A program made the translations under genes and the position numbers. The notes beneath the pieces were generated by a model, which did no database searches, was not told where the DNA came from, and worked only from the letters and a program-made list of their open reading frames with translations. 64,000 nucleotides of DNA. It comes from a virus. The stretch is taken from IMG/VR virus record IMGVR_UViG_3300047552_000676, positions 1 through 64,000 of that record; one strand, given 5' to 3'. Positions 1 to 64,000 of this stretch are shown here, piece by piece; the first letter of the stretch is position 1; each line of letters begins with the position of its first letter.

Positions 1-42
1 CTAACACGGTTTCCAGAACGTAAAGGTAAGACGGGCGTATAA
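1..42 (+). CDS. C-terminal end of a 26-residue-repeat protein (partial, cut by window edge)
   Basis: Frame 1 is open from the window edge and ends with TAA at 40-42, giving a tail that contains RFPERKGKTGV. This resembles the last residues of the two complete repeat proteins in the window (KFPERDPDK and AFPERNPKK), so I read it as the end of a third family member on the opposite strand, convergent with the gene at 93-764. A bidirectional hairpin terminator follows directly. Only 13 codons are visible, so the call rests on the short FPER match and the shared position next to the same terminator. Confidence 0.55.
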   Translation, partial: LTRFPERKGKTGV

Positions 43-88
43 AAGAAAAGCCCCCGTAGACTCAACATCTACGGGGGCTTTTCTTTTA
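41..88. terminator. bidirectional Rho-independent terminator
   Basis: A G+C-rich stem (AGCCCCCGTAGA pairing with TCTACGGGGGCT) with a 7-nt loop is flanked by A-rich sequence on one side and T-rich sequence on the other, so it can stop transcription from both directions. It lies between convergent genes. An almost identical hairpin, with the same loop, sits at 52865-52912 beside the other complete repeat-protein gene. Confidence 0.85.
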
Positions 89-92
89 GCTA

Positions 93-764
93 TCACTTTG
101 TTTTGTCTGGATCACGTTCTGGAAACTTTTTAATGTAATCTGCCTTGTAACGCTCGTCCTGGAAAATAGCCTTTTCGCCAAGAGGAAAAGGTTTCTTCAA
201 GATATGTACTGCGTATAGGTAAGATTGAAATGGCGCTTTAGCGATGGCCTTTTCACCGATAGGAAAAGGCTTCCTAAGCACATGCAGGGCATACCCGTAT
301 GAGTATCTGGCGGATTTAGAAATTGCTTTCTCTGCAGCGGGGAAGGGGGCTTTCAGTATATACTCTGCATACTCACACGCATACTCAGGATCCTGTGCGA
401 TAGCTTTTTCACCCGCCGGAAATGGCCCTCTCAAGACTTCTTTAGCGTACTCAAACGCAGTCTCTTTATTTTTAGCTATAGCCTCTTCGCCCTTAGGAAA
501 AGGCCCACCCAGCACTAAATCCGCATACCTAAGTGAATAAACGGCGTTCTTAGAAATCGCATCTTCCCCCGCTGGAAATCGCTTCATAGTTATATTAATT
601 GCGTATAGATACGCGAAATTTGGATAATTTGCCCATAAATGCTCAAAGCGGGTTAGATGTTTGCGCCTATTCTGGTATTTATTCCAGATGTATTCTGGAT
701 GGTGAGTTTCCAACTTATCATGATGCCTGAGAGTGGAGGGGTTAGAGTGTAGGTCGTAGAGCAT
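93..764 (-). CDS. 26-residue-repeat protein (FPxGExAI family), copy A
   Basis: The product is about 223 aa. An N-terminal section is followed by six tandem units of about 26 residues, each with the pattern FPxGExAIxK, then YAxxVLxxP. Such repeats are known from many phage and metagenomic proteins of unknown function; the pattern suggests a helical solenoid, perhaps for protein binding (inference). I start at the ATG at 762-764 because AGGA lies six bases upstream and because copy B (52917-53510) begins at the matching residue; an in-frame TTG further upstream is less likely. Both complete copies share a 27-bp block upstream and the same terminator downstream, so the gene travels as a small independent unit. 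Confidence 0.85.
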   Translation of the reverse strand: MLYDLHSNPSTLRHHDKLETHHPEYIWNKYQNRRKHLTRFEHLWANYPNFAYLYAINITMKRFPAGEDAISKNAVYSLRYADLVLGGPFPKGEEAIAKNKETAFEYAKEVLRGPFPAGEKAIAQDPEYACEYAEYILKAPFPAAEKAISKSARYSYGYALHVLRKPFPIGEKAIAKAPFQSYLYAVHILKKPFPLGEKAIFQDERYKADYIKKFPERDPDKTK

Positions 765-777
765 AGAATTCCTGCTA

Positions 778-804
778 AGATGCAATAAAATTGCAGTTCT
801 AAAA
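778..804 (-). promoter_or_regulatory. 27-bp conserved upstream block with palindrome, copy A
   Basis: These 27 bases are identical to 53527-53553. Both lie just upstream of a repeat-protein gene and just downstream of another operon's terminator. The core is the inverted repeat TGCAAT-AAA-ATTGCA. Position and conservation suggest a promoter or operator, but no clear -35/-10 pair is visible. Confidence 0.55.
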
Positions 805-806
805 AC

Positions 807-856
807 GACGAAAGCCTGCTACGAGTTTTGACTTCGTAGCAGGCTTTTCTTTTTTA
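807..856. terminator. Rho-independent terminator ending the long minus-strand gene run
   Basis: An 11-14 bp perfect stem (GCCTGCTACGA with TCGTAGCAGGC, extended by A-T pairs) has a 9-nt loop. T-rich sequence follows on both strands, strongest in the plus direction. It lies directly after the stop of the gene at 854-1258 and probably ends the virion/packaging transcript. Confidence 0.85.
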
Positions 857-1258
857 TACGTCTTGCTCAACTTCACATTCTAGATGTATCCTATAGGCTC
901 TAGTCTGAACGTAGTCTGATTTTCGTATAACAGACAACATCTCAGTACCAACACTCATGCCCCCAGTCTCAGGGTCGTAGCTAAATCTCTTACCAAAGGC
1001 CAGATGCAACGCGCTATAGACTTCTTCCCAAGACCCTTCATCCGGGAGCTCCCATACGGTATTGAATCCACTGAAGATCTGCTGTCTAGTCATATTCTTG
1101 ACATCGATGTTCAGTGGGAAAATTTCCGCGTGCAATAGCCCAAAGGCTTTAGGATACTTTGCTATATGCCTTAGCATCCTGTTAAGCGACTGAGTATACG
1201 CTGGTTTAGCTACTGCTATAGAGTTTAGCAGTGATGCATGTTCACTAGTGGCTATCAC
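854..1258 (-). CDS. protein of unknown function, downstream of endolysin
   Basis: A 134-aa product with no family I recognise, no signal peptide and no membrane segment. Its start overlaps the end of the endolysin gene by 14 bp, which suggests coupled translation. It is the last gene before the terminator at 807-856, so it is the distal gene of the long minus-strand run. Position next to the endolysin would allow a role in lysis, but nothing in the sequence shows one. Confidence 0.7.
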   Translation of the reverse strand: MIATSEHASLLNSIAVAKPAYTQSLNRMLRHIAKYPKAFGLLHAEIFPLNIDVKNMTRQQIFSGFNTVWELPDEGSWEEVYSALHLAFGKRFSYDPETGGMSVGTEMLSVIRKSDYVQTRAYRIHLECEVEQDV

Positions 1259-1916
1259 GCAGGTTCCTCACAGATAGAAGGCAGTCCACTGCCCTAGAAA
1301 ACCTCTGGATTCGTTCTTCAAGGTGCATCAGAGCTGGCCCATTTACGATACGTGTTACTCTAGTCATGAGCGCTCGATAGGTGTCGTCAGAACCGCCTGA
1401 CATAACTGCTTCACTACATTTATTGGTTTTCCAAAACCAGCAAGCAGACCGAACCGCATCTAGAGGCTGAAGCAGTAGATCAGGGTTAGAAACGCAATCT
1501 ACACCGCAGTATTCACTGTACTTTTCGTAGTTCTCTTCCCAGGTGAGTTGAGTGAGCCCGCGTCCATGCTTACCTGCATACAGCAACCGACTCAGTTCTG
1601 CGGGCTTACGCACGTAATTTCTAGCGTTTTCTAGCTCTTCTTCATCGATCCGTTTATTCTTATCGAGGTCAAACGCTCTACGAAAGACGTTTGCTACTCG
1701 GACAGGGTCCTTGTAGTACAGATCTTCTTCTATCACTTCTAACCCTCGTGTTTCGATCGAAACCGTAGCGAAGAAGGCTGCACCTATAAGGTAGTGATCG
1801 TAAATCCCGAACTCCGGGCAAAACTCATTGAAGTAGGGTTGATAGCGTTCGGCGAAATCTACTTGACTATTCGTGCACTGCTGAATAACCTCAACGCTTA
1901 ATTCGCTAAGCATCAT
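1245..1916 (-). CDS. endolysin, glycoside hydrolase family 19 (chitinase-like), with EF-hand loop
   Basis: The 223-aa product should cleave peptidoglycan at the end of infection. GH19 features are visible in order: AAFFATVSIETRG with the likely catalytic Glu55, the Glu pair at 63-64 before DLYY, HGRGLTQLTWEENY at about 117-130, the DAVRSACWFW helix, and VTRIVNGP near 187-194. Between the two halves of the catalytic cleft, residues 83-94 (DLDKNKRIDEEE) match a canonical 12-residue EF-hand calcium loop, which is not part of the GH19 core. There is no signal peptide or SAR helix at the N-terminus, so export would need a holin. The start overlaps the upstream stop (ATGA); a second ATG directly follows and has better spacing from GGAG. 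Confidence 0.88.
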   Translation of the reverse strand: MMLSELSVEVIQQCTNSQVDFAERYQPYFNEFCPEFGIYDHYLIGAAFFATVSIETRGLEVIEEDLYYKDPVRVANVFRRAFDLDKNKRIDEEELENARNYVRKPAELSRLLYAGKHGRGLTQLTWEENYEKYSEYCGVDCVSNPDLLLQPLDAVRSACWFWKTNKCSEAVMSGGSDDTYRALMTRVTRIVNGPALMHLEERIQRFSRAVDCLLSVRNLRDSH

Positions 1917-2302
1917 TTCTCCAAGGGAACTAACGCTACGATACGGGTGTGCAAATCATAGCTAAGTTGATATCCAATGACTGATTCCTCTTCGTTTAGA
2001 TATATAAACGCTGATAGTACGAATCCGGTATGATTCAGCGGCATATAGACCTTCGAGAGTTTAACCTCTAGGTCTTCGACTGTGATTACATTGCCTTGGC
2101 TGTCCTTACCGAAGTCTGCCTTTAGAATAGCCTCTTTTAATGCGCGTACATCACTGTTCGTGATAGTACGTTTCGACTGCTCCCTACCTGCACAGGCTAG
2201 GCCTAAGAACTGAATCTTATAGGGGGTGCTGTTCAGGTAATTCAACCGCAGAGCTTCCTTTGCGGCCTTGTAGATAGCTTTGTAGATGTTTGGTTGTATC
2301 AT
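1913..2302 (-). CDS. protein of unknown function between prohead protease and endolysin
   Basis: The product is 129 aa, soluble, and of no family I recognise. It overlaps the protease gene upstream by one base and the endolysin gene downstream by four bases, so it is translated within the same tightly coupled run. It may be a virion or head-assembly protein because of its neighbours (inference). Confidence 0.7.
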   Translation of the reverse strand: MIQPNIYKAIYKAAKEALRLNYLNSTPYKIQFLGLACAGREQSKRTITNSDVRALKEAILKADFGKDSQGNVITVEDLEVKLSKVYMPLNHTGFVLSAFIYLNEEESVIGYQLSYDLHTRIVALVPLEK

Positions 2303-3024
2303 CAGAATGCAGGGACAGTGCCCTTCTCCAAGTCTAAGCGTACCGTATGTTGAGCAGTTCCAAAGGCCGGATCTACCACGACAGAAAGCTCATAGGGCTT
2401 CACGTAATGAACGTTCTTATAAACAAGACGCCCGTCCTTAACATAGAAGCACACTTCTTCATTAGACTCTGGCACATGAGTACACTCACCAGATTTTGCA
2501 CCACAGAACGAACAAGAAGTGTATTCGACTAGAGCACCCATCGAATACGTGGCTAGTTCACCCGCTTGCATTCTCTCTGCCAGAGCTTTGTTCTTGGTCT
2601 TGTCTATTGCTGCAAGAGCTACGACCTTCCAATACTTATCCATCCCGTAGCCAACGATCTTAGTGAGGCTAGTGTCGATCACCATACCAAGAGCCTTCTT
2701 ATGATCTTCCGATCGGTGCTCCTCATACATAGGCATACCTGCCCACCCTTTGTAGGCCGGTCTACCTAGCTCTACGTTCCAGCGAATTAGCTCTTCCAAC
2801 GGGAAAGCAAATCCATTTCGGTTAGGAAGGTCGCTATACATGATAGGAACCGGGTAGATAAGATAGTCAGCCGGATTAGGGCTAATCATCAGTTCTTTGG
2901 CCGCGAATGGGAGTTGAAGCTCCCATCCAGTAGGGGCCTCAACCTGTAGGATATCCGAAGTGACATCTTTTGCCGCAGTTATCTTGTTCCAATCATGGAA
3001 CCCCAAGTTTAACTTACTTTCCAT
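2302..3024 (-). CDS. putative prohead maturation protease
   Basis: The 240-aa product lies just after portal in the packaging module, where head proteases commonly sit. It contains a region with NRNGFAFPLEEL, PAYKGWAGMPMYEEHR and ALGMVIDTSL, matching the phage prohead-protease pattern in which the His of an E/DH motif and a later Ser (here YSMGA, about residue 161) form the active site. A CxxC...CxH cluster (CSFCGAKSGECTH, about 171-183) is an added zinc-like element. The protease would process capsid, scaffold or injected proteins. The catalytic assignment is by pattern only. Confidence 0.6.
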   Translation of the reverse strand: MESKLNLGFHDWNKITAAKDVTSDILQVEAPTGWELQLPFAAKELMISPNPADYLIYPVPIMYSDLPNRNGFAFPLEELIRWNVELGRPAYKGWAGMPMYEEHRSEDHKKALGMVIDTSLTKIVGYGMDKYWKVVALAAIDKTKNKALAERMQAGELATYSMGALVEYTSCSFCGAKSGECTHVPESNEEVCFYVKDGRLVYKNVHYVKPYELSVVVDPAFGTAQHTVRLDLEKGTVPAF

Positions 3025-3513
3025 TTACATTAACCTATAAGGAGTGTTCGGGAAATTGGAATAATACCGCGGAGGTATCTTGTTGATGTTTGGGCTCTTA
3101 CCGGGAGGAACGATGCGTTCGTCTTGCGGGTTATGCAGTGACGGATATCTAGGGTCGTCCTTACTGAGCTCGATACGCTTTGTACCGTTGTCCCCTACTC
3201 TAGAGTAGTAGACTTGCTTTGCACCGCTCGGTATAGGTGGTCGCTTGACTTCGTAGTATAACTTCCAAGCCGCACACTCTATGCCGTCTGTTCGCCGTTC
3301 GATACCAACAAGAATACCACCCAAGTCGTACAGTCCGTCTTCTGTTCGTGGTACTCTATTAGAGCCTACAAACATCATAGGATTGTCAGTTACAAGTGTA
3401 AGATTAACACCTGGAGGCAACAGCCTGGAATACGCCATTACATCCCGCAGGATTGCAGCTAGTACTCTAGGAGTTGCCTTGTCCCAAACTACGCCGAATT
3501 TAACTGTAGTCAT
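3025..3513 (-). CDS. protein of unknown function between portal and protease
   Basis: A 162-aa protein, rich in Pro and Arg in its C-terminal half, with no motif I can assign. It sits directly between portal and putative protease with no intergenic space, which makes a head-assembly role likely but unproven. Confidence 0.7.
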   Translation of the reverse strand: MTTVKFGVVWDKATPRVLAAILRDVMAYSRLLPPGVNLTLVTDNPMMFVGSNRVPRTEDGLYDLGGILVGIERRTDGIECAAWKLYYEVKRPPIPSGAKQVYYSRVGDNGTKRIELSKDDPRYPSLHNPQDERIVPPGKSPNINKIPPRYYSNFPNTPYRLM

Positions 3514-3514
3514 G

Positions 3515-5377
3515 TTATTTCCTGACTAAGCCTATGTCGTAAGACGCCCCTAGCTTTTCCCTTACAGACTTTCTTACTTGGGCACGCCGCTCAGGGTCCT
3601 TTAAGGATTGAGTGACTTTGTAGAGCAAATCATTTTCACGAGAAGTCGATCGTGCGGAGTCCACCATCGCATGTACCTTGTTGCCGCTTTTAGACAACTT
3701 GGCTAAAGAAGAGTTGTTGAACTCCCGAGCTAGCAATGGCATTTTGCGATGAGTAGCGCTAACCGAAGCTGGGCGGGCACCCATACCTCTTGGATCGATA
3801 GCGCTGAACCGCATGTCCTCTGGAGGTGAGCCACCTTCTTCCTCTGGAGCAGCTTCTTCATCCTCTTGCTCCTTTAAGGTGGTGAGCCCGCTCTTATCCA
3901 TTACCGTCTTGATCTTCTTACGAATCTCCGCATCTTCTTCCAAGTCAGACAGCATGGTGGTGATGTTAACACCAGCAGCGGCTGCCCACATCTTCATCGG
4001 GATTTCGTACCCCTTCTCTGACAACTTTTCGAGCATATCAAACTCGCTATCCTTATCCCGACCTTCTAGTGATTTATGCCACCGGAGTTCAGGTAGGATA
4101 AGGTTGTCAGAATTGCTCAAGTTATATGCTAGATCAGCGACTGACTCAATTCTTCTGGCCTTTGTAGGATCCTTATACAACCCGTTAAACACTGCCACCA
4201 TTGGTAGGATCTTAGTCGTAAACGTCTTGTAGGTAAGGAATGAACGGTAGGCTTCCAGATTATCTAAGAAAGAAGACACCGCAGCTTCGGCGGTGGCAAA
4301 ACTCGCATCACCTGAAAGGAACGCCTCAGACGTACCCAAGGCTCTCAGCTTAAACGGAGTAAGCTGTTCAAAGGTGTCAGTCCACTTCCAGAAGTCCCCA
4401 CCTGGACGAACTTCGTTGACGTCTACGCCACGTCTAGTTGCAATCCACGCACCTAATGGATCATCTTCCGAGCGTTGGAAATCCGAGAGGATTGAATACA
4501 TCTCGGCGTCTGTAGGTTCCCAATTTTCGTCACCAATCTGAATATGTGAAGTAGAACGCTGACGTTTCATCGCCTCTGTCAGAGTTCCTCTGTACAGAGT
4601 CTTCTCCAGCATATACACAGGTAGCAGCCGCTTTAGATAGGACACTGATGTTCTATCTCGCATACCCTTTCTAGGGATATACAGCGTAGCTAACGGGTCT
4701 AGAACAGCGGAGCCACGTGAAAACGTTTCCAGTAGTTGCTTCGGATAGTTTTGAAGAGCTTCGGTTAAGAACGGTGAACCCGAATTCAAAAACTGGTTGA
4801 GCGCGTTAGCTGAGTTAACACTGATTACTGGATCCAGCGAGTAAAACGGCTGAGGAGTAATCGACGAGTTAACAAAATCGTGGATTAGTACGTCCTGGAA
4901 AACCTTGTGGTCGAAGTCATAGACTAGGGACCCAATGAACGCGCCGTCTACCAAGTGAGTCATCGAAATTTCCTGCATCAGCGTGCGGAAATTCAATCGG
5001 GTCAAGCTCTCACGGAAGGGCGCAATGTTTTTGTTTTCGACCCCTGCTAACGTGACGTCAGAGAACGGCATGTTAGAAATGATGTCTACCATCGCACCTG
5101 CTACGTTATCAAAATAGTAGCAGTCACGATAGTATGTAGTCAGTAACGCCTCATTGTACTCCGGGATGATACCAAGGAAAGTGGTATTGAATGCCGGACC
5201 TCCGAAGGTCATTACTGATGTATTCGATCCTGCCATCGGGGTAGTATAACTACTACCCAGAATGTTGGCTGCGGAGTCTTTCTTTGCCGCGCGTATATTT
5301 GCCGAGCGGCTGGTCATTGGGGAGCCTTTCAAGGAGACCATCTTGTTTCCTTGAACAGTGATTCTAGATTTTAGCAT
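3515..5377 (-). CDS. portal protein
   Basis: About 620 aa. It follows the large terminase in the packaging module and has the expected size for a myovirus portal, the dodecameric ring through which DNA enters the head. Portal-like features are the long helical body with the segments DCYYFDNVAGAMVDIISN, RKGMRDRTSVSYLKRLLPVY and RRGVDVNEV, followed by an acidic, low-complexity C-terminal region (about 535-560, EEEAAPEEEGG). I place the start at 5377 rather than upstream because TAATG couples it to the preceding gene and GGAG lies six bases before the ATG. Confidence 0.75.
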   Translation of the reverse strand: MLKSRITVQGNKMVSLKGSPMTSRSANIRAAKKDSAANILGSSYTTPMAGSNTSVMTFGGPAFNTTFLGIIPEYNEALLTTYYRDCYYFDNVAGAMVDIISNMPFSDVTLAGVENKNIAPFRESLTRLNFRTLMQEISMTHLVDGAFIGSLVYDFDHKVFQDVLIHDFVNSSITPQPFYSLDPVISVNSANALNQFLNSGSPFLTEALQNYPKQLLETFSRGSAVLDPLATLYIPRKGMRDRTSVSYLKRLLPVYMLEKTLYRGTLTEAMKRQRSTSHIQIGDENWEPTDAEMYSILSDFQRSEDDPLGAWIATRRGVDVNEVRPGGDFWKWTDTFEQLTPFKLRALGTSEAFLSGDASFATAEAAVSSFLDNLEAYRSFLTYKTFTTKILPMVAVFNGLYKDPTKARRIESVADLAYNLSNSDNLILPELRWHKSLEGRDKDSEFDMLEKLSEKGYEIPMKMWAAAAGVNITTMLSDLEEDAEIRKKIKTVMDKSGLTTLKEQEDEEAAPEEEGGSPPEDMRFSAIDPRGMGARPASVSATHRKMPLLAREFNNSSLAKLSKSGNKVHAMVDSARSTSRENDLLYKVTQSLKDPERRAQVRKSVREKLGASYDIGLVRK

Positions 5378-5637
5378 TAGCTCTCCAGATACATATTCTC
5401 TAACGGAGAAACAAACCTGTCCTTTTCGCACAGGTATTGCATCTGATCGTTTACACGTACTTTACCCATAGGGGTGCCGCAATACGGACAGACCCCTACT
5501 TTTGAGTAGTCTAGTCGTGCGGTTATTTTTGTTTCCCCGGAAGCTTTTGCTATTACAGGGGTTGGGGCCTCAGGAGCTAGATGTCTTTTGAACGCCGCTT
5601 CAATGCTTTTCTTGTCTAAGAACTTCATGGTGCTCAA
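5377..5637 (-). CDS. small zinc-ribbon protein
   Basis: An 86-aa protein with a CPYCGTPM knuckle near residue 54 and a later single Cys before the C-terminus, suggesting a partial zinc ribbon. It lies between large terminase and portal, and its stop codon overlaps the portal start (TAATG), so the two are probably co-translated. A role in packaging is an inference from position. Confidence 0.7.
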   Translation of the reverse strand: MSTMKFLDKKSIEAAFKRHLAPEAPTPVIAKASGETKITARLDYSKVGVCPYCGTPMGKVRVNDQMQYLCEKDRFVSPLENMYLES

Positions 5638-5667
5638 TCCGTGGTGTTAAACTCTGCATAAAATTGT

Positions 5668-7881
5668 TCATCGCAGCGGGAATCTAGAACGACCGGAAAC
5701 AAAAACTCGGGCCTTATTACTGGTTATATCACGACTCTTAGTCCCTTGCTTTTCCATATGCTCTCTCACCTTTGGCATAAAGAGCATAGCAGTTAATACG
5801 ATGACTGAGCGCAAGATGTCGTCAGTGAAACCTGAACCCTTTTGAAGACTACCGTTTTCGTCAACCGTTGTCATCATCTGAAGATATAGGTGGTCCACCG
5901 GATAACCCACGAGCTCTGTTTTGTAGTTCTTAACTTCTTCGATGTTATCAAACTTTAGTTCGGTAGAAGGCAGAATCAAACTTCCACTCTGGACTAGATC
6001 TTTGAAGTAGTCAAATTGCTTGGAGTTAAGCGTTACGCTTAGAGGCATGCACCTATCATTGGTGTCTTCTTTTATTTGTTGAAGCATGCCAATAGAATTC
6101 CAACGGTCTGCTCCGAAAGCACACACGTTGCAGTTCTTTGCTAGCGGTAGCAGGATGTCTCGATAAACGCTTGGAAAATGAATGGGACGTTTTGAAGAAG
6201 GCATCAGTTCTAAAACCGTGCATACTTCTACGGCTAGATCCTTTCTACGACCAAGAGCTAGCGCGAAAGAGTTGTTCACCAATCCTGCATCTACTGCCAT
6301 CGCGTGAGGTGACCACTCAGCCTTCTCTATGATATCCGTCAGTTTAGCTACTGTGTACTCCGGATTCTCCAGATCAACCTTTAGCTTGTGGTACTGTCTT
6401 CCAACGAAACAGTGCTGTACCTGGCTACGGTTAAACACTGCACTGTCCACCCTTGGTGGATTAGCTCCAAAGTCACGCTCGGCTTTCGTGGCGTTTCTAG
6501 CATAAGCCTGCCGAATGATGGGGTGACTTCTCGTGTATAGTGGGTTGATTTCCCAAGTCGGCAGCCGAAGACCTAATGACAATGCATCAGGATTTGCACT
6601 TTCACCAAGAAGCCTACAGATTTTATCCTGCCAAGACTTAGGGCTAGAAATAGCGATGTTGAGGCCAGTAGGAATAGTATTGATACCTCTCTTGTAGAGG
6701 TCATACATTTCGGTTCGTACTGTGGACAGTGAGTTGTCTAAGGACTGGTGCACTTCATCCGCGTTTGCCCGTTCTCTCTCGTTATCTTCGTCATCAAGTT
6801 CTTGTTCCTCACCTTCGTTATCCACAAAGGTACGCTTGATATCGAATGGGAACATACCCAACTCGTCAGTTACAGCTAAAACCCGCGTGTCACCCCGCAA
6901 GGTGCGCATGTTAGGCCCCATGAAATAGTAGTCCAGGTTTCGATGGAAGAACCTGAAGAACGTGTCATTCTTTTTGTAGAGCTCCTTGTCGTATCTACGC
7001 CCTACATCGTCAAGCAAACGGAAGTACTCTTTGAACCAGTCAGAGTTATCAATGATCTGATAGAAGGGTGACCAAAGTAGTTTGTTCGCCCGAGCAACAG
7101 TCAGAGCCACAAACGTAGAGGTTAACGGTGTGAACTCTTGAATACCTTGGCAAATTGCTGCTAGTCGTGGGGACTTCAATAGAGCATGTGCGTGGTAAGC
7201 ACTCTTAGTAGAAGAGAACGATGACTTACCGCCTCGCTGGCCTGCTACCAATACAAGCTGGTTATAGCCCACCAGACTATCGTCAAGTATCATGCCAGAC
7301 TTAGTCCTAGAACACTTAGGACAAACCCCGTCTTCGAGAAGAACTACCTTCTTGACAAGATCGTTAGGGTCCATGTCTACAGGAATATTCGTTACATCCG
7401 TGTAGTAATGTTTGTCTGTGCAGTGTGGGCAGTACTCACCAAAAAGAACATAGCTGATCCAGAGCTGCCTAGCAAAAGGCAGCTTGATGGTTTTGCCTGC
7501 AATGTTTTTGCAGAAGTCGAAATAATTTTTAGCTCGCTTTAGATCGCGATCATCAACGCTAAGATCCTTGACAGTATTTGTCAATGGATCAAAGGAGTTC
7601 ATCATCGCTTGCCATACGAAGTTATCGCTTACGTCTTCTTGTAGCTCGATTTCCAAGTCTTTTGGCGTAAGAGTTTCGATCCGCTTTTGTTCTAGCTGAA
7701 CTATAGGCAAATCCGGGTTAGAGGACCCTCTTGGTATAAATTCAAGTTCACCCAGCTCAGTTATGCTTGCGATTTCTCTTAGTTGTTTGAAGTTCTCGCA
7801 CCTGTACTTCGGGCCTTTGTTTTGATCGCGGCAGGTTAGAAATAGAGAGCATTTTAAGCAAGAGGCTCTGGGTGTCGACAT
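5668..7881 (-). CDS. terL: terminase large subunit (packaging ATPase and nuclease)
   Basis: About 737 aa from the ATG at 7881 (CAGGAAATG, with AAGGAG further upstream). The ATPase domain has a Walker A, GQRGGKS, at about 214-220 and a Walker B, VLAVTDELG. The C-terminal nuclease has AVDAGLVNNSFALALG with its first acidic residue and a later acidic stretch near VGYPVDHLYLQMM. Two zinc-like elements are unusual: an N-terminal Cys cluster (CLKC...C...C in the first 35 residues) and paired CPHC and CPKC knuckles inserted before Walker A. The first 125 bp overlap the upstream gene in another frame; the N-terminal Cys cluster argues that this part is real. Confidence 0.92.
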   Translation of the reverse strand: MSTPRASCLKCSLFLTCRDQNKGPKYRCENFKQLREIASITELGELEFIPRGSSNPDLPIVQLEQKRIETLTPKDLEIELQEDVSDNFVWQAMMNSFDPLTNTVKDLSVDDRDLKRAKNYFDFCKNIAGKTIKLPFARQLWISYVLFGEYCPHCTDKHYYTDVTNIPVDMDPNDLVKKVVLLEDGVCPKCSRTKSGMILDDSLVGYNQLVLVAGQRGGKSSFSSTKSAYHAHALLKSPRLAAICQGIQEFTPLTSTFVALTVARANKLLWSPFYQIIDNSDWFKEYFRLLDDVGRRYDKELYKKNDTFFRFFHRNLDYYFMGPNMRTLRGDTRVLAVTDELGMFPFDIKRTFVDNEGEEQELDDEDNERERANADEVHQSLDNSLSTVRTEMYDLYKRGINTIPTGLNIAISSPKSWQDKICRLLGESANPDALSLGLRLPTWEINPLYTRSHPIIRQAYARNATKAERDFGANPPRVDSAVFNRSQVQHCFVGRQYHKLKVDLENPEYTVAKLTDIIEKAEWSPHAMAVDAGLVNNSFALALGRRKDLAVEVCTVLELMPSSKRPIHFPSVYRDILLPLAKNCNVCAFGADRWNSIGMLQQIKEDTNDRCMPLSVTLNSKQFDYFKDLVQSGSLILPSTELKFDNIEEVKNYKTELVGYPVDHLYLQMMTTVDENGSLQKGSGFTDDILRSVIVLTAMLFMPKVREHMEKQGTKSRDITSNKARVFVSGRSRFPLR

Positions 7882-8329
7882 TTCCTGTATTCTCCTTGAG
7901 CATATGCAGCAAGGTGTGCATAGCCTTTTCACTATCTTTTAGTGATGAGTAGTCCTGCACAAAGCTGATGATCTTAGCCAGAATAGCTTTCTGCATACTA
8001 TCTTCGATAGACGCGAACAAGTGCTGAGTATCAGCCGGCTCCTCGAAAGCTCTTTCTAAAATCTCTTTTGCGTCTTGAAGTCCATTGCTGATACCCAACA
8101 CTAACGGAGCAATTTCAGTTAGGAAGAACTCTCGAGACTTGTCTATATTGGGGGCCACTCGCTCAGGGAACTCCCGCTTTAACCTACTCACTTGGGCAAT
8201 TATCCCTAGGTTAGTTGGTATAGACGCAGTTGGAGCGGGGGACGCCACTGAGATATGTGGCTTCTTATCGTCTTCAGGTGCTGGGTATCGGAACTTCATA
8301 GACCGATACCTCGGTGGAGTTGTTTTCAT
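7757..8329 (-). CDS. unknown protein upstream of TerL, possible small terminase
   Basis: A 190-aa protein, largely helical after a Pro-rich N-terminus, with a basic C-terminal tail (KRNRK). It sits immediately upstream of the large terminase, the usual place for a small terminase subunit, and has a suitable size, but I see no clear helix-turn-helix. Its last 125 bp overlap the terminase reading frame, an unusually long overlap here. Small terminase is a guess from position. Confidence 0.6.
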   Translation of the reverse strand: MKTTPPRYRSMKFRYPAPEDDKKPHISVASPAPTASIPTNLGIIAQVSRLKREFPERVAPNIDKSREFFLTEIAPLVLGISNGLQDAKEILERAFEEPADTQHLFASIEDSMQKAILAKIISFVQDYSSLKDSEKAMHTLLHMLKENTGNVDTQSLLLKMLSISNLPRSKQRPEVQVRELQTTKRNRKHN

Positions 8330-8331
8330 GT

Positions 8332-9666
8332 CTACTCAGTTAAATCAGGTTTGAAGCCGCCCTTAGCCTTCTTGCCCGTTTCCTTCTTAGCTTGAAGATG
8401 CTTGCGCTCTTCTTCGCTAAGGTCTTTTACCTTCATCTTCGTATATAGAATCTTGAGAGTGAACGGCATGTCACTCTGGTTACGGCTCTTTGGTTGCTCG
8501 AAGTGCAACAGACCTTGTTCTTTAGATTCCTTGTTTGCTACAGCGAACCACGCTAGAGAAGCATGTTCTTTAACCATCTGACTGTAACGCAGTTTGCCTT
8601 CTTCGTTAACTTGAACCAGCATGACAACTACTTTGTTATGAGCGTCAGCCCACTGCTTTGCAAAGCGAGCAATCTGCCCCATCTTTCTCCACTGATCATC
8701 ACCATCCGCGTCTTTCAACAGGCCAAGATAGTCGATGTAGATAACGTCAGCTTTATAGGACGAAAGGGAAGCCAAGAGCTCCTGAATAGTCAGGTCTTCT
8801 TTTGGCTTAAAGATGGTGTATCTGCCCCCGCTCTCTCGAATCTTGCGATCAAGCTTCTTGAAGCGCTTGAATGCTACATCTTTTTCGCCTGTGGCTAGAC
8901 GCTTAAGAAAGATGTCTAGGCTGTTAAGCCCTGAAGCGTTGGAAATAGTACGCGACACCATCTCGATGTCGGTCATTTCTAATGGCACTAGAACAGTCTT
9001 GTAACCACGCTTTGCCTGATTGGTACTTATCTGGTTAGCAAGGATAGACTTACCGCCCCCACTGTTCAAGCCTATCAGCACAAGTGAGCCGCGTAGAAAT
9101 CCACCATTAACGGCGTCGTATGAATCGAAACCCGTAGGGATTACGTTATCGGTGTTTGGGCTGTAGATGATGTCCTTTACGGTATCCATCACGTTGGAGT
9201 CTTTACCAATGTGTAATACCGTAGCTTCGGAGGCCCTTTTGAGCTGGATCATAGCCATCGCTTTGGCTACCATATCACTCAGCTCTTCTACATCGATGGA
9301 GGGATTCTCTAGGTGTTTGTGAATACCTTTAGACAGCCTGTAGTAAAGGCGGGTCTGGCGATAACGATTAAGAACCTCCACAAGCTGGATAGCTTGTGTC
9401 ATCTTCTTAACAGGGGCTTCTGCGTCCTTCAAAAAGTCACGAGTTTCTTCCGTGAGCTTTACATCCTCACATAGAAGTTTGAACGCGGGAGGTTCACCTT
9501 TCTTTGTGAAATAGTCGTGGATCTTTTTGAACGCCTCTTGGCTTTCTTCCAGATGAAAATACGAAGCGTCCAGACTAGATAGTAACGCACCACTAACCTT
9601 GATGTTTTTAGAACAGATGGACCTCAGCGCTCGCGCTTCAGTTACTGCGTTAAATAGCTTTGCGAT
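8332..9666 (-). CDS. DnaB-type replicative helicase
   Basis: The frame is open to a stop at 9685-9687, giving about 444 aa. The C-terminal RecA domain has Walker A GLNSGGGKS (about 199-207), Walker B VIYIDYLGL and the QPKSRNQSD segment typical of the family. The region upstream of the first TTG codon at 9432 continues in frame with a DnaB N-terminal-domain pattern (LLSSLDASYF, FTKKGEPPAFKLL), so the gene begins further upstream. There is no ATG, GTG or TTG there: the best site is an ATC at 9664-9666, seven bases after GGTGGAG; a CTG at 9625-9627 is the alternative. It would unwind DNA at the phage replication fork. Confidence 0.85.
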   Translation of the reverse strand: MAKLFNAVTEARALRSICSKNIKVSGALLSSLDASYFHLEESQEAFKKIHDYFTKKGEPPAFKLLCEDVKLTEETRDFLKDAEAPVKKMTQAIQLVEVLNRYRQTRLYYRLSKGIHKHLENPSIDVEELSDMVAKAMAMIQLKRASEATVLHIGKDSNVMDTVKDIIYSPNTDNVIPTGFDSYDAVNGGFLRGSLVLIGLNSGGGKSILANQISTNQAKRGYKTVLVPLEMTDIEMVSRTISNASGLNSLDIFLKRLATGEKDVAFKRFKKLDRKIRESGGRYTIFKPKEDLTIQELLASLSSYKADVIYIDYLGLLKDADGDDQWRKMGQIARFAKQWADAHNKVVVMLVQVNEEGKLRYSQMVKEHASLAWFAVANKESKEQGLLHFEQPKSRNQSDMPFTLKILYTKMKVKDLSEEERKHLQAKKETGKKAKGGFKPDLTE

Positions 9667-9683
9667 TTTATTTCTCCACCAAT

Positions 9684-9785
9684 TTTATACTGTACGTCTG
9701 TACTGAAAAGACCGGCCAGTCCTGACAAGCTCGTATCTTGTCTAGGTACATACGTATACCCCCATAGTATACGAGACTATTCACA
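9684..9785. promoter_or_regulatory. divergent intergenic region with two inverted repeats
   Basis: This 102-bp gap separates the helicase gene (minus) from the endonuclease gene (plus). It contains GACAAG-7nt-CTTGTC (9724-9742) and CGTATAC-7nt-GTATACG (9753-9773), and a direct repeat of CTGTAC. The equal 7-nt spacers suggest protein-binding sites; TATAAA near the helicase start could be a -10 element. No function can be assigned from sequence alone. Confidence 0.4.
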
Positions 9786-10262
9786 ATGGCTAATTCAAAA
9801 CCACTAGATCTAAAATATCTCAGAAAATTCATTCTTTCGGGAATGAAAAATAAAACTCTTACAAAGACATCCATACTAAGACTCTTAAAGAACCGACATC
9901 CTATTTGGGACCTAGTGAGATCAGACAACAAGATTGGTCTTAATGTCAAACTTCTATACGACAAACTTTCTATTCCAGAAGGTTCCTGTAAGGTGTGTGG
10001 AAACCCTACCGGTCTTAATAGGGCTATTTACTATGATCACTGTAGTGATTCCTGTGGAAACAAGTCTAAAAACCGTATTGAACGGAGCATGAAATCTAGA
10101 CAACACTCAAAATTTCACATTTTGAACTCTCGCGGCGAAGTGAAAGATCGATCGCACAACTTTCCAAATCTCAGACGCAAGATACTCTCTATGGTAAATG
10201 GGGACTCCCCAGATTGTTCCCGTATGAGTTTTTCTAGATATCTAAAAAGAATTATCCACTAG
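9786..10262 (+). pseudogene. N-terminal part of a zinc-finger homing endonuclease, split by a frameshift
   Basis: 158 aa ending at TAG 10260-10262. It has a helical segment (LYDKLSIP) followed by a zinc module CxxC-x15-CxxxC (CKVCG...CSDSC). The next frame, open from 10238, repeats the same layout (RLFQSFNIP, CLECD...CSKSC) and adds a nuclease domain. The two join with a -1 shift at the A-tract near 10244-10248, where the second frame reads KKNYPLVFLDV, matching KNRHPIWDLV in the first unit. I therefore read 9786-10828 as one gene split by a one-base change or by programmed frameshifting. It is on the opposite strand to its neighbours and inserted between replication genes, as homing genes often are. 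Confidence 0.6.
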
Positions 10263-10828
10263 TGTTTTTAGATGTTAAATGCGCTGCCTATCGAGGTCTT
10301 GACATGAAAAGACTTTTTCAGTCTTTTAACATACCTCTAGAATCTAGGTGTCTAGAATGTGACTCACCCGTTAGTCTAGGCATAAAAGGCTTTAGATACA
10401 GGCAGTTCTGTAGTAAGTCTTGTAAGGCTACCTATCACGTAGGAGCCGGGTTTTCAATTAAGACATTTGTGGACTCAACAGGTAAATCTCATTCTTATCA
10501 AGGTTACGAGGATAGAATTTTGAAGATTTTAGATAGGTCCTCAAAAGTAGCTAGCTTTTCTACCTCGGATATTCCAAAGATCAGGTACAGATACAAGAAA
10601 GAAGCCAAATCTAGAACGTACCATCCGGATATAGTTGCTTTTCTTAAAGACGGTCGAAAGCTTTTGATAGAAGTGAAAAGTACCTATACGCTAGTCCATG
10701 CGAAGACTTTTGCCTTAAACAAGAGAAAATTTGAAGTCGCTTCAAAACTGTCCAAGCAACATGGGTTTGAGTTCTGGCTAGCTGTTGTTGATAAAAAAGT
10801 TTCTTGGCACTGGAACGGCCTGCACTAG
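10262..10828 (+). CDS. homing-endonuclease-like protein with PD-(D/E)xK nuclease domain (C-terminal part of split gene)
   Basis: 188 aa if a GTG at 10262 is used. It begins with the second zinc module (CLECD...CSKSC) and ends with a nuclease domain of the Vsr/TnsA-like PD-(D/E)xK type: a Glu in YQGYEDRIL, then SRTYHPDIVAF and LLIEVKSTYTL, giving the E...D...ExK signature. The catalytic residues are intact, so this half could still be active. It overlaps the preceding reading frame and probably belongs to the same gene (see 9786-10262). Its stop abuts the convergent gene at 10829. Confidence 0.7.
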   Translation: MFLDVKCAAYRGLDMKRLFQSFNIPLESRCLECDSPVSLGIKGFRYRQFCSKSCKATYHVGAGFSIKTFVDSTGKSHSYQGYEDRILKILDRSSKVASFSTSDIPKIRYRYKKEAKSRTYHPDIVAFLKDGRKLLIEVKSTYTLVHAKTFALNKRKFEVASKLSKQHGFEFWLAVVDKKVSWHWNGLH

Positions 10829-11404
10829 TCATACGACCTCAATCTTGCTCTTCACCAACTTACTGCTGTGATAGTAAATATTGTTTACTGTCTTATACAA
10901 CCGAGTCGAGAAATACGTAATAGGATCTTCCCCCGCTATCACAACAATTCGAGGTATATCGCAGTGATGCTCTAGCAAGTCCCTTGCCTTCTCTAGCTTG
11001 ACGTTAGTGCTGTTAGGGGTGAGACCAGTAATGACCAATAAATCATAGTCGTAGCTAAGAGACTTGTTAGAAAAGTCACCATACAACTGTTCCCACTTCA
11101 CCCTAGCGTGGCCCTTATGCTGCAGATAAGTCTGCACTAAATACGCTGCAAACACCTTTGCATTGGAATCATTAGGGGCAGAAGCCACTCCGTAGATGAT
11201 AGCTGCCTCGGGGTCTTCAACAAATCGTTCAAGCGACGTGGCCTGAACATCGGCAAGAAACATCTTTTCTTGAAGACGATCACCACCCACAACGAAATCA
11301 CTAGGGTTGAATTTGAAGGGACGTTCTGCCCAGAGATTACCCGGTACAGAAACTCCGTGTGTATAGAAGAAGTCTTTAGACTCAAGCTTTATCATTGGTC
11401 TCAT
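10829..11404 (-). CDS. degenerate P-loop-like protein, possible helicase loader or accessory factor
   Basis: The 191-aa product sits downstream of an SF2 helicase and, apart from the inserted endonuclease, upstream of the DnaB-type helicase. The segments AIIYGVASAPNDSNAKVFAAYL, DYDLLVITGLTP and IPRIVVIAGEDP occupy the places of Walker A, Walker B and sensor 1 in a DnaC/AAA-like fold, but the Walker A lysine motif GKT/S is absent. Context makes a loader-like role plausible; the fold assignment is inference from pattern. Its start overlaps the upstream stop by one base. Confidence 0.6.
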   Translation of the reverse strand: MRPMIKLESKDFFYTHGVSVPGNLWAERPFKFNPSDFVVGGDRLQEKMFLADVQATSLERFVEDPEAAIIYGVASAPNDSNAKVFAAYLVQTYLQHKGHARVKWEQLYGDFSNKSLSYDYDLLVITGLTPNSTNVKLEKARDLLEHHCDIPRIVVIAGEDPITYFSTRLYKTVNNIYYHSSKLVKSKIEVV

Positions 11405-12945
11405 TAGAAACCCTCTTGGAAATCGAGCTCCCGACGGTTTACATCACCTTTGAAGTAAGCCATCAACGCCCCCATGTCCTGGGAAGAAATCTTGGGGCTA
11501 AATCTAGGTTTGATAGCTCCCCAGAATTCCGCACGGCGAATAGTACGCATTAGCTTTGAATCATCGATAACTAACACGACCACAGGTTCAGGCTTGTCCG
11601 CATACGGAGTCAAGATTCGTGACAAGCGTTGTCCACACTTAGGACCGTTATTCATAGCCAAGATTTCAAAGATGCACGACGCTCTTGGGATGTTTGTTCC
11701 GGTTGATATCAACGATATATTACCTACGCAGATCTTAGCTTGGTACTTTCTAAATTTGCTGAGAAAGTTTATTCGTTGCTCTTTGCTTAACCCGCCATAG
11801 AAGGGGAGTGCATATCCTTTGCCCATCCGGCTGTTGATCTCGCGAGTCCAATCGAGTATCGGATCGACTTGCGACAGTGGTAGTAAGACCATGTGCCCAG
11901 CCTCAGCATATCGTATAGCCTCAGTAATGATCTTGTCTCTACGAGTGCTGTTCTTCTGTAGTCGACCTTGAAAATAGGTAAACCCCGCCTGACTTCCGCC
12001 GGGAGGGTCCTTGATTTTAACGTGAGTATTCAAGACAGTCAGTCTAGGTATAAGACGTTCTACCTTGCAGGTGTGTAGGGTAGGTCCAATCAAATCGTGC
12101 GCGATATTGATTTCCATCGTCACCTTACGTTCTACAGTGCCGCTTAGGCCGTACATATAGGTTGGGTTAAGACCGGCGACTACCCGCGATGTTTGCAGAG
12201 CGGGTGTTAAGTGGACCTCATCGATGAGCACTAGACCAAACAGATTCTTGATTTTGGCTAGCTTCTTTTTGCCCTTTTCACTCATGAACTGAGCAAAGGT
12301 AGATAGACAGATGTCGGTCTTTTCAAAGTCTTGGACAGTTTTGCAAAAACCTATCTGTCTTTTCTTAGCGTTGGTAAAAGGCTCTTCGTCTTTAGAACCA
12401 ATGAACGTGTCTTTGAAACCAATTAGCCATTCGCGCTGTGAGGCTAGTATCAAAGTCTTAAGTCCGAGCTTGCAAACAATAGCGGCCCCCATCACAGTCT
12501 TACCAGTACGAGGAGGACTTTCCAAAATGCCCCGTGACTTGCGTATGACTTGCTTGACAGCGTCCTTCTGATAGTCGTGTAGCTTTCGCGTTAGCTTGAT
12601 GGCTCGCGTTAGTGGTACTTCACCTGGAGTCTTATTGACTACCTTGTAGTCTTCTTTCCCTATTGATACAAGCCACTTCTTAACCTTCTTGGTCGCGCCT
12701 GCTGGTAGTGATAGGAAGTCTTGTCCCTTTACTTCAATGACTTTTGAAGTCTGACGGGCACCCTTAAACGCGGAGCATGAATCGCATACGTCGTTGTGGC
12801 GTTGATCTAAATTCTCACATTTATTACAGGCTTTTTCTTCGTAGAAGAAATAGGTAAACCGCTTGTGAGCCCGTCGAATATCTGAGCCTTCTAAGTCTGC
12901 TACAGGTATTAGTAGGGCTTCTTTCTTTGTGATTTTCAATGTCAT
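11404..12945 (-). CDS. superfamily 2 DNA/RNA helicase (UvsW-like)
   Basis: The 513-aa product has the SF2 motifs in order: Q/I region YQKDAVKQVI with ESPPRTGKT (Walker A, about 138-146), TLILASQREW, the DEVH box in LVLIDEVHLTP, the YGLSGT motif III, and the C-terminal domain with STGTNIPRA and GQRLSRIL (motif VI). A Cys cluster (CNKC...CDSC) lies near residues 38-57. T4 UvsW, with a similar length and layout, remodels replication forks and R-loops. The start overlaps the upstream stop (ATGA). Confidence 0.88.
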   Translation of the reverse strand: MTLKITKKEALLIPVADLEGSDIRRAHKRFTYFFYEEKACNKCENLDQRHNDVCDSCSAFKGARQTSKVIEVKGQDFLSLPAGATKKVKKWLVSIGKEDYKVVNKTPGEVPLTRAIKLTRKLHDYQKDAVKQVIRKSRGILESPPRTGKTVMGAAIVCKLGLKTLILASQREWLIGFKDTFIGSKDEEPFTNAKKRQIGFCKTVQDFEKTDICLSTFAQFMSEKGKKKLAKIKNLFGLVLIDEVHLTPALQTSRVVAGLNPTYMYGLSGTVERKVTMEINIAHDLIGPTLHTCKVERLIPRLTVLNTHVKIKDPPGGSQAGFTYFQGRLQKNSTRRDKIITEAIRYAEAGHMVLLPLSQVDPILDWTREINSRMGKGYALPFYGGLSKEQRINFLSKFRKYQAKICVGNISLISTGTNIPRASCIFEILAMNNGPKCGQRLSRILTPYADKPEPVVVLVIDDSKLMRTIRRAEFWGAIKPRFSPKISSQDMGALMAYFKGDVNRRELDFQEGF

Positions 12946-13460
12946 GAAACCACACTTTCACGTTTGTCTAGGAACATCTTTAGCGTCTCCTTTACGTTTG
13001 TCAACATAAACGAAGCGCGATCTATATCCTGTATAAAAGCGTTTAGGCTGGCAATAGCGGCGTCTATTTCACCTAGTTTTCTATTGCCCGCTGAGAACAC
13101 TCGGTCAACGACCAACATACGTTCTTCTTTTGTTTTTCCGTACGCAGCGATGTCATCTGAGTACGAAGCCCGTAGATGTTTCTTGCACAGATTAATCGCC
13201 GTTGCCAGAAGTTCTTGCTGGTTAGCACGCTGCTGAGTTAGTTCCACTAACCTAGCACGGTTAGAGAGATCTAACAAAATGGCATCCTGCAACTTTCCAG
13301 GCGAAACTCTAGATTCATATAGCATACGCGACTTACGAATCTTGTGCAAGTAGGCCGCTTCTTTTTTGATCTTATCACAGTCAGTAGCCGACACCGTGGT
13401 AAGTATGTCTTTGTACTTCAGATACTCGGTATCTTGCTTTACTTTTTTCTTTAACGACAT
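12942..13460 (-). CDS. helical protein of unknown function in the replication module
   Basis: A 172-aa, highly charged, mostly helical protein with a basic N-terminus (MSLKKKVKQ). Long runs without Pro or Gly suggest coiled coil. It lies between a clamp-like gene pair and the SF2 helicase and overlaps the latter by 4 bp. No family is recognised. Confidence 0.7.
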   Translation of the reverse strand: MSLKKKVKQDTEYLKYKDILTTVSATDCDKIKKEAAYLHKIRKSRMLYESRVSPGKLQDAILLDLSNRARLVELTQQRANQQELLATAINLCKKHLRASYSDDIAAYGKTKEERMLVVDRVFSAGNRKLGEIDAAIASLNAFIQDIDRASFMLTNVKETLKMFLDKRESVVS

Positions 13461-13461
13461 G

Positions 13462-13905
13462 TTAAATCATGGTAAGGAAGTCGTGCAGCTTATCGCTAAG
13501 ATCAGACACCGTGACCAGGCTGGCTTTACCACCGGATACATGGTATAGATAGAAGTCTTCGCTACGGAACTTTAAGTTCGTGTCTTCCGGGGTGAGCTTT
13601 ATCTCGTCTGAATGACTGCGCCATGACCCGGAGTAAGCCAGTACAGCAGTAGAGACATTCAAAACAGGTAGCGAGGAAAAGAATAAGTATCCTACGATGT
13701 CGGAAATATCTTCGTAGTAGCTATTGACTGACACGGCTCCGATATAGAAATTTGAGGTAAGGTTTTTGACCGGCTCAAAATCTTTCACAAATAGCTGCGT
13801 AGGTTTCCCGTGCAATTTCTTGTTGAGAAAATGGTACTCCCTGTTCTGTATAGTTGTATGTACGAACAGATCTACTGGTGGTGTATGTGCAAAGGAGAAG
13901 TTCAT
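13462..13905 (-). CDS. protein of unknown function downstream of sliding clamp
   Basis: 147 aa, beta-rich in appearance, with no recognised motif. It overlaps the clamp-like gene by 4 bp (ATGA), so it is probably translated with it. A clamp-associated role is conceivable from this coupling, without direct support. Confidence 0.7.
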   Translation of the reverse strand: MNFSFAHTPPVDLFVHTTIQNREYHFLNKKLHGKPTQLFVKDFEPVKNLTSNFYIGAVSVNSYYEDISDIVGYLFFSSLPVLNVSTAVLAYSGSWRSHSDEIKLTPEDTNLKFRSEDFYLYHVSGGKASLVTVSDLSDKLHDFLTMI

Positions 13906-14999
13906 TGTGTATCTGATGGTACAGATAGAGTGGCAACATAGGTGAATGTTCCGCTCTTGAACCTAATGATTGTATCGTCCAGGCTAAAGGATATTGTGTC
14001 TTCGGCCTTGGACACAATGCTGGACAAATAACTGGCGTCAACAAGAAAGTTAAATTTCCCCTTCGCTTTGGCCTTTAGCTTCGCCTCCACGCTATTACCA
14101 TCCGCGGATAGGGTCATTGTGAGGCTGTCGTCTTTTACCTGGCAGTTGACAACTGAGGACGACTTCAAGAATGCCTTAGCATTGTTTAAGAACGCCGCTA
14201 GACTTTCTTTTGAAACACTAACGGTCTTTTCCAACTTGAGTTCATCCATAGCTAGTAGCTTAGGTCCTACGTTGGAAAATGCTAGGTTCTCATCGGACAG
14301 TGCCACCATAGGGGTGAGGCTGCGCACGTTACCGATTTGTAGGAATAGATACTCAGGCGTTGTCTTAAGTAGAGCGTTGCCTATATATTCTTTGAACAGG
14401 GATACAGCTTGCGGTAGAGGAAGAGATAGCTCTAGAGTAGATCCCAGCTTATTCTTGGATTTCAGATAAGCTGTTTGATAGCCATCGTAGGACGCTACCA
14501 GAATGCGGTCTTTATTGAAAGAAAAGTGCACATCTAAGTCGGGCAAGCTAGCCAAACTCTTTGGCAACTGGACCTTATCTGTGGACTTCTTTAGCAAATC
14601 CCATAGATCCTGGTTTATCTCGAACGAGTGTTGAGGGTTTTCAGGTGGGTTGGCACGTTGAACATTAGCGACTTCCACGCCTAGAACGTTGACTTGATAT
14701 CGCTTGGTTGCGATAGTGAGTCGCCCTTCGTTAAAGGTAAACTCTAAGTTGGATCTTCCTTGAACCAAAGTGGAGAGCTGTGAGTAGTTGAATTCCCACG
14801 CACCCTTAAGACCAGGGATTGGCTCGTTGATAACGGCCTCTGTAATAGAGCCTTGGTTGTATGCCGTGAGTAGGGTCTTGACTCCGGACTTAGCCGTAAG
14901 TTCCGAAAAGGTGAGCGCGTTGATACCTGAGATACGCTCCATGCGTCGAATAGCAAGAAGGACCGCACTGATTTTGCCATCGTCTTGTTTGTTTTTCAT
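13902..14999 (-). CDS. sliding-clamp-like DNA polymerase processivity factor
   Basis: The 365-aa product has the size of bacterial beta clamps. Its C-terminal third follows the clamp-domain pattern: NFLVDASYLSSIVSKAED, then ISFSLDDTIIRFKSG and TYVATLS, as in beta and PCNA families, and similar strand-helix-strand units precede it (SVSKESLAAFLNNAKAFLKS, LTMTLSADGNSVEAKLKA). It would encircle DNA and tether the polymerase. The genes for helicases and topoisomerase IB next to it support a replication role. The family assignment is by pattern; sequence identity to known clamps looks low. Confidence 0.6.
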   Translation of the reverse strand: MKNKQDDGKISAVLLAIRRMERISGINALTFSELTAKSGVKTLLTAYNQGSITEAVINEPIPGLKGAWEFNYSQLSTLVQGRSNLEFTFNEGRLTIATKRYQVNVLGVEVANVQRANPPENPQHSFEINQDLWDLLKKSTDKVQLPKSLASLPDLDVHFSFNKDRILVASYDGYQTAYLKSKNKLGSTLELSLPLPQAVSLFKEYIGNALLKTTPEYLFLQIGNVRSLTPMVALSDENLAFSNVGPKLLAMDELKLEKTVSVSKESLAAFLNNAKAFLKSSSVVNCQVKDDSLTMTLSADGNSVEAKLKAKAKGKFNFLVDASYLSSIVSKAEDTISFSLDDTIIRFKSGTFTYVATLSVPSDTQ

Positions 15000-15007
15000 A
15001 GCTACAA

Positions 15008-15047
15008 AGTAATAAGGGCTGAAGCCCTAAAGCCTCAGCCCCCTATT
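15008..15047 (-). terminator. stem-loop between topoisomerase IB and clamp genes
   Basis: On the minus strand GGGCTGA pairs with TTCAGCCC around an 11-nt loop, followed by TTATTACTTT. An alternative inner hairpin (AGGGCT-TC-AGCCCT) uses the same bases. The T-tract is weak, so this may be an attenuator or processing site rather than a strong terminator. Confidence 0.45.
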
Positions 15048-15054
15048 TACAGTG

Positions 15055-17151
15055 CTACCGCTCACCCCTTAAAACGTTTGTATTCTTAGAAATACGATCC
15101 GCTTGAGAGCTAGGCGCATCTCCGCCGTCTAGAACTTCACGTGCTATCTCTGTAGCTTGCTCCCCTAGCTTGTCCGCTAAGTCCTTCTTCATCTTTTCAT
15201 CGCGAAGTTCAACTAGCTGGTCTTCAGCTTCGTTTTGCTTTTCAGCTCGTTCGAGCAAATCGTCTTCAGAAGTTGGTTCGGGCTCCATAGCTTCCATGTC
15301 ACCGGCACCTTCGTCTGGCAGGCTACCGTCATCTGGTGTTTCACCATCCATACCCTCTTCTGCCGAAGGCTCCATAGAGGGATCCATGCCGGGGTCTTCA
15401 GTAGTTTCTGCGTCGGGTTCTAGAGACTCATCCACCGGTTCATCTTCTGCTGACTCGATTTGGATTTCCTCCATCACAGGGGCCCAGGTGTCACCTGAGT
15501 TCAACGGTGTGGTGTTAGGAGCGCGTGGCTCTGTTACCGAGTTAGATTCAATGCCTGATTCCTTACCTGGAACCCTTCTCTCTAAAAACAACGGCAACGG
15601 CAAGCCATAATGCTCGAAGAATTCGATCTGTGCGGTAGGGTCTATGTACGAGCCTAGTGCAGTCATGGGGGTGACTGTCTGCTCACCCTCACTCGACCTG
15701 CGCACATGGTTGAGCGCCTTGCCTACTTCAGTTGCCGCTTGCTTTAGATAAGCTAGGGCTTCCTTAGCCGACTCCATAGTTTTCTTTTTCTTAAAGATGT
15801 TTTCCAACTGAGCGCGGAAAATCTTCGTTCCATGGTAAGTACGTAGCTTATGAACTGGCACATTTGCGCCAAGCTTCCTGAAGTACTTGAGGACGGCCCC
15901 ATACGGAATGATCTTTCCCCCCGTACTGCTTTCGTAGGTGAAGAGGGGGTCTGTTGGTCGCTTACCCTCTGCCAACATACCAACTAGCTTAACGATCATC
16001 TTGCTTACCGGATCAGTGCCCTTCATTTCGTGCTTGGTAAGCACCTGATCCTTACCCAGATACTTGAGGCGGAATCCATTCTGGATAGCAGTATAGTTCT
16101 TACGAAGAATGGGGCGGAGCCCCGGCTTCGTACCTGAACCAATGCGGGCATTAAACTGGAAGAGTAGCTCCAGCACTAATGCACTTACTGAATCAGGTGA
16201 CGTCGGGTCATATCGCTTTAGTTCTTGTATCCACTTAGCACGTACTTTGTCTACTATAGGGATGAAGTCCTTAACGGCTTCAAACTTCTCCACGTTCTTT
16301 TCACGGTTGGCTTGCTTGGTATAGAAGTAGTTACCACCAGAACCGTCTTTACGGATTGCCTGGAACACGTATTCCTGTGAACCCTTTTCGTAAGAAGGAT
16401 TCATCCGTACCGTCGGAAAGATCGCGGCTTGGGGTACACCGTTAATGACTTCTTCATCTGAGGTATAGAAATTACCTACCGCATCCATATTGCCTGTAAA
16501 GCCAGAAGGCAGCGTGTGTTCGATACCCTTCTTCTTTAAGAACGCGATGAACTTCTCGAAAGATACGGTCTTACCACCAGAAGACCTAACAAAGTTAGCA
16601 AGCGCCAGTTTCCAGATAGTGTTGAACTGCTTCCTTAGACGCAGGTACTCTGTGTATAACTCCGGACTAGCTTCTTTAGCAGCCTTGGCTTCTTCCACAT
16701 CGTCAAAAGCTAACGCCGGCGTACCGGTCATCTTTTTCATGACTTGTCTCAGCTTAACCTTGACAGGGGCTTGGTCATCGACCTCTTTTACGAAATACGT
16801 TCCCATCCAAGATGGGAAAAATGTAGAGGCCGAATATCGTTCGATATTAGCCATGGCTACAGGTGAAGATGTACGCATCCACCGTGTCACTGCTTGCAAC
16901 ACTGCCTTTACGCTGGCTTTGGAGTCAGCGCTCTTCGCGTATTCCAGCAGGAAGGTCCTAAGATCATCCCCAAGCTCGGAGTAGTCCAAATCCCCGCGTA
17001 TGGCATTATCGATCGTAGGCTTCAGCGCAGGTATCTTTGCAAAGAACGGTTTCAAGCCTGGTGATCTAAGAAGAGGGTAGGCCTCTTTTACTGGTTTCCC
17101 TGAGTTGTATAAAATAATCAGGGAGTACAGTGCTAGTAGTAAGTCTTTCAT
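15055..17151 (-). CDS. DNA topoisomerase IB with acidic C-terminal extension
   Basis: A 698-aa product. The catalytic domain has the type IB landmarks in order: FQFNARIGS with Arg336, the FRLKYLGKDQVLTKHEMKG beta hairpin with Lys367, KLRTYHGTKIFRA with Arg437, and the terminal VTPMTALGSYIDP with the likely nucleophile Tyr502, matching the SYIDP motif of viral and bacterial enzymes. It should relax supercoils by a 3-prime phosphotyrosyl intermediate. The N-terminal 300 residues and a strongly acidic tail (about 555-660) are extra compared with the roughly 320-aa poxvirus enzyme. The gene abuts the tail-fibre gene upstream and heads the replication block. Confidence 0.85.
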   Translation of the reverse strand: MKDLLLALYSLIILYNSGKPVKEAYPLLRSPGLKPFFAKIPALKPTIDNAIRGDLDYSELGDDLRTFLLEYAKSADSKASVKAVLQAVTRWMRTSSPVAMANIERYSASTFFPSWMGTYFVKEVDDQAPVKVKLRQVMKKMTGTPALAFDDVEEAKAAKEASPELYTEYLRLRKQFNTIWKLALANFVRSSGGKTVSFEKFIAFLKKKGIEHTLPSGFTGNMDAVGNFYTSDEEVINGVPQAAIFPTVRMNPSYEKGSQEYVFQAIRKDGSGGNYFYTKQANREKNVEKFEAVKDFIPIVDKVRAKWIQELKRYDPTSPDSVSALVLELLFQFNARIGSGTKPGLRPILRKNYTAIQNGFRLKYLGKDQVLTKHEMKGTDPVSKMIVKLVGMLAEGKRPTDPLFTYESSTGGKIIPYGAVLKYFRKLGANVPVHKLRTYHGTKIFRAQLENIFKKKKTMESAKEALAYLKQAATEVGKALNHVRRSSEGEQTVTPMTALGSYIDPTAQIEFFEHYGLPLPLFLERRVPGKESGIESNSVTEPRAPNTTPLNSGDTWAPVMEEIQIESAEDEPVDESLEPDAETTEDPGMDPSMEPSAEEGMDGETPDDGSLPDEGAGDMEAMEPEPTSEDDLLERAEKQNEAEDQLVELRDEKMKKDLADKLGEQATEIAREVLDGGDAPSSQADRISKNTNVLRGER

Positions 17152-19508
17152 TAGTTGTTACCTGATTCTGCTGTTGCTAAAAGCTTGACTTCACGTAGCT
17201 CTCGTATAACGTTGGACACGAGACAGTAAAGAGGGCGTACGATGTTTTCAATCTGCCCTCCGGATGGGGCACCACCTAAGAAAGCACCGATAGCACCAAC
17301 TGCACAGAAATTCTCCATGTTGAAAGGCGGGTCTACTTCAAATTCAGCAAACGCTGAAGCGTTAGGCCCGCCGGTATTCTCAACACCCCGCATACGTAAG
17401 GAGGGGTCACCCAGAGTTCGCCCGTTAGGGGTCACCAGAGTGGAAGACTCATGAGCTCTAAGTCTTAACCCCTTCTCATTGAACTCATGCGCAGCCGTAC
17501 CTCCTGAGTGAACGATAGTAACCACCCAGCTTGCATTCGCATGACCAAACGCGGGGAAAACTACAACGTTCCCATGAGAGTTAACGTCTAGGCTTGGATG
17601 TATAGCAAAGTCACGGACGCCATAGCTAACTGAAAGGTACGGAGCAACACCGTTCGCGAGTACGTCTACGTGCTGGTTTATTACAGTTAAGTTGGCACCC
17701 TTTTTATTACTACCTCCAGTACCATTATCTTCCAGATTTTTGGACGTACCTGTAACTAGCAGACTCGTACCTACTTCCGGATTACCATTGATGAAGGCAG
17801 TCCAGCGTCGCAGATCGATTGGGTCACCTTCGTTATCACCCTCAAGATCGTTGTTTAGTTTGATTCTATTCCAAGGGGTGGAGTAATCTACGATAGTGTT
17901 TTCTTTCGCCTGATACACCCCTGAAAACGTACCACCTGTTCTTTGGAGAACGTTCGTTAAGTCAGGACCAACTGTATCTGCGTTAGGCGTCCAAATCACC
18001 TTGATGTTAGAATACTGAATAGACCACGTACCACCAGGATCGGCGACCTCAGCAAAGAATACGTCAGAAGCTGAGAAATCAAGCACTGCATCCTGGTTGA
18101 CTACAACGTCACCAGTATCCCGAAGGAGATTCCAATCGTAGCCATTGGAAGCCTGTTCGTAGAGTTTGAACCTGGAAGTGTAGACTCCTTCGCGGAACTC
18201 CCGGGTCCAGACTTCTACTTTATATAGAACTCCATCGTTTATACCAAAGGCTGCATTTGCGGCTGTAGATGCGACACCCGTGGTTTTGTATGGACTATCA
18301 GTTCCGGGAAACATAAACCTACGATCCACCGGTGAAGTACCAGGGGATACTTCTTCCATCTGCACAGAAGGTGCAATCCGCGTTGCATCATCTACGGGAG
18401 CTGGTACGCCCCGCGAGAATAAGACGGCTTCCGCTCTAGGCAAATCGGTCACTGCTTCGTATCTAGTTCCAATAACTATATGACCCGTCTCACCTGAACC
18501 AGACCCCTCGAAATACCCTGCTGTCTGCATTTGAAATGTCATGTAGCAGTTACTAGGTCTAGTGTTGTATCCGCCAGTATTGGTAGAGAATTGATACAGT
18601 GTATCACCGTTCTCGTTGACTGGGGAGGCGTTCGTCACAGTAAAATCTGCGATGTTAGTGACCGCAGGATAACCGGCAAATCCGTCACCATTGCGCTGTA
18701 CCGTGCTCAGCTCGTAGATGATAACTAGTTGACCGACGAGCGGTGCTGTGTCTAGAGGTTGCGCGAGTGTGATTGTATCACCGCTGATGCTCTCCACAGA
18801 GCGGACAAACCCACCTTCCACTTGAATTATGAACTTACCTAGTTCACCACTACCCGCCATCGAAAGGCTTTCGAAGAAAGCTGCTGTGATAGTAGTATCT
18901 GTTGAGGCCTCTATCTCAGGGGCACCGATTCGTACATAGTTGACAGGGTTCCATAGCGTAGCATCGTGCTTGGCTAGAAATACAGATTCTTGATAGTCGT
19001 TCGGTTCATGAACGATAGCCAGCGGGACTTCAGGGTGGTCACCAGGGGGCTGCAGAGTCATCAGGGTATCCATTTCCAGGACATCCTGTTCACCTACGTT
19101 GTCGATTTGAAATACTGCTGCGCCCTGTTCCAGCTTGATAAGAACCTTGATGCGTAGGATGTTTGCGTAACCGCTCAGCGTAGAAGGCAACTTGGTTCTA
19201 GTAGTTCCAAATGAGAACCTTCCGAACATCGTGTTGTCTTCCATAAACAACCCGATTTCACCATAATCAAAAGGCCCCGCTTCCGCAGGAACCTCTAGAT
19301 TTACCTGGACAGTATCCGTAGCATAGTAGTTATAAGATACGGCTGTTCCAGTATAAACCGTATCACCAATGATGTCGGTGTCTGTAGCTTGTGCTGGAGT
19401 GGCAAAATCATTACCCAGCTTGAACTGAGTGATGTGAATGTAGGGGCCGGTAGGGGTGGCAACAGAAGCCGCTGCTAAACCCGCATTAGTGATGACTAGG
19501 TTGCTCAT
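17151..19508 (-). CDS. tail fibre protein with tail-collar N-terminal domain
   Basis: 785 aa. The first 135 residues match the phage tail-collar fibre N-terminal domain (LVITNAGLAA, then FDYGEIGLFMEDN), which attaches fibres to the baseplate. The central part (about 360-510) has a beta-sandwich look reminiscent of LamG or lectin modules (VEVWTREFREGVYTSRFKLYE), possibly sugar binding. The last 150 residues are Gly-rich. The gene overlaps the tail protein I-like gene by 4 bp, following the common J - I - fibre order. It is likely a receptor-binding or adhesion component. Confidence 0.82.
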   Translation of the reverse strand: MSNLVITNAGLAAASVATPTGPYIHITQFKLGNDFATPAQATDTDIIGDTVYTGTAVSYNYYATDTVQVNLEVPAEAGPFDYGEIGLFMEDNTMFGRFSFGTTRTKLPSTLSGYANILRIKVLIKLEQGAAVFQIDNVGEQDVLEMDTLMTLQPPGDHPEVPLAIVHEPNDYQESVFLAKHDATLWNPVNYVRIGAPEIEASTDTTITAAFFESLSMAGSGELGKFIIQVEGGFVRSVESISGDTITLAQPLDTAPLVGQLVIIYELSTVQRNGDGFAGYPAVTNIADFTVTNASPVNENGDTLYQFSTNTGGYNTRPSNCYMTFQMQTAGYFEGSGSGETGHIVIGTRYEAVTDLPRAEAVLFSRGVPAPVDDATRIAPSVQMEEVSPGTSPVDRRFMFPGTDSPYKTTGVASTAANAAFGINDGVLYKVEVWTREFREGVYTSRFKLYEQASNGYDWNLLRDTGDVVVNQDAVLDFSASDVFFAEVADPGGTWSIQYSNIKVIWTPNADTVGPDLTNVLQRTGGTFSGVYQAKENTIVDYSTPWNRIKLNNDLEGDNEGDPIDLRRWTAFINGNPEVGTSLLVTGTSKNLEDNGTGGSNKKGANLTVINQHVDVLANGVAPYLSVSYGVRDFAIHPSLDVNSHGNVVVFPAFGHANASWVVTIVHSGGTAAHEFNEKGLRLRAHESSTLVTPNGRTLGDPSLRMRGVENTGGPNASAFAEFEVDPPFNMENFCAVGAIGAFLGGAPSGGQIENIVRPLYCLVSNVIRELREVKLLATAESGNN

Positions 19509-20275
19509 GTGTTATGATCCGTTGGAATGCGTACGATGGTAGTGAATCCACCACCTTGACCACGCGCTGGCGTCAGGTCTTCTGCGCCTAGACTAAAATT
19601 GGCTACGGTATCGCAGTCAAAGAATATAGGGGCAATCCCAATGTCTAGCTGAGAGTCTAGATCAACTGCTTGTACGATGTAATAGAACACTAGAACATAG
19701 TTGGCGATGGCTTCAAAGAAGCTAGCAAACACTAGAACGTCTATATTTGGATTCATAGCTTCTAGGTTGTATTCTACGCGAGTATGTGTAGTTGGATACC
19801 ACGTACCACCTTCATAGATTGGAGTCCCAATAGCAGGGTCTCCCTCGTCGTAGAAATCAACATAGTCTTCTGTCCATAGCCGAGTCATCGTTACACGGGT
19901 GCCAAGAACTAAAGACACGAAGTCGGCTAGCTGACCTTTCCCTTTAGAATACCAATACTCAGGGAGGTAACGCACCATGCGCTGCAATTCGACAACTGTA
20001 AAGGCGTCTCTATTTCTTAGAGATAGCCCTAGCATACCCAGTTGCTTTATCAGTATGTCTTTGTCAAAACTATCTAGATCAGCGCTTGAAATTAGTTCGT
20101 GATTCTGTTCCTTCTCCGCTGTTGCCGCATTAAGAAGGAACATCTCACGCAGTTTACCCAGCGTATTAGTAGGCTCGTCAACTGTATCTGCAAAAACGTA
20201 GTCGATAGCGTCGCACAAGTCTAGCCACGCTTGCTGACTTACGTAGGAGGGTAAAAGATCTTTACGAGAGGGCAT
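19505..20275 (-). CDS. baseplate/tail protein I-like
   Basis: The 256-aa product lies between baseplate J and the tail fibre, the standard place of tail protein I, which links fibre to baseplate wedge. It starts with MPSRKDLLPSYVSQQAWLDL, and the LLP element followed by a helical segment recalls gpI-type proteins. It overlaps baseplate J by 14 bp. The call rests mainly on order. Confidence 0.55.
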   Translation of the reverse strand: MPSRKDLLPSYVSQQAWLDLCDAIDYVFADTVDEPTNTLGKLREMFLLNAATAEKEQNHELISSADLDSFDKDILIKQLGMLGLSLRNRDAFTVVELQRMVRYLPEYWYSKGKGQLADFVSLVLGTRVTMTRLWTEDYVDFYDEGDPAIGTPIYEGGTWYPTTHTRVEYNLEAMNPNIDVLVFASFFEAIANYVLVFYYIVQAVDLDSQLDIGIAPIFFDCDTVANFSLGAEDLTPARGQGGGFTTIVRIPTDHNT

Positions 20276-22043
20276 TGTTTGTCCTATCCCCCCGCGACGA
20301 ATACTTTTCAGTGATTGTCAGCGTGTCTAGGGTTAGATATTTGACGGACACTGTGTTCTGTGCTGGTGGGACTGCTCCACCTACTACTGTACCATCATCG
20401 TCCCATGTAGTGCCGACTACGTTATTCGCTACCAACTTTAGTGTATTGTCGGCTGGCCCTCTACGATACACATCATAGCTAGTCGCATTGACAACAGGCT
20501 CCCAGGTGACTGTAATAACCGCATCGGGATCAGGGGCAGGGCCTGGGCCAAAATCCGGCTGACTTTCGTACAGAGTGTCGATGTCTACTGTTGCGTATCT
20601 GCGGGTAGTGATGATACCGTCAGATAGATTCGCAGCTATAGCGTAGTAGAAGATACCAGTTTGAATAGTACCCCCCGCATCAAACTCTACTGTAAGAGTT
20701 GGTTCTGGAACAGGTTGCCCACTGATGATTACATCACTAGTTGGATTGCGGATATGAATGTATTCGATACCCTCATCAGCCGCTAACACACTATCAACGA
20801 TATCAGACAGGTACAGATCGTAGTTCAGATACCCTGGTCTAGGTGAAAGCAGGGCCTGCAACGCATTCTCCGCGTTAACCTTTGCTTGCGTAGCACTAGC
20901 CCACTTGAAACAGTAGATGTCTAAGTCCAGCACTACAGGAACTGCAACCGGGTTCTTGACTATAAACTTTGGTGAGTAGGCCGAGTTTTCTTCCATATAC
21001 TGGATGAACTCGTTCTTCATAGCCGGTGTCCAAGGGCTTTCAGTAAGCAGATTAATCTCGATGAGGTTCATCCACTCTAGAGCACTGGGATTCACTTCCC
21101 TTTGTGCAAACGTCCATACATCTACTACTCCTGGGTAGGAGAACGCGAGTGTTGCGTACTGCGACTTTGTTATAGCCGAGTTGAACATTCCAAAAGTAGG
21201 GGCGGCAAAATTCTTGTACAGAAGTGCAGAACGCTCGTTAGCGCCACCTGTTGGATTGGAAGTAAACACCCCTGAAATTTGAGTGTAGTCGTCCGCGGCG
21301 ACGTTCTTACCGAGTGTGTCTAGGCTATTCGCGTCCGCACCCAGAGTAATAACGTAGGTGATCAGTAGCGTCTGATTGGGGTCTGCGATTCCCCCGTACA
21401 CTGCGTCACCGAATTGCACCAGCAGTTTACCTTCAGGATGAGTGGAATCAACAAACCCAAGACGGTCGCGTAAATTCCACAGGCCGCCCGTAGATCTTTC
21501 CAAGGGTGCGTTATCGCGTAGAATTACTACGTCGAGGTCAGAGACCTGAAAGCCTGTTTCCTCCGACGTGAACATCGCAAAAGCCTCGCCAATACCCGGC
21601 ATGGAGTACCTGCGAATAGTACCTTCATACAATGTTACAGAGGCAGGTGTGTCGGCCTCTAAGAAGATAGCTTCCCGATTAAAGAAAGTGCCTCCGCCTC
21701 CAGTGAATTGTGTATACGCGGGGATCGTAGTTGCAAATCCCGCCGAAGTCAGATTGACAGTAGCGCCCGCTGGGAGTTTGCGAGTAAGTCGAACCCCTTG
21801 CATGAAAGTAAGCGCAAAGGACGCTCGATCGGATACTACAGTCTCAGTGAAGCTGTCCTGAAATTTACGCCGGATCTTTGCCTGTGAAGACGCTCCAACA
21901 GCAGCAATCATGTTTAGCAAAGCTCGCCCGGTTTGAGATTGTGTACTGCCGCGCCACGAGTCCTTGGTGTTCAGGTAAGCTTCTAGCTGAATGCGTAGAT
22001 CTTCGTGGTCAGGAAATATATTGGATAGAGTTAGTTCGGCCAT
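20262..22043 (-). CDS. baseplate wedge protein J (T4 gp6-like) with C-terminal Ig/Fn3-like domain
   Basis: 593 aa. The N-terminal two thirds follow the baseplate J pattern: GRALLNMIAAVGASSQAKI, a TxxFMQGVRLTRKLPAGA segment, then FFNREAIFLEAD and a central GKLLVQFGDAVYGG. J proteins form the wedge ring that triggers sheath contraction. Residues about 455-565 form a separate domain ending in ITVTWEPVVNATSYDVYRR, a typical Fn3/Ig-like strand pattern; a similar domain is inserted into the sheath protein of this phage. Possible roles are surface binding or stabilisation. Confidence 0.85.
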   Translation of the reverse strand: MAELTLSNIFPDHEDLRIQLEAYLNTKDSWRGSTQSQTGRALLNMIAAVGASSQAKIRRKFQDSFTETVVSDRASFALTFMQGVRLTRKLPAGATVNLTSAGFATTIPAYTQFTGGGGTFFNREAIFLEADTPASVTLYEGTIRRYSMPGIGEAFAMFTSEETGFQVSDLDVVILRDNAPLERSTGGLWNLRDRLGFVDSTHPEGKLLVQFGDAVYGGIADPNQTLLITYVITLGADANSLDTLGKNVAADDYTQISGVFTSNPTGGANERSALLYKNFAAPTFGMFNSAITKSQYATLAFSYPGVVDVWTFAQREVNPSALEWMNLIEINLLTESPWTPAMKNEFIQYMEENSAYSPKFIVKNPVAVPVVLDLDIYCFKWASATQAKVNAENALQALLSPRPGYLNYDLYLSDIVDSVLAADEGIEYIHIRNPTSDVIISGQPVPEPTLTVEFDAGGTIQTGIFYYAIAANLSDGIITTRRYATVDIDTLYESQPDFGPGPAPDPDAVITVTWEPVVNATSYDVYRRGPADNTLKLVANNVVGTTWDDDGTVVGGAVPPAQNTVSVKYLTLDTLTITEKYSSRGDRTNNALS

Positions 22044-22044
22044 A

Positions 22045-22659
22045 TCAGTTCAGATTGATGATTGCTGCTTGCACATCTATGGTTCCATCCGACGACACAC
22101 TCATATTCCCTTGCGAGTGTACGGTGGTAGATCCGTCTACTGTAACTTGTGCGTTTCCCTGTACCACGACAGTTACGTTACCAACGATTGTGACTGCTAC
22201 GTTACCTTCAGCGTGAATTGTCACGTTACCGTCAGCGTCTATGTCAGAAGTAAACGCGTTATCTTTATGTTTGTATACTGTGTGCCCTGTGGAGCTATCA
22301 GTGTAGAACAAATTTCCAAAGGGGTCCCAACGACCACGTCTATGTGGGTAGTTCTCTAGAAGCTCTGCTGGAACTTCCTTGTTTGCGTCATGTGGATAGC
22401 CTTCGGTTAGACCATATAGGATGTCCCCACCCTGAAGATACACTGCTACTCGCTGGCCGATATCAGGGACATCCACTACAAACGAGCTGTAGACAAGAGG
22501 AGCTACCCAAGGGAAGTTTGCAGGGTCGCCTTCAAACACATTAGGGATCATGACCTTAATGCGTTGCTGTTTATTGGGGTCGTTGTTTACTACAACAATC
22601 CCAGAGAGATACCCATCGTATTTCTCCTGCGCCATACTATGTATACCGACCATTGTCAT
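22045..22659 (-). CDS. baseplate central spike protein (gpV / gp5-like)
   Basis: 204 aa. An OB-fold section (GIVVVNNDPNKQQRIKVMIP, WVAPLVYSS, GQRVAVYLQGGD) is followed by an alternating-residue beta-helix of NVTIHAEGNV type, the hallmark of the trimeric membrane-piercing spike. There is no lysozyme domain, unlike T4 gp5. The gene follows the hub gene with one base between. Three in-frame ATGs occur in the first nine codons, and none has a strong ribosome site, so the exact start is uncertain. Confidence 0.85.
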   Translation of the reverse strand: MTMVGIHSMAQEKYDGYLSGIVVVNNDPNKQQRIKVMIPNVFEGDPANFPWVAPLVYSSFVVDVPDIGQRVAVYLQGGDILYGLTEGYPHDANKEVPAELLENYPHRRGRWDPFGNLFYTDSSTGHTVYKHKDNAFTSDIDADGNVTIHAEGNVAVTIVGNVTVVVQGNAQVTVDGSTTVHSQGNMSVSSDGTIDVQAAIINLN

Positions 22660-22660
22660 A

Positions 22661-23797
22661 TTAAGCTAACGCATCTGCCATTTGGGCATTGGTGGTTTTT
22701 CTTCGAAGGTTTAGTCTCTCGTAGTAGTTGCTACCCTGGACATAGATAGTTCGACTTACTACGTGATAGTCTCCCGAGTGCATCTTTAGATATCCGTCCG
22801 CCCTTTCCATCGTTACATACACTGGATCCAGTACATTAAGATCAGTAGGTTGCGGAGTTAAAACATCTAGACCAGTAGAGAACAAGCTACTAATTCGCTT
22901 GTTCTGATAAGCAGCTTTCAAGTAATCCGCATGGGCATTACCTGGATCGAGAGGACCAAAGGAAACATTTGCTTGCTTGATCAGGCTCTTAACTGTAGCA
23001 CTCATGGAGAGGCTGCCTTCACTGGGCTTCTTTTTAACCTGGATCTCTTTCGTGACTTTATTGAAAGTATCTGAAGAAAGGTTCTGCTCAATGATACGGT
23101 CAGCATACCCTACGAAGTGGTTAGGCGCCCCTGAGGCCACGACGGGTAGGGCGTCTGTGACTAGAAAGAAACCCGGCTTTGGATCTATGTACGAAAACTT
23201 TGCGACCGGCTTCAAAGCCTTTGACAAATCCTTGTAGACTAGTTTGCCATTCAAGTTCAAGGCTGAACGCATGCAGCTTAGCTCCGACAGAAATCCATGC
23301 TCCTTAATAGTATGTACCCATTCGTGATACCGTCTATTTCGGGGCCACCAAGTCTGACTATCTGTCGTGGCATCTCCATCAAATTCCAATCCGCAGATAT
23401 CGGTTATTTGTTTCAAGGCCCCGCTACTAGTCGCGGTTATTGGCTCCGTAGCTGACTCTTGCCAGTAGCGAATGTTGTTGAAATAGCCATCTATCTCGTA
23501 GCTATTTCCGCCCTCGTTTGGTGTTCTTTTGATAGAGTTTGTGCGGAAGTTGTAAACGCGGCTTTCCGGCTGTTCCCCAACTTGTAGGATCACCTGAATC
23601 AGTGCGCCGTCTGTCAGTCTATTCACGGAAGTTAAGACTTCGCTGTTATCTTGTAGAACAAGATGGATCATAGGCACACTGATCTGTACGCCTGAAGACA
23701 TATGCAGGAACCCCAATGAGTTAGTGCGATCGAATGGGAACTCCCAACCGTTTATCAACAGCTTTAGATTTATTCTGCCTTGGATTTCAAAAGACAT
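22661..23797 (-). CDS. baseplate hub protein (gpD / gp27-like)
   Basis: The 378-aa product is upstream of the spike gene, in the usual hub-spike order. The size, beta-rich N-terminus (GRINLKLLINGWEFPFD), an internal LSELSCMRSALNLNGKLVYKD and a C-terminal YHVVSRTIYVQGSNYYERLNLRR agree with late control D-type hub proteins. It would form the ring joining tail tube to spike. Confidence 0.72.
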   Translation of the reverse strand: MSFEIQGRINLKLLINGWEFPFDRTNSLGFLHMSSGVQISVPMIHLVLQDNSEVLTSVNRLTDGALIQVILQVGEQPESRVYNFRTNSIKRTPNEGGNSYEIDGYFNNIRYWQESATEPITATSSGALKQITDICGLEFDGDATTDSQTWWPRNRRYHEWVHTIKEHGFLSELSCMRSALNLNGKLVYKDLSKALKPVAKFSYIDPKPGFFLVTDALPVVASGAPNHFVGYADRIIEQNLSSDTFNKVTKEIQVKKKPSEGSLSMSATVKSLIKQANVSFGPLDPGNAHADYLKAAYQNKRISSLFSTGLDVLTPQPTDLNVLDPVYVTMERADGYLKMHSGDYHVVSRTIYVQGSNYYERLNLRRKTTNAQMADALA

Positions 23798-23799
23798 GA

Positions 23800-24135
23800 C
23801 TACAACCTCAGTGTAACTTGCACATCTTCGTTGGACTCCATATACGCTATCAAAGCCGCTCTCTGTGGGATGCGCAGTTTCAACCCTGGGACAATATCGT
23901 TTACGGAATCGTCGAGACCGTTATAGTCCAGGAGAATATGCCACATAGAAGCGTCACCAAGGTATGTATAAGCAATGCCTGGGAGATTGTAAGCATCCGA
24001 CGCTTTGAGTATGATTTCTTTTTCAACAGGAACGTTAAACCGAACATTCTTAAGCCTATAGCCAAAAACATCTAGGTCCCCACCGTCGGAGGTCAACGGC
24101 ATGTACCTTACTGCATCGAATCTTGCCATAATCAC
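23800..24135 (-). CDS. LysM-like baseplate protein (gp53-like)
   Basis: A 111-aa protein ending in a short LysM-like part: DAYNLPGIAYTYLGDASMWHILLDYNGLDD followed in sequence by NDIVPGLKLRIP, which is the usual end of such repeats. T4 gp53 and related wedge proteins carry this element. It overlaps the neighbouring gene by 4 bp. The start may be the second ATG (MARFD). Confidence 0.7.
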   Translation of the reverse strand: MIMARFDAVRYMPLTSDGGDLDVFGYRLKNVRFNVPVEKEIILKASDAYNLPGIAYTYLGDASMWHILLDYNGLDDSVNDIVPGLKLRIPQRAALIAYMESNEDVQVTLRL

Positions 24136-25100
24136 ATACCTTTTCTTACACCCGGAGCTACTGTCTTAGCAGTCTCTGGCACACGCTTTGTTGTCTTCGC
24201 GGAGTTACCTTGACCAGGGACCCATGTAGCCTGAGGCAGCATCCGATTTATGTCTTTCTTAGTTGGTAGGAAGAACGTCTTAAATCCGATGGTAGCCTCC
24301 ACTCGACCCATAACCCCGGAAGCTAATGGCTGAACATAGTGAGTTTGGTTGACACTGGTTAGAACCACACACTCAAAGAACATGTGATTACCGATCATCA
24401 ACTGCACTGGATTTCTAACTGCCGATAAGAGAGGTGAAGCCGGCGGTGTATTGTTAGGTCTAGGATTTGCACTGGTGTTTTCACTCGTGCGATAATTGCT
24501 AGACGCTAGTTGTCGACTCTCATCAGCTAGCTTAGATAGCTTGTCTAAGCTAAGGCCCCCGCCCTCGATTACCTGATAAGCAGAGCCTAGCCCCATGTTC
24601 TTCGCGAAAGTCCCAACGTATCCTGCTGTAGATTTCAGCCCCTCACCGAAAGCCTTTGTCAACTTAAAGATATCTAAGGAGGGTCCAGGGGCAGTTAGCA
24701 ACCCATTAGGTGTGAGCTCGTCAGGCAAGGTAAGGCTCATCAACTGTGCCAACGAATTAGCTACTTCTTCGATCTCGTCCTTTTCAGCCTGGAACGTCAA
24801 AGGCAAGTTGAATGAGAACTCCGTAGAACCTTGCCATACTTGAGCAGTCATAGCTTGGGATACAAGCTGTAGACCAGCGATTCTAGCAAAGGGTCCTACT
24901 GCCCCACCTGCTGGAGTATTGTTTAGGGCTTGAGCCATCGACTCTTCGTAGACAGCATTCGAGTCGATATTGAACTCAGGCGGTAGACTAGCTACAAGAT
25001 TTATACCGAGTGAGCTACACACGATACTGCACTTGTAGTTAGAGTTTTTATCCTTGTCTACCGGATCTCTATATAGCCAGTCTTCAGTCGTTAATTTCAT
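24132..25100 (-). CDS. probable baseplate or tail-tube-initiator protein
   Basis: 322 aa, no definite family. It lies between the transglycosylase and the gp53-like gene. The C-terminal part has PVQLMIGNHMFFECVVLTSV followed by a segment with VEATIGFKTFF, a layout seen in baseplate proteins that bind the tube. A T4 gp48/gp54-type role is an inference from context. Confidence 0.55.
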   Translation of the reverse strand: MKLTTEDWLYRDPVDKDKNSNYKCSIVCSSLGINLVASLPPEFNIDSNAVYEESMAQALNNTPAGGAVGPFARIAGLQLVSQAMTAQVWQGSTEFSFNLPLTFQAEKDEIEEVANSLAQLMSLTLPDELTPNGLLTAPGPSLDIFKLTKAFGEGLKSTAGYVGTFAKNMGLGSAYQVIEGGGLSLDKLSKLADESRQLASSNYRTSENTSANPRPNNTPPASPLLSAVRNPVQLMIGNHMFFECVVLTSVNQTHYVQPLASGVMGRVEATIGFKTFFLPTKKDINRMLPQATWVPGQGNSAKTTKRVPETAKTVAPGVRKGM

Positions 25101-26524
25101 AGTGCCACCACAGTGTTTCCTATTTTAGCAAACTCTTGTGGCTTGCTAGACGGAGTGTGTTGAGTTGAAGCTACTGTGTTAGGAGCAGCTGAGGTCTTAG
25201 GCTTTGAGGGCTTTGCACTGGCATAATTCGTACGTTCTGTATCGTTACTAAACGCCAGCTTGTTTCTAGTGACTGCCATGTACTCTGCGACGTAGGTGGA
25301 CTTCCCGCCGAAGTTCTTGCTAAGAGCGTCTACTGTCCCAGGTGTAAGGTCTGATATCTTTGCTCCGGGTCTACCTGCATTTAGAAGGACTTCTCTAGCG
25401 GCAGAGGGTCCAAGCTGGTGAACTAAGTAGAGGGCAACTGGATCGTTCTGATAGGCGGCTGGTAGATAACGAACGTTCTCTTTAGCAAGCAGCGCACCGC
25501 CTTCGATGTTTTGATCTAAGTCAAAACGATCTTTCACCCCCATGTTAGAAGCGGTCTTACCTACGAACTGATAGATACCAATAGCGCCTGTGAACGAAAT
25601 AGCGTTTTGATTTCCACCGCTTTCCATAAGAGCTACTCGCTCCATGTACTCTTGACTGACCCCATGCTTCTTAGCGTAAACTTCGATTTTAGCCTGAACA
25701 TTAGGTGGAAGACCCCCTCGAAGTGCCCCAGTGAAAACTTTCTTGGATTTTAGCTCGACGATGGTTTTTGCCTCGTCCTCAGTGTACGAGCCGTACTTTG
25801 ACATAGTGTCAGCGCCACTAAAGCCCGTGAACTTATATTTGTGACGCATCCCACTCTTAGACTTTGATACCAGCTCAGCCGAGAGCGGTCCTAACTGCGC
25901 GGCAACTTTACCTACTACCGGCTGAGGTACATTCTGATCCTGAAACTTGTATCTATCTTGAGGAGTAGTTTTTTGTTTAACCGCAGACGGCTCAGCCCCT
26001 TCTGCCTTACGAAACTTTTCTTTTGCCTGCGGATCTGTTACAAGCTGACGGTTGTCTTGTAACTCTTTTCTACGTAAACCCTCTTTTGGAGATTCACCCG
26101 CTGTTGACGGCTTACTCTCTTTTGGAGTGGGGCTTGATTTATTAGCGTTCAGTTCATCAAGACCAGGCGTTTCTTTTTGTTCCTCTGGATCAATAGGAAA
26201 TCTACCATCTTGTAGAGTAGGGTCTAGAATGGGGCGAGCTTCGTCTAGACTCTTGTCCTTTTCATAGGCTTCTAATGTATCTTCCTCAGTTGACTGATCT
26301 TCAGGTAAGCCCTCAGGTTTAGAGTTTTCCCTGTAGTCTTTGTAGACTTTAACTGAAGCGAAGACAGTAGCTACTGCGGCTGCCCCCGCTATAGCCGTCA
26401 CCAGCAGATTTGAGGATACCCCACTGTCTTCGCTATCGTTATAACTCTCTAGGCGTTTGAACAGCGTCTGAGGGAGTAGAAAGAAACTCCTACGTCGCCT
26501 ACGCGATACTGTTAAGTCGTCCAT
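25097..26524 (-). CDS. tail-associated lytic transglycosylase with membrane segment
   Basis: The 475-aa product has a C-terminal SLT domain (about 283-420): VALMESGGNQNAISFTGAIG contains the catalytic Glu301, followed by IYQF and ALYLVHQLGPSAA. Residues 39-60 form a hydrophobic helix after an Arg-rich N-terminus, and 65-200 are low-complexity and charged. It lies between the tape measure and baseplate genes, so it likely forms part of the tail tip and opens peptidoglycan during DNA entry. The start overlaps nothing; the stop overlaps the next gene by 4 bp. Confidence 0.85.
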   Translation of the reverse strand: MDDLTVSRRRRRSFFLLPQTLFKRLESYNDSEDSGVSSNLLVTAIAGAAAVATVFASVKVYKDYRENSKPEGLPEDQSTEEDTLEAYEKDKSLDEARPILDPTLQDGRFPIDPEEQKETPGLDELNANKSSPTPKESKPSTAGESPKEGLRRKELQDNRQLVTDPQAKEKFRKAEGAEPSAVKQKTTPQDRYKFQDQNVPQPVVGKVAAQLGPLSAELVSKSKSGMRHKYKFTGFSGADTMSKYGSYTEDEAKTIVELKSKKVFTGALRGGLPPNVQAKIEVYAKKHGVSQEYMERVALMESGGNQNAISFTGAIGIYQFVGKTASNMGVKDRFDLDQNIEGGALLAKENVRYLPAAYQNDPVALYLVHQLGPSAAREVLLNAGRPGAKISDLTPGTVDALSKNFGGKSTYVAEYMAVTRNKLAFSNDTERTNYASAKPSKPKTSAAPNTVASTQHTPSSKPQEFAKIGNTVVAL

Positions 26525-26525
26525 G

Positions 26526-28706
26526 TTAAGCGGCGTTGACTAGCCCCGATAGGTTTGCATACATTAGACCCTCTGACGCGTAAGAGAAGGCGGGCAGAGT
26601 AGACAGGCTGACTTTTCCTGCAGCATTCACTGGCGTCATAGGCGCTTGAGCTGGTGATTTAGAAACCGGCTCATCCGTTTCAGTTTTAACCTCGACTGGA
26701 TTAGCTGCTCGTGGATCGATCTGAGTAGGTGTTCTACTTACGGTAGAAGTCATAGCCGCAGGTGACATCTGCATTGGTGGCGCAGCAGCAGATACACTCG
26801 CAGAAGCTGGCGTAGGTGGCTCTACGCTATTCAATAATGGATCTGTCGCCACGCGGTTAACTGGGGAGTTTAACATCGCGTTTGCTTTGTCATCTGCCCC
26901 TGTAGCTGCCGCGATAGCATCCATCAGCGGAGTACTTACTGCATTATAGACAGGATTGTTACCAGCAGCTTTTACTGCGTCACCAATCATGCTCTTGCCT
27001 TTGCTAAACATATCAACAAGCCATTCCAGACCGTCTTGAATTTGAGTAGCAAATTTTTCGTAGAAGGCGTTACCAGCAGCGAATCCAAGAGCGCCTGCAC
27101 CCAAGACCGCGCCAACAGGCCCAAGGATAGGCATCAGAGTGCGGATCATTGGCAGGATCTTAGCTAGAGCAGCCGGAGCCTTTTGCGCGACTTTCCATCC
27201 GTACTTAAGCGCAGTTCCTGCTGCGCCTACGAGAACTCGGCCAGCGGTTTTGATACCCTTCCAGGCTAGGGATAGAGCGCTAGTCACCAGAGGCATCAGG
27301 AAGCGCATTAGGCCTCCGGACATGAACTGCTTCAGTAGACCGCCAATACCACCCAGCAGCCCCTTGCCAGATCCTTTGCCTTTCTTGGTCAGTTCACGAG
27401 CTATCTGACTGAGAACCTGTAGTTGCCTACGTCTGTCACTAGACTCTGCGTTCTCGTCCATAGCCGCTTGCGACAGTTCAGACTCAGTCTTATTCGAAGA
27501 TATAGACGGTTTCTGTCTAGATACAGCCGACTTCAGTAGCCGAAGCATCTTATCGTTCTGGCTTGCTATTCTAAAGATAGCGCCAGTAAGCCTGCGGGAA
27601 AGACGACGTTCTAACGCCCGATCAGCTTCCTCGAACTGTGGGTCTACTCTGACTTCTAGCGGCTGGTTATCTGAGCGGCTTTCTGGTTGAGGCCTAGATC
27701 TGTTCATACGGCTTAGAACCGCGAGTACTCGATCTACTTTGCGTACTAACCGACGCAGAAGCTTTGATAACTTTGCGTGTGACGAATGTTCTTTGGTTTC
27801 AGTTCGGACTTCCTGGGGCTGAACTTCGGGCTCCATAAGATTGTCCTTTTCATCGACAATCCTACGCTCTGGCCGACTGATCTTTATAGAGTTTACTAGG
27901 CGGTTTTGTACGCGCTCAGCACCACGCGAGAAGGCTTTATACCCACGATATATAGAGCGAGCACCCCGAAGAATACCCCCTAGGTTGACAGTGCTGAGAA
28001 GACGCTCTGCACCACTGAACATACCTGAGGCTATCTTTTCCATAGTACGCATACGCGCAATGGACTGCTCCCCAGCAGATTCCATAGCCGACTTCATGCG
28101 GTCGCTTACACGATAGTTGTGCTTGACGTCCTTTAGCTTGGACATCACATCGTGATACACCGTGTAGTTGTCGTTATGCAGCGCAGTGAGTCCCTTGAGC
28201 AAGTCTGCTCGGAGCTCGTCTAGGTTTTTGTCATTGCGTTCAGAAGCTACCTTGGATACCAGCTTAAACTGCCCAGAGATCTGCGCCAAGAATTCCTTAC
28301 GGTTTTCTAACGCGGCTCTCTTTGTAGCGCCTACCTCGACACGTCGAACAGCTTTTTCACCAGGTTGAAATGATAGGCCGATCTTAGTGATTTCTTTTTC
28401 GACAGACTTGATCCGCTCAAGAACAGCTTTTTGCGCGGTCTTTGCGTGATCACTACGCTCGCTATGACGCTCCACCATTTTCTGGTAAGCGTCAAATACC
28501 TTCTTCAGCTCCTTGGCTAGTTTGGAAAGGTGACTAGCCGACTTCGCATCTGGGGCGATTTTGATGCCTACTTCGATACGATCCATCCGCTTCCGCAGCG
28601 TTTCGAAGGTCTTATCGCTAATACCTTCCTTTGCGGCTTCTGCCAGGATATCCCCCATCAGGCGTTGAAAAGCTTTCCGGCTATCACGTTTTCCAAACAA
28701 GGCCAT
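26526..28706 (-). CDS. tail tape measure protein
   Basis: 726 aa. The N-terminal half is long, charged and helical, with coiled-coil character; the middle (about 455-570) contains Gly/Ala-rich hydrophobic helices (LMPLVTSALSLAWKGI, LGPVGAVLGAGALGFAAGN) typical of tape measures that insert into the host membrane. The C-terminus is Pro/Ala-rich. Position after the small gp26/gp51-like genes and before tip genes is typical. The tail length is set by this protein. Confidence 0.82.
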   Translation of the reverse strand: MALFGKRDSRKAFQRLMGDILAEAAKEGISDKTFETLRKRMDRIEVGIKIAPDAKSASHLSKLAKELKKVFDAYQKMVERHSERSDHAKTAQKAVLERIKSVEKEITKIGLSFQPGEKAVRRVEVGATKRAALENRKEFLAQISGQFKLVSKVASERNDKNLDELRADLLKGLTALHNDNYTVYHDVMSKLKDVKHNYRVSDRMKSAMESAGEQSIARMRTMEKIASGMFSGAERLLSTVNLGGILRGARSIYRGYKAFSRGAERVQNRLVNSIKISRPERRIVDEKDNLMEPEVQPQEVRTETKEHSSHAKLSKLLRRLVRKVDRVLAVLSRMNRSRPQPESRSDNQPLEVRVDPQFEEADRALERRLSRRLTGAIFRIASQNDKMLRLLKSAVSRQKPSISSNKTESELSQAAMDENAESSDRRRQLQVLSQIARELTKKGKGSGKGLLGGIGGLLKQFMSGGLMRFLMPLVTSALSLAWKGIKTAGRVLVGAAGTALKYGWKVAQKAPAALAKILPMIRTLMPILGPVGAVLGAGALGFAAGNAFYEKFATQIQDGLEWLVDMFSKGKSMIGDAVKAAGNNPVYNAVSTPLMDAIAAATGADDKANAMLNSPVNRVATDPLLNSVEPPTPASASVSAAAPPMQMSPAAMTSTVSRTPTQIDPRAANPVEVKTETDEPVSKSPAQAPMTPVNAAGKVSLSTLPAFSYASEGLMYANLSGLVNAA

Positions 28707-28707
28707 G

Positions 28708-28857
28708 CTACTTGCTCCGCTTGTTATACTCTCTTACTCTAGCTGCTTCTGCGACTTCCGCCAGATACAGGAAGTTCCTTAATGGCGTTGACATAGGATC
28801 TACATAAATACGAAACTCCTCAACTATAAGTTTCGTAGCTTTCATTATATAGTCCAT
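28708..28857 (-). CDS. small protein between gp26-like gene and tape measure
   Basis: A 49-codon frame from ATG 28855-28857 to TAG 28708-28710 fills the gap between its neighbours. The product begins MDYIMKATKLIVEEF and ends with a basic YNKRSK. It starts 10 bp after the stop of the gp26-like gene and its stop lies 1 bp before the tape measure frame. Position resembles that of small tail-assembly partners (T4 gp51 or second chaperone), but the sequence is too short for a family call. Confidence 0.65.
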   Translation of the reverse strand: MDYIMKATKLIVEEFRIYVDPMSTPLRNFLYLAEVAEAARVREYNKRSK

Positions 28858-28867
28858 CGTAACATCT

Positions 28868-29803
28868 TTAAAGAAAATCGTGCGCTGTAATAGAGACTTC
28901 CGTCTCGACTACAGCGCCACACTCCTTGCATCGCGTTGAAACAGTTTCTTCCACACCGTAGTTAGTAGCTGCGGTCAAATACGTTTCCAAGTCTTTAATC
29001 TGAAAAGTAGTGAGCTCACGCACCGTTTCTATACGTTTCGTCAGAGGCACCCACTCTCCATCCAGTCTAGCAAGACACCCGGCGTAGTCAGCCAGGAATT
29101 CGATCTCTTGGAAATCAGGCAGGTCGACCAGCTCTTCCAGTTCAATAGAGTCTTTCATCCTAGGGGCAGTCAGCTTGTAGCCTAAGGCATTGAAAGCTGA
29201 CTGGTCTACTGACTCCATAATCGAGATGGACTCTTTACTAAGCAGAGACTCCTTGAGCTCAGACTTCTTAACGATAGCAACTGTCACCAACGATTCCTGA
29301 GTCTTCTCACCCGCTTGCACTTGCGACAAGTGCGTAGGATTCATACAAATAGCTCTGTATGTAAGACTGTTCTCTGGATAAAAGTTGACTCGCAGGTAGT
29401 ACAGCAGCCAGAAGAAGTCTGGCGTGGTGAGATACTCCGCAGGTACGTTATCCCCTAGCAAAGAAGTAACCGCCTCTACTGCTAGCTTTGTGGACTCCAG
29501 CTTGGCTGCTCTGTGAAACTTTGCTTGATGGGAACCCTTCACAGGGGAAACAGAAAGCGTCTTCAACCCACCATAGAAATAGAACTTCGAAGGTAGATCA
29601 ACGCTGATATAGTTAGGATCAGTCTCGGCTTGTGTGACTGCCTTCTTTTGAATAGGATCCGGGGATTCTTCAAAGTCTTCGTCTGCCAGAGTAATCGTTG
29701 GAATAGATTTCTTAGGGGGCGAAGTAGTGGACGCCGCTTTGTTTCGCGAAGGAAGCGGGTAGGTGACGCGAGAAACTTCCTCGCTAGGGGTGTCGTCTGA
29801 CAT
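28868..29803 (-). CDS. T4 gp26-like baseplate hub / tail assembly protein
   Basis: 311 aa. After a low-complexity N-terminus (about 1-60), the segment DFFWLLYYLRVNFYPEN and a C-terminal CKECG zinc-like knuckle recall the T4 gp26 family, which is usually encoded next to the tape measure. It may act as an assembly chaperone rather than a structural part. The short gene at 28708-28857 follows it directly. Confidence 0.6.
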   Translation of the reverse strand: MSDDTPSEEVSRVTYPLPSRNKAASTTSPPKKSIPTITLADEDFEESPDPIQKKAVTQAETDPNYISVDLPSKFYFYGGLKTLSVSPVKGSHQAKFHRAAKLESTKLAVEAVTSLLGDNVPAEYLTTPDFFWLLYYLRVNFYPENSLTYRAICMNPTHLSQVQAGEKTQESLVTVAIVKKSELKESLLSKESISIMESVDQSAFNALGYKLTAPRMKDSIELEELVDLPDFQEIEFLADYAGCLARLDGEWVPLTKRIETVRELTTFQIKDLETYLTAATNYGVEETVSTRCKECGAVVETEVSITAHDFL

Positions 29804-29822
29804 GATTCAACCTCACAGGGTG

Positions 29823-30695
29823 TTAAAAGAACTTACGAAGTGATCCCATAACTTTGGCTACTGACTGCTGTCGAATAGTTTCAGCCTGAGATGTCACATA
29901 GGTGCTAGCAATAGACTTGATACGTCCAGCGATGCTATTAGGGTCTAGCGAGTTAGGTGCGGCCGGATTAAACACGGTACGCTGATTCTGACCAAAGAAA
30001 TCCGCATCAGCAACGTCTATGGCAATATCATCTACTGACAAGTCTAGTTGCGTTACGATAGGATTGGATCCATTGCCATCTAGAGTGTAAGAAGGCAGTG
30101 AGGAGGGGAAGCATCCGATAAACGTGAAGGTGTATAGTGCTATCTTTGCTGGATCAAAGAACACTACTTGCACGTTCTTCTTGTATTCTTTAGGCAATCT
30201 AAAATCCCCGTTACGAGAATTATAGGTAGCATTGAACCAAGAGGACGCAAATTTTACAGCCTTACCTGTTCGATCCGTATAGAGCGATATAGTAAGGTTG
30301 TCAACAGAAAGCGGACCTGCGTAATTCTTTTCGATACCAGATCTGTACACGGTCCTTGGCTGTATGCGCAAGGAAGCAGTCTGCACTGCGTCAATGTAGT
30401 AGGGATCAATTGTTGAAGCGTTAGACCCCTCTGGATCTACTACGAAGGCTAACCAATCAACTGAAAGTATGGGATCACTTCGACCTGCTAGTTTAGCTAG
30501 CGTTCCACCTTCTACTACAGAAGGAAGATCGGGGGAGCTACGCTGAGTAGGATCCCCCAATCCAGTGGCGGAGAAGATAGCGTTTCTAGCCGTGTTGACT
30601 AGCGAGGCTGAAGTGTTCTTGACAAACTTGTCGATGTTAGCGGCAGGGTTCACGTAACCTCTTACGAAGTTATCCGCGAAGTTGCCTATTCCCAT
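29823..30695 (-). CDS. tail-tube-like protein (gp19/gp54 fold)
   Basis: The 290-aa product has a tube-protein pattern in its C-terminal half: YTFTFIGCFPSSLPSYTLD followed by a strand with VTQLDLSVDDIAID, as in gp19-type proteins. It is longer than the main tube protein (30989-31492), so it could be the tube initiator on the baseplate (as T4 gp54/gp48 are tube-like). The assignment is inferred from pattern and order. Confidence 0.62.
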   Translation of the reverse strand: MGIGNFADNFVRGYVNPAANIDKFVKNTSASLVNTARNAIFSATGLGDPTQRSSPDLPSVVEGGTLAKLAGRSDPILSVDWLAFVVDPEGSNASTIDPYYIDAVQTASLRIQPRTVYRSGIEKNYAGPLSVDNLTISLYTDRTGKAVKFASSWFNATYNSRNGDFRLPKEYKKNVQVVFFDPAKIALYTFTFIGCFPSSLPSYTLDGNGSNPIVTQLDLSVDDIAIDVADADFFGQNQRTVFNPAAPNSLDPNSIAGRIKSIASTYVTSQAETIRQQSVAKVMGSLRKFF

Positions 30696-30698
30696 TGG

Positions 30699-30986
30699 TT
30701 ATGCTCTCTTTACTCGCTTTTCATCAATAAAAAACATACGAGACCCAACCTTTATATGGTATCCCCACATTTTCTTAGTCGCGTGATATTCCCAAGAACC
30801 ATCGGGCAATTCCTTTATGGCTGGTTCCTGAACCCTTTTTGAAGTCGTTTTTCCAGTGAAATTGCTTTCACCAAATTTGAACGTCACCTCTGTTCCGACT
30901 GAAATATCCGAGTCCGCACGTATATCTGAAAAACCGGCTTGAGCCTGAATACGCTGAGCAGCGTTAGTCCTGACGCTAGTGATCAT
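30699..30986 (-). CDS. small protein between two tube-like genes
   Basis: A 95-aa product with a beta-rich, SH3-like look (VGTEVTFKFGESNFTGKTTSK, then WGYHIKVGSRMFFIDE). No family is recognised. It is separated by 2-3 bp from both neighbours, so it is translated with the tube proteins. Confidence 0.7.
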   Translation of the reverse strand: MITSVRTNAAQRIQAQAGFSDIRADSDISVGTEVTFKFGESNFTGKTTSKRVQEPAIKELPDGSWEYHATKKMWGYHIKVGSRMFFIDEKRVKRA

Positions 30987-30988
30987 GA

Positions 30989-31492
30989 TTAGATTTCTGT
31001 AGTGTAATCGTACGAGAAGGTGACAGAGTACTGAACGATACCACTGGATTGGTCTAACGTGGCATCCCCAACGTTGATAGGGAAGGCGTTTTCCAACTGA
31101 ATCAGCCGGGCTTGTAGTGGGATGTCGTCGTACATCGTAAGCTGCACCGGAACAGCATACTGGCTCTTATAGGAACCTGAGTTATTAACCCAGGAACGAG
31201 CTGCCTCTTGCCACCCTATTAACAGTCCACGGGAGTTAGCATCCCGGGACTCCACAAAGGTGCAATCCCATGTCTGCGTCCAGACTCGACGACCAGCATA
31301 GTTAAGCTGGATGCCATGAGCCTCCAGCTTAACTTGTTCTAGTTGTGAGCCTGGCAGCACGGTTGAAATGCATTTAGTAGTTAGGCCGCGAGCATCCGCG
31401 GACCCAGGTACACGGGCAAATAGAACGTCCCAGTTCCATGTTTGTAGAACGTCCAGAATGCCAACAGTTTCTTGAAGACCACTTCTTGCCAT
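30989..31492 (-). CDS. tail tube protein (gp19-like)
   Basis: The 167-aa product directly follows the sheath gene, the standard sheath-tube order of contractile tails, and has the expected length. The pattern NWDVLFARVPGS...ISTVLPGSQLEQ...YAGRRVWTQTWDCTFVE and the final IVQYSVTFSYDYTTEI agree with the gp19/tube fold of two beta sheets. Confidence 0.85.
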   Translation of the reverse strand: MARSGLQETVGILDVLQTWNWDVLFARVPGSADARGLTTKCISTVLPGSQLEQVKLEAHGIQLNYAGRRVWTQTWDCTFVESRDANSRGLLIGWQEAARSWVNNSGSYKSQYAVPVQLTMYDDIPLQARLIQLENAFPINVGDATLDQSSGIVQYSVTFSYDYTTEI

Positions 31493-31513
31493 GATTTAAA
31501 GTCCTTAGTAATT

Positions 31514-33445
31514 TCAGAAACTGGCAATGTCTGACTCGGTGACTTCTAAGCCTTCCTTGCTTAGAACCAGAGTAAGGCGGATTTCGCGAACAGCCAGGAT
31601 AGGTACGATCACCACGGCGATTGCCAGGATACCGGAGTTAACCAGCGAAGACGGATTGTTCGTGCTATCAATGACAACTCTATAGCTGCTAATGCCGCGC
31701 AGAGACTTCACTAGCTTTAGGAACTCTTCCAAGCCCAGCTTAAGTTGACGACGCAGGATATCGTCACCCGGCTCCTGCAGGCCATACAGCAAGAAGTCGT
31801 ACATCGAACGCTTCAGCAGGTTGCAAAGGAAGCGAACGTTCAGGAACTGAAGGGCAGAGTTGCGGTTATACAGCGTGCTCTGTTCCCACAGCGGAATACC
31901 CTTGCCCACGAACTTGCGCATGTAGTTAACTTGCGCTTGGAACAGACGGGTGGAGTCCGTATCGTTGAACGACGTGCGAACATCGATTGCGTCTGTAAGG
32001 CCGCGATTCAGACCAGCGATAGAGAACCATGGCTGAGCCACTCTAGAAGTGCGAGCGTACAAGCCAGCCATAGCCCCCGAGGGTGGGACATATAACATCT
32101 TGCCGTTGACCGGGTCCATCTCTAGCAAGTCTGAAGCGAACAGCGCAGCGTAGCTGGAATTCAGGTTCAGTGTCAGGTTGCGGAAGTCGATAGCTGCCTG
32201 AGCGGTCTGTGCGTTAGAGGGCACATCCAGAAACGCAACCGCATCTCCACGTGTACGGGCGACTTCTTCCAACTTGCGCATGAAAGAAACGTCAGAGCGA
32301 CCGTTGGAAGTAATAACGTCAACCGTGTAGAGTTCCTTGTTAAGGATCTCAGCTACTGCTGAATTCAGGTCGGAAGTAAGCGGAGCGGAGCCAGAGGCAC
32401 CACCATCCAGGTTCACCGGAGTCACCACTGACTTCACACTAGGTGTTGACAGCAATGAGAACACGTTGGATTCAACCCGAATGTACTTTGAGAATGGATT
32501 CACGCGTTGCGTGATTTCCATTTGAGCCCCGATCTCATCCACTTGTTCTGTGACGGAGCACAAGAAGCTTTCTACAGGCTTAGTAGAAGACTGTGCGGTG
32601 TCATACACGTTTAGGGTAAAGATTGGAGAGGGCGTCGGCAGATCACCAGGATCAGTGATAGGATCAAACGCGCCGTCCGGGGTAATTACCCCCAAGTCCG
32701 TATACGAAGTAGTAGCACCACCTACAGAAGCGATGCGACCTATAGAACCAGTGACGCGGCCGTAGATATAGTACCCTAGAGCACCCGGAACAGCCGTCCA
32801 AGTGATAGTGTTGGAACTAGCGGTCTCACCACCCGGAACAGCAATCGTGACTTCCGAAGAAGCCAGAGCTTCGCCGTTTTCACCGATAGCAGCTACACGG
32901 TACTTGTAAGAGCCAGTAGCCAGAGATCCAGTATCCACTTCTGTGGTTGCAGCCACACCAGTAACCTGGTTCAGGTCAGCAGACTCGATGGACACGGCGA
33001 TGTTATCACCGTAGGAACCTTGACCACGCTTGGAAGTCACAAGGTAAAGGGCAACGTCACCAACGCCGATGTAGTCGTCCCACTGTGGATCCGTAGGATC
33101 GACAACGCCAGCAGAGATACCACCGATAGAGGTAACACCGGCGGAGGAGTTCTTGACGATAGCCCCAGAGTACAGCGCACCTGAACCTACGACGCGACGA
33201 GCCCAGAGACCGTTACCTTCTTTGAAGTAGTCTGCGGCTGCGTAGTGGTCAAAAGAAACCGAGGCTTTCGGATATCCCCAGTCAAACGTAAAGTTGTCGG
33301 GGCTGGAGTAGAAGGTCCAGTCAGTAGGTCCTTGGCTGGAAATACCGACGAAGCCCATATAGGCGTTAGAGTTGGATACAATCGAAGAAGTTAGGTCGAC
33401 TTCGTTGATTCGAACATCAGCAGCTTGTCTGTTAGCAGAAGCCAT
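31514..33445 (-). CDS. tail sheath protein with Ig/Fn3-like insertion
   Basis: 643 aa. N-terminal sheath features (INEVDLTSSI, AYMGFVGISSQGP, ADYFKEGNGLWARRV) and the conserved C-terminal domain (RNSALQFLNVRFLCNLLKRS, then LVLSKEGLEVTESDIASF) are clear. Residues about 158-272 carry an inserted domain with GSYKYRVAAIGENGEAL and TITWTAVPGALGYYIYGR, an Fn3/Ig-like module that would project outward from the tail. The sheath contracts to drive the tube into the cell. A larger size than T4 gp18 cores is explained by the insert. Confidence 0.92.
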   Translation of the reverse strand: MASANRQAADVRINEVDLTSSIVSNSNAYMGFVGISSQGPTDWTFYSSPDNFTFDWGYPKASVSFDHYAAADYFKEGNGLWARRVVGSGALYSGAIVKNSSAGVTSIGGISAGVVDPTDPQWDDYIGVGDVALYLVTSKRGQGSYGDNIAVSIESADLNQVTGVAATTEVDTGSLATGSYKYRVAAIGENGEALASSEVTIAVPGGETASSNTITWTAVPGALGYYIYGRVTGSIGRIASVGGATTSYTDLGVITPDGAFDPITDPGDLPTPSPIFTLNVYDTAQSSTKPVESFLCSVTEQVDEIGAQMEITQRVNPFSKYIRVESNVFSLLSTPSVKSVVTPVNLDGGASGSAPLTSDLNSAVAEILNKELYTVDVITSNGRSDVSFMRKLEEVARTRGDAVAFLDVPSNAQTAQAAIDFRNLTLNLNSSYAALFASDLLEMDPVNGKMLYVPPSGAMAGLYARTSRVAQPWFSIAGLNRGLTDAIDVRTSFNDTDSTRLFQAQVNYMRKFVGKGIPLWEQSTLYNRNSALQFLNVRFLCNLLKRSMYDFLLYGLQEPGDDILRRQLKLGLEEFLKLVKSLRGISSYRVVIDSTNNPSSLVNSGILAIAVVIVPILAVREIRLTLVLSKEGLEVTESDIASF

Positions 33446-33454
33446 GTTTTACCT

Positions 33455-33721
33455 TTACTTTTTCTGTGTGAATTTAGCCGGCTCGCTAGGTGCAGGAGCA
33501 GGTGTTTCGACAGCAGCGACAGTCGGCACGATAGGGGCTAACGGGCGCTGACTCAGGAACTTTTTGTTCAGAGCTAGAAACTCCGGGTGGACAACATACC
33601 CATGTGGCAGCTTAGTCGCAGCTTTCGGCTGGATAAACATTGAGTCTGTTTTCTTCGAAGCTTCGTTCACGATTTTCACCGCTACTTGATAGTCGCTTCT
33701 ATTGATGACTTGCATTTGCAT
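33455..33721 (-). CDS. small protein upstream of sheath
   Basis: About 88 aa from the ATG at 33721 (AAGGA seven bases upstream); an earlier TTG is possible. The C-terminus is Pro/Ala-rich (ETPAPAPSEPAKF). No family recognised. It lies between the unknown 115-aa gene and the sheath gene. Confidence 0.65.
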   Translation of the reverse strand: MQMQVINRSDYQVAVKIVNEASKKTDSMFIQPKAATKLPHGYVVHPEFLALNKKFLSQRPLAPIVPTVAAVETPAPAPSEPAKFTQKK

Positions 33722-33725
33722 AGAA

Positions 33726-34073
33726 CTATCCTTGATGGACAAAAAGGTTTACAGATTCCGTACCAGAGTTCGTAAACTCTATTGACTTGTATCCTGCGTC
33801 AAGCAATAGAGCTTTGTTCACGGTGATGGTCTTAGTTGAGTTATCACTAAACGTGATCAGCGCGGAGAGTGCCGCCGAAGTTCTTACCAGAATAACTGCG
33901 GGGGTTTCGCTCACGGGTTCAACGAGTTTACTATCAGTAGGGGCTATCGTGTAGCTAGCAGCAAATGCAGTTTCGTCTGCGGCTGGATAGTTGATAGCAA
34001 ACGACGCAGTATTCCGTCGGATGTTGTTATCCGCCTGCTGAACTCGAATATCTATTAGAGTGGCTTTGGACAT
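33726..34073 (-). CDS. small virion-module protein, unknown
   Basis: 115 aa if translation begins at ATG 34073 (MSKATLID); an upstream start would overlap the previous gene by 28 bp. Beta-rich with many Thr/Ser/Ala, which resembles small Ig-like virion proteins, but no family is recognised. Confidence 0.6.
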   Translation of the reverse strand: MSKATLIDIRVQQADNNIRRNTASFAINYPAADETAFAASYTIAPTDSKLVEPVSETPAVILVRTSAALSALITFSDNSTKTITVNKALLLDAGYKSIEFTNSGTESVNLFVHQG

Positions 34074-34081
34074 AAAATTGG

Positions 34082-34858
34082 TTAGGAATACTCTAGAGTA
34101 TACGCCCAAGTGATGGGTGAAACGAAATCCCCTCCGGACTGCGCGGCGTCTATTTGTAGAGTAAAGGTTAGAGTAGATAACCCTGGAGTAGAGAGGATGG
34201 ACTTCGTGTAAACAAAGGTGGCCTCAGCGCTTCCTGACCCAGGAACAATAGAGAATAGGTTCGTAGGGTAGGCCTCGTCTAGGTAAGGTTCTAGTGGGCC
34301 ACAGTTGGTTAGACTAGCTGACCAATCGGAATCCAGGGAACCAAACAATGGAGACCAATCTACTAGATGCCCCTCGGCAGTTCTTTCAGTATCGACTAGG
34401 AACACTGCTAATGCTGCTCGTGGTCCAGATAGACTGCCAGACTTGGTGAATTGCTTAAGAGGTATCGGATTGTTTACATCCTCTGCTATCCATAATTCCT
34501 GTTGAGGAACAACCGAGTAGCCCTCCAAGTTAGCTATGACTGAGAACTCATTTGAAGCTGTAACTTCGTTTCCGTATACGTCTACAATCTTTGCTGAGTA
34601 AGTTAGTCCTACACCGTCTGGTGGATAATCGTAAGGGTCTAGACCTGAGTCGAGTTTTTGATACGAAAGAGGGGATACTGCTTCTGCTGTGCCAATGTAT
34701 ACATTCTCACTTATTTGGGTGTCTGTATTTATATCCCAAGCGGTCCTATATACTCGAATACTTCTATTCGGAGGTAAGGCACTAGACAGCGAGCACACAA
34801 CGAGAGTCTTTGCAGACACTGCCAAATAGCTCTCTGTTTTCTTTACTGCTTCTAGCAT
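34082..34858 (-). CDS. virion protein of unknown function with beta-rich domains
   Basis: A 258-aa protein with aromatic and Ser/Thr-rich beta-strand patterns (GLTYSAKIVDVYGNEVTASNEF, in the manner of Ig-like folds). It shares its C-terminal look (ending in a LEYS motif) with the following 512-aa protein, which ends in LEYSLTANYPV. The two may be related structural proteins. Location next to the sheath gene suggests decoration or fibre function. Confidence 0.6.
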   Translation of the reverse strand: MLEAVKKTESYLAVSAKTLVVCSLSSALPPNRSIRVYRTAWDINTDTQISENVYIGTAEAVSPLSYQKLDSGLDPYDYPPDGVGLTYSAKIVDVYGNEVTASNEFSVIANLEGYSVVPQQELWIAEDVNNPIPLKQFTKSGSLSGPRAALAVFLVDTERTAEGHLVDWSPLFGSLDSDWSASLTNCGPLEPYLDEAYPTNLFSIVPGSGSAEATFVYTKSILSTPGLSTLTFTLQIDAAQSGGDFVSPITWAYTLEYS

Positions 34859-34868
34859 GCTAATCCCT

Positions 34869-36407
34869 TTATACCGGGTAGTTTGCAGTCAGACTATACT
34901 CTAGCGTAGACGTAGACGATACTCCTGTGTAAGAAATCGTCATCTCTAGTTGGAAGTCAAAATCCTCCGGGAAATTAGGTGGTATAGAATACGGATCGTA
35001 AGCCGACGACACTGTGACGATACTCAGTGTGATTGAAGTATCTACAGTAGCCTCAGCATTAAACGTCAGCGTCCAGAGGTTAGAATCGACAGCTACGTCG
35101 GCCAACAACGTGGGATTTGAGCTGAAATCTCCCGAGTACGTGAAAGTCGGTAGGGTCTTGTCGTAGTCTTCTTCCCAACTAACTATGTCCCCTGAAGCTG
35201 TTCGTGTAACCAGCATTCTTACCAGTGTAACGTCCAGACCGAATTCCGGTGTGGGAGAACTACTTAGTGAGAGTGACACAAGACCATTGAGTCGAAAGTC
35301 TTTTGCGTAATACGGGGACCAACTAGCAAATAGGCCGGGAGACTCGTAGCCTGGGCGGAACCAAAACGCCTCGTCCTCGGTTGGGTGCTTAACCCAAAAC
35401 TCACTAGTCGTAAAAGTTTGGGCCAACAAGTGAGGAGCGTAGAACATAGTCACGCGTTGACTACTAGAAACCGCTTGTGCCACTTCCTCTTCGTCTTTTA
35501 TAGTAAAGGTGTAGTCTAGAGCTGCACCTGAAGCGTAGTAGGGAGATGCGGATGGCTCGAATAAGTCTAGAGGTATTGTGTCCTCTAGCTGGTACAGATA
35601 GTCACTGACTTTCGTGAGCTCTGGAGTTGAAACATCTACCTCCACAATACTGTCCGGATTTTCTGGATCAGTATTTAGCAGCTCGTAGTCGAAACCCGAG
35701 CGCAACGCTGAGATAGTGTAACCGATAGGCAGTGGATATTCCGTACGCACAAGAATTCTTAGGACTCGTGTCCAGCTTATGTAACTGGCTACGTTGGGGG
35801 CAAAATGCGGAACTACTTCAGTTTCACCTACACCGTAGATCTGGAAAGCTAGTGTAAAGATTCCAGAGCTAGGAATATAAGAATTCCCAGCACCAAGTAC
35901 CGTGAACGGGAAAGTAAACGCCGCTAGGCCACCGGCGCCTCTGTGCCCTTCGCCTAGTGGATCGAATTCGAGTCTGAATGCCCCATGTCCTACCGACAGA
36001 TCAGATTCGCCATCTATAGAGAACTCTAGGGTAAGACTACCTGTGCCTCTAACCGGTCCATAACCAGTACCTTCAGGGGCTACATCAAATGTGAACGCCG
36101 AAGAGCCTGATACCAGTGCATATCCAAATCCGGTAAAGGAAAAATCCAGCTCAGTAGCGGCTGCACCACTGATTCCAGCGTAACCGTCGCCAGAGGGGGT
36201 GAAGTCCACTTCAAAGGCACCTGGACCTTTGAAGATAAACTCCCCTTCACCACTTACGGAGATATCCGTCTGAAAACTGCCCTCACCCTGAAAGGTAATT
36301 CCGCCTTGACCACTTATTTGGAAATCTAAGACGAAGCTACCATAGTTTCCGGATTCAGAACTGTGTTCAGAGATTGCAGCTTCACTTAGAGATCCAAATC
36401 CTAACAT
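34869..36407 (-). CDS. structural protein with nine 20-residue Gly-rich beta repeats
   Basis: 512 aa. Residues about 23-200 form nine repeats of almost exactly 20 residues with the pattern G(S/A)FxxxFxxxGxGxxxxxGx (for example GAFEVDFTPSGDGYAGISGA and GSFQTDISVSGEGEFIFKGP). Such regular spacing suggests a beta-solenoid or beta-helix rod. The rest is Ig-like (TFTIKDEEEVAQAVSSSQ). Fibre or whisker-like roles fit; no definite family. Confidence 0.65.
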   Translation of the reverse strand: MLGFGSLSEAAISEHSSESGNYGSFVLDFQISGQGGITFQGEGSFQTDISVSGEGEFIFKGPGAFEVDFTPSGDGYAGISGAAATELDFSFTGFGYALVSGSSAFTFDVAPEGTGYGPVRGTGSLTLEFSIDGESDLSVGHGAFRLEFDPLGEGHRGAGGLAAFTFPFTVLGAGNSYIPSSGIFTLAFQIYGVGETEVVPHFAPNVASYISWTRVLRILVRTEYPLPIGYTISALRSGFDYELLNTDPENPDSIVEVDVSTPELTKVSDYLYQLEDTIPLDLFEPSASPYYASGAALDYTFTIKDEEEVAQAVSSSQRVTMFYAPHLLAQTFTTSEFWVKHPTEDEAFWFRPGYESPGLFASWSPYYAKDFRLNGLVSLSLSSSPTPEFGLDVTLVRMLVTRTASGDIVSWEEDYDKTLPTFTYSGDFSSNPTLLADVAVDSNLWTLTFNAEATVDTSITLSIVTVSSAYDPYSIPPNFPEDFDFQLEMTISYTGVSSTSTLEYSLTANYPV

Positions 36408-36413
36408 GTCGTA

Positions 36414-36827
36414 TTAGGCTCCGCCTACCGTAATAGCGAAAGATGTGATAGCTATCGGGCCACCGGCTATGATGTCAACAGTGTTCAACTTCAACGCCCC
36501 AGATCCAGCAGTGACAGTGACGTCGATATCCATGATGGCGTTTCCATCTCCGTCTTTCAATCTGGCCCACGCGGCGGTTCCAGTGTTATCCGCGGAAGAG
36601 TCCTGAGTGATAGCTCCAAAGGTTATAACTCCGGATGTCACTGTGCCTACCGGGTCACTACAGGTTAAAGTTCCCAGAAGAGTTTGAGTGCTAATCGCAG
36701 TGGCCGGGCCTGCGGGCTGCGGAGCGGTGTATATCTGAATGGTCGGTGCACCAGCGCCAGCCGACAACTGATCGATAATCTCTTGTCCGATAGCAGTTCT
36801 CAATGCAGTCAAAAATTTGTAGATCAT
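36414..36827 (-). CDS. virion protein of unknown function
   Basis: 137 aa, with a helical N-terminus (IYKFLTALRTAIGQEIIDQL) followed by a beta-rich, Gly/Thr/Ala-rich body ending in FAITVGGA. This pattern is common in small phage fibre-associated proteins, but I do not recognise the family. Confidence 0.65.
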   Translation of the reverse strand: MIYKFLTALRTAIGQEIIDQLSAGAGAPTIQIYTAPQPAGPATAISTQTLLGTLTCSDPVGTVTSGVITFGAITQDSSADNTGTAAWARLKDGDGNAIMDIDVTVTAGSGALKLNTVDIIAGGPIAITSFAITVGGA

Positions 36828-36829
36828 GA

Positions 36830-37072
36830 TTATGGTATAGGAGGTATAGGGGGTAGCTCTGATCCTAGGTCATAGCTTCCCAGAACAGAGTCCAGTTGCA
36901 CTGACTGAGCCACCAACCACCAGTGTTGGTCCCCATACAGTTTTGATATTGCTACTGACAGGCTGTTATTGGGATCAATAGGATTAGATACGGTTGAGGC
37001 AACATTTAATGGAACGTCAGAGGGTGGTCCATAGTACACATGGATTTGACGTCGATTCACGTTGATAGTCAT
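36830..37072 (-). CDS. small protein of unknown function
   Basis: An 80-aa product ending in PPIPPIP. It starts upstream of and runs nearly into the 137-aa gene with 2 bp between. No motif recognised. Confidence 0.6.
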   Translation of the reverse strand: MTINVNRRQIHVYYGPPSDVPLNVASTVSNPIDPNNSLSVAISKLYGDQHWWLVAQSVQLDSVLGSYDLGSELPPIPPIP

Positions 37073-37085
37073 AAGGACTTACTCC

Positions 37086-37406
37086 TTACTGACCAATGAT
37101 GTTATCGTTCTTAAAACCAGAGTTATAAGAAGTCTTACGTAGCTGTTGGTAGTGCTTGATAACAGTGCCTAACGAGTATATAGCACACCCGATTACAATA
37201 CCGACCATAAGACGCGAAGGTATACCGTGTCTAATCAGATGAGCGATCTCCACGGTACATGCTATAGCAGTCAGGGACATGCCAAGATTCTGTAAGAACG
37301 TGTCTTTATAAGCCTTGGACCAGAGGCCCAGACTACACGCCGACGTCAATAAAACAAGCGCAACTGTGTAAATCACTGTCAATGTTTCATCGATCTGGAA
37401 AAACAC
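37086..37406 (-). CDS. small membrane protein with three transmembrane segments, possible holin
   Basis: About 106 aa from a GTG at 37406, preceded by GGAG six bases upstream. Three hydrophobic segments are visible: VIYTVALVLLTSACSLGLW, LGMSLTAIACTVEIAHLI and LMVGIVIGCAIYSLGTVI. Length and topology fit a class I holin, and two more membrane proteins follow immediately upstream (37387-38230). The endolysin is far away (1.2-1.9 kb), so the link is only suggestive. Confidence 0.55.
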   Translation of the reverse strand: MFFQIDETLTVIYTVALVLLTSACSLGLWSKAYKDTFLQNLGMSLTAIACTVEIAHLIRHGIPSRLMVGIVIGCAIYSLGTVIKHYQQLRKTSYNSGFKNDNIIGQ

Positions 37407-37836
37407 GACGATCTCCTGCTTTAGGATCACTCTTTTCTTTGCTCATGGTATCCTTTTTGAACGGTGAGGATTCCAACGAGGGCCTAATAGAATCTTGGAA
37501 TTTTGGCGTCAGCCCAAAAAGTCTTCGGATACCATCTACGACCGCCATGCTTATTAGCTTCGTATCTAGCAATTGAACAACTTCATAGGTCTTTGCTACG
37601 ATAGCCATACCAAAAAGACCTAGCAGAAATCCAACTAGCCCTTCGGAGTGGTTCATTCCTGACCAGATGGCTAGGGGGGTAGCTCCGTAGTAACTCAATG
37701 AGGAGCCACCCAAAACCATAAAGGACTTCTCAGGAATGGTTCCATTCACGAATTTTAGACTAGCAATGGCTCCGGCGGTGCCTGCGACAAATTTGGCAAC
37801 ATCGAAGGAGTACTCCGGTGGTGTCATAGGTTGCAT
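37387..37836 (-). CDS. membrane protein, holin-like
   Basis: 149 aa with hydrophobic stretches at FVAGTAGAIASLKFV and GFLLGLFGMAIVAKTYEVV and a charged C-terminus. The KFVNGT...GGSSLSYYGATPLA pattern resembles a family of phage holin-type proteins. Its end overlaps the next gene by about 20 bp. Confidence 0.55.
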   Translation of the reverse strand: MQPMTPPEYSFDVAKFVAGTAGAIASLKFVNGTIPEKSFMVLGGSSLSYYGATPLAIWSGMNHSEGLVGFLLGLFGMAIVAKTYEVVQLLDTKLISMAVVDGIRRLFGLTPKFQDSIRPSLESSPFKKDTMSKEKSDPKAGDRRVFPDR

Positions 37837-37897
37837 GGTTATTGTTCCCTGTCAAGTTACAGAAAGCCCTTGTGAGGCAATAGAATAGAAGTAGCTT

Positions 37898-38230
37898 TCA
37901 TGGGAATCCTGCTGGCTGAATCTTCAAACGGAAATTATTGAAGACGCAATACGCTTGTCTTGGAATACACAATGCAACTCCTACTGCTAGATAAAAATGC
38001 GCAGAAGGCCAGAAGACCATGAAGACCACGGGCCAGACCAAAGAGCACACAAGAAAGTACATATGGGTGACTTCCTCTTTCTTGTCAGAAAACTTTGCCC
38101 ACAAACGGTTAAGAATTACGTTCGTTTCCTTGCGATTAGTTCGTACAATAGTAATTGTCTGTCGCCAGTCGATAGCTAGTAGAACGAGCAATACGAGTAG
38201 AAGTAGAAGCGTAAGAATTGAAGCACTCAT
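37898..38230 (-). CDS. small membrane protein of unknown function
   Basis: 110 aa. A very hydrophobic N-terminal helix (ILTLLLLLVLLVLLAIDW) is followed by a charged stretch and a second hydrophobic hairpin (YFLVCSLVWPVVFMVFW). Together with the two preceding genes it forms a group of three small membrane proteins, perhaps for lysis or membrane passage. It overlaps the upstream gene by 4 bp. Confidence 0.6.
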   Translation of the reverse strand: MSASILTLLLLLVLLVLLAIDWRQTITIVRTNRKETNVILNRLWAKFSDKKEEVTHMYFLVCSLVWPVVFMVFWPSAHFYLAVGVALCIPRQAYCVFNNFRLKIQPAGFP

Positions 38231-38595
38231 GGGTTTTCTCCGTTAAGGGGTGGAACGATCTCTAAACCTAACTCATCCAGCAGAGCCAACGCCGACGTCT
38301 CTTCTACAAGACGTACGACGGAGGTTTCTACTAGCTCAGTTATGGATTCAAGAGAATACGGCAGTTGTAGCTGCTGACAGACGTCGTACAGTGCATTCGC
38401 ATCCTTAGTAAGCGCTACGAACTTCTCACCCAGCCAACCGCTAGTCAACCAGTGAGTTGGTGGGCCCGTATCCCCTTTTGGACGCAGATCTATTCGGAAT
38501 TCTGCGTATCCAGCAGGGGACAAGGTTGAGGCTATAGTACGAGCCATCTCGACTTTGGCATTGATAACAACAATGGAAATATGGGTGTCAGCCAT
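38227..38595 (-). CDS. protein of unknown function downstream of tail fibre
   Basis: 122 aa from ATG 38595, directly after the stop of the fibre gene; a longer frame upstream would overlap that gene by 188 bp. The sequence (HISIVVINAKVEMARTIAST) looks like an alpha/beta domain. Possibly a fibre assembly chaperone by position; no family recognised. Confidence 0.6.
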   Translation of the reverse strand: MADTHISIVVINAKVEMARTIASTLSPAGYAEFRIDLRPKGDTGPPTHWLTSGWLGEKFVALTKDANALYDVCQQLQLPYSLESITELVETSVVRLVEETSALALLDELGLEIVPPLNGENP

Positions 38596-38596
38596 T

Positions 38597-40972
38597 TTAG
38601 TACACCAGCCTTGCGATGTTCTTTGCGTATTGCTGAAGGTTTGCAAGAAGCCCGTCAGTAGTGCCCCCACCACGAATGGTGAGAGACGAAATCCCCCCGT
38701 TAAAATACGATCCAGTTCCCGCGCGACTAAAAAGATAGATTGTCTGGTTAGAAAAGTTTCCACCACCTGGGGGTGTATTATCAATCCCTACCATAGCAGG
38801 TTCAATATTATTTGAACGAAGCTGTAGCTCGGAGTACGCAACTGAACTGCTGGTTCCAAGTACTGAAGACTGCACAGTTGTGATAGGCGCTGTAACGCCA
38901 TTGTGACCTCTCCATTGACGACCAGTTGCGCCTCGAAGCTCTACGGAAAACGAGTTAGCGCCTGTACCAGTAGTATTCGACGCTCGCATATTGAACGTGC
39001 CGTTTGTCGAAGAGACTGCCGGACCATGCTCATACACCATTCCGAATGCAGTATCAGAATTTTTCGTTACAGTCGCCACCACGCACACTTTATCAGTACT
39101 GCTTAGATCCAGTGGTGCTGACATCCAATGAGATGTACCGTTCCCTACGACACGCGGCGGAAAACCTTCTGTATCGTAATCCGTTGATGTGTTTACTCGC
39201 TGATAGAGTGGAATTGGTTTAGCTGCGTCCGAAGCTGTGCGGACATCTGCACCCCATTCGTAACGAGTTGCATTGTTCACGCGGTTTGTGAGTCCATCAC
39301 CTGTAGCGGAATGCGTGAAAGAGATCAACGTGGTTGTTGCACCAATTTGCCCTGCTAGGTTAACCGCGTACCAGCCGTTACCTAAATTCTCTATGGACAC
39401 AGAAGATAGAGTGGCCCCACCGCCGCCAAAGATGTTTGAGACGCCAAGCGTCCCAGTCGCCAGGTTTACCCATTGCCTAACTTGATTAGAGAACGTGGCG
39501 TCGGCAAGGCAGACGGATACCCAGTCATGGTTTCCTCGCTTGATAACCCTCCTTGCCTTGTAAACGGAACTTGTAATAGAAGTAATACCTTGGCGAATAA
39601 AGGCCGTCCCCGCCACCCCCTCAGTCAGCAAATCCGCAGTTGTAGTTCCATTCGGTGCAGTTGTATTATCCGCAGTGACCGTTGTGTCGGTCTTGGTCCA
39701 TGCCGGATCATCAAATTGCTCGCTCTTAATCAGCAGGTTGACACGCTGCGTGAACGTCGGTCGCGCTCCGGCGCTTGACTGAGAAGCATGATTTCCGGGA
39801 AGAGCCTTGACGGATATCACCACGAAGCTGATCGTTGCTGCCGAAGACGCAGTTAGATAAACACCACCACTGCCGACAGTTGGCACTTTAACCGTAGATG
39901 TCAGGCCAGCACCTACGGTAGCCGGGATAGGGCCACTCGCGCTAGTGTTTCTAACGTTGATTGTCACCCCACCTGTGTTCTGAATCGTTAGTTCAGCCCA
40001 GCCATCTGTACCCATGCCGGGTAATCTTACCCAGCTTTGATTGCTAGCGTCAACTCTAGTCGCAGATCCAACTCCAGTGACAGTGTCGTACGAAGCTGCG
40101 GTTGCGACACCTAATAGACCAACGACTCCTGAGGCTTTTAACTCAGGTCCACGAACGCCTCCGTACTTCATATCCAGCCAAAGACCAACTGGCTGCTCTG
40201 GTGCTGTGTTTGGAACTAATCCAGCAGAGTCCTGAAACAATGCTACACGATTACCCCCCGCCGCCAAGAATTCTGTGTTCCAGTCGGTGATCAATTGATA
40301 TGTAGTAGCGCTAGATCCGTACTCAAATTGCACTCCCCACATGAGAATGCCCTCTGTCCCTGTACCCGCGTAATTGACAACCCCATCTGCTGTCGCAGTC
40401 TGTACCTGGGCTCGTTCTGTTGTTGCGGCAGGTGTGACCGTGATCGCGCATCTATACCAACCGTTACCCGCTGGTGTTATGCTAGCTGAAATTCCAGCAT
40501 TCACAGTGCCAACCAGTCCGTTCGCCAGATCAAACCACGCACCCGTATTTGTTATCCCATCGAAATGTCGAATATACGCCCAAGAGAGTTCCGCAGCTTT
40601 GAGATGCCAAGTCTGTGTTATAGGCACCCCGACTTGGCAGGTAGTAGCCTGGTATTTGGAATGGGACGTGTTGGTTACAGAATCGACTAATTTCCCAGCA
40701 GTCATCGTTCCATCAGGGGCGACGGCCACATTGTCCGTCGTCGTACTAGCCCCTGCAAGCCACGCTGCGTTTGTGAAAACCTGACTGTATGTCAGCCGAT
40801 TCCGCCGACGCAGTATAGTATTGGGATCGTAAGTCTCTAGATGCAGACCTGGTTCACCCGAACGAAACGCCTCGCGGATGTCAAACGGCTTCCGTGCGAA
40901 CCACTGAATAACAGAGGCAATGTTGATAAAGCCTCGCTGTTTACGAGGCCCCTTAAAGGCGAATCGTTTCAT
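38597..40972 (-). CDS. tail fibre / receptor-binding protein with repeated carbohydrate-binding-like modules
   Basis: About 791 aa from ATG 40972. Two related modules are visible: LTYSQVFTNAAWLAGA near residues 60-75 and NLLIKSEQFDDPAWTK near 410, each followed by an APxGTxTAxxL(V/T) stretch and a GNGWYxxxI/L motif. This arrangement is common in large phage fibre proteins and resembles CBM-type beta sandwiches. The C-terminal 170 residues resemble a LamG-like lectin fold. A basic N-terminus (RFAFKGPRKQRG) is unusual for a fibre. It likely recognises a cell-surface sugar. Confidence 0.72.
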   Translation of the reverse strand: MKRFAFKGPRKQRGFINIASVIQWFARKPFDIREAFRSGEPGLHLETYDPNTILRRRNRLTYSQVFTNAAWLAGASTTTDNVAVAPDGTMTAGKLVDSVTNTSHSKYQATTCQVGVPITQTWHLKAAELSWAYIRHFDGITNTGAWFDLANGLVGTVNAGISASITPAGNGWYRCAITVTPAATTERAQVQTATADGVVNYAGTGTEGILMWGVQFEYGSSATTYQLITDWNTEFLAAGGNRVALFQDSAGLVPNTAPEQPVGLWLDMKYGGVRGPELKASGVVGLLGVATAASYDTVTGVGSATRVDASNQSWVRLPGMGTDGWAELTIQNTGGVTINVRNTSASGPIPATVGAGLTSTVKVPTVGSGGVYLTASSAATISFVVISVKALPGNHASQSSAGARPTFTQRVNLLIKSEQFDDPAWTKTDTTVTADNTTAPNGTTTADLLTEGVAGTAFIRQGITSITSSVYKARRVIKRGNHDWVSVCLADATFSNQVRQWVNLATGTLGVSNIFGGGGATLSSVSIENLGNGWYAVNLAGQIGATTTLISFTHSATGDGLTNRVNNATRYEWGADVRTASDAAKPIPLYQRVNTSTDYDTEGFPPRVVGNGTSHWMSAPLDLSSTDKVCVVATVTKNSDTAFGMVYEHGPAVSSTNGTFNMRASNTTGTGANSFSVELRGATGRQWRGHNGVTAPITTVQSSVLGTSSSVAYSELQLRSNNIEPAMVGIDNTPPGGGNFSNQTIYLFSRAGTGSYFNGGISSLTIRGGGTTDGLLANLQQYAKNIARLVY

Positions 40973-40977
40973 AGTTT

Positions 40978-42033
40978 TCAAACTCTCAGGCCGATTACCA
41001 CATCCCGTTGGTTAGCGTACGAAGTCGGGGAAGCCGACGTACCAAATCTTATTTTGACATACGGGAAAGTAGCGAACACAAAGGGGTCCAGGACAATCAC
41101 AGTTGAGACTGCCGGGATAGTAACGCGGTACTCACTACCAAACTGATCGTAGACATTACCAAAGGTAACTCCATCGAAGCTAGCTTGAAATGTCAGGGAG
41201 GTCGCCCCACCAACGTCCGCTGGAACTAACACCGAGCCTGCACGTTTCACACCTAGATTAACAGATCCAGATAAGGAAGCCGCCGCAGAGACCGTAGCAC
41301 CAATAGAACCACCGCTCACACTCTTTACCGAGAACTCTGAGTCGGAAGCTGGAGCAACACTCAGGGAGTTGGCGGAAGTAGCAATTCCAAGAGCCGCAGG
41401 TAGCTTAGCAGACATCAGAACGATCTTGTCCCGAATATCAGATAGCCAACCGATTACCCCACGACCACCAACTCCGAGCGCGGTAGACGCGGTGATCTTT
41501 GTGCCAAAAGAAGTGACTGGTGCAAGGTTCGCTAAGTTAGGAGTGGAAAGCGAAGCTCCAGTGTTATTGTTGAACCACTGAGTAGTACCTATCTGGGCGG
41601 GAGGCGTTTCATTAACGTCCATCAGTCTGGTAGACGTAATGATGTCCCCAACCGAAGCCCCTGTAAATCCGCTGACTACTTCAAACTGAGTATTGATAAA
41701 CTCTTTGTCAGTGTCCAGATCAGAGCCTGACGCACCATACAGCATGATGGCGTAAGCATTCGTCGGATCAACGTCGTTGACTCTGCACAGTGGAACGTTT
41801 CCAACTGGATAGTAAACTGCGATAGTGTAGTTGCTAGCGTCGTCAACGTAGCATGAAATCTTACCATCAACGTCAGCGATAAGAACGTTGCTACCGAGAA
41901 TACTCGCGGGATTCGACGTAGCATAAATGCTAGCCGGAGTATCTGAGTTATTGACGTTGATGTGAACTTGGAAACCAGCCGCTGCCGTTCCATCAGGCTG
42001 AATAAAGCGATATGCTAATAGAGCGAGAGACAT
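40978..42033 (-). CDS. tail fibre or structural protein
   Basis: 351 aa. N-terminal Ig-like strand pattern (LALLAYRFIQPDGTAAAGFQVHIN) followed by a Ser/Ala/Gly-rich region and a C-terminal beta domain (FASYKIRFGTSA-type strands; SLTFQASFDGVTFGNVYDQFG). It neighbours the receptor-binding protein gene with 5 bp between, suggesting a partner or adaptor fibre. Confidence 0.6.
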   Translation of the reverse strand: MSLALLAYRFIQPDGTAAAGFQVHINVNNSDTPASIYATSNPASILGSNVLIADVDGKISCYVDDASNYTIAVYYPVGNVPLCRVNDVDPTNAYAIMLYGASGSDLDTDKEFINTQFEVVSGFTGASVGDIITSTRLMDVNETPPAQIGTTQWFNNNTGASLSTPNLANLAPVTSFGTKITASTALGVGGRGVIGWLSDIRDKIVLMSAKLPAALGIATSANSLSVAPASDSEFSVKSVSGGSIGATVSAAASLSGSVNLGVKRAGSVLVPADVGGATSLTFQASFDGVTFGNVYDQFGSEYRVTIPAVSTVIVLDPFVFATFPYVKIRFGTSASPTSYANQRDVVIGLRV

Positions 42034-42038
42034 GGGAA

Positions 42039-43217
42039 TTAGCCTTGAACGTTAATGGTTTTGAGGATCTTGTCCATCTTCGCTTCGTCGAGGTTGAAGC
42101 GCGAACGCAAGAATTCCAGATCGTCGTAGGTAGCTACTGCACCTTCACCCTTCATAACCAGGAAGAAGGTCAAGATGTAGCTGTTAGGCCCTTTCTTGAT
42201 AGCAGTGTTCAGTTTAGCCTTAGTGGAGTTGACCAGAGGTTGGAAATCCTTGATCATCTGAATCAGAATGTTGTCTGCGTCAGACTTGTTAGTCACTTCC
42301 GAGCGTAGAACAAACTGAATCGCTTGTTCACCAAATCGGATGGACTTGATGTACTGCTGATACAGAAATAGTTCCTTCTTCAAGTTACGCTCGTTAACTA
42401 GAACATTCATCGGCAGAGCACCGATGGAAGAGTTAAAGTTGTCGAGGCTTAGAAGGAGGTTCAGGGCACGAGTGGCTTCCTTAACTGTACTTACCTTACG
42501 AACCAGCAGGTCAGCCGACGGTGGAGTAAACTCTTGGGACACCGCGACGTAGTACCCAGGAGATACACGGCCAAGTCTATTTGAAGTTATGACAAACAGA
42601 TTAGGGAAGAAATTTGACTCTTCATCTACCACACGTTGCAGGTGGAAGTACGTAGAGAAGACCAGGTCGCCTTCTACTTCGTAGAGGTAAGAGTAGGAGT
42701 TAGAAGCTTCGTAAGCAATGGACTTGGATAGTATCTTATCCATGTACCCATTGAAGTCTTTGAAGCCTGACGGCAAGTGCTTATCCCCTAGGTCTTTCAG
42801 GAATTGGAAAGCGCCCTTGAGACCTTCCATTACGCGCTTCTTCAGCTTGGCTAATTCACTAAGCGCGCGGGTGATATCTTCATCACGACCAGCAAAGCTC
42901 TGGCGGATGTTGATTTCCATGGACTCTAGGTTAGACTGAATAGCCCAGAGCTCGCTAACTACTTTGTAGTTTTTTCGCAGCTTTTGAAGATCGCCGTCAA
43001 TCTTGACGTCTTCAGTAGGTCTAGTTTCAGGTGAGAGCTTTACAGACTTGGATTGCTGAGTTGTAATCTCCAGCACTAGCGCAGCGTTGATCTGCCGCTG
43101 GTAGATTTTCTGAAGACCCAGCAATTCATCAACGTGGCTTCCTAGCTCTTTGATGGAGCGAAGCGCATCGTCGACGTAGCGATAGTTCTCTGCTAGGATA
43201 CGTTTAGTGATGTGCAT
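42039..43217 (-). CDS. large helical protein of unknown function, virion cluster
   Basis: 392 aa, mostly helical and charged, with long coiled-coil-like parts near residues 75-135 and a Leu-rich C-terminal half. No family recognised. It lies at the start of the cluster of small probable virion proteins and just upstream of the fibres. Confidence 0.65.
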   Translation of the reverse strand: MHITKRILAENYRYVDDALRSIKELGSHVDELLGLQKIYQRQINAALVLEITTQQSKSVKLSPETRPTEDVKIDGDLQKLRKNYKVVSELWAIQSNLESMEINIRQSFAGRDEDITRALSELAKLKKRVMEGLKGAFQFLKDLGDKHLPSGFKDFNGYMDKILSKSIAYEASNSYSYLYEVEGDLVFSTYFHLQRVVDEESNFFPNLFVITSNRLGRVSPGYYVAVSQEFTPPSADLLVRKVSTVKEATRALNLLLSLDNFNSSIGALPMNVLVNERNLKKELFLYQQYIKSIRFGEQAIQFVLRSEVTNKSDADNILIQMIKDFQPLVNSTKAKLNTAIKKGPNSYILTFFLVMKGEGAVATYDDLEFLRSRFNLDEAKMDKILKTINVQG

Positions 43218-43221
43218 AATT

Positions 43222-43746
43222 CTAGTCTGCCGTTGACAGGACCTTTACTCTACGCACCATTGATGCTAGAGAACTTTCCTGCTTTGTTTGTGGATTCTTG
43301 TCCTGCAGAGCCGGCTGGGTTTCTTCTACAGCTTTCGGTTCTTGCTGCTCTTGCTCGTCGACGGTTACAGCTTTTTTATCTACATCCGGCTTGAATTTTG
43401 AGGAGAAAAAGTCAACGTATAAAGTGTTAGATCCGTCACCCGTTTGCTCAGAGATTGAGTAAGGTGCGAAACCAGCTTTGTGCATACCTACTACGAGTTC
43501 AACCATCTTGGGTGTTTGAACACGCTGACGACCGTCGTTTAGTTTCGACTGCAAAACTTTACCGCAGCAATACGAAACGATAACCATACCAGAGTTCGCT
43601 AGGTCGTCTTTAACTGTAACGGTGTTAACGCTGTTGACCAGTGAGGAGATAGCCGAAGTCACTAGCTCGCCTATCTGCTGCATAGTTTCAGGCTTCAACG
43701 AAGCGCCTGAGTCCATAACCACATGAGGGGAAAGTACGCCGGGCAT
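43222..43746 (-). CDS. protein of unknown function with Gln/Glu-rich tail
   Basis: 174 aa. The N-terminal 110 residues appear folded (ELVTSAISSLVNSVNTVTVKDD); the C-terminus is low-complexity (DEQEQQEPKAVEET) and ends with a basic VRRVKVL. No family recognised. Confidence 0.65.
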   Translation of the reverse strand: MPGVLSPHVVMDSGASLKPETMQQIGELVTSAISSLVNSVNTVTVKDDLANSGMVIVSYCCGKVLQSKLNDGRQRVQTPKMVELVVGMHKAGFAPYSISEQTGDGSNTLYVDFFSSKFKPDVDKKAVTVDEQEQQEPKAVEETQPALQDKNPQTKQESSLASMVRRVKVLSTAD

Positions 43747-43747
43747 A

Positions 43748-44137
43748 TCAGTGCTGAGTAAAAATCAGAATAGGTTTTTGATTGGCAGCCTGATGCAGTG
43801 TCACCGAACCCTTGACTGATTTGACATCCCAAACCAGACGCTTCACTACGCTCTGGCGGTCGGATTCATTACGAGCAGATCCGTACTGTTTTGTCAGTGG
43901 AGCAACTGCATCATGAAAGTTCTGGATGCCAAACACTACAAAGTCGTCACCAGAATCCAACATTTCAAATGTCTTGAAACCTAGGATTTCAGACATAATT
44001 CTAGAAGCACGCAAAGTGTCTAGAGTGGCTGATACGACTTTGGTTTTGGAAGACACCAAACGGGTGTAATCAGTATAACCTTTGGTGTTCGCATTTACTA
44101 GCACACGACCAATCATGGGCTTTGATGTAATAGTCAT
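43748..44137 (-). CDS. protein of unknown function
   Basis: 129 aa, alpha/beta in appearance (VVFGIQNFHDAVAPLTKQYG). The N-terminus (MTITSKPMIGRVLV) resembles those of other genes in this cluster (MPI/MTI starts). No family recognised. Confidence 0.65.
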   Translation of the reverse strand: MTITSKPMIGRVLVNANTKGYTDYTRLVSSKTKVVSATLDTLRASRIMSEILGFKTFEMLDSGDDFVVFGIQNFHDAVAPLTKQYGSARNESDRQSVVKRLVWDVKSVKGSVTLHQAANQKPILIFTQH

Positions 44138-44139
44138 GC

Positions 44140-44610
44140 TCAGTCTTTCTTTACTTCACGGTAGATAAGGCTGGAGGGTAGCTTCTTTGCGGTGGTGGCT
44201 TTTTGCAGCATTGCCTGAACACGTTTGTTGGCGAGCATTCTGGTCACCCCCGGATGAAGCGGCTTCGGCCACGTTCCATACGGAACCCACTTGAATTCAC
44301 TGTTTTCCCAGTTCAGCTTTAGCTGAAGCTCTGTGGCAGAGAACGCCAGGAAGTTCTTAAACACGAAGCCAGTCTTTTCGTCGGTGTCCGTGTAAAGAAG
44401 AAACAGTGTTGGGTTGCCAACGATGTGAGCTTCTTCCTTAGCTTCACGTCTCGCAGTTTTGGACCATGCCTCACCTTGTTCAACACCACCTGCGATAAGG
44501 CTCCAAGTGTTTGGCTCCGCCGATACGTTTGGGGAGCGCTTGACAAAGCAGAGACGGCCTGTGTCTTGAGCAACTAGAAGGATGCCAGCACCTTTGTTTG
44601 TATTAGACAT
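44140..44610 (-). CDS. Nudix hydrolase
   Basis: About 156 aa from ATG 44610 (GGA seven bases upstream). A clear Nudix box is present: GGVEQGEAWSKTARREAKEE, matching Gx5Ex7REUxEExGU. It should hydrolyse a nucleoside diphosphate linked to another group, such as NAD, capped RNA or modified nucleotides; the substrate cannot be read from the sequence. An 8-bp overlap with the preceding gene couples translation. It lies in a cluster of possible injected or early-acting proteins. Confidence 0.88.
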   Translation of the reverse strand: MSNTNKGAGILLVAQDTGRLCFVKRSPNVSAEPNTWSLIAGGVEQGEAWSKTARREAKEEAHIVGNPTLFLLYTDTDEKTGFVFKNFLAFSATELQLKLNWENSEFKWVPYGTWPKPLHPGVTRMLANKRVQAMLQKATTAKKLPSSLIYREVKKD

Positions 44611-45109
44611 AAAATCCTTTGAATGTAGATAAGTCCGGAGTGACCCGTACACCGTTATAAAATTGCCCTGTCCACACCTTAGGGATGTCCTTTAGACCAT
44701 AGAAGCGTTTCTTGTAGGGGAACTTTGGGTCTTCACCGCTAACGTAGTACTCTGCCCAATACCCAGACTCACGTGAGCCTTTCCTCAACATGACAGCTAC
44801 CGGAATCTGTTTGACCCCCTCTTTGATAAGAGCAGCTGAGCGATGACGACCTTCATGCCCAACTACCTTACCAGTTTCCATATCAATCTCTAACCAAGGT
44901 GGGTGTATGGAATCGCCTTTACGCGCAAACTCGTTGTACTCTTCAACGGTCTTGGTGTACTCGGCTTCTTCTTTTATCCATTGATCGACGTCTCCCTGAT
45001 TGATAGTCAACCGAATGAAGTCGTAGGGGTTCATCGTCATCATACCTATGCACTTGTTAGCCTTGGCCTGCGACATCATCTGCGGAGTTATTAGTAGCTG
45101 CTCAGCCAT
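44603..45109 (-). CDS. ParB/sulfiredoxin-fold-like protein
   Basis: 168 aa. The segment PPWLEIDMETGKVVGHEGRH followed by RSAALIKEGVKQIPVAVML matches phage proteins with a ParB/Srx-like fold, in which GHEGRHR lies near a nucleotide-binding loop. Its function, ADP-ribosylation-like, nuclease or ATPase, is unknown. It overlaps the kinase-like gene by 8 bp and the Nudix gene by 8 bp. Confidence 0.6.
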   Translation of the reverse strand: MAEQLLITPQMMSQAKANKCIGMMTMNPYDFIRLTINQGDVDQWIKEEAEYTKTVEEYNEFARKGDSIHPPWLEIDMETGKVVGHEGRHRSAALIKEGVKQIPVAVMLRKGSRESGYWAEYYVSGEDPKFPYKKRFYGLKDIPKVWTGQFYNGVRVTPDLSTFKGFYV

Positions 45110-45923
45110 AGAAGGGGTCCGTTATTACTGGATGATTATTGGAAGGGCGCTTCATGATGTTTCGCCACACGAGGTCCGGCTCGAATTTCATTTTGTTGTC
45201 GCTTATGTACTGAAGAGCTTCGCCTAGATGTCGATCAGACTTTTTAACCTGCTGAATGGTGGATTCGCCCGGGAAATTGTAGTAGTGATCGCGAAGAGTA
45301 GCCACATCCGCGTGCTCAAGCTTCGGATTAGCTTTTTTCATAAAGGCCAAGAAGTCTTCAAGCTTGGATTGGTTTAAGAACTCCAAGAAGGTGATGCTGA
45401 TCTTTTCGAACTCTGTATCCCCTGTAGTACGGTCGTAGACCTTTGGTACATACGGGTTTGATTGGTTCTTAGTAACGAACTTCATCCAGAGTGCGTAGCC
45501 GTCGTCCCCTTCGGCATCAGATAAACGAACTGCAATGTTGGGGTACTTAGGGTGCCGAAACACTTGGGAAAAGTCACCACTGCTAAGATAGGGCACCTTC
45601 ATCTTTAGTAGACGATCAACATAGTCGATTAGGTGCTTGTCTGCCTTGATTCGCAGGTTGGAGGCTTTGAGTCTTACCCGGTCTACTTGCCTACCGTGAT
45701 TGTCAGTAGCTTTTCCGGTGCTACGGCATCTGTCCCCGAACAGAGCTTGCAGGTCAGACGTAAGACTGTCTTTGGGATCATTTAGTAGAACAGAAAGTTC
45801 AACCATATTGTCTTCGGAACTCAGGACACCTACCTGTGCAACTCTATCCGAGAAAGTTTCCTGAATACGATGCATGTCCTTTATTGCCCACCCAGGGGCA
45901 CTAGAATACAGACGAATAGGCAT
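45102..45923 (-). CDS. atypical protein-kinase-like protein
   Basis: 273 aa. Several kinase-fold landmarks are visible: a loop LSSGDFSQVFRHPKYPN (113-129) like the Gly-rich loop, FEKISITFLEFLN resembling a hinge, and DLVWRNIMKR followed by VITDPF (250-270) like the catalytic loop (D...N) and DFG-type metal site. The beta-3 Lys is replaced by Arg (AVRL, 131-134), so activity may be altered or absent. Related kinase-like proteins occur in many phages and could modify host proteins. N-terminal residues MPIRL recur in neighbouring genes. Confidence 0.65.
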   Translation of the reverse strand: MPIRLYSSAPGWAIKDMHRIQETFSDRVAQVGVLSSEDNMVELSVLLNDPKDSLTSDLQALFGDRCRSTGKATDNHGRQVDRVRLKASNLRIKADKHLIDYVDRLLKMKVPYLSSGDFSQVFRHPKYPNIAVRLSDAEGDDGYALWMKFVTKNQSNPYVPKVYDRTTGDTEFEKISITFLEFLNQSKLEDFLAFMKKANPKLEHADVATLRDHYYNFPGESTIQQVKKSDRHLGEALQYISDNKMKFEPDLVWRNIMKRPSNNHPVITDPFYG

Positions 45924-45924
45924 C

Positions 45925-46263
45925 TTACGCTCTCTTTACGATATACTGACTAGCGTCTGACTGCACAATGCGTACCAATCGTGCTGAGTCTGCATACTTG
46001 AATTCTCTCGATAAACGAAAAGCTGCGTGCTTCAATGCAAGAGCTGGAGTCGCTGCCTTTACGTTTGTGAATGCGTGCTCACGACCTTCCCAACGAATAA
46101 TCACATCCCAAGTGGGAGTAGGCTCACGATGGTGATCACGTAGCCAATCTGGGTACTCACCAAGAAAATCATACTGCAAGTCTTTTAGGTCGTAGTACGT
46201 TACTCCCGTCTTGGGGTCGGTAACCCCTCGCGGGTTGTTTGTGCGTGTATCCGAGATTGGCAT
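45925..46263 (-). CDS. small protein of unknown function
   Basis: 112 aa with a compact alpha/beta look (TWDVIIRWEGREHAFTNVKA, ALALKHAAFRLSREF). No family recognised. It is 1 bp from the kinase-like gene and starts with MPI like several neighbours. Confidence 0.65.
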   Translation of the reverse strand: MPISDTRTNNPRGVTDPKTGVTYYDLKDLQYDFLGEYPDWLRDHHREPTPTWDVIIRWEGREHAFTNVKAATPALALKHAAFRLSREFKYADSARLVRIVQSDASQYIVKRA

Positions 46264-46286
46264 ACTGTGGATTCTAGTTTACGTTC

Positions 46287-47120
46287 TTAACCAACAAAGC
46301 CATCAAAGACGATCTTTTCTGGGTTCTTTGTATCTCTACGTACCTTTACCTCGACCCCCTCAGGCGAGTCTTCGGAGTCTTCTTGTTCGAAGACAACTCT
46401 AATAGTTGCTACCGCTACTGGGGTACCCTCTATGGACTTCCGCCCTGTTTGAACTACTTTGAAATAGTCTACTTCACCGCGAATTTTGGATTTGAGTTCT
46501 TTAGACTGAAGATCAATATCTTCGGGCTCTATAGGTGATAAGGCTGTCAGATTTTTCGGCTGAGGACTTGACTTTACTACAGAACTTCTAACGTTCTTCT
46601 TGAAAACTATCTTGATAGCCCCTGGCTTGAAGTCGTTGTCAGGTGCAGAGTAGTCAACGCTGTTGATACCACTCAACATATCAGCGAACTTCTTGTGGTC
46701 CTTGAGCTGCGAGCCCTTCTTTGGCACAATGTGAATGACGCGTTCCCCGCTCACAACCTTTGTGCCGATGGAGGGGTCGATGCCAATCTCCTTGCCAAAG
46801 ATTTTGTACGCGGCTGCTCGGACATAGTCAGCGTATGCCTTGACAGCGGTTTTCTTCGAAGTGACAGAGGAAAGTCCCCGCATCTTAAGCACAAAACGCA
46901 GAGCGTCGCGGTAGGCTAGTTTGCTATCTTTGCGAAACTTAAGAACAGACTTGGGGTCGTCTTCTGCCAGGGAGACAAGCTGTTCAGCCAGAGTGTCCGG
47001 GTCCATTTCCAAAACGTTGGACTTACCGCTTTGCTCCCTGATTTTCTGGTAGGCTTTTTGCCAGAAAGCTTCTGGGGGTACGTCGGCCTCGATTTGAGCG
47101 GATACAAGTTTGATTGGCAC
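46287..47120 (-). CDS. virion-cluster protein, tandem paralogue 1
   Basis: 277 aa. Residues about 95-180 (KAYADYVRAAAYKIFG, VIHIVPKKGS, GAIKIVFKKNVRSS) are shared with the next gene upstream (47126-48064), so the two arose by duplication. The N-terminus includes SAQIEAD, which could be a prohead-protease cleavage site of the x-x-E type. The basic lysine-rich core could bind DNA or another virion protein. No family recognised. Confidence 0.65.
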   Translation of the reverse strand: MPIKLVSAQIEADVPPEAFWQKAYQKIREQSGKSNVLEMDPDTLAEQLVSLAEDDPKSVLKFRKDSKLAYRDALRFVLKMRGLSSVTSKKTAVKAYADYVRAAAYKIFGKEIGIDPSIGTKVVSGERVIHIVPKKGSQLKDHKKFADMLSGINSVDYSAPDNDFKPGAIKIVFKKNVRSSVVKSSPQPKNLTALSPIEPEDIDLQSKELKSKIRGEVDYFKVVQTGRKSIEGTPVAVATIRVVFEQEDSEDSPEGVEVKVRRDTKNPEKIVFDGFVG

Positions 47121-47125
47121 GATTA

Positions 47126-48064
47126 TTATTCCTCTTCACTCGCAAACGCATCGTTCTGATTCTCGGCTATCACAAGTTGATTACCATTTTCGTAAGAGAA
47201 CCAGAGCGAGGCAATCTTTCTGGACTTGCGACCATCGTTAGGTAGCCCCAGAGCCGCTGCGAGTTTTTTCACTAGGGGTTTAGAGTCTGGGAGCGTTATC
47301 AAGTCCCCCATTAGCCCCGGGGACTTATCGTGGTACATGGCGTCCCAATTGGATTCAGTCGCAGTGATCTCTGCTGATTTCACTTCAGACTTGCTGTATG
47401 CTTTCTTCCAGGGCGATTCGTCGCGACCTTTATACTTATCCCTGTTAACAACGTTTATAGTCCAACCAGCCCAACCTCGCTTAGTAAAAGCCTCTGCGAT
47501 GTCACCAGCTACTAGCGCGCTTTCTAAGTCAGATGATTCTTGAGTTATCCAGTATACCGCGTGCTGGGCCTCGCTAATGTCCACTTGCTTGTATCTAGCC
47601 TCATGATATAAGTCTGCTTCGAGGCCCTGCAAGAACCTAAGAACCTGGCGTTCTGGAACATCTGTGGCTTGGGCAGGAGCGGATTCCACAGCGTCGGATT
47701 TAACTTTAGAAGCAGTAGTATCAGTCGAACTTTTCACACCCTTCTTCATGATCACCTTGATTGACCCCTTCTTAAACTTGGGGTCATACTCCGTGCGATC
47801 AACTGAGCCAAAGCCCTTCAGCATCTCGATGAATTGCTTGTGATTCTTCGGCAAAGAACCATAAGGCGGAACGATGTGTATGACGTTCTCCCCATCCACT
47901 AGCTTCGTACCCATGGAAGGATCAATACCAACTTTGGGTCCGAAGACTTTATTAGCTGCGTCACGCACGTAATCAGCGTAAGCTTTGATTTCAGTAGCCT
48001 CAACTTTAGAGGCAGTTACGTTCTTACGGCTAGCCGTCTTTACTTGGAGGTTAGTGATTGTCAT
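47126..48064 (-). CDS. virion-cluster protein, tandem paralogue 2
   Basis: 312 aa. The region about 26-120 (KAYADYVRDAANKVFG, VIHIVPPYGS, GSIKVIMKKGVKSS) matches the neighbouring paralogue with the same order of elements, while the C-terminal half (tryptophan-rich, GWAGWTINVVNRDKYKG) is unique. The N-terminal segment SKVEATEIKAYADY contains a VE|A site resembling protease processing sites. It overlaps the next gene by 4 bp. Confidence 0.65.
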   Translation of the reverse strand: MTITNLQVKTASRKNVTASKVEATEIKAYADYVRDAANKVFGPKVGIDPSMGTKLVDGENVIHIVPPYGSLPKNHKQFIEMLKGFGSVDRTEYDPKFKKGSIKVIMKKGVKSSTDTTASKVKSDAVESAPAQATDVPERQVLRFLQGLEADLYHEARYKQVDISEAQHAVYWITQESSDLESALVAGDIAEAFTKRGWAGWTINVVNRDKYKGRDESPWKKAYSKSEVKSAEITATESNWDAMYHDKSPGLMGDLITLPDSKPLVKKLAAALGLPNDGRKSRKIASLWFSYENGNQLVIAENQNDAFASEEE

Positions 48065-48564
48065 GATAGAATTGGTTCAACTAGATATGTTGGAAAGTCC
48101 AGGCGCTGAGCCTGACGCACGATGGCTGTAGGTGTAGCGACTTCACCGAGGTCGTACCCTCCAAGTCGAAGGATTTCTCTAACGTATTCGCAGCACTGCC
48201 ACACATTGTTTTCTTTGCTGGGATTTTCAAAGAAAGAGCGTATAGCTTCTCGTTGTGAGTATTCTTCGCCCACTAAGGATAAAGCACAGTCTTCAATCTG
48301 AGGCGACCAGTAGTATTTCGGAGAGGGCAGCCAGTAGAATTCCCCCAAAGCAGACAAGGGAAAGATACGAATCTTAGGCACTACCGCTTCTAAGCAAAAG
48401 ACCCTTTCGCTTATAGTCCATGCGATTCCGGTGTGGGAATACTCTGACCTTTGCATTAGCCTAACGCCTTGGATCTTCAGATCATGCCAGCTAGACCAAC
48501 CGAAGTGCGAAAAGGCTAGCAGATCACCTGACTTGATGTGCTCCCGCACTTCCAAGTATCTCAT
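48061..48564 (-). CDS. permuted NlpC/P60 (YiiX-like) papain-fold peptidase or acyltransferase
   Basis: 167 aa. Motifs appear in the permuted order: SGDLLAFSHFGW, then YSHTGIAW with His44, FCLEAVVPKIRIFPLS with Glu59, and finally VWQCCEYVRE with the candidate nucleophile Cys124. This matches the YiiX/permuted NlpC/P60 family, which cleave peptides or act on amides and esters. It might cut peptidoglycan stem peptides or host lipids or proteins. The gene sits in the virion-like cluster, away from the endolysin. Confidence 0.75.
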   Translation of the reverse strand: MRYLEVREHIKSGDLLAFSHFGWSSWHDLKIQGVRLMQRSEYSHTGIAWTISERVFCLEAVVPKIRIFPLSALGEFYWLPSPKYYWSPQIEDCALSLVGEEYSQREAIRSFFENPSKENNVWQCCEYVREILRLGGYDLGEVATPTAIVRQAQRLDFPTYLVEPILS

Positions 48565-48570
48565 TTGAGC

Positions 48571-48885
48571 TTACCCTCTAGGTATTTTAAGCTCGTAGAA
48601 AACGCGATTCCAAGCGTCGCGACTTTCGATTTCAGGCTGCGCAAAGCTCTCATAACGCCGCAAGAGCGCTTGACGAAAGTCACTCTCCCCAGCAGGAGGG
48701 AACATTTCCAGCAGGAGTTGGAGAGAGCCGAGTACAGCTTCCACTTTCTGTTCACGTTCTGCTTGTGGAGTTAGCATCGGAACACTGTATAGACGAGCAG
48801 CTAACTGCCCTACTAGCTCTATAATCTGTTGGTGTTGCTCTAGCACGGAGGCTTGATCATCAATAGGTTCAGTGGACATTTTCAC
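48571..48885 (-). CDS. small helical protein of unknown function
   Basis: 104 aa, predicted helical from the Gln/Glu/Leu-rich segments (VLEQHQQIIELVGQLAARL). No family recognised. It lies 6 bp upstream of the YiiX-like gene. Confidence 0.65.
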   Translation of the reverse strand: MKMSTEPIDDQASVLEQHQQIIELVGQLAARLYSVPMLTPQAEREQKVEAVLGSLQLLLEMFPPAGESDFRQALLRRYESFAQPEIESRDAWNRVFYELKIPRG

Positions 48886-48892
48886 CCTTAGT

Positions 48893-49627
48893 TCATTCGT
48901 TGAAATACTTGCCGTAGTGCTTATCGATTAGAATGTTCAGCAGTTCGGTGTACTCGGGAATCTTTGACAACTTGGCAATCTCAGCCTTTGTGATCGGTTC
49001 GTCTTTCTCGTTCATGTACTGCTGAGTGTCTGGGTGCAGTTGGAATTTACGCGGCTTCCCATCCAGCTCGGTCATCACTATAACCAGATCGCCTTGCGAA
49101 TGATAGTTTTCGAACTGATTGTTATTCTCAGCCGCAGTACACCACTTAGTACCTTTGCCGTATAGACAGGCGGCCTCTTCTGTCTTTGGGACAAGAGCTT
49201 TGAAATGCGGAGTGTTAATTATGTACTCAGCACCTTCTTTCTTCTTCATTTTCTCCTGCTCCGCTTTGGAGAGCTCGGGGGCTTGTTGTTCAAACGGCTC
49301 GATGGCTGCGTTGAACTGAGCGCGGTCTTTATACGAGTTCAGATCTTTGTTGGCTATCTTATTCTTGAATTTCTCAAAAATCGTGATGTCCTTATGCAGT
49401 TGACCAACGTCTTCCTGCTTGAATTGGCCTGCAACATACATGCGGACAAGCCACTGAAGGTACTTACCGTTTGAAGGATCAGCCTTTGCTATATGAGTGA
49501 TGACCTGAGTGGGGTCTTTCAGTTTAGCATTGGTGTCTTTCTTTACTGCTAGCTTGACCTTCTCCCCTTGACTTTCAGCCAAGTAAGCGATTCGATCTTC
49601 CAGAGTTGCAACTATCTGAATAGGCAT
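48893..49627 (-). CDS. GTKWCTA-motif phage protein of unknown function
   Basis: 244 aa. The C-terminal half carries YGKGTKWCTAAENNNQFENY followed by LVIVMTELDGKPRKFQLH and MNEKDEPI, a widespread phage domain of unknown role found also in PcfJ-like proteins. The N-terminal half is charged and helical. It starts MPIQIVATLED, like other genes here. Confidence 0.7.
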   Translation of the reverse strand: MPIQIVATLEDRIAYLAESQGEKVKLAVKKDTNAKLKDPTQVITHIAKADPSNGKYLQWLVRMYVAGQFKQEDVGQLHKDITIFEKFKNKIANKDLNSYKDRAQFNAAIEPFEQQAPELSKAEQEKMKKKEGAEYIINTPHFKALVPKTEEAACLYGKGTKWCTAAENNNQFENYHSQGDLVIVMTELDGKPRKFQLHPDTQQYMNEKDEPITKAEIAKLSKIPEYTELLNILIDKHYGKYFNE

Positions 49628-49687
49628 GGTTAATTATTCCTGCGAAATAGGGTGGTGCAGATGCGGTATTAAATTGGCTTGATCAAG

Positions 49688-50980
49688 TTAAGAAGTAGCG
49701 AGAACTTTAGTACCAGTCATCCCCGAGACGATAGACTTCTTGTTCATAGTAGCAAGAGGCTTTCTTCTGGGGAGCATACGGAACAGCTCCTGAGGTTGAG
49801 TCGGGCGGACTTCTACATCCCATCCAAGAGTGGAGTTACGTTTCTCGTTCCATCCGGTTACATCCTTAACGTGTAGAGCCTTACCAAAGGTAGACTCCAC
49901 GATTACGTCCAACGCCTTAATGTAGGGTACTACCGGGGAAAGGTTCACAGAGAAAGGGTTGGTGGCTTCCCGCAGATTTTGTACCGAAGATTTGCTAAGA
50001 CGCGGAAGCTCGAAAAGAACTTCCTCAGTGGACAAGTTAACCTGGAACTCAAAGTGCGTGAAGTCTACTTCAGAGGGCCACTCGAAAGACACTTCGTGTG
50101 GGCGACCATCACAGTAAGTAGATACTGCGGCTGCTGAAGTAATGACAGTGTTATCTATACGGATAGTCCCTGGGACAACCATGTTGGTGTCATTCCAGAT
50201 ACGGAAAGCATCCAGCGTAACACAGGAAGAGGGGAACATGACTGTCCAGGCTACGCTGCTAGTGTGAATGCTGGGGATACGTTGCTCTACTGCAATGACA
50301 GCGTCGGCCGGGAGGTCTAGGGTAGGGTCTTGAAAGTTTAGAACTCTGCGGTAGCCATTCATTACTGAGAACCCACCAACGTATCCAGACCCAAAGCACA
50401 CGGGGCAAGATACGCCTGAATAATCGATAGAGCCCGAGTCCAAGTCTGACTCAAAGTTATCTAGATTTCCATCCGCGTCTTCGTCCTCAACCAGATCCAC
50501 ATGGTTTTCTTCTAGTGAGGTTTTATTCCCTACTACCGGAGGGAGTCCACCAACTCTCAACGGGCCTGGATGAGTTGGAGTAGATAGTGGCACTCGATTA
50601 CGGGGGTCTACGGTAACTTCCAAAAGGTTGTGACCTTCCGTTCTAGACTGTTCGTAGCTGGGAGTATTTGTTTTTGAGGAGCCGTAAGCGCCAAGACCAA
50701 AGGACGTACCAAAGATCATCTCGTTGATAGCACCGGGGCTAGCTTTTCCTGTTTCATCTAGCCGGGAGTTAATCGCTCTAGATTTAGATTGACAGGCGCA
50801 ACGCAGACCGGATGTAAGGTATTGATAAAGAATTCCTGGATAGCCATTCACACGAAAAGCTTCGTGATACTTTCTATTCTGCGCTGGAATAACCGCATCT
50901 AGAGTAGCCCGAGCGACATCGCCAGACCTAGCATTCTGCGGAGCGATTCTTTGATTAGAGTTGGGTGTTACTATGGGCAT
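49688..50980 (-). CDS. virion-cluster protein with zinc knuckles and EF-hand-like loop
   Basis: 430 aa. A CAC...C pattern near residue 61 and CPVCFGSGYVGG (192-203) suggest a zinc-binding site. Between them DEDADGNLDNFE (166-177) is a canonical 12-residue EF-hand or dockerin-like calcium loop. The C-terminal half is beta-rich (VSFEWPSEVDFTHFEFQVN). No family recognised. It is the first gene of the long leftward run; a divergent 117-bp region with promoters for both strands lies upstream. Confidence 0.65.
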   Translation of the reverse strand: MPIVTPNSNQRIAPQNARSGDVARATLDAVIPAQNRKYHEAFRVNGYPGILYQYLTSGLRCACQSKSRAINSRLDETGKASPGAINEMIFGTSFGLGAYGSSKTNTPSYEQSRTEGHNLLEVTVDPRNRVPLSTPTHPGPLRVGGLPPVVGNKTSLEENHVDLVEDEDADGNLDNFESDLDSGSIDYSGVSCPVCFGSGYVGGFSVMNGYRRVLNFQDPTLDLPADAVIAVEQRIPSIHTSSVAWTVMFPSSCVTLDAFRIWNDTNMVVPGTIRIDNTVITSAAAVSTYCDGRPHEVSFEWPSEVDFTHFEFQVNLSTEEVLFELPRLSKSSVQNLREATNPFSVNLSPVVPYIKALDVIVESTFGKALHVKDVTGWNEKRNSTLGWDVEVRPTQPQELFRMLPRRKPLATMNKKSIVSGMTGTKVLATS

Positions 50981-51097
50981 ATACGATACTGTAAATAAGT
51001 GGTAGCCTCAATTAAATTGGGCGCGTCCCCTTGGTATACCTATTCAGGTTGCCTATCTCCAGGTCACTGTCGCTGACCACCGAATCTTCCCACTCAA
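50981..51097. promoter_or_regulatory. divergent promoter region between virion cluster and RuvC-like operon
   Basis: 117 bp between divergent genes. An AT-rich palindrome CAATT-A-AATTG lies at about 51009-51019, and ATTAAATTGG recurs upstream of 49627. No convincing -35/-10 pair is seen in either direction, so phage-modified promoters or weak host sites may be used. Confidence 0.4.
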
Positions 51098-51718
51098 ATG
51101 AAAAAGCTACGAATTCTGGCTCACGATCCAGGGTCTAGCAACTATGGAATCTCTGTTATTGAAGCAGAAATTCCCACTAGTCAGCCTACGAACTTGAAGT
51201 TCAAGATACTGGACTTCTGGAAAGTGAATAGCACCCTTCAGTCTTTGAAACTCACAAAGAGGAGCAAGCGCACCAAGAAAGAAAAGAGCAAGAGCATTTC
51301 ACTCAGCCCAGGAAAAGAGTTGATGGAGTACTTTGCTGAAGTACAGCACGCAACTCATGCCTATAATATTGACCTACAGATTGCTGAAAGGTATATGAGT
51401 AGGCGAATGGGTGGGGTGACGATTGAGTTAGTGAACATGGAGCTTGGAGTATTGCGCACCTTATGTATGCTGCAAGACACTCCGTTAAGAATGATACCAG
51501 CTTCCCAGTGGAAGAACGAAGCCGCTAGAAATGGTATCAATCTGGAGCAAATATACAAGGAGGTAAAGCCTTTCAAAGTAAGCCCTCACGAAGTAGACGC
51601 CGTGATGATAGGGTTGTATGGTTTCTATAGTTTGAACAAGTGGAAACCGTACTCGAATAAAAATCCACTGTGGATACACAAGAATGTTGTATCGCAGATC
51701 AAAAAGTTGCGTAGATGA
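51098..51718 (+). CDS. RuvC-like Holliday-junction resolvase
   Basis: 206 aa with an RNase H-like fold: ILAHDPGSSNYGISVIEA gives the first catalytic Asp (about residue 10), LQIAERYMS the Glu, and SPHEVDAVMIGLYG the C-terminal acidic pair. It would cut branched recombination or packaging intermediates before or during DNA packaging. No Shine-Dalgarno is apparent upstream of the ATG. It begins a plus-strand operon of three genes, opposite to the rest of the genome section. Confidence 0.8.
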   Translation: MKKLRILAHDPGSSNYGISVIEAEIPTSQPTNLKFKILDFWKVNSTLQSLKLTKRSKRTKKEKSKSISLSPGKELMEYFAEVQHATHAYNIDLQIAERYMSRRMGGVTIELVNMELGVLRTLCMLQDTPLRMIPASQWKNEAARNGINLEQIYKEVKPFKVSPHEVDAVMIGLYGFYSLNKWKPYSNKNPLWIHKNVVSQIKKLRR

Positions 51719-52125
51719 CTTTCGTATGCCCCGTCTCTACACAGTCAATCCCAGTAGTCTGCAATGTAAAAACTTGCATGTACTATAAGGAAGGATCAAA
51801 CTTCAGGTGTGGCTACACGAAGCTACAGTCTGAGATCACTGGAAGTAAATCAGAAGCTGAGACTAGAAAGGTAATAGAAAAGTTCTTTAACATCGATGAA
51901 GAAGAGGTAGATTCCGCCGTCGAACGCATTAGCAAAGTCTTGCAGTTAGGAGAGTATTTTACTTTCGTGTTTGACAAGAGCTTGTTAGATACGAAAGCAA
52001 AGGATCTTGACGAACTAATGAAGAGTCAATTAAAATTCGAAGCCTGGAAGACCAGGACTCACGCTACCATGTCATTCAATGACATGGTTCGCACCATTCA
52101 TTTTGTAAAAACCACACTGAGGTAA
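51715..52125 (+). CDS. small protein with N-terminal Cys cluster
   Basis: 136 aa. The N-terminus contains VCNVKTCMYYKEGSNFRCGY, a possible zinc site, followed by a helical charged region. It overlaps the resolvase stop by 4 bp. No family recognised. Confidence 0.65.
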   Translation: MTFVCPVSTQSIPVVCNVKTCMYYKEGSNFRCGYTKLQSEITGSKSEAETRKVIEKFFNIDEEEVDSAVERISKVLQLGEYFTFVFDKSLLDTKAKDLDELMKSQLKFEAWKTRTHATMSFNDMVRTIHFVKTTLR

Positions 52126-52127
52126 CT

Positions 52128-52847
52128 ATGAGAACCATTTCAATTACGGAAGCATCTGAAGACCCGTCTCAATCACTATGGGTAGTCAACATCTCGTCTA
52201 GAGTAACGGAGACAGGCGGTGATGTGCTTATTACAATCCCGGGCAAGGGCAATACATCACACGTTCTGAACATTCGTAAATCCTGGCTACCTGAACTTGT
52301 TACTAACCGTTATGCGAAGGCGCTGATTCTAGAAAGCGTATACTTCACGGAAGCAGTAAACTCGGGAATGATTGCCATCATCCCCGAAGAAGACGCTAAG
52401 AAGCTGCTGTCTAGCCCGGAGGCGGGCGTTGAAAAGCGTAGACTGGCTGAGCTAGACAACCTAGCAAAGCAGGCAGTGGCGGCTAAGAGCATCGGTAAGA
52501 ACGTCATGATCTCTACGGGTGACGAAGAGGAAGACCGTATTGCCGAAGAGCGTGCGGCTTCTAAAGCCAGTGGTAACAAGTTCGTCACCATGCGCAATGC
52601 ACTTGACGACGACAATTCGGATGACGATTCGGAAGATAGCTCGCTGGATAAGGATGTCAGTCCTAGTTTCAAAGGATGGGTTACGAAGCTGAATAACTTT
52701 GATGAGAGTCGTGTGGACGAGGTAAAGAACGAGATCAAAGTGCGTGGGGAAATGACTAGGTCTGAGGCAGCGTACCTGTCCAAGACGTTGAAGTTTCAAG
52801 CTATCGCGGCGAGGATCTCAAAACAGTTGCAACGAACTGAAGCGTAA
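52128..52847 (+). CDS. protein of unknown function with acidic low-complexity middle
   Basis: 239 aa. The N-terminal domain (ISSRVTETGGDVLITIPGKG) is followed by an acidic run (DDDNSDDDSEDSS) near residues 163-175 and a helical C-terminus. The acidic stretch recalls DNA-mimic or scaffold-like proteins, but no family is recognised. It ends just before the bidirectional terminator. Confidence 0.65.
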   Translation: MRTISITEASEDPSQSLWVVNISSRVTETGGDVLITIPGKGNTSHVLNIRKSWLPELVTNRYAKALILESVYFTEAVNSGMIAIIPEEDAKKLLSSPEAGVEKRRLAELDNLAKQAVAAKSIGKNVMISTGDEEEDRIAEERAASKASGNKFVTMRNALDDDNSDDDSEDSSLDKDVSPSFKGWVTKLNNFDESRVDEVKNEIKVRGEMTRSEAAYLSKTLKFQAIAARISKQLQRTEA

Positions 52848-52864
52848 GAACTCGCAGACGCAAT

Positions 52865-52912
52865 AAGAAAAGCCCCCCGTAGACTCAACATCTACGGGGG
52901 GCTTTTCTTTTG
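52865..52912. terminator. bidirectional Rho-independent terminator
   Basis: Stem AGCCCCCCGTAGA with TCTACGGGGGGCT and a CTCAACA loop, A-rich and T-rich flanks on both sides. Almost identical to the terminator at 41-88. It separates the plus operon from the convergent repeat-protein gene. Confidence 0.88.
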
Positions 52913-52916
52913 GCTA

Positions 52917-53510
52917 TCATTTAGCCTTCTTTGGATTACGCTCTGGAAAAGCCTTTAGGTATCGGCGTTTCCATGCGGAGTTTTTGAAAATGGCTTCTTC
53001 CCCCGCAAGGAAAGGTTCCTTCAAAACGTGTATTGCGTATAGACAGGATTCAAACGGCTCTTTAGCGATGGCCTTTTCACCCGGAGGCCAAGGGGCCTTT
53101 AGGACAAGCCTAGCATAAGTGTACGCGTCCCCAGGAGATTTAGAGATAGCTTCCTCCCCTGCCGGAAAAGGCTTTTTCAGAACGAACATAGCATACTCAC
53201 ATGCGTAGAACGGCTTTTTAGAGATAGCCGCTTCACCCTTAGGCCAAGGTTTTTTCAAGACAGTCTCTGCATATTCAAGTGCGTGTGCAGCGCTCTTAGC
53301 TATAGCATCTTCACCAGCAGGGAAAGGTTTCTTGAGGACTCTACGGGCGTAGAGTCCTGCGTATTTAGACTGTTTCGCCCAGAGATGTTCAAATTCCTTC
53401 AGTTTGCTAGGTCTGGCTTTGTATTTCTCCCAAACAGTCTCCGGGTAATGAGTTTCCAGCTTTTCATGATGTTTGAGAGTAGATGGTTTAGAATGGAGTT
53501 CGTATAGCAT
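52917..53510 (-). CDS. 26-residue-repeat protein (FPxGExAI family), copy B
   Basis: About 197 aa with five tandem units of about 26 residues (for example FPAGEEAISKSPGDAYTYA). The N-terminal 70 residues match those of copy A (LYELHSKPSTLKHHEKLETH versus LYDLHSNPSTLRHHDKLETH). I start at ATG 53510, the position equivalent to copy A; an upstream TTG is possible. It is a self-contained unit with its own 27-bp upstream block and terminator and is probably a duplicate of 93-764. Confidence 0.85.
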   Translation of the reverse strand: MLYELHSKPSTLKHHEKLETHYPETVWEKYKARPSKLKEFEHLWAKQSKYAGLYARRVLKKPFPAGEDAIAKSAAHALEYAETVLKKPWPKGEAAISKKPFYACEYAMFVLKKPFPAGEEAISKSPGDAYTYARLVLKAPWPPGEKAIAKEPFESCLYAIHVLKEPFLAGEEAIFKNSAWKRRYLKAFPERNPKKAK

Positions 53511-53526
53511 AAGAGGTTGCCTATTG

Positions 53527-53553
53527 AGATGCAATAAAATTGCAGTTCTAAAA
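53527..53553 (-). promoter_or_regulatory. 27-bp conserved upstream block with palindrome, copy B
   Basis: Identical to 778-804 over all 27 bases, including the TGCAAT-AAA-ATTGCA palindrome. It lies between the terminator of the operon to the right and the start of copy B. It may be a promoter, an operator, or a recombination site that moved with the cassette. Confidence 0.55.
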
Positions 53554-53555
53554 CG

Positions 53556-53599
53556 AAGAAAGCCCCTGTGGATATAGATTCCACAGGGGCTTTCTTTTT
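53556..53599. terminator. Rho-independent terminator at the end of the 58-53.6 kb operon
   Basis: Stem AAAGCCCCTGTGGA with TCCACAGGGGCTTT and a short loop, followed by T-rich sequence. It lies directly after the stop of 53602-54663 and before the repeat-protein cassette. Confidence 0.88.
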
Positions 53600-53601
53600 G
53601 C

Positions 53602-54663
53602 TTAGTCAGAGACAGAGAGCACGTTGGTCTTCAGGTTGAACAAGAACCTAGAAGCTAGCTCTTCGTTCAGACGCATGAACTGGCAGGCTTTGCCAAAGTA
53701 AGTAGGGTAGCTCATAGAGTGAACAGCTTCTGTGTTGTCCTCACCCAGGAATTCCGAGAATCTACTAGAAGGATATCCCAGGAGGATATGCAGAAGCTGG
53801 CGTTGCTTCTCTGTCAGCTTGGGGTTATGTCGTAGGTCGCGAATGGTGGTTTGCATCGACCAGGACATTCCAGTATTTGGTCTACCATCAATCCCTACGA
53901 TGAGCAGAGAGTTATGGATGGTAGTGCCATCTGGCGTAAGAAATTGACCAGTTCCATCTGAGATGGAACTCAAAGATACTGTAGTCTTCTCGAATCCGGT
54001 TTTCGTTTTGATTAGTTCGTTATTCTTAGCAGTGGTTAGTTCGCTGATCAGGTTGATGCCGCGACGCTTTGCTACCGTCTTGGCAATAGCGATCGCATGG
54101 CCCTCTGTAGCATAGCAAGGATAGGCTCGAAGCAGACCGTACAGCGCCCAATTATTGAGCTCGCCCTCCAACTGATGGTCCGTCCAACCAAAGGATGTCT
54201 GGAGGAAAGACATCTTTCGGTGGATAAACTTGCGGACATACGTCGTGTAGTCTGCTGACGTAAGCGTCTTGCCTATCAGATCGTCAAGAGCTTGCGGTGT
54301 GATCAGCGCATAAGTTTTCGCCTGGGACTTCAGCGTCGCGGCCAATGGACCATGTTGCAAAGCAAGAATGGCCTGATTCTGTTCGATGCGGGAAAGCCCA
54401 AGTTCCACCCCTTTGATGGGGGAGGTCACCTGCGAAAACAGAAAGATCTTGCCGCACTTCAGGAGCTGACCGTTGCTGTGTAGCTGTAGTCGCCAGGAAA
54501 GAAAATCAAACTCGATGTTGCTCTTTGCCAGAAAAGAGCGGATGTCGTTTTGATTTATGCCACGGAACACGTAGTTGAAAAGGTGACCTAGCAAAGCACA
54601 TCGCTTCGCTGGAGGTAGCCTCTTCAAAGACTCTTCGTGCCCTTCAAACATTGTATTAGGCAT
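53602..54663 (-). CDS. unknown protein, weak sigma-factor-like features
   Basis: About 353 aa from ATG 54663 (GGAG seven bases upstream). A helical region (DHQLEGELNNWALYGLLRAYP) and a C-terminal LTEKQRQLLHILLGYPSSRFSEFLG could correspond to sigma region 2 and a region 4-like helix-turn-helix, but no conserved sigma motif is certain. It is the last gene of the right-hand operon and might be a regulator of phage transcription; this is speculative. Confidence 0.55.
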   Translation of the reverse strand: MPNTMFEGHEESLKRLPPAKRCALLGHLFNYVFRGINQNDIRSFLAKSNIEFDFLSWRLQLHSNGQLLKCGKIFLFSQVTSPIKGVELGLSRIEQNQAILALQHGPLAATLKSQAKTYALITPQALDDLIGKTLTSADYTTYVRKFIHRKMSFLQTSFGWTDHQLEGELNNWALYGLLRAYPCYATEGHAIAIAKTVAKRRGINLISELTTAKNNELIKTKTGFEKTTVSLSSISDGTGQFLTPDGTTIHNSLLIVGIDGRPNTGMSWSMQTTIRDLRHNPKLTEKQRQLLHILLGYPSSRFSEFLGEDNTEAVHSMSYPTYFGKACQFMRLNEELASRFLFNLKTNVLSVSD

Positions 54664-55390
54664 CTTCGCTCTCCATGACAGGCATCTTGGCGTCCTTCTC
54701 CACCACGACTTCCAACATCTTGAGCTTGTTGTTCTTGACGCGCTTCTTGCCAGCATACTTCGCCATTTCTTCTAGCGTTTCCTGCGCGGTCTCAATGGTA
54801 GGTGGCTCGTAGTCTTCAGTGATTTCGTTCTTGTGAACTTTGCGCGGCTCGTACAGCTTGCCTTCGGCAAGAAGCTTCTTCTTACGCTTCTTGAAGACTT
54901 CAACCGACACCACCGAGTCCTGTAGGATGCTGGCGATAACCGGCTTCTTCGCACCCTTGAAGTAGGATTTGCCTACGATTGAAATTGTCTTGTCTACCCC
55001 AGTACCAAGGACATAGCCGCTGTAGTAGTTGTCAAGGTAGTCGGGACCAAGACGGAAGTAGACTTTCTGTAAGAAAGTGAAGCCAAACTTTTCCAGTGAG
55101 CCTGCAGTCTTGAGTAGACCCATCAGAACGCGACACTGCTTCGGGGTCATGGAAGCAATCGTGGAGGCCAGCATCGAAAAGGTTTCCGGTGAGATGGCAC
55201 TCAATACGCTGACGTTCGCTGTGTAACATGGTGGAGCCGTACCGTAGGCTTTGACGCCCAGAGTGGCACAGGGTTTTCCAATAGACGGATGAGACGTCCC
55301 GTTGAAGTGCATGCAATCTCCGCAACGCAGGATTACGTTGCTGCGAGTTGCGCCAGCATTTTGGACGAATCTTTTTTCAAGCTTAGACAA
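54656..55390 (-). CDS. protein with N-terminal Cys-rich motif, unknown
   Basis: 244 aa. RCGDCMHF and a later GKPCATLGVKAYGTAPPC form a Cys-rich zinc-type motif near residues 23-56. The rest is helical and basic (KKRKKKLLAEGKL). It may bind nucleic acid. It overlaps the downstream gene by 8 bp. Confidence 0.65.
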   Translation of the reverse strand: MSKLEKRFVQNAGATRSNVILRCGDCMHFNGTSHPSIGKPCATLGVKAYGTAPPCYTANVSVLSAISPETFSMLASTIASMTPKQCRVLMGLLKTAGSLEKFGFTFLQKVYFRLGPDYLDNYYSGYVLGTGVDKTISIVGKSYFKGAKKPVIASILQDSVVSVEVFKKRKKKLLAEGKLYEPRKVHKNEITEDYEPPTIETAQETLEEMAKYAGKKRVKNNKLKMLEVVVEKDAKMPVMESEDA

Positions 55391-55393
55391 GAG

Positions 55394-55864
55394 CTATCTC
55401 CGTTGAAATACACGATTGAATTCGTTTGTGATCAACCTCTTGATCACGTTCTGACGACTCAGTTTATAAAAGTTTGTCAGTTGATCTAGCTGGCTCTTTA
55501 CTTGGTTGTCCAGCCCTAAGACGACGGGAAATCGTTTGTTCGGGTCGCCTGACGCGTAGTCGTGAGCAATCTGCACTCTAGTAGCTAGAAATAGCAGGCG
55601 CTCCATTTCAGGGGCCTTCATGCCTAGAGTGAGGTTGAAATAACTACGATTAGAGATTAGCTTGAGAGCTACATTATGCATCAGTGTGTGATGCCCTGTG
55701 CATAGAGTTACTGTGGGTCCGTCTGTTCCTCCATAGGCCCTTGGTACAATGTGATGTTCATGCCGAATCGTATGCGGGTCGCCACCTGAATCTGCCAGAA
55801 GTTTTCTACATATCCAGCACACGTTGAGGCGTTTACTGAATTCTTCTACCGGCAGATTGCTCAT
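55394..55864 (-). CDS. HNH endonuclease with RHH-like C-terminus
   Basis: 156 aa. HNH features: CWIC at 16-19, HEHHIVPRAYGGTDGPTVTLCTGHHTLMHN, with the paired His at 37-38 and a second His pair at 58-59, ending in LMHN. The C-terminal SQLDQLTNFYKLSRQNVIKR resembles a ribbon-helix-helix DNA-binding segment. It might be a homing nuclease, packaging cofactor or host-DNA degrader. It lies within an operon rather than as a solitary insertion. Confidence 0.78.
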   Translation of the reverse strand: MSNLPVEEFSKRLNVCWICRKLLADSGGDPHTIRHEHHIVPRAYGGTDGPTVTLCTGHHTLMHNVALKLISNRSYFNLTLGMKAPEMERLLFLATRVQIAHDYASGDPNKRFPVVLGLDNQVKSQLDQLTNFYKLSRQNVIKRLITNEFNRVFQRR

Positions 55865-56376
55865 TAGAATCTACCACCTAGTTGCAAGGCGTCGGCAATC
55901 GCCAGAACGTTTTCAGCCTCGGCATTGAAGTGCTTCACCAGCATTTCATATCCCTGGTCGGCAGACGTAAGATAATGGATGTCGAATGCCAAGTCTTTTC
56001 CACCAAGCGCATCACCCATTGCTCGACACCAGCTCCTTGCCGACTTGGAAACCATGCCATCATCTGCGATGGAAAAGTACGGGATAAAGTTTGTGTACTC
56101 GTCGGCACCGAGCTCCATCATAAAATCCCGAGCCATCTTTCCGAATCCGGGGACGCAGCCCGCGACATAGGAACTGATACCTGTCACATCGTTGAACAGA
56201 TGTCGAAACACCATGGGTTGGAACGTTTGCTCGAAGGGGGTTTCCAGTCCTTTCTTTCGAGGAATCCCTGGTGGAGTAACGTACATGACTGGATGGGAGT
56301 TAGCCTTGATCGGAGCCAGTCTAGTTAGGTTATGCCAGTATTCCAAACTCTCTGGTCTCAATACAGCGACGTACAT
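55864..56376 (-). CDS. protein of unknown function
   Basis: 170 aa, alpha/beta in appearance (MYVAVLRPESLEYWHNL). No catalytic motif is recognised. It overlaps the HNH gene by one base. No membrane or signal segments. Confidence 0.65.
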   Translation of the reverse strand: MYVAVLRPESLEYWHNLTRLAPIKANSHPVMYVTPPGIPRKKGLETPFEQTFQPMVFRHLFNDVTGISSYVAGCVPGFGKMARDFMMELGADEYTNFIPYFSIADDGMVSKSARSWCRAMGDALGGKDLAFDIHYLTSADQGYEMLVKHFNAEAENVLAIADALQLGGRF

Positions 56377-56384
56377 GGTACACC

Positions 56385-57257
56385 TTACTTTCTGTTCTCA
56401 AAAGGGAAACTCCACTTCTTGATAAGAAAGGAAAGCACCTTGCTGTCCACGATCGTACACTGCTTGAGCATTTCCATTTCTTTAGAGTTCATCATCCAAA
56501 TCCAAGTGGCATCCCACCAATAGATAGGCTCAGCGATTTGTACTAGCTTCATAGAGCTAAACTTTTTCGAGACGATTTCAACCACTTCCTGAATAGCCTG
56601 CTCTCTAGTGTCAGCAAAGGCTTTTGAAATCTTCTCTTTGTCCTGCGTCTTCATCGCAGGCATCAAGCCGCGAACATAGTCGTTGGACACCCCAATCACA
56701 AACTGTTTGTTCAGGATCGGATAATCCGCAAAGTTTGTCGCCAGGATGCCCTTCGCGTTCAGCTTGCGCACTGACAACGGCGGAGTGGTGATAGTAAGAA
56801 CTGGGACGTACCCAGCAAAGGTTCCATCGCGTTGAATGCGCGATTGAACCGCGTTCATGTTCTTGTCGTACGTCTTCAGAGTACGCGTGTCAAGATCGTT
56901 CGCAATCTTTTCCGGCAGATCGTTCCCGCGCTTGAGCTCACCGATTGCAATACCAATTGAAAAGCTGAGCTCCTTGTACGCGTCTGCCAGCTCTTCCTTT
57001 GCGGCCTTCTGCATCAGAGTATCTGACTCTAGCCCTTCCCGTACCGAAGTGACGGTGTTCTTGAACTTGTAGATCACCTTCTTCATGCCGGGCAGCATGG
57101 TGAGCAAACGCGACAACGTTGGTTGGATTGTCTTCCATTCAAAACGCTGCGCGGCCCTGTTCAGGTCTTCCACCAGTTCATAGGCTTCCGACTCATCAAA
57201 AGCGACGGGTGTGTCCAAGTCAGGTGCTTCGTCTGTAGTCGCTACGAGTGATTTCAT
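56385..57257 (-). CDS. protein of unknown function
   Basis: 290 aa, with an acidic N-terminus (DEAPDLDTPVAFDESEAYELVED) and a helical central part (ELADAYKELSFSIGIAIGEL). The C-terminus is Trp-rich (YWWDATWIWMM). No family recognised. It follows the lysine-rich protein gene, separated by the hairpin at 57288-57323. Confidence 0.65.
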   Translation of the reverse strand: MKSLVATTDEAPDLDTPVAFDESEAYELVEDLNRAAQRFEWKTIQPTLSRLLTMLPGMKKVIYKFKNTVTSVREGLESDTLMQKAAKEELADAYKELSFSIGIAIGELKRGNDLPEKIANDLDTRTLKTYDKNMNAVQSRIQRDGTFAGYVPVLTITTPPLSVRKLNAKGILATNFADYPILNKQFVIGVSNDYVRGLMPAMKTQDKEKISKAFADTREQAIQEVVEIVSKKFSSMKLVQIAEPIYWWDATWIWMMNSKEMEMLKQCTIVDSKVLSFLIKKWSFPFENRK

Positions 57258-57287
57258 GTGGGAACTTTCTGTAAAGTGAAAACGCCA

Positions 57288-57323
57288 ATAGGGCGCTAGA
57301 CCCTTGGAAGCCTAGCGCCCTAT
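57288..57323 (-). terminator. 12-bp perfect inverted repeat after the lysine-rich protein gene
   Basis: ATAGGGCGCTAG and CTAGCGCCCTAT flank a 12-nt loop, followed on the minus strand by TTGGCGTTTTC. It may be a partial terminator or mRNA-processing or stabilising stem between two genes of the same operon. Confidence 0.55.
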
Positions 57324-57332
57324 CACTGATTG

Positions 57333-57731
57333 TCAGTCCACTTCCGGGAAGTCGTCGTCATCGTCCTTGGACTTCTTCGACTTCTTGCCAGAGTCTTTGC
57401 CCTTCTTGCCTTTGCCTTCGGGCTTGATCTTCTTGGCGGGACCCTTCTTGCCTTCCTTCTTGGCCTTCTTGCCTTCCTTCTTTTCCTTCTTGGCCTTCTT
57501 TTCCTTGCCTTCCTTCTTCTCCTTCTTGCCTTCCTTCTTGGCTTTCTTTTCCTTGCCTTCCTTCTTGACCTTCTTGCCTTCCTTCTTTTCCTTCTTTTCC
57601 TTCTTGGCCTTCTTGGGGGCTTCGTCGCCGTCGTCGGACTCGTCCAGCAGGCCCAGCATCTTTTCGTCCAGAGAAGAGACCTTCTCCATCAGCTTGGCAC
57701 GGATCTTCATCAGCTTCTGCAGCTTCTTCAT
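57333..57731 (-). CDS. lysine-rich histone H1-like protein with acidic end
   Basis: About 132 aa from ATG 57731 (GGAG eight bases upstream). Residues about 45-125 consist mainly of Lys, Glu and Gly repeats (KKEKKEGKKAKKEGK type), ending in DDDDDFPEVD. The N-terminal 35 residues form a short helix. Composition resembles histone H1-type DNA condensers and could coat or compact DNA or recruit partners. Extreme repetitiveness makes frame-shifted overlapping ORFs appear on the same strand and the opposite one; these are not real. Confidence 0.75.
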   Translation of the reverse strand: MKKLQKLMKIRAKLMEKVSSLDEKMLGLLDESDDGDEAPKKAKKEKKEKKEGKKVKKEGKEKKAKKEGKKEKKEGKEKKAKKEKKEGKKAKKEGKKGPAKKIKPEGKGKKGKDSGKKSKKSKDDDDDFPEVD

Positions 57732-57748
57732 AACTATCACTCCATGGA

Positions 57749-57801
57749 ATGAGAGTGGCACGCTTGAAAAGTACCTTGATCGAGGCGCGTGCCACTCTCA
57801 T
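57749..57801 (-). promoter_or_regulatory. 15-bp perfect inverted repeat in the leader of the lysine-rich gene
   Basis: ATGAGAGTGGCACGC (57749-57763) and its exact complement GCGTGCCACTCTCAT (57787-57801) are separated by 23 nt. On the minus strand the stem ends a few bases before the GGAG ribosome site of the gene at 57333-57731. It could regulate translation or act as a partial terminator between this gene and 57838-58089. Confidence 0.6.
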
Positions 57802-57837
57802 GAGAAGGAGAGAGGCCTCGATCGTGGGTTCTAAAAC

Positions 57838-58089
57838 TTAGGCCGCCAGACGCCGATTGCATTCAGCGATGTGGGCATCGAGGAAGCGATTCTGCCGCTG
57901 CAAGAGGCGCATCTTGCGGTTGATGAGCGTTTGCTCTTCCATCGGGTTGGAGCAGTTCTCCAAGGCTTCCGAAAGCGCGTCGTTCAGCTTGTTGTACGCG
58001 TCGTTCCGACGGCTGAACTTCTTCATGTAATCCAGGGTTTCTTGGACAGAGGCCAGAACGTTCTTCGTCTTTTGCAGAGTGGTTTGCAT
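57838..58089 (-). CDS. small helical protein, first gene of operon
   Basis: 83 aa, mainly helical and charged (LASVQETLDYMKKFSRRNDA). An AAGG element lies eight bases upstream of the ATG and a strong sigma70-type promoter (58138-58166) about 50 bp before it, so this gene should be highly transcribed. No family recognised. Confidence 0.75.
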   Translation of the reverse strand: MQTTLQKTKNVLASVQETLDYMKKFSRRNDAYNKLNDALSEALENCSNPMEEQTLINRKMRLLQRQNRFLDAHIAECNRRLAA

Positions 58090-58137
58090 ACAAGCCTTGA
58101 GGTTGGTGGTTTTACACTAGGGCTGCGCCCTGGATAA

Positions 58138-58166
58138 ATTATACCATAAATCAAAACAAAATGCAA
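58138..58166 (-). promoter_or_regulatory. sigma70-like promoter P1
   Basis: On the minus strand TTGCAT (58161-58166) and TATAAT (58138-58143) are separated by exactly 17 bases. A second copy at 63825-63853 shows the same flanks, GGTAyAAT and CTTGCATTTT. It should drive the operon that begins at 58089. Confidence 0.85.
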
Positions 58167-58169
58167 GGA

Positions 58170-58566
58170 CTATTTGGGAGGGGCTAGTGTCTCCCCCTCT
58201 GCTCACACCCGGGATCGCTTTTGCGATCTTGCCTGTGAGTTCGAGCAGTGCGTCGCTCTTAAACGTTTCTCGCTTACCCGGCGACGAGGCATCACAGGTT
58301 CGGAGACCAGTGAACCGTTTCGCTGTTACGAGGCCACCCGTGAACTCCGTGGCGGCACTGGAGGCAGGTCATTAAATTTCATCTTAGACGTCAGACCTTT
58401 AACGTGACTCATGCCAGTCTGGAGTTGCTCCACGTATCGGCACTACCTTGTTCAGCAACCAAACAACGAACTGAAAAGCTGCTGAAGTAAGCTCACTGCA
58501 ATTGAGTCTAAGACTATCTGCATTTATCGCGCTCGGTCGGCACTCAGTATGCAGCGGACTGAAAAC
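58170..58566 (-). ncRNA. candidate structured non-coding RNA downstream of tRNA-Val
   Basis: About 400 bases without a plausible gene on either strand but with many short stems on the minus strand: TTCAGCA/TGCTGAA, GGAG-CAA-CTCC, GGTTC/GAACC, GCCAC/GTGGC, CTCACA with GATCGC-AAAA-GCGATC inside and TGTGAG closing, and GAGGGG/CCCCTC before P1. Two of these can also pair with CCTGTGA/TCACAGG, giving an alternative fold. Position beside tRNAs recalls large phage RNAs of ROOL or GOLLD type, but I cannot match either. Folding and homology searches are needed to confirm. Confidence 0.4.
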
Positions 58567-58640
58567 TGGTAGCCCCTACAAGAATCGAACTTGTGTATCC
58601 GCCGTGTAAAAGCGATGTTCTACCATTGAACTAAGGGGCT
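58567..58640 (-). tRNA. tRNA-Val (anticodon UAC)
   Basis: Acceptor AGCCCCT pairs with AGGGGCT, T-loop TTCGATT, anticodon loop TTTACAC giving UAC. Encoded CCA follows the discriminator A. The first tRNA of the array as read leftwards toward the operon promoter. Confidence 0.92.
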
Positions 58641-58649
58641 GAAAATTGA

Positions 58650-58723
58650 TGGGAAGGGCTGGATTCAAACCAGCGACGCAAGCCTTATAATGGACTCCGC
58701 TCTATCAACTGAGCTACCCTCCC
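58650..58723 (-). tRNA. tRNA-Ile (anticodon UAU)
   Basis: Acceptor GGGAGGG with CCTTCCC (one G-U), D-arm TAGCTCAGTTGATAGAGC, anticodon loop ATTATAA giving UAU, T-loop TTTGAAT. One mismatch lies in the anticodon stem. CCA is not encoded (TCA follows). Confidence 0.85.
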
Positions 58724-58729
58724 GAAATC

Positions 58730-58803
58730 TGGAGCGGGAAACGGGAATCGAACCCGTGTCATTAGCTTGGAAGGCTAAGGTTCTACCATTAAACTACTCC
58801 CGC
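58730..58803 (-). tRNA. tRNA-Gly (anticodon UCC)
   Basis: Acceptor GCGGGAG with TTCCCGC, anticodon stem TTAGC/GCTAA with loop CTTCCAA giving UCC, T-loop TTCGATT, encoded CCA. A short leader separates it from the tmRNA coding piece. Confidence 0.93.
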
Positions 58804-58807
58804 AAGA

Positions 58808-59245
58808 AGTGGTCGGTTCTTACACAGACCCCCAGCAAGACTTGCGTCTAACTAGAGGTGACCGACCTTGCGAGGGCCTTCACTTCACTGGATCGGTATC
58901 ACCAGAAAGATCCGGGGCTCCCCCGCTCACTGGCTCAGGCACGCTGAGCGAACAGACTGTCGTTGGCAGTTGCTTGCTTTGCTTGGTATTTCATCTTGCT
59001 TCGTTTCCTCCACAAGACGAGGGCTCCGCTTGCCCTAGCAGTTCATCTCAGTGTTCTCATCCCCGTCGAAACCAGGACTGGCCCACCTAAGGATACTCAA
59101 GGTCGCTACTGACATAAAAGTATCATACTTTGTTAGGCGTATGAACTCAGGAATATCCTTAGGTGGACCAGGCGAGAGTCGAACTCGCGTCCGGAAACAA
59201 TTACACTTCGATTCTGGCAGGATTCACGCCCTGCCTACTGCCATC
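58808..59245 (-). ncRNA. ssrA: circularly permuted (two-piece) tmRNA
   Basis: On the minus strand the order is reversed from standard tmRNA. First comes the acceptor piece (about 59245 to 59162): GGCAGG/CCTGCC hairpin, then GGACGCGAGTTCGACTCTCG, the tmRNA T-arm, and acceptor strand CTGGTCC plus ACC. A 77-nt intervening segment follows, then the coding piece from G at 59084: GGGCCAGTCCTGGTTTCGAC, matching the conserved tmRNA 5-prime end. CTGGTCC pairs with GGGCCAG, and the pairing extends through the intervening segment to an 18-bp stem (59078-59095 with 59154-59171). A tag frame and pseudoknot-like stems follow. Mature RNA should rescue stalled ribosomes with SmpB. Confidence 0.85.
58935..58967 (-). 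other. tmRNA tag reading frame, ANDSLFAQRA
   Basis: Inside the coding piece GCC AAC GAC leads into a 10-codon frame ending with TGA at 58935-58937 and encoding ANDSLFAQRA. The stop lies in a hairpin (GCTCAG/CTGAGC), the position of helix 5 in known tmRNAs. The tag start AND is typical of proteobacteria, but the usual C-terminal LAA or AA degron is replaced by QRA. The resume codon is inferred from the ANDxxxA pattern, not shown. Confidence 0.7.
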
Positions 59246-59496
59246 TGAACTTATTTACAATGTTTTCAAGTGACTACTGCTGTGACTGCAGAAGTCAGCA
59301 CCTTGATTCAAGAAAAGATTACTCTAAGGATTAGAGTCTTGACTAGAGCATTAATTCTTCGTGGCATCGGACAACAGACCTCCGTCGTGGATAGGCTGTC
59401 TAGCTCACCTATCCCTCGTAAGCGTCTGTGCCTACTTTATCCGTTGACTATCTCGTTGGCCTAACGATTTGAGAGTAATCTTATCTCGAATCAACA
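59246..59496 (-). other. non-coding spacer with hairpins between tRNA-Arg and tmRNA
   Basis: About 250 bases without a credible gene. Palindromes include ACTCTAA-GGA-TTAGAGT (59321-59337) and GGATAGG/CCTATCC. It may hold a further non-coding RNA, tmRNA leader sequences or only processing sites; no clear promoter is seen. Confidence 0.35.
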
Positions 59497-59573
59497 TGGC
59501 GCGACCAGAGGGAGTCGAACCCCCGACCCACATCTTAGAAGGATGTTGCTCTATCCGGCTGAGCTATGGTCGC
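59497..59573 (-). tRNA. tRNA-Arg (anticodon UCU)
   Basis: Acceptor GCGACCA with TGGTCGC, D-arm TAGCTCAGCCGGATAGAGC, anticodon loop CTTCTAA giving UCU, T-loop TTCGACT, discriminator G and encoded CCA. Confidence 0.93.
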
Positions 59574-59578
59574 AAGAT

Positions 59579-59665
59579 TGGTGCGGGTGAGAGGACTCGA
59601 ACCTCCACGCTATTTCTAGCGCCAGACTCTAAATCTAGTGCGTCTACCAATTTCGCCACACCCGC
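59579..59665 (-). tRNA. tRNA-Leu (anticodon UAG)
   Basis: Class II tRNA: acceptor GCGGGTG/CACCCGC, anticodon loop TTTAGAG giving UAG, long variable arm with CGCTA-GAAA-TAGCG, T-loop TTCGAGT, encoded CCA. Confidence 0.93.
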
Positions 59666-59682
59666 AAATTTTGCGAAGCACT

Positions 59683-60270
59683 CTAAGAGTTTTTAAGACT
59701 CAGAGGCTTCAAGCTTATAACTGCAAAGGTTCTTAGATGACCTTCGTCAGAACCCCACAGTTCTGAACTAAACTCTTTCACATCATCCATGGACGACAGC
59801 GGTAGTAGCCGAACAGGAGTGCTGCGTCGGTCGAGGTAATAGGCGTATCTATCTGGGCGATCAAAGCTCTTCCTCAGCATCGACTGCCAAAAGGTTTTGC
59901 CTAGATCTGTCTGCTGAGTATCAGAGATTAGAGCGGTGTATTTTGGTAGTAGAATCTCATTGAAAACGTGCTCTGCAAACCCCGAAGCCTTGGGTTCTGA
60001 GTAGTACCGCCATAAAAGAACTTGACGACCTAATCGAAAACCATTTGCACGAACTTCCTTATGGCGTACCAAATACACCACTTTCTCGTCAACCACCAGA
60101 GCCACATATCCAATGTTCTTGTCACCGAAGGAATAAACCTTTTCGCCTTGGTATAACTCCAAGGGGGTGGGGGCGCTCTTACCTTTCTTATAGATTAGAG
60201 AGAGGACGTACAGAATAAGGCTATCGCCTAAATTAGGAATTATCTTAGTGGCCTCTATTTCATTCGACAT
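59683..60270 (-). CDS. acetyltransferase-like phage protein, paralogue A
   Basis: 195 aa. The segment SDTQQTDLGKTFWQSMLRKSF followed by VRLLPL resembles VS(D)xxQ(S/T)xxGKxFW in phage proteins often annotated as acetyltransferase-like. A related gene lies at 62484-63155 with SDSVQSQAGKAFWERRLHEA. Function unknown; the family tends to sit among tRNA clusters or regulatory genes. Confidence 0.6.
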   Translation of the reverse strand: MSNEIEATKIIPNLGDSLILYVLSLIYKKGKSAPTPLELYQGEKVYSFGDKNIGYVALVVDEKVVYLVRHKEVRANGFRLGRQVLLWRYYSEPKASGFAEHVFNEILLPKYTALISDTQQTDLGKTFWQSMLRKSFDRPDRYAYYLDRRSTPVRLLPLSSMDDVKEFSSELWGSDEGHLRTFAVISLKPLSLKNS

Positions 60271-60280
60271 GAACTAATCC

Positions 60281-60547
60281 TTAGTCTTTAGAAGGATTCT
60301 TTGGCAGACCAGTGTTTGTGAACTCACCCCAATTCATTAACAGTGTTGTCCCCGACATATACTCTTTGTGATTCAGGCTTCGATAAGTGCCACGATTTAG
60401 ACCTTCACCACGTACTGCAATGATGAACGGAACAGAGTTTGTCTTCTGGGTCATTCTGCGAAGAGAACCAACTGAGATTTGCTTTTTGCGGAGTTGTCCA
60501 TCGTATGGACCGCCTTGAAAGCGAAGGGAAACTACTACGTCAGTCAC
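60281..60547 (-). CDS. small protein of unknown function
   Basis: About 88 aa if the GTG at 60545-60547 is the start; a longer frame to 60607 would overlap the upstream gene by 56 bp. Beta-rich pattern (VVVSLRFQGGPYDGQLRKKQ). No family recognised, and no strong ribosome site is visible. Confidence 0.5.
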   Translation of the reverse strand: MTDVVVSLRFQGGPYDGQLRKKQISVGSLRRMTQKTNSVPFIIAVRGEGLNRGTYRSLNHKEYMSGTTLLMNWGEFTNTGLPKNPSKD

Positions 60548-60551
60548 AGTG

Positions 60552-60857
60552 TTATGTACGAACTGGATCAGGGAACTTAAACTTTTCTTGCAGGATCTGC
60601 ACCACACGATCGATCAGCGGTCGATCAGCGGTCCAGAACTCTATCATTAAGTAGGTAGGGTCCACCGACTGGAAGAACAAATGAGACCTACGAAACTCGT
60701 TGCTGAACTCCGAGTTCGACCATTGCGTTTGGCTATTGCAGAACGCTATGACCTTCTCGTTGAAGTTAGTCAACGACTCCTCTGTAGAGTGAAAGGTCAG
60801 ACAGACACCCTTCATAGGCATTGACCCGAGACGGATCGCTACGTTGTCGAAATTCAT
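60552..60857 (-). CDS. small protein of unknown function
   Basis: About 101 aa from ATG 60857, with GGGGA eight bases upstream; a longer start at 60872 is possible. Beta-alpha in appearance (FFQSVDPTYLMIEFWTAD). No family recognised. Confidence 0.6.
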   Translation of the reverse strand: MNFDNVAIRLGSMPMKGVCLTFHSTEESLTNFNEKVIAFCNSQTQWSNSEFSNEFRRSHLFFQSVDPTYLMIEFWTADRPLIDRVVQILQEKFKFPDPVRT

Positions 60858-60906
60858 TTTTGAAATCCCCATTAGATTTGATGGTGCGAGCGGCGGAAAT
60901 CGAACA

Positions 60907-60991
60907 TGGTGGGCGGTGAGAGACTCGAACTCTCACACCTTTCGGCGTCTGAGCTTAAATCAGATGTGTCTACCAATTTCACCAACCGCCC
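60907..60991 (-). tRNA. tRNA-Leu (anticodon UAA)
   Basis: Acceptor GGGCGGT/ACCGCCC, anticodon stem TCTGA/TCAGA with loop TTTAAGC giving UAA, variable arm CGCC-GAAA-GGTG, T-loop TTCGAGT, encoded CCA. Confidence 0.93.
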
Positions 60992-61024
60992 TATTGTTAA
61001 CGACTACGTCTAGACTCGCGACGA

Positions 61025-61228
61025 TTATTCTAAGACACGGATCTCAACTGAAGCTACTCGACATCCAGACGACTTCAACTTTGACCATTCTTTTGCGCCA
61101 TAGAAGTTCGCGGCCCACTCTTCTACTTGTTCCTTACTACTCCGCGTAGAGTAAGGTAGAACTTGATTATAGTCGTTCACGATAGCCGCCGCCAACCTAG
61201 TGATAGGTTGCTCTTTGGGGTTTTTCAT
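61025..61228 (-). CDS. small protein of unknown function
   Basis: 67 aa, helical (KEQVEEWAANFYGAKEWSKL). Lies between two tRNA genes. No family recognised. Confidence 0.55.
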   Translation of the reverse strand: MKNPKEQPITRLAAAIVNDYNQVLPYSTRSSKEQVEEWAANFYGAKEWSKLKSSGCRVASVEIRVLE

Positions 61229-61264
61229 TCATGAATCATGCAGTGTGAATTCATTGTTAGTAAG

Positions 61265-61350
61265 TGGTCGGAGTGATAGGATTCGAACCTACGGGGCTTT
61301 CGCACTGCGTCCCAAACGCAGCCCGCTACCTGACTACGGTCTACACTCCG
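61265..61350 (-). tRNA. tRNA-Pro (anticodon UGG), with long variable arm
   Basis: Acceptor CGGAGTG/CACTCCG, anticodon stem CTGCG/CGCAG with loop TTTGGGA giving UGG, T-loop TTCGAAT, encoded CCA. It is longer than normal because of a 12-nt variable region with a GC-GAAA-GC mini-hairpin, and the D-stem pairs poorly in the standard position. Probably functional but unusual. Confidence 0.8.
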
Positions 61351-61361
61351 ACTGAACTCTA

Positions 61362-61547
61362 TTAGTCCCAGTAATCCGGCTTTGCCCGCTCACGAGGTTC
61401 CAACCTATCGAGTTCAGATTGATTACCGCGAACCAGAGAACGGATAAACATATTGAACTCTCGCCGCAACGGGCGAATCTCAAACAGATTGGTAAACCAA
61501 GAGGGTGCACCACGACGGTGCTTGGGACGAAACTTTGACTTGCTCAT
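61362..61547 (-). CDS. small basic protein of unknown function
   Basis: 61 aa, strongly basic N-terminus (MSKSKFRPKHRRG) and Arg-rich body, possibly nucleic-acid binding. No family recognised. Confidence 0.55.
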   Translation of the reverse strand: MSKSKFRPKHRRGAPSWFTNLFEIRPLRREFNMFIRSLVRGNQSELDRLEPRERAKPDYWD

Positions 61548-61617
61548 GTGATGCTCCTAGGTATTTAGCCTAAAGCCTCACGACCTCCATCACGCAAGGT
61601 GTTCTCCTTTGATCAGG

Positions 61618-61971
61618 TTACGCTGGCGTCCGAGAGTAATCGAACACGGAGTTCGGAATTCTCCGATAGCCATCGGAAGTCAAGGCATAAACCCTAACCT
61701 CTGTTTTAGCCTGTCGGACTATTTGTTCAAAGTCCATGATGTAAAAGGATTGCGACCCAAACATCGTGTCCAAAGCCTGGAACTGAACTTTGTAGTTATC
61801 TTTCACTTGGTAACGATGCTCGACGATTTCGCATTCAACAATCTCTTCAGGCTGAGACGATGAAGTAAAGGCAATGCCTGGAATGATGCCCACGAACTCC
61901 AGGCGCTGCATCGGTATGAAGAACCGTAGATTCTTGACTCCATACTCGGACACTAGGTTGGCTAGGCGCAT
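61618..61971 (-). CDS. small protein of unknown function
   Basis: About 117 aa from ATG 61971 (GGAG six bases upstream, inside the end of the upstream gene). A beta-rich domain with EIVECEIVEHRYQVKDNYKV. No family recognised. Its end has a tRNA T-arm-like look by chance (see rejected items). Confidence 0.55.
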   Translation of the reverse strand: MRLANLVSEYGVKNLRFFIPMQRLEFVGIIPGIAFTSSSQPEEIVECEIVEHRYQVKDNYKVQFQALDTMFGSQSFYIMDFEQIVRQAKTEVRVYALTSDGYRRIPNSVFDYSRTPA

Positions 61972-61972
61972 G

Positions 61973-62368
61973 TCACTCTCCAAAGAAATGCTTCGAACGT
62001 TCCTGGATAACCTTCAAGCTGCCTTCGCTGAGGGCAGTCAGCACATGACCATGTATAAAGACATCGCCTCGATAATGCATGCCGTCACATTCTACTACAG
62101 ACCGTCTTCCGATCTCGACGGCGTTGGTGAATTCTTTCAGCGTAGAGAAAGTGAGATCGTACAAAGGCGTACCATCGCAGTCACGCGTGTGTTTGCACAC
62201 ATAGAGGCGGAGCCCGTTGTCTTCGTAGTAAACTTCCCGATGGATGTCGTACTCTAGGATCTCCACCAGAGCACCAATGGGTATGCTGTGCTTCACCTGC
62301 AGATTTTCTTGCCGACCGGTCAAGCCTGTCTTGGGATTGACGATGTCTGAAACGAACACTACGCTCAT
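61973..62368 (-). CDS. small protein of unknown function
   Basis: 131 aa, beta-rich with a LYDLTF segment (VEILEYDIHREVYYEDNGLRL). It provides the ribosome site for the next gene (TTTGGAGAGTGACATG). No family recognised. Confidence 0.55.
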   Translation of the reverse strand: MSVVFVSDIVNPKTGLTGRQENLQVKHSIPIGALVEILEYDIHREVYYEDNGLRLYVCKHTRDCDGTPLYDLTFSTLKEFTNAVEIGRRSVVECDGMHYRGDVFIHGHVLTALSEGSLKVIQERSKHFFGE

Positions 62369-62397
62369 ATCAAGTTCCTTTAACTTGGTGGTGAAAA

Positions 62398-62474
62398 TGG
62401 TGGGACCAACAGGGCTCGAACCTGTGACCGATCGATTATGAGTCGACTGCTCTAACCAACTGAGCTATGGTCCC
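62398..62474 (-). tRNA. tRNA-Met, elongator type (anticodon CAU)
   Basis: Acceptor GGGACCA/TGGTCCC, D-arm TAGCTCAGTTGGTTAGAGC, anticodon loop CTCATAA giving CAU, T-loop TTCGAGC, encoded CCA. D- and T-arm sequences are close to bacterial elongator Met; a lysidine-Ile reading is less likely. Confidence 0.9.
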
Positions 62475-62483
62475 AGAAGACGA

Positions 62484-63155
62484 CTAAGACTTCCGCTTAT
62501 GGGCGATAGCGAATCGCCAATTCAGTCCTGAATCGTCTTTGTTAACTTCGTAAGTCCAGTACTTCTGGAGCGAAGTATCCTTTGCTAGGGGAACTACCTC
62601 GGTCACTTTCACTTTGGACCCAGTCTCAGAGAAGTGACAAGCATAGGCGCTGTACCCACGAATCTTGGCTTCGTGAAGCCTACGCTCCCAGAAAGCTTTT
62701 CCAGCTTGGCTCTGGACGGAGTCAGAGAACCAGTTCTTTCTCTGGGAAAGTTTCCAGAACACATCTGCTACGAAAGTCTGACCTAGAGTTTCTAGCGCCC
62801 TCGCGCTACGCCAGACTGACCCCTGATATATCGAAAAGGCGTTAAACTGCGAAACGATTTGCGAGTCTACCGCCGAGTCGAAAGTAAACCTCAGAGGGTT
62901 TAGGTGCATTAAATAGTCTAGCTCATTGAGCTGAGTATCTACTGCGTAGAGCCAGAGTCGGTTGTTGGTATCGATGGATACTCGAAATTCAACCCACGAG
63001 GCTTGTGGCTGAGGCGGGGACTGAATGACTTTACTGTTTCTCGTCTGTTCGACGATAAACCTGTGTTGAGATTGCGGGGTCTTCACAATCTCAGGGATGT
63101 AATCGGAGGCCCTCACCATAGACATGGCGACAAGAGGGGACTTAGAAGTCGTCAA
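62484..63155 (-). CDS. acetyltransferase-like phage protein, paralogue B
   Basis: 223 aa if a TTG at 63155 is used (GAAGG eight bases upstream, within a palindrome); ATG at 63125 is the alternative. The motif SDSVQSQAGKAFWERRL and the later VTEVVPLA match 59683-60270. The gene overlaps the upstream zinc-finger gene by 4 bp. Function unknown. Confidence 0.6.
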   Translation of the reverse strand: MTTSKSPLVAMSMVRASDYIPEIVKTPQSQHRFIVEQTRNSKVIQSPPQPQASWVEFRVSIDTNNRLWLYAVDTQLNELDYLMHLNPLRFTFDSAVDSQIVSQFNAFSIYQGSVWRSARALETLGQTFVADVFWKLSQRKNWFSDSVQSQAGKAFWERRLHEAKIRGYSAYACHFSETGSKVKVTEVVPLAKDTSLQKYWTYEVNKDDSGLNWRFAIAHKRKS

Positions 63156-63397
63156 GGTAGAAGCCTTCTACAGAAGGGATAGAATCCTTCTACAGAAGGT
63201 TTCGGGCGACCACTGCCAGAGCAGCACGCTAGACAAGGACCTACTGCGGTGTAGTCGAGGACTGGATCTCCGTAGACCGGAGCGTACCTCTTTCGTGTCC
63301 CGTTGCACTCGTCGCACCCTGGAGTGTACTTCTTGCGAACGAAACTATTTACAGCTTTCACTTCAGCTTCAACTTGCTCACGAGTCATCTTGTTCAC
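63152..63397 (-). CDS. small zinc-finger protein (DnaJ-type CxxCxG pairs)
   Basis: 81 aa. CDECNGTRKRY and CLACCSGSGRP form two CxxC knuckles in DnaJ-like spacing, so the protein probably binds zinc and may act as a small redox or nucleic-acid factor. Its end encodes two exact palindromic repeats (see findings). Confidence 0.65.
   Translation of the reverse strand: MNKMTREQVEAEVKAVNSFVRKKYTPGCDECNGTRKRYAPVYGDPVLDYTAVGPCLACCSGSGRPKPSVEGFYPFCRRLLP
63164..63199 (-). repeat. two 14-bp palindromes with 22-bp period before the paralogue B start
   Basis: CCTTCTACAGAAGG occurs at 63164-63177 and 63186-63199. Each is a near-perfect palindrome, and the 22-bp period places them on the same face of the helix. 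They overlap the coding end of the zinc-finger gene and the ribosome site of the next gene, so they may act as an operator or as a translational hairpin. Confidence 0.65.
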
Positions 63398-63431
63398 TTT
63401 TACCTCGACTCCATAGCTAAGGGGGTCACAA

Positions 63432-63616
63432 TGCTAGTTGATGCACTCTACCATGTTTCCTAGAGGGTCCAGCTCTAGGCTGCCATACTACCCAGGTAGA
63501 TAGGTACGCACCGAGATTTTACTTCTTAGTACAGCCACGTCTTGGACACGTGACATAACTCCTGACCGGGAAGTAGGACTGACTCGTTGCGATTTTCGCT
63601 CGTGCATCAACTAGCA
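63432..63616 (-). ncRNA. candidate structured RNA enclosed by a 15-bp stem
   Basis: TGCTAGTTGATGCAC (63432-63446) and its exact complement (63602-63616) enclose 155 bases with several internal hairpins: CCTAGAG/CTCTAGG, CACGT/ACGTG, CTACC/GGTAG and GCGA-AAA-TCGC. No gene fits on either strand. It lies between tRNA-Ser and the zinc-finger gene. The strand is inferred from the direction of neighbouring genes; the structure itself reads on both. Confidence 0.5.
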
Positions 63617-63638
63617 CTATGATAAATCAACTAGAGGT

Positions 63639-63728
63639 TGGCGGAAACGGTGAGATTCGAACTCACGAACGAGTTACCTCGTTATCGGTTTTCAAGACCG
63701 AGGCATTAAACCACTCTGCCACGTTTCC
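63639..63728 (-). tRNA. tRNA-Ser (anticodon UGA)
   Basis: Class II tRNA: acceptor GGAAACG/CGTTTCC, anticodon stem TCGGT/ACCGA with loop CTTGAAA giving UGA, long variable arm, T-loop TTCGAAT, discriminator G, encoded CCA. Confidence 0.92.
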
Positions 63729-63824
63729 GTTTTCTACCGCGGTTTCCAACCCTCTCCGAGGTAGGTGTAAAGTGCAAACTGTGCCATGTTTACTTCAGGG
63801 TTAGGTTTTACTTTGCGGTAGTTT

Positions 63825-63853
63825 ATTGTACCACAGATCCCACAAAAATGCAA
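63825..63853 (-). promoter_or_regulatory. sigma70-like promoter P2
   Basis: On the minus strand TTGCAT (63848-63853) and TACAAT (63825-63830) are separated by 17 bases. It matches P1 in flanks and spacing and faces tRNA-Ser and the RNA island. It sits after tRNA-Thr and so divides the tRNA array into at least two transcription units. Confidence 0.8.
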
Positions 63854-63863
63854 GGAGTATTTC

Positions 63864-63937
63864 TGGTGCCCTGTGACTGAATCGAACAGTCGGGGGCGGC
63901 TTACAAAACCGCTCGTTTACCACTAACGGAACAGGGC
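63864..63937 (-). tRNA. tRNA-Thr (anticodon UGU)
   Basis: Acceptor GCCCTGT/ACAGGGC, anticodon stem GCGGT/GCCGC with loop TTTGTAA giving UGU, T-loop TTCGATT, discriminator A, encoded CCA. Confidence 0.92.
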
Positions 63938-64000
63938 AGGAAGAGGTTCTGTCCTCTACCCTCGGAGCCTTCTAAAATTGTAGTGCAGCGGCGGAAGGCA

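What the first reader, a model, noticed from the sequence alone, without database searches (positions are those of the whole stretch)
58808..59245. Phage-encoded circularly permuted tmRNA
The minus strand carries first the tmRNA 3-prime end (GGACGCGAGTTCGACTCTCG and acceptor strand CTGGTCC), then a 77-nt spacer, then the tmRNA 5-prime end (GGGCCAGTCCTGGTTTCGAC). The two acceptor strands are complementary, and an 18-bp stem continues into the spacer. This is the layout of the permuted, two-piece tmRNA of some bacteria. Phage tmRNAs have been reported, but I do not know this permuted form as a common phage feature.
Basis: partly seen in the sequence, partly recalled or inferred. Interest (0 to 1): 0.9.

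Follow-up and report, generated by a model that had tools for sequence, protein, structure and literature searches.

The report
Permuted tmRNA in a jumbo phage
A probable jumbo phage carries its own two-piece (circularly permuted) ribosome-rescue RNA; such phage RNAs are already known, but the protein tag this one encodes has lost the usual "destroy me" ending, so it may free stuck ribosomes without marking the proteins for destruction.

Summary
Window 58844-59253 (-) is a circularly permuted tmRNA: Rfam RF04321 60.8 bits (cut-off 47), ARAGORN "tmRNA*", 7-bp acceptor stem with the Ala identity pair G3·U70, 21-bp stem running into the 77-nt spacer (shuffles reach at most 15), fold z = -3.9. It lies in a tRNA array of a 70-kb myovirus contig whose terminase resembles those of 190-260-kb Burkholderia, Achromobacter, Rhizobium and Pseudomonas phages. 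The unusual part is the tag, ANDSLFAQRA. A relative encodes AANDSSFDQRLAA; the window looks like that form minus two codons (Leu-Ala), with the stop-codon hairpin kept through a compensatory pair. No other tag of about 120 unique viral permuted tmRNAs ends -RA; none of 98 bacterial permuted tags lacks Ala-Ala, against about 14 viral ones. I think it is a working tmRNA using host SmpB whose tag is a weak ClpXP signal. Processing, charging and tag fate are untested. New member of a known kind, with one testable twist.

The parts
58844..59253 (-). circularly permuted tmRNA (ssrA) gene, precursor extent as called by ARAGORN
   Evidence: ARAGORN tmRNA*; RF04321 60.8 bits over 58935-59218; fold z -3.87
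59162..59253 (-). acceptor piece (3' part of the tRNA-like domain, comes first in the gene): P2 strands, T arm, acceptor 3' strand, A73-C74-C75 (CCA only partly encoded: ACCT)
   Evidence: sequence, cofold, parse
59172..59188 (-). T arm GCGAG-TTCGACT-CTCGC
   Evidence: 5/5 T-stem pairs
59165..59171 (-). acceptor stem 3' strand CTGGTCC
   Evidence: 7/7 pairs with 59078-59084 including G3.U70
59085..59161 (-). intervening spacer, 77 nt, expected to be removed; its ends extend the acceptor stem by 14 bp to 21 bp
59078..59084 (-). acceptor stem 5' strand GGGCCAG, start of the coding piece (expected RNase P cleavage at 59085/59084)
58844..59084 (-). coding (mRNA-like) piece, about 241 nt; 59065-59036 forms the interrupted P2 helix with the acceptor piece
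   Evidence: cofold
58935..58967 (-). tag reading frame GCC AAC GAC AGT CTG TTC GCT CAG CGT GCC TGA = ANDSLFAQRA*
   Evidence: ARAGORN, located
58933..58949 (-). hairpin holding the end of the tag and the stop codon, GCTCAG-CGTGC-CTGAGC; in relative L320 GATCAG-CGCCTCGCGGC-CTGATC (A-T to C-G compensation, loop 6 nt longer)
58567..58803 (-). flanking tRNA genes Val(TAC), Ile(TAT), Gly(TCC), downstream, same strand
59497..59665 (-). flanking tRNA genes Arg(TCT), Leu(TAG), upstream, same strand; five more tRNAs up to 63937

Best explanation
A phage-borne, probably functional, two-piece tmRNA. Shown from sequence: permuted gene order, complete tRNA-like acceptor and T arm with G3.U70, strong pairing between the two pieces, a tag frame beginning AND, and position inside a same-strand tRNA array of a myovirus. 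Inferred: the array is transcribed together and cut by host tRNA-processing enzymes (RNase P at the 5' side of GGGCCAG, 3' trimming and CCA repair at the other end, because only CC of CCA is encoded). The two pieces stay together through P2, are charged with alanine by host AlaRS, bound by host SmpB, and rescue ribosomes stalled on broken mRNA during infection. The tag end has lost the Leu-Ala-Ala signal through an in-frame loss of two codons in the loop of the stop-codon hairpin, so rescued chains should be poorer ClpXP substrates than those tagged by the host tmRNA.
For: for the RNA itself. All 78 unique viral permuted tmRNAs parsed keep G3.U70, 77 keep 7/7 acceptor pairs, and acceptor positions 4-6 vary with pairing kept, so the group is under selection for a working acceptor stem. 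Phage identity: terminase, portal, tail sheath; terminase 35-38% identical to Burkholderia BcepSauron/BcepSaruman and Achromobacter Motura. Three relatives by terminase carry permuted tmRNAs with tags ANDEQFAQALAA, ANDAQFLQAANA, AANDSSFDQRLAA. The stop-codon hairpin is kept by compensatory change while its loop is 6 nt shorter. No SmpB in the 70-kb record. Penultimate or ultimate Ala mutations raise KM for E. coli ClpXP (PMC7652416).
Against: No expression, processing or SmpB-binding data. Full CCA is not encoded. Only 3 of 33 IMG/VR terminase relatives (many of them fragments) and 0 of 10 isolate relatives have RF04321 matches, so it is a patchy accessory. The contig is incomplete, so SmpB could lie elsewhere in the genome. 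The -RA tag is a single metagenomic sequence without a close relative, and 'deletion of two codons' rests on alignment with distant relatives.
Confidence: 0.8

Rival explanations
1. An inhibitory decoy: the phage RNA competes with host tmRNA for SmpB or the ribosome, or gives chains a harmless tag, to shield phage proteins or to disarm host trans-translation, as proposed for the tag-less tmRNA-like RNA of mycobacteriophage DS6A.
For: DS6A precedent: a molecule that is little more than the tRNA-like domain strongly inhibits tmRNA, perhaps by titrating SmpB (PMC4131195; PMC11915505). Here the tag has lost Leu-Ala-Ala, and about 14 of 120 viral permuted tags lack terminal Ala-Ala against 0 of 98 bacterial ones.
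Against: The tag frame, stop codon and hairpin are kept, which a pure titration decoy would not need; most viral tags keep Ala-Ala; two large phages with permuted tmRNA even carry SmpB.
Confidence: 0.12
2. A decaying copy picked up from a host, with the tag drifting because nothing selects for it.
For: Single contig; odd tag; incomplete CCA; patchy occurrence among relatives.
Against: Perfect acceptor and T-arm pairing, G3.U70, z = -3.87, AND start, stop codon in frame, hairpin kept by compensatory change. Exact GGGCC-type 5' ends were found in only 1 of 84,980 bacterial genomes but in many viral contigs, so it is not a fresh host copy.
Confidence: 0.06
3. Chance inverted repeat next to tRNA-like sequence, not a tmRNA.
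For: None beyond the modest RF04321 score (60.8 bits; many bacterial examples score 113-166).
Against: Score above the curated cut-off, independent ARAGORN call, 21-bp stem against at most 15 in shuffles, clear homologues.
Confidence: 0.01

Closest known systems
Betaproteobacterial two-piece tmRNA (Rfam RF01850) within permuted tmRNA (RF04321)
   Same: T-loop TTCGA, G3.U70, CTGGTTTCGAC motif, spacer beginning ACCYAAGG, tag of the ANDxxFA type
   Different: Acceptor GGGCCNG instead of GGGGGUG-like; longer coding piece; below the RF01850 cut-off; tag ends QRA instead of LAA or IAA
Two-piece tmRNAs of phages (OM43 phage Melnitz, pelagimyophages, cyanophages; Buchholz et al. 2022, PMC9004378)
   Same: Phage-borne permuted ssrA
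   Different: Different phage group (terminase of the Sarumanvirus/Moturavirus jumbo phages); gene in a tRNA array. PMC9004378 describes Melnitz ssrA as associated with a glutamine riboswitch; no riboswitch family passed Rfam's cut-off in this window
tmRNA and SmpB of huge phages (Al-Shayeb et al. 2020, PMC7162821)
   Same: tmRNA among translation genes of large phages
   Different: No SmpB in the 70 kb held here
tmRNA-like RNA of mycobacteriophage DS6A (PMC4131195, PMC11915505)
   Same: Phage tmRNA that would not yield normally tagged, degradable protein
   Different: DS6A lacks the whole tag frame; here only the C-terminal degron is altered

Membership tests
tmRNA (ssrA) | 7-bp acceptor stem with alanine identity pair G3.U70 | tested here: met
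   GGGCCAG/CTGGTCC, 7/7 with G3.U70
tmRNA (ssrA) | T arm plus D-loop-like segment without an anticodon arm; P2 helix in its place | tested here: met
   T stem 5/5; CTGGTTTCGAC segment; P2 by cofold
tmRNA (ssrA) | Tag reading frame starting at a resume codon and ending in a stop | tested here: met
   ANDSLFAQRA* at 58967-58935
tmRNA (ssrA) | Proteolysis-inducing tag end (Ala-Ala; usual but not strictly defining) | tested here: not met
   ends -QRA; only one ending so in the survey
tmRNA (ssrA) | Pseudoknots around the tag | not tested
   nested folding only
tmRNA (ssrA) | Charging by AlaRS, SmpB binding, trans-translation | not testable with these tools
   needs experiment
Circularly permuted tmRNA (RF04321) | 3' tRNA part before the 5' part, spacer between, score over the family cut-off | tested here: met
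   60.8 bits against 47, full model 1-213; 77-nt spacer
Circularly permuted tmRNA (RF04321) | Cleavage of the precursor into two pieces | not testable with these tools
   needs RNA end mapping
beta_tmRNA (RF01850) | Score over the gathering cut-off | tested here: not met
   60.9 bits against 84, tRNA domain only

The most novel reading that the evidence does not exclude
The phage has turned tmRNA into a rescue device that releases stalled ribosomes but adds a tag that is not efficiently degraded, and the same change (loss of terminal Ala-Ala) has arisen several times in viral permuted tmRNAs (-RA, -NA, -VA, -YA, -AV, -TV) but not in the bacterial ones sampled.
Probability: 0.3. Interest if true: 0.6.

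Novelty: new member of a known kind. Interest (0 to 1): 0.35.

Why it matters
As a phage two-piece tmRNA it adds one more group of phages (relatives of Burkholderia/Achromobacter jumbo phages) to a known set. If the tag really is a poor degron, it would show that viruses separate the two jobs of trans-translation, ribosome rescue and proteolysis, and would make testable why phages carry tmRNA: to free ribosomes, to shield phage proteins, or to overwrite host tagging.

Tried and rejected
Chance inverted repeat: rejected. Copy from a sampled bacterial host: not supported; the exact GGGCCNGNCCTGGTTTCGACGGGG motif was in one bacterial genome only, there with a one-piece tmRNA. Close relatives: DNA searches of the phage collection, a single-protein terminase scan and a 20-base motif scan found none. 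Another phage with tag ANDxxxxAQRA: none by pattern. SmpB in the record: none. Sequencing error as the cause of -QRA: unlikely, since the difference from LAA-type tags is not one base and the frame and hairpin are kept, but it cannot be excluded without reads. Promoters and terminators: nothing beyond chance. Pfam gave no match for nine of ten ORFs examined, including all those near the tmRNA. Some ARAGORN tags in the survey were misread (L240, L447 by re-reading; L369 by eye from the sequence printed there; L190 and L208 were second, spurious calls) and were corrected or dropped by hand; three long odd tags (L129, L167, L363) were left in and may also be misread.

Full report
The thing itself. 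On the minus strand, 58844-59253 reads as a permuted tmRNA: the 3' half of the tRNA-like domain comes first (T arm 59188-59172, acceptor strand CTGGTCC 59171-59165, then ACC), followed by a 77-nt spacer, then the 5' half (GGGCCAG 59084-59078, CCTGGTTTCGACGGGG) and the tag frame (58967-58935). Rfam's permuted model RF04321 scores 60.8 bits over its cut-off of 47, and ARAGORN independently calls a permuted tmRNA. Among the older lineage models only beta_tmRNA matches, in the tRNA domain and below its cut-off. The acceptor stem is complete, carries G3.U70, and continues for 14 bp into the spacer, 21 contiguous pairs against at most 15 in shuffled sequence. The precursor folds well (z = -3.87), and the two expected mature pieces pair through an interrupted P2 helix.

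Where it is. The record is a 70,115-base IMG/VR contig with portal, large terminase and tail sheath, so a myovirus. Its terminase is 35-38% identical to those of Burkholderia phages BcepSauron/BcepSaruman and Achromobacter phage Motura, with more distant matches in Rhizobium, Pseudomonas, Dickeya, Erwinia and Xanthomonas phages of 190-265 kb. The contig is therefore probably part of a jumbo phage genome; a betaproteobacterial host is a guess from this and from the beta-like tmRNA. The tmRNA sits in an array of ten tRNA genes on the same strand. No SmpB gene was found in the 70 kb.

Relatives. Of ten isolate phages related by terminase, none has an RF04321 match; of 33 related IMG/VR contigs, three do. 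Their tags are ANDEQFAQALAA, ANDAQFLQAANA and AANDSSFDQRLAA. Motif scans of IMG/VR gave, with those three, 121 unique sequences that ARAGORN calls permuted. In the first 78 of these, G3.U70 is universal, the acceptor is fully paired in 77, and positions 4-6 vary with pairing kept. In most, the stem extends into the spacer with a mismatch opposite C74; the window is the only one with 14 of 14 extra pairs. The GGGCC acceptor is common in the scan that did not preselect it (17 of 29 unique), yet a 24-base motif containing it occurs in only one of 84,980 bacterial genomes. This suggests a long-standing phage lineage, though the motif also fixes other bases. Twenty large or related contigs with permuted tmRNA were searched for SmpB; two (297 and 524 kb) have it.

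The tag. ANDSLFAQRA ends -QRA. Comparison with L320 (TTC GAT CAG CGC CTC GCG GCC TGA) and L318 (TTC GCT CAG GCC CTC GCG GCC TAA) suggests that the window (TTC GCT CAG CGT GCC TGA) lacks the two codons CTC GCG, Leu-Ala. The hairpin with the stop codon is GCTCAG-CGTGC-CTGAGC in the window and GATCAG-CGCCTCGCGGC-CTGATC in L320: one A-T pair has become C-G and the loop is 6 nt shorter, as expected of a small in-frame loss in a maintained structure. In E. coli, mutation of either terminal Ala, or of the Leu before them, raises KM for ClpXP (PMC7652416), so this tag should be a weaker degron in a host with a similar ClpX; that is inference.

Is it a trend? After hand correction, about 14 of 120 unique viral permuted tags lack terminal Ala-Ala (-RA, -NA, -VA, -YA, -AV, -TV, -TA), against 0 of 98 bacterial permuted and 0 of 27 one-piece tags sampled from Pseudomonadota. 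Fisher's test gives p = 3e-4, or 0.007 without the six cyanobacterial-type tags, but the sequences are related, cyanobacterial hosts were not sampled, and a few long odd tags may be misread. I treat it as a lead. [quoted passage not shown] the window's tag ends in Ala but has Arg before it.

Known or new. Phage tmRNAs, including two-piece ones, have been described: 53 in 2022, mostly aquatic (PMC9004378); tmRNA and SmpB in huge phages (PMC7162821); 79 bacteriophage entries in the 2025 database, whose authors also built RF04321 (PMC11915505). The finding is a new member of a known kind. The degron-poor tag is the only part I would follow up.

Noticed in passing
L013, L015, L043, L056, L057, L120 (IMG/VR): Viral tmRNAs of the cyanobacterial type have tags ending -AV, -TV or -TA instead of -AA (e.g. 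AANKIVKFTRQSAPVAV); another six of this type keep -AA.
   Followed up: partly
L319: A terminase relative has tag ANDAQFLQAANA followed by two stop codons, a second departure from Ala-Ala in the same phage group.
   Followed up: partly
L321 and L322 (SmpB loci in records of 524 kb and 297 kb): Two huge viral contigs carry both a permuted tmRNA and an SmpB gene, a self-contained rescue set.
   Followed up: partly
L123 632-993 (-): Burkholderiales MAG with a one-piece tmRNA (tag ANDERFALAA) whose 5' end matches the GGGCC type typical of the phage permuted tmRNAs.
   Followed up: partly
L129, L167, L363: Very long tags (about 30 residues, e.g. ATASTGEVTVKANKGIRFSARSTAKAEAFAV) predicted in viral permuted tmRNAs; may be real or ARAGORN misreadings.
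   Followed up: no
10262-10828 (+): ORF matching the TnsA-like endonuclease N-terminal domain (PF08722) and DUF7487 (PF24308).
   Followed up: no
59254-59496 (-): About 240 nt without an obvious gene between tRNA-Arg and the tmRNA, on the strand of the tRNA array.
   Followed up: no

What the first reader, a model, noticed from the sequence alone, without database searches (positions are those of the whole stretch)
58935..58967. Unusual tmRNA tag without the LAA degron
The tag appears to be ANDSLFAQRA. Host tags mostly end in LAA or AA residues recognised by ClpXP and other proteases. A phage tag ending QRA could let tagged products escape degradation or direct them differently while still freeing ribosomes.
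Basis: inference. Interest (0 to 1): 0.75.

Follow-up and report, generated by a model that had tools for sequence, protein, structure and literature searches.

The report
Phage two-piece tmRNA, altered tag
A large phage carries its own ribosome-rescue RNA whose tag ends in Arg-Ala instead of the near-universal Ala-Ala, so it can probably free stuck ribosomes while marking the released protein only weakly for destruction; no experiment has tested this.

Summary
A tmRNA gene lies on the minus strand at 58844-59253, and its tag ANDSLFAQRA plus stop occupies exactly 58935-58967. It sits in a tRNA array of a jumbo-type myovirus related to BcepSauron and Motura. ARAGORN and Rfam RF04321 (60.8 bits) agree; ARAGORN made no tmRNA call in 6.4 Mb of shuffled sequence. 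The acceptor stem, G3-U70 alanine identity pair, T arm and resume-codon context are intact.

The C-terminus is truly unusual. Of 149 permuted viral tmRNA calls sampled, 141 tags end in AA and none in RA. Pattern scans found no second RA tag, within their limits. Related phages carry ANDSIFEQRLAA and ANDSSFDQRLAA, so the tag is best explained as having lost codons L-A (6 nt, in frame). That removes the Ala-Ala end that ClpX recognises most strongly. The SspB-type AND...F portion remains.

Most likely it is a working phage tmRNA whose degron is weakened rather than abolished, perhaps adaptor-dependent. Drift, or interference with host tagging, are live rivals. Two-piece phage tmRNAs are already published; the RA-ending tag is a new variant of a known kind.

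The parts
58844..59253 (-). permuted (two-piece) tmRNA gene, whole ARAGORN call
58935..58967 (-). tag reading frame: GCC resume codon to TGA, ANDSLFAQRA*
   Evidence: frame supported by homologous tags
58938..58943 (-). last two codons CGT GCC (Arg-Ala); between them relatives L061 and L062 hold CTC GCG (Leu-Ala), i.e. the site of the inferred 6-nt in-frame deletion
59172..59188 (-). T arm GCGAG-TTCGACT-CTCGC of the tRNA-like domain (acceptor RNA)
59165..59171 (-). 3' strand of acceptor stem (CTGGTCC), with U70; followed by ACC then T, so the CCA end is not fully encoded
59078..59084 (-). 5' strand of acceptor stem (GGGCCAG) at the start of the coding RNA; G3 pairs with U70
59085..59161 (-). 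intervening transcribed segment between the acceptor RNA and the coding RNA (boundaries inferred); its ends extend the acceptor helix to 21 predicted pairs
   Evidence: predicted fold; limits inferred from the acceptor stem
58567..63937 (-). array of ten tRNA genes (Val, Ile, Gly, Arg, Leu, Leu, Pro, Met, Ser, Thr) in which the tmRNA lies

Best explanation
A functional, phage-encoded two-piece tmRNA, probably made with the surrounding tRNA array and matured by host enzymes, that uses host SmpB and host alanyl-tRNA synthetase to rescue stalled ribosomes during infection. Its tag descends from an ANDSxFxQRLAA tag by loss of the Leu-Ala codons. The remaining end, Arg-Ala, lacks the Ala-Ala that ClpX binds best, so tagged products should be degraded more slowly or only when an SspB-type adaptor holds them through the retained AND...F part. 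Shown here: gene form, tag, its rarity, and the comparison with related tags. Inferred: expression, processing, charging, dependence on host SmpB, and weakened proteolysis.
For: Intact tRNA-like domain: all 7 acceptor pairs formed, G3-U70, canonical T arm, the AACU|GCC resume context shared with relatives; stable fold with P2 and extended acceptor helix; embedded in a tRNA array. Acceptor stems of seven phage tmRNAs differ in sequence but all pair, which is covariation expected of a working RNA. Tags L061 ANDSIFEQRLAA and L062 ANDSSFDQRLAA align to it with a clean 6-nt gap, and L061 shares the GGGCAAGCGGAGCCC and AAATACCAAGCAAAG blocks in the coding RNA. AA end in 141 of 149 permuted viral tags. 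Ala-Ala most important for ClpXP and penultimate changes raise KM (PMC7652416). Rescue, not degradation, is what sustains cells (PMC8012679). No SmpB or SspB gene found in the fragment or in related phages with tmRNA.
Against: Only one contig carries this tag, so purifying selection on it cannot be tested. No expression or degradation data. In other viral tags that lack AA the penultimate residue is mostly V or N, and valine is a mild change, so a charged residue here could be drift. ClpX also accepts other C-terminal motifs such as the basic MuA end RRKKAI (PMC8138137), and ClpAP, Lon and FtsH also degrade ssrA-tagged proteins, so the product may still be degraded. Host unknown.
Confidence: 0.6

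Rival explanations
1. Drift: the phage tmRNA works, but since rescue does not need degradation, the tag end is under weak selection and the -QRA end has no special role.
For: Within this phage group tmRNA is sporadic on the portal tree, and a second, separate clade has ANDENFRMVA, so loss of AA happened at least twice. Penultimate residues N, V, M, H and R occur among viral tags.
Against: 95% of permuted viral tags keep AA and 148 of 149 keep the final Ala, so phage tags are in general under constraint.
Confidence: 0.22
2. Interference: the phage tmRNA competes with the host's for SmpB and ribosomes, so that stalled products, phage ones included, receive a poorly degraded tag; a counter to host quality control or to defences that cut mRNA.
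For: No phage SmpB found, so host SmpB would have to be shared. Precedent: a molecule like phage DS6A's tRNA-like-domain-only RNA inhibits tmRNA, perhaps by titrating SmpB (PMC4131195).
Against: Unlike DS6A the tag frame is present; nothing links it to defence; most phage tmRNAs keep AA.
Confidence: 0.1
3. Decaying or mis-sequenced gene: the tmRNA was picked up as passenger DNA and is on its way out, or the deletion is an assembly artefact.
For: The closest phage relatives by portal (L012, L021, L003) show no match; single metagenomic contig.
Against: The tRNA-like domain, resume context and stop are all intact; the gap is exactly two codons and in frame, which is unusual for a sequencing error.
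Confidence: 0.08

Closest known systems
Two-piece (circularly permuted) tmRNA, Rfam RF04321 tmRNA_permuted / RF01850 beta_tmRNA
   Same: Gene order acceptor RNA then coding RNA, tRNA-like domain, intervening segment, AND-type tag
   Different: Carried by a phage; tag ends RA; the CCA end is not fully encoded; RF01850 score below its curated cut-off
Two-piece tmRNA of Methylophilales phage Melnitz and other marine phages (PMC9004378)
   Same: Phage-encoded permuted tmRNA, presumed to use host SmpB
   Different: That one is alpha-type and reported under a glutamine riboswitch; a gathering-threshold Rfam scan of this window listed no riboswitch
Permuted tmRNAs of related jumbo-type phages found here (L059-L063) and of Tunturiibacter phage Tunturi_5
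   Same: Same gene form; L061 and L062 nearly the same tag up to QR
   Different: All but L060 (MVA) end in AA
Engineered weakened ssrA tags (LAA-to-DAS with spacer; degradation-deficient tag variants)
   Same: Ribosome rescue kept while the C-terminal ClpX signal is weakened
   Different: Engineered, not natural; QRA itself is untested

Membership tests
permuted (two-piece) tmRNA | covariance-model match over the curated cut-off | tested here: met
   RF04321 60.8 bits vs 47
permuted (two-piece) tmRNA | permuted order: acceptor piece upstream of coding piece, with segment between | tested here: met
   ARAGORN tmRNA* with tag at 287-319 of 410; fold
permuted (two-piece) tmRNA | alanine identity pair G3-U70 and intact acceptor stem / T arm | tested here: met
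permuted (two-piece) tmRNA | tag frame with resume codon and stop | tested here: met
permuted (two-piece) tmRNA | transcript processed into two RNAs and charged with alanine | not testable with these tools
   needs RNA work
beta_tmRNA RF01850 | score over curated cut-off | tested here: not met
   60.9 bits vs 84, partial match 66-178 of 331
ssrA-type ClpXP degron | C-terminal Ala-Ala | tested here: not met
   tag ends Arg-Ala
ssrA-type ClpXP degron | degradation of tagged protein | not testable with these tools
   needs reporter assay
ssrA-type SspB-bound tag | N-terminal AND and aromatic residue | tested here: inconclusive
   AND...F present, but binding by the host's adaptor is unknown

The most novel reading that the evidence does not exclude
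The phage tmRNA has evolved a tag that rescues ribosomes yet shields the released polypeptides from ClpXP (or makes degradation conditional on an adaptor), separating rescue from degradation in nature and overriding host tagging during infection.
Probability: 0.2. Interest if true: 0.65.

Novelty: new variant of a known kind. Interest (0 to 1): 0.36.

Why it matters
Trans-translation couples ribosome rescue to protein degradation. Engineered tags show that the two can be separated; a natural phage tag that does so would show that phages exploit this, and would offer a simple reporter test of whether phage tmRNAs serve rescue, amino-acid recycling or interference with host quality control. The comparison also shows that the penultimate alanine is the place where viral tags vary, while the last alanine is almost fixed.

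Tried and rejected
Another reading frame: the relatives' tags align in the ANDSLFAQRA frame and the other frames give no AA end. ARAGORN false positive: rejected by shuffles and Rfam. Phage-supplied SmpB or SspB: none found in these records, which are partly fragments. A bacterial source with an RA-ending or ANDSxFxQRxAA tag: two scans of 84,980 genomes found none; the pattern does match the window, but both are narrow exact patterns, so absence is weak evidence. Other viral RA tags: none in two viral scans whose patterns do match the window. Plasmid search with the coding RNA: no match. A promoter of its own: none beyond chance on the minus strand. An exact search with CTGGTTTCGACGGGGATG found nothing.

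Full report
Observation. ARAGORN finds a permuted tmRNA at 58844-59253 on the minus strand with tag ANDSLFAQRA. The reading frame GCC AAC GAC AGT CTG TTC GCT CAG CGT GCC TGA lies at 58935-58967 exactly as given. Rfam tmRNA_permuted supports it with 60.8 bits, cut-off 47, and ARAGORN makes no tmRNA call in 100 dinucleotide-shuffled copies of the window. The predicted fold has z = -3.3 and shows the T arm, a nine-pair P2 between the two pieces and a 21-pair acceptor helix that runs on into the intervening segment. All seven acceptor pairs form, the third is G-U (the alanine identity pair, established knowledge), and the encoded 3' end is ACC followed by T, so the final A must be added (inference).

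Context. The window is part of a 70,115-base viral record. Portal, terminase, sheath and baseplate proteins mark it as a contractile-tailed phage. The nearest isolates in the collection are Burkholderia phages BcepSauron and BcepSaruman and Achromobacter phage Motura, with about 35-42% identity in portal and sheath, all over 200 kb, so the contig is probably a fragment of a jumbo phage, with a betaproteobacterial host likely but unproven (inference). The tmRNA lies in an array of ten tRNA genes on the same strand. No SmpB or SspB gene was found in it or in related phages with tmRNA; fragments may lack them.

Relatives. A search of 36 related viral contigs and three phage records with RF04321 gave six matches over the cut-off: tags ANDEQFAQALAA (twice), ANDSIFEQRLAA, AANDSSFDQRLAA, ANDENFRMVA, and an unannotated permuted tmRNA in Tunturiibacter phage Tunturi_5, whose 34-residue tag ends MAA. 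BcepSauron and Motura have none. On a portal tree the tmRNA carriers are scattered, and the two tags without AA (this one and MVA) lie in different clades. The window's coding RNA shares sequence blocks with L061, and against L061 and L062 the tag shows a clean six-base gap: CAGCGT------GCCTGA against CAGCGCCTCGCGGCCTGA. The simplest history is an in-frame loss of the Leu-Ala codons. Two substitutions in an ANDxxFALAA-type tag are possible but do not explain the shared QR.

How unusual. Of the permuted tags 141 end AA; the others end NA (3), VA (2), MA, HA and GG. The last residue is Ala in 148 of 149. No permuted tag ends RA. Two more viral scans for RA-ending tags, with patterns that match the window itself, found nothing, and a scan of 84,980 bacterial and archaeal genomes for a 10-residue RA tag found nothing. 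These patterns are narrow, and the first samples were partly selected by the sequence GGTTTCGAC...GCNAACGAY, so the frequencies are estimates. Some records may be prophage or host DNA.

Mechanism. Published work holds that the terminal Ala-Ala is the most important part of the ssrA tag for ClpXP and that a change of the penultimate or last alanine raises KM with little effect on Vmax (PMC7652416). Tags with a weakened C-terminus can be stable without SspB and degraded fast with it (PMC8138137). Cells survive with degradation-deficient tags, because release of the ribosome is what matters (PMC8012679). I therefore take the gene to be a working rescue RNA with a weakened, perhaps adaptor-dependent degron. 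Charging, processing, tagging and slower degradation are inferred. The strong reading, that the phage shields tagged products on purpose, is not excluded and not shown. Against it: one sequence only, and drift in a tag whose degradation function may be dispensable explains the facts as well.

Novelty. Two-piece tmRNAs in phages are published: 53 of 133 unique phage tmRNAs were called two-piece, mostly marine (PMC9004378), and 79 phage tmRNA sequences are in the 2025 database (PMC11915505). New here are the RA-ending tag, its derivation from a QRLAA tag, and permuted tmRNAs in this jumbo-type phage group. I rate it a new variant of a known kind.

Noticed in passing
L057 (PP885688.1 157899-158195, minus strand): Tunturiibacter phage Tunturi_5 carries an unannotated permuted tmRNA (RF04321 86 bits) that ARAGORN misses; its tag is 34 residues, AKNSPVVRGTAKVLSFARKFVPAVSSTRAFAMAA.
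   Followed up: partly
L079, L229, L256: Three viral permuted tmRNA tags end in ANA (LLAANA, LMTANA, LRANA), a recurrent departure from AA.
   Followed up: no
L060, L127, L133: Three viral permuted tmRNA tags end in VA (RMVA, LMVA, ALVA).
   Followed up: no
L221, L223, L227, L247, L252, L268, L271, L277, L279: A set of long viral tags (28-31 residues) shares an inner peptide TFDFSAMSFTGN or a close form before the usual ALAA end.
   Followed up: no
58567-63937: Ten tRNA genes on one strand, with gaps that hold small genes without known family.
   Followed up: partly
45102-45923: Weak match to a phage protein kinase family (phrog_15752, E 2e-6) said to inhibit host transcription.
   Followed up: no
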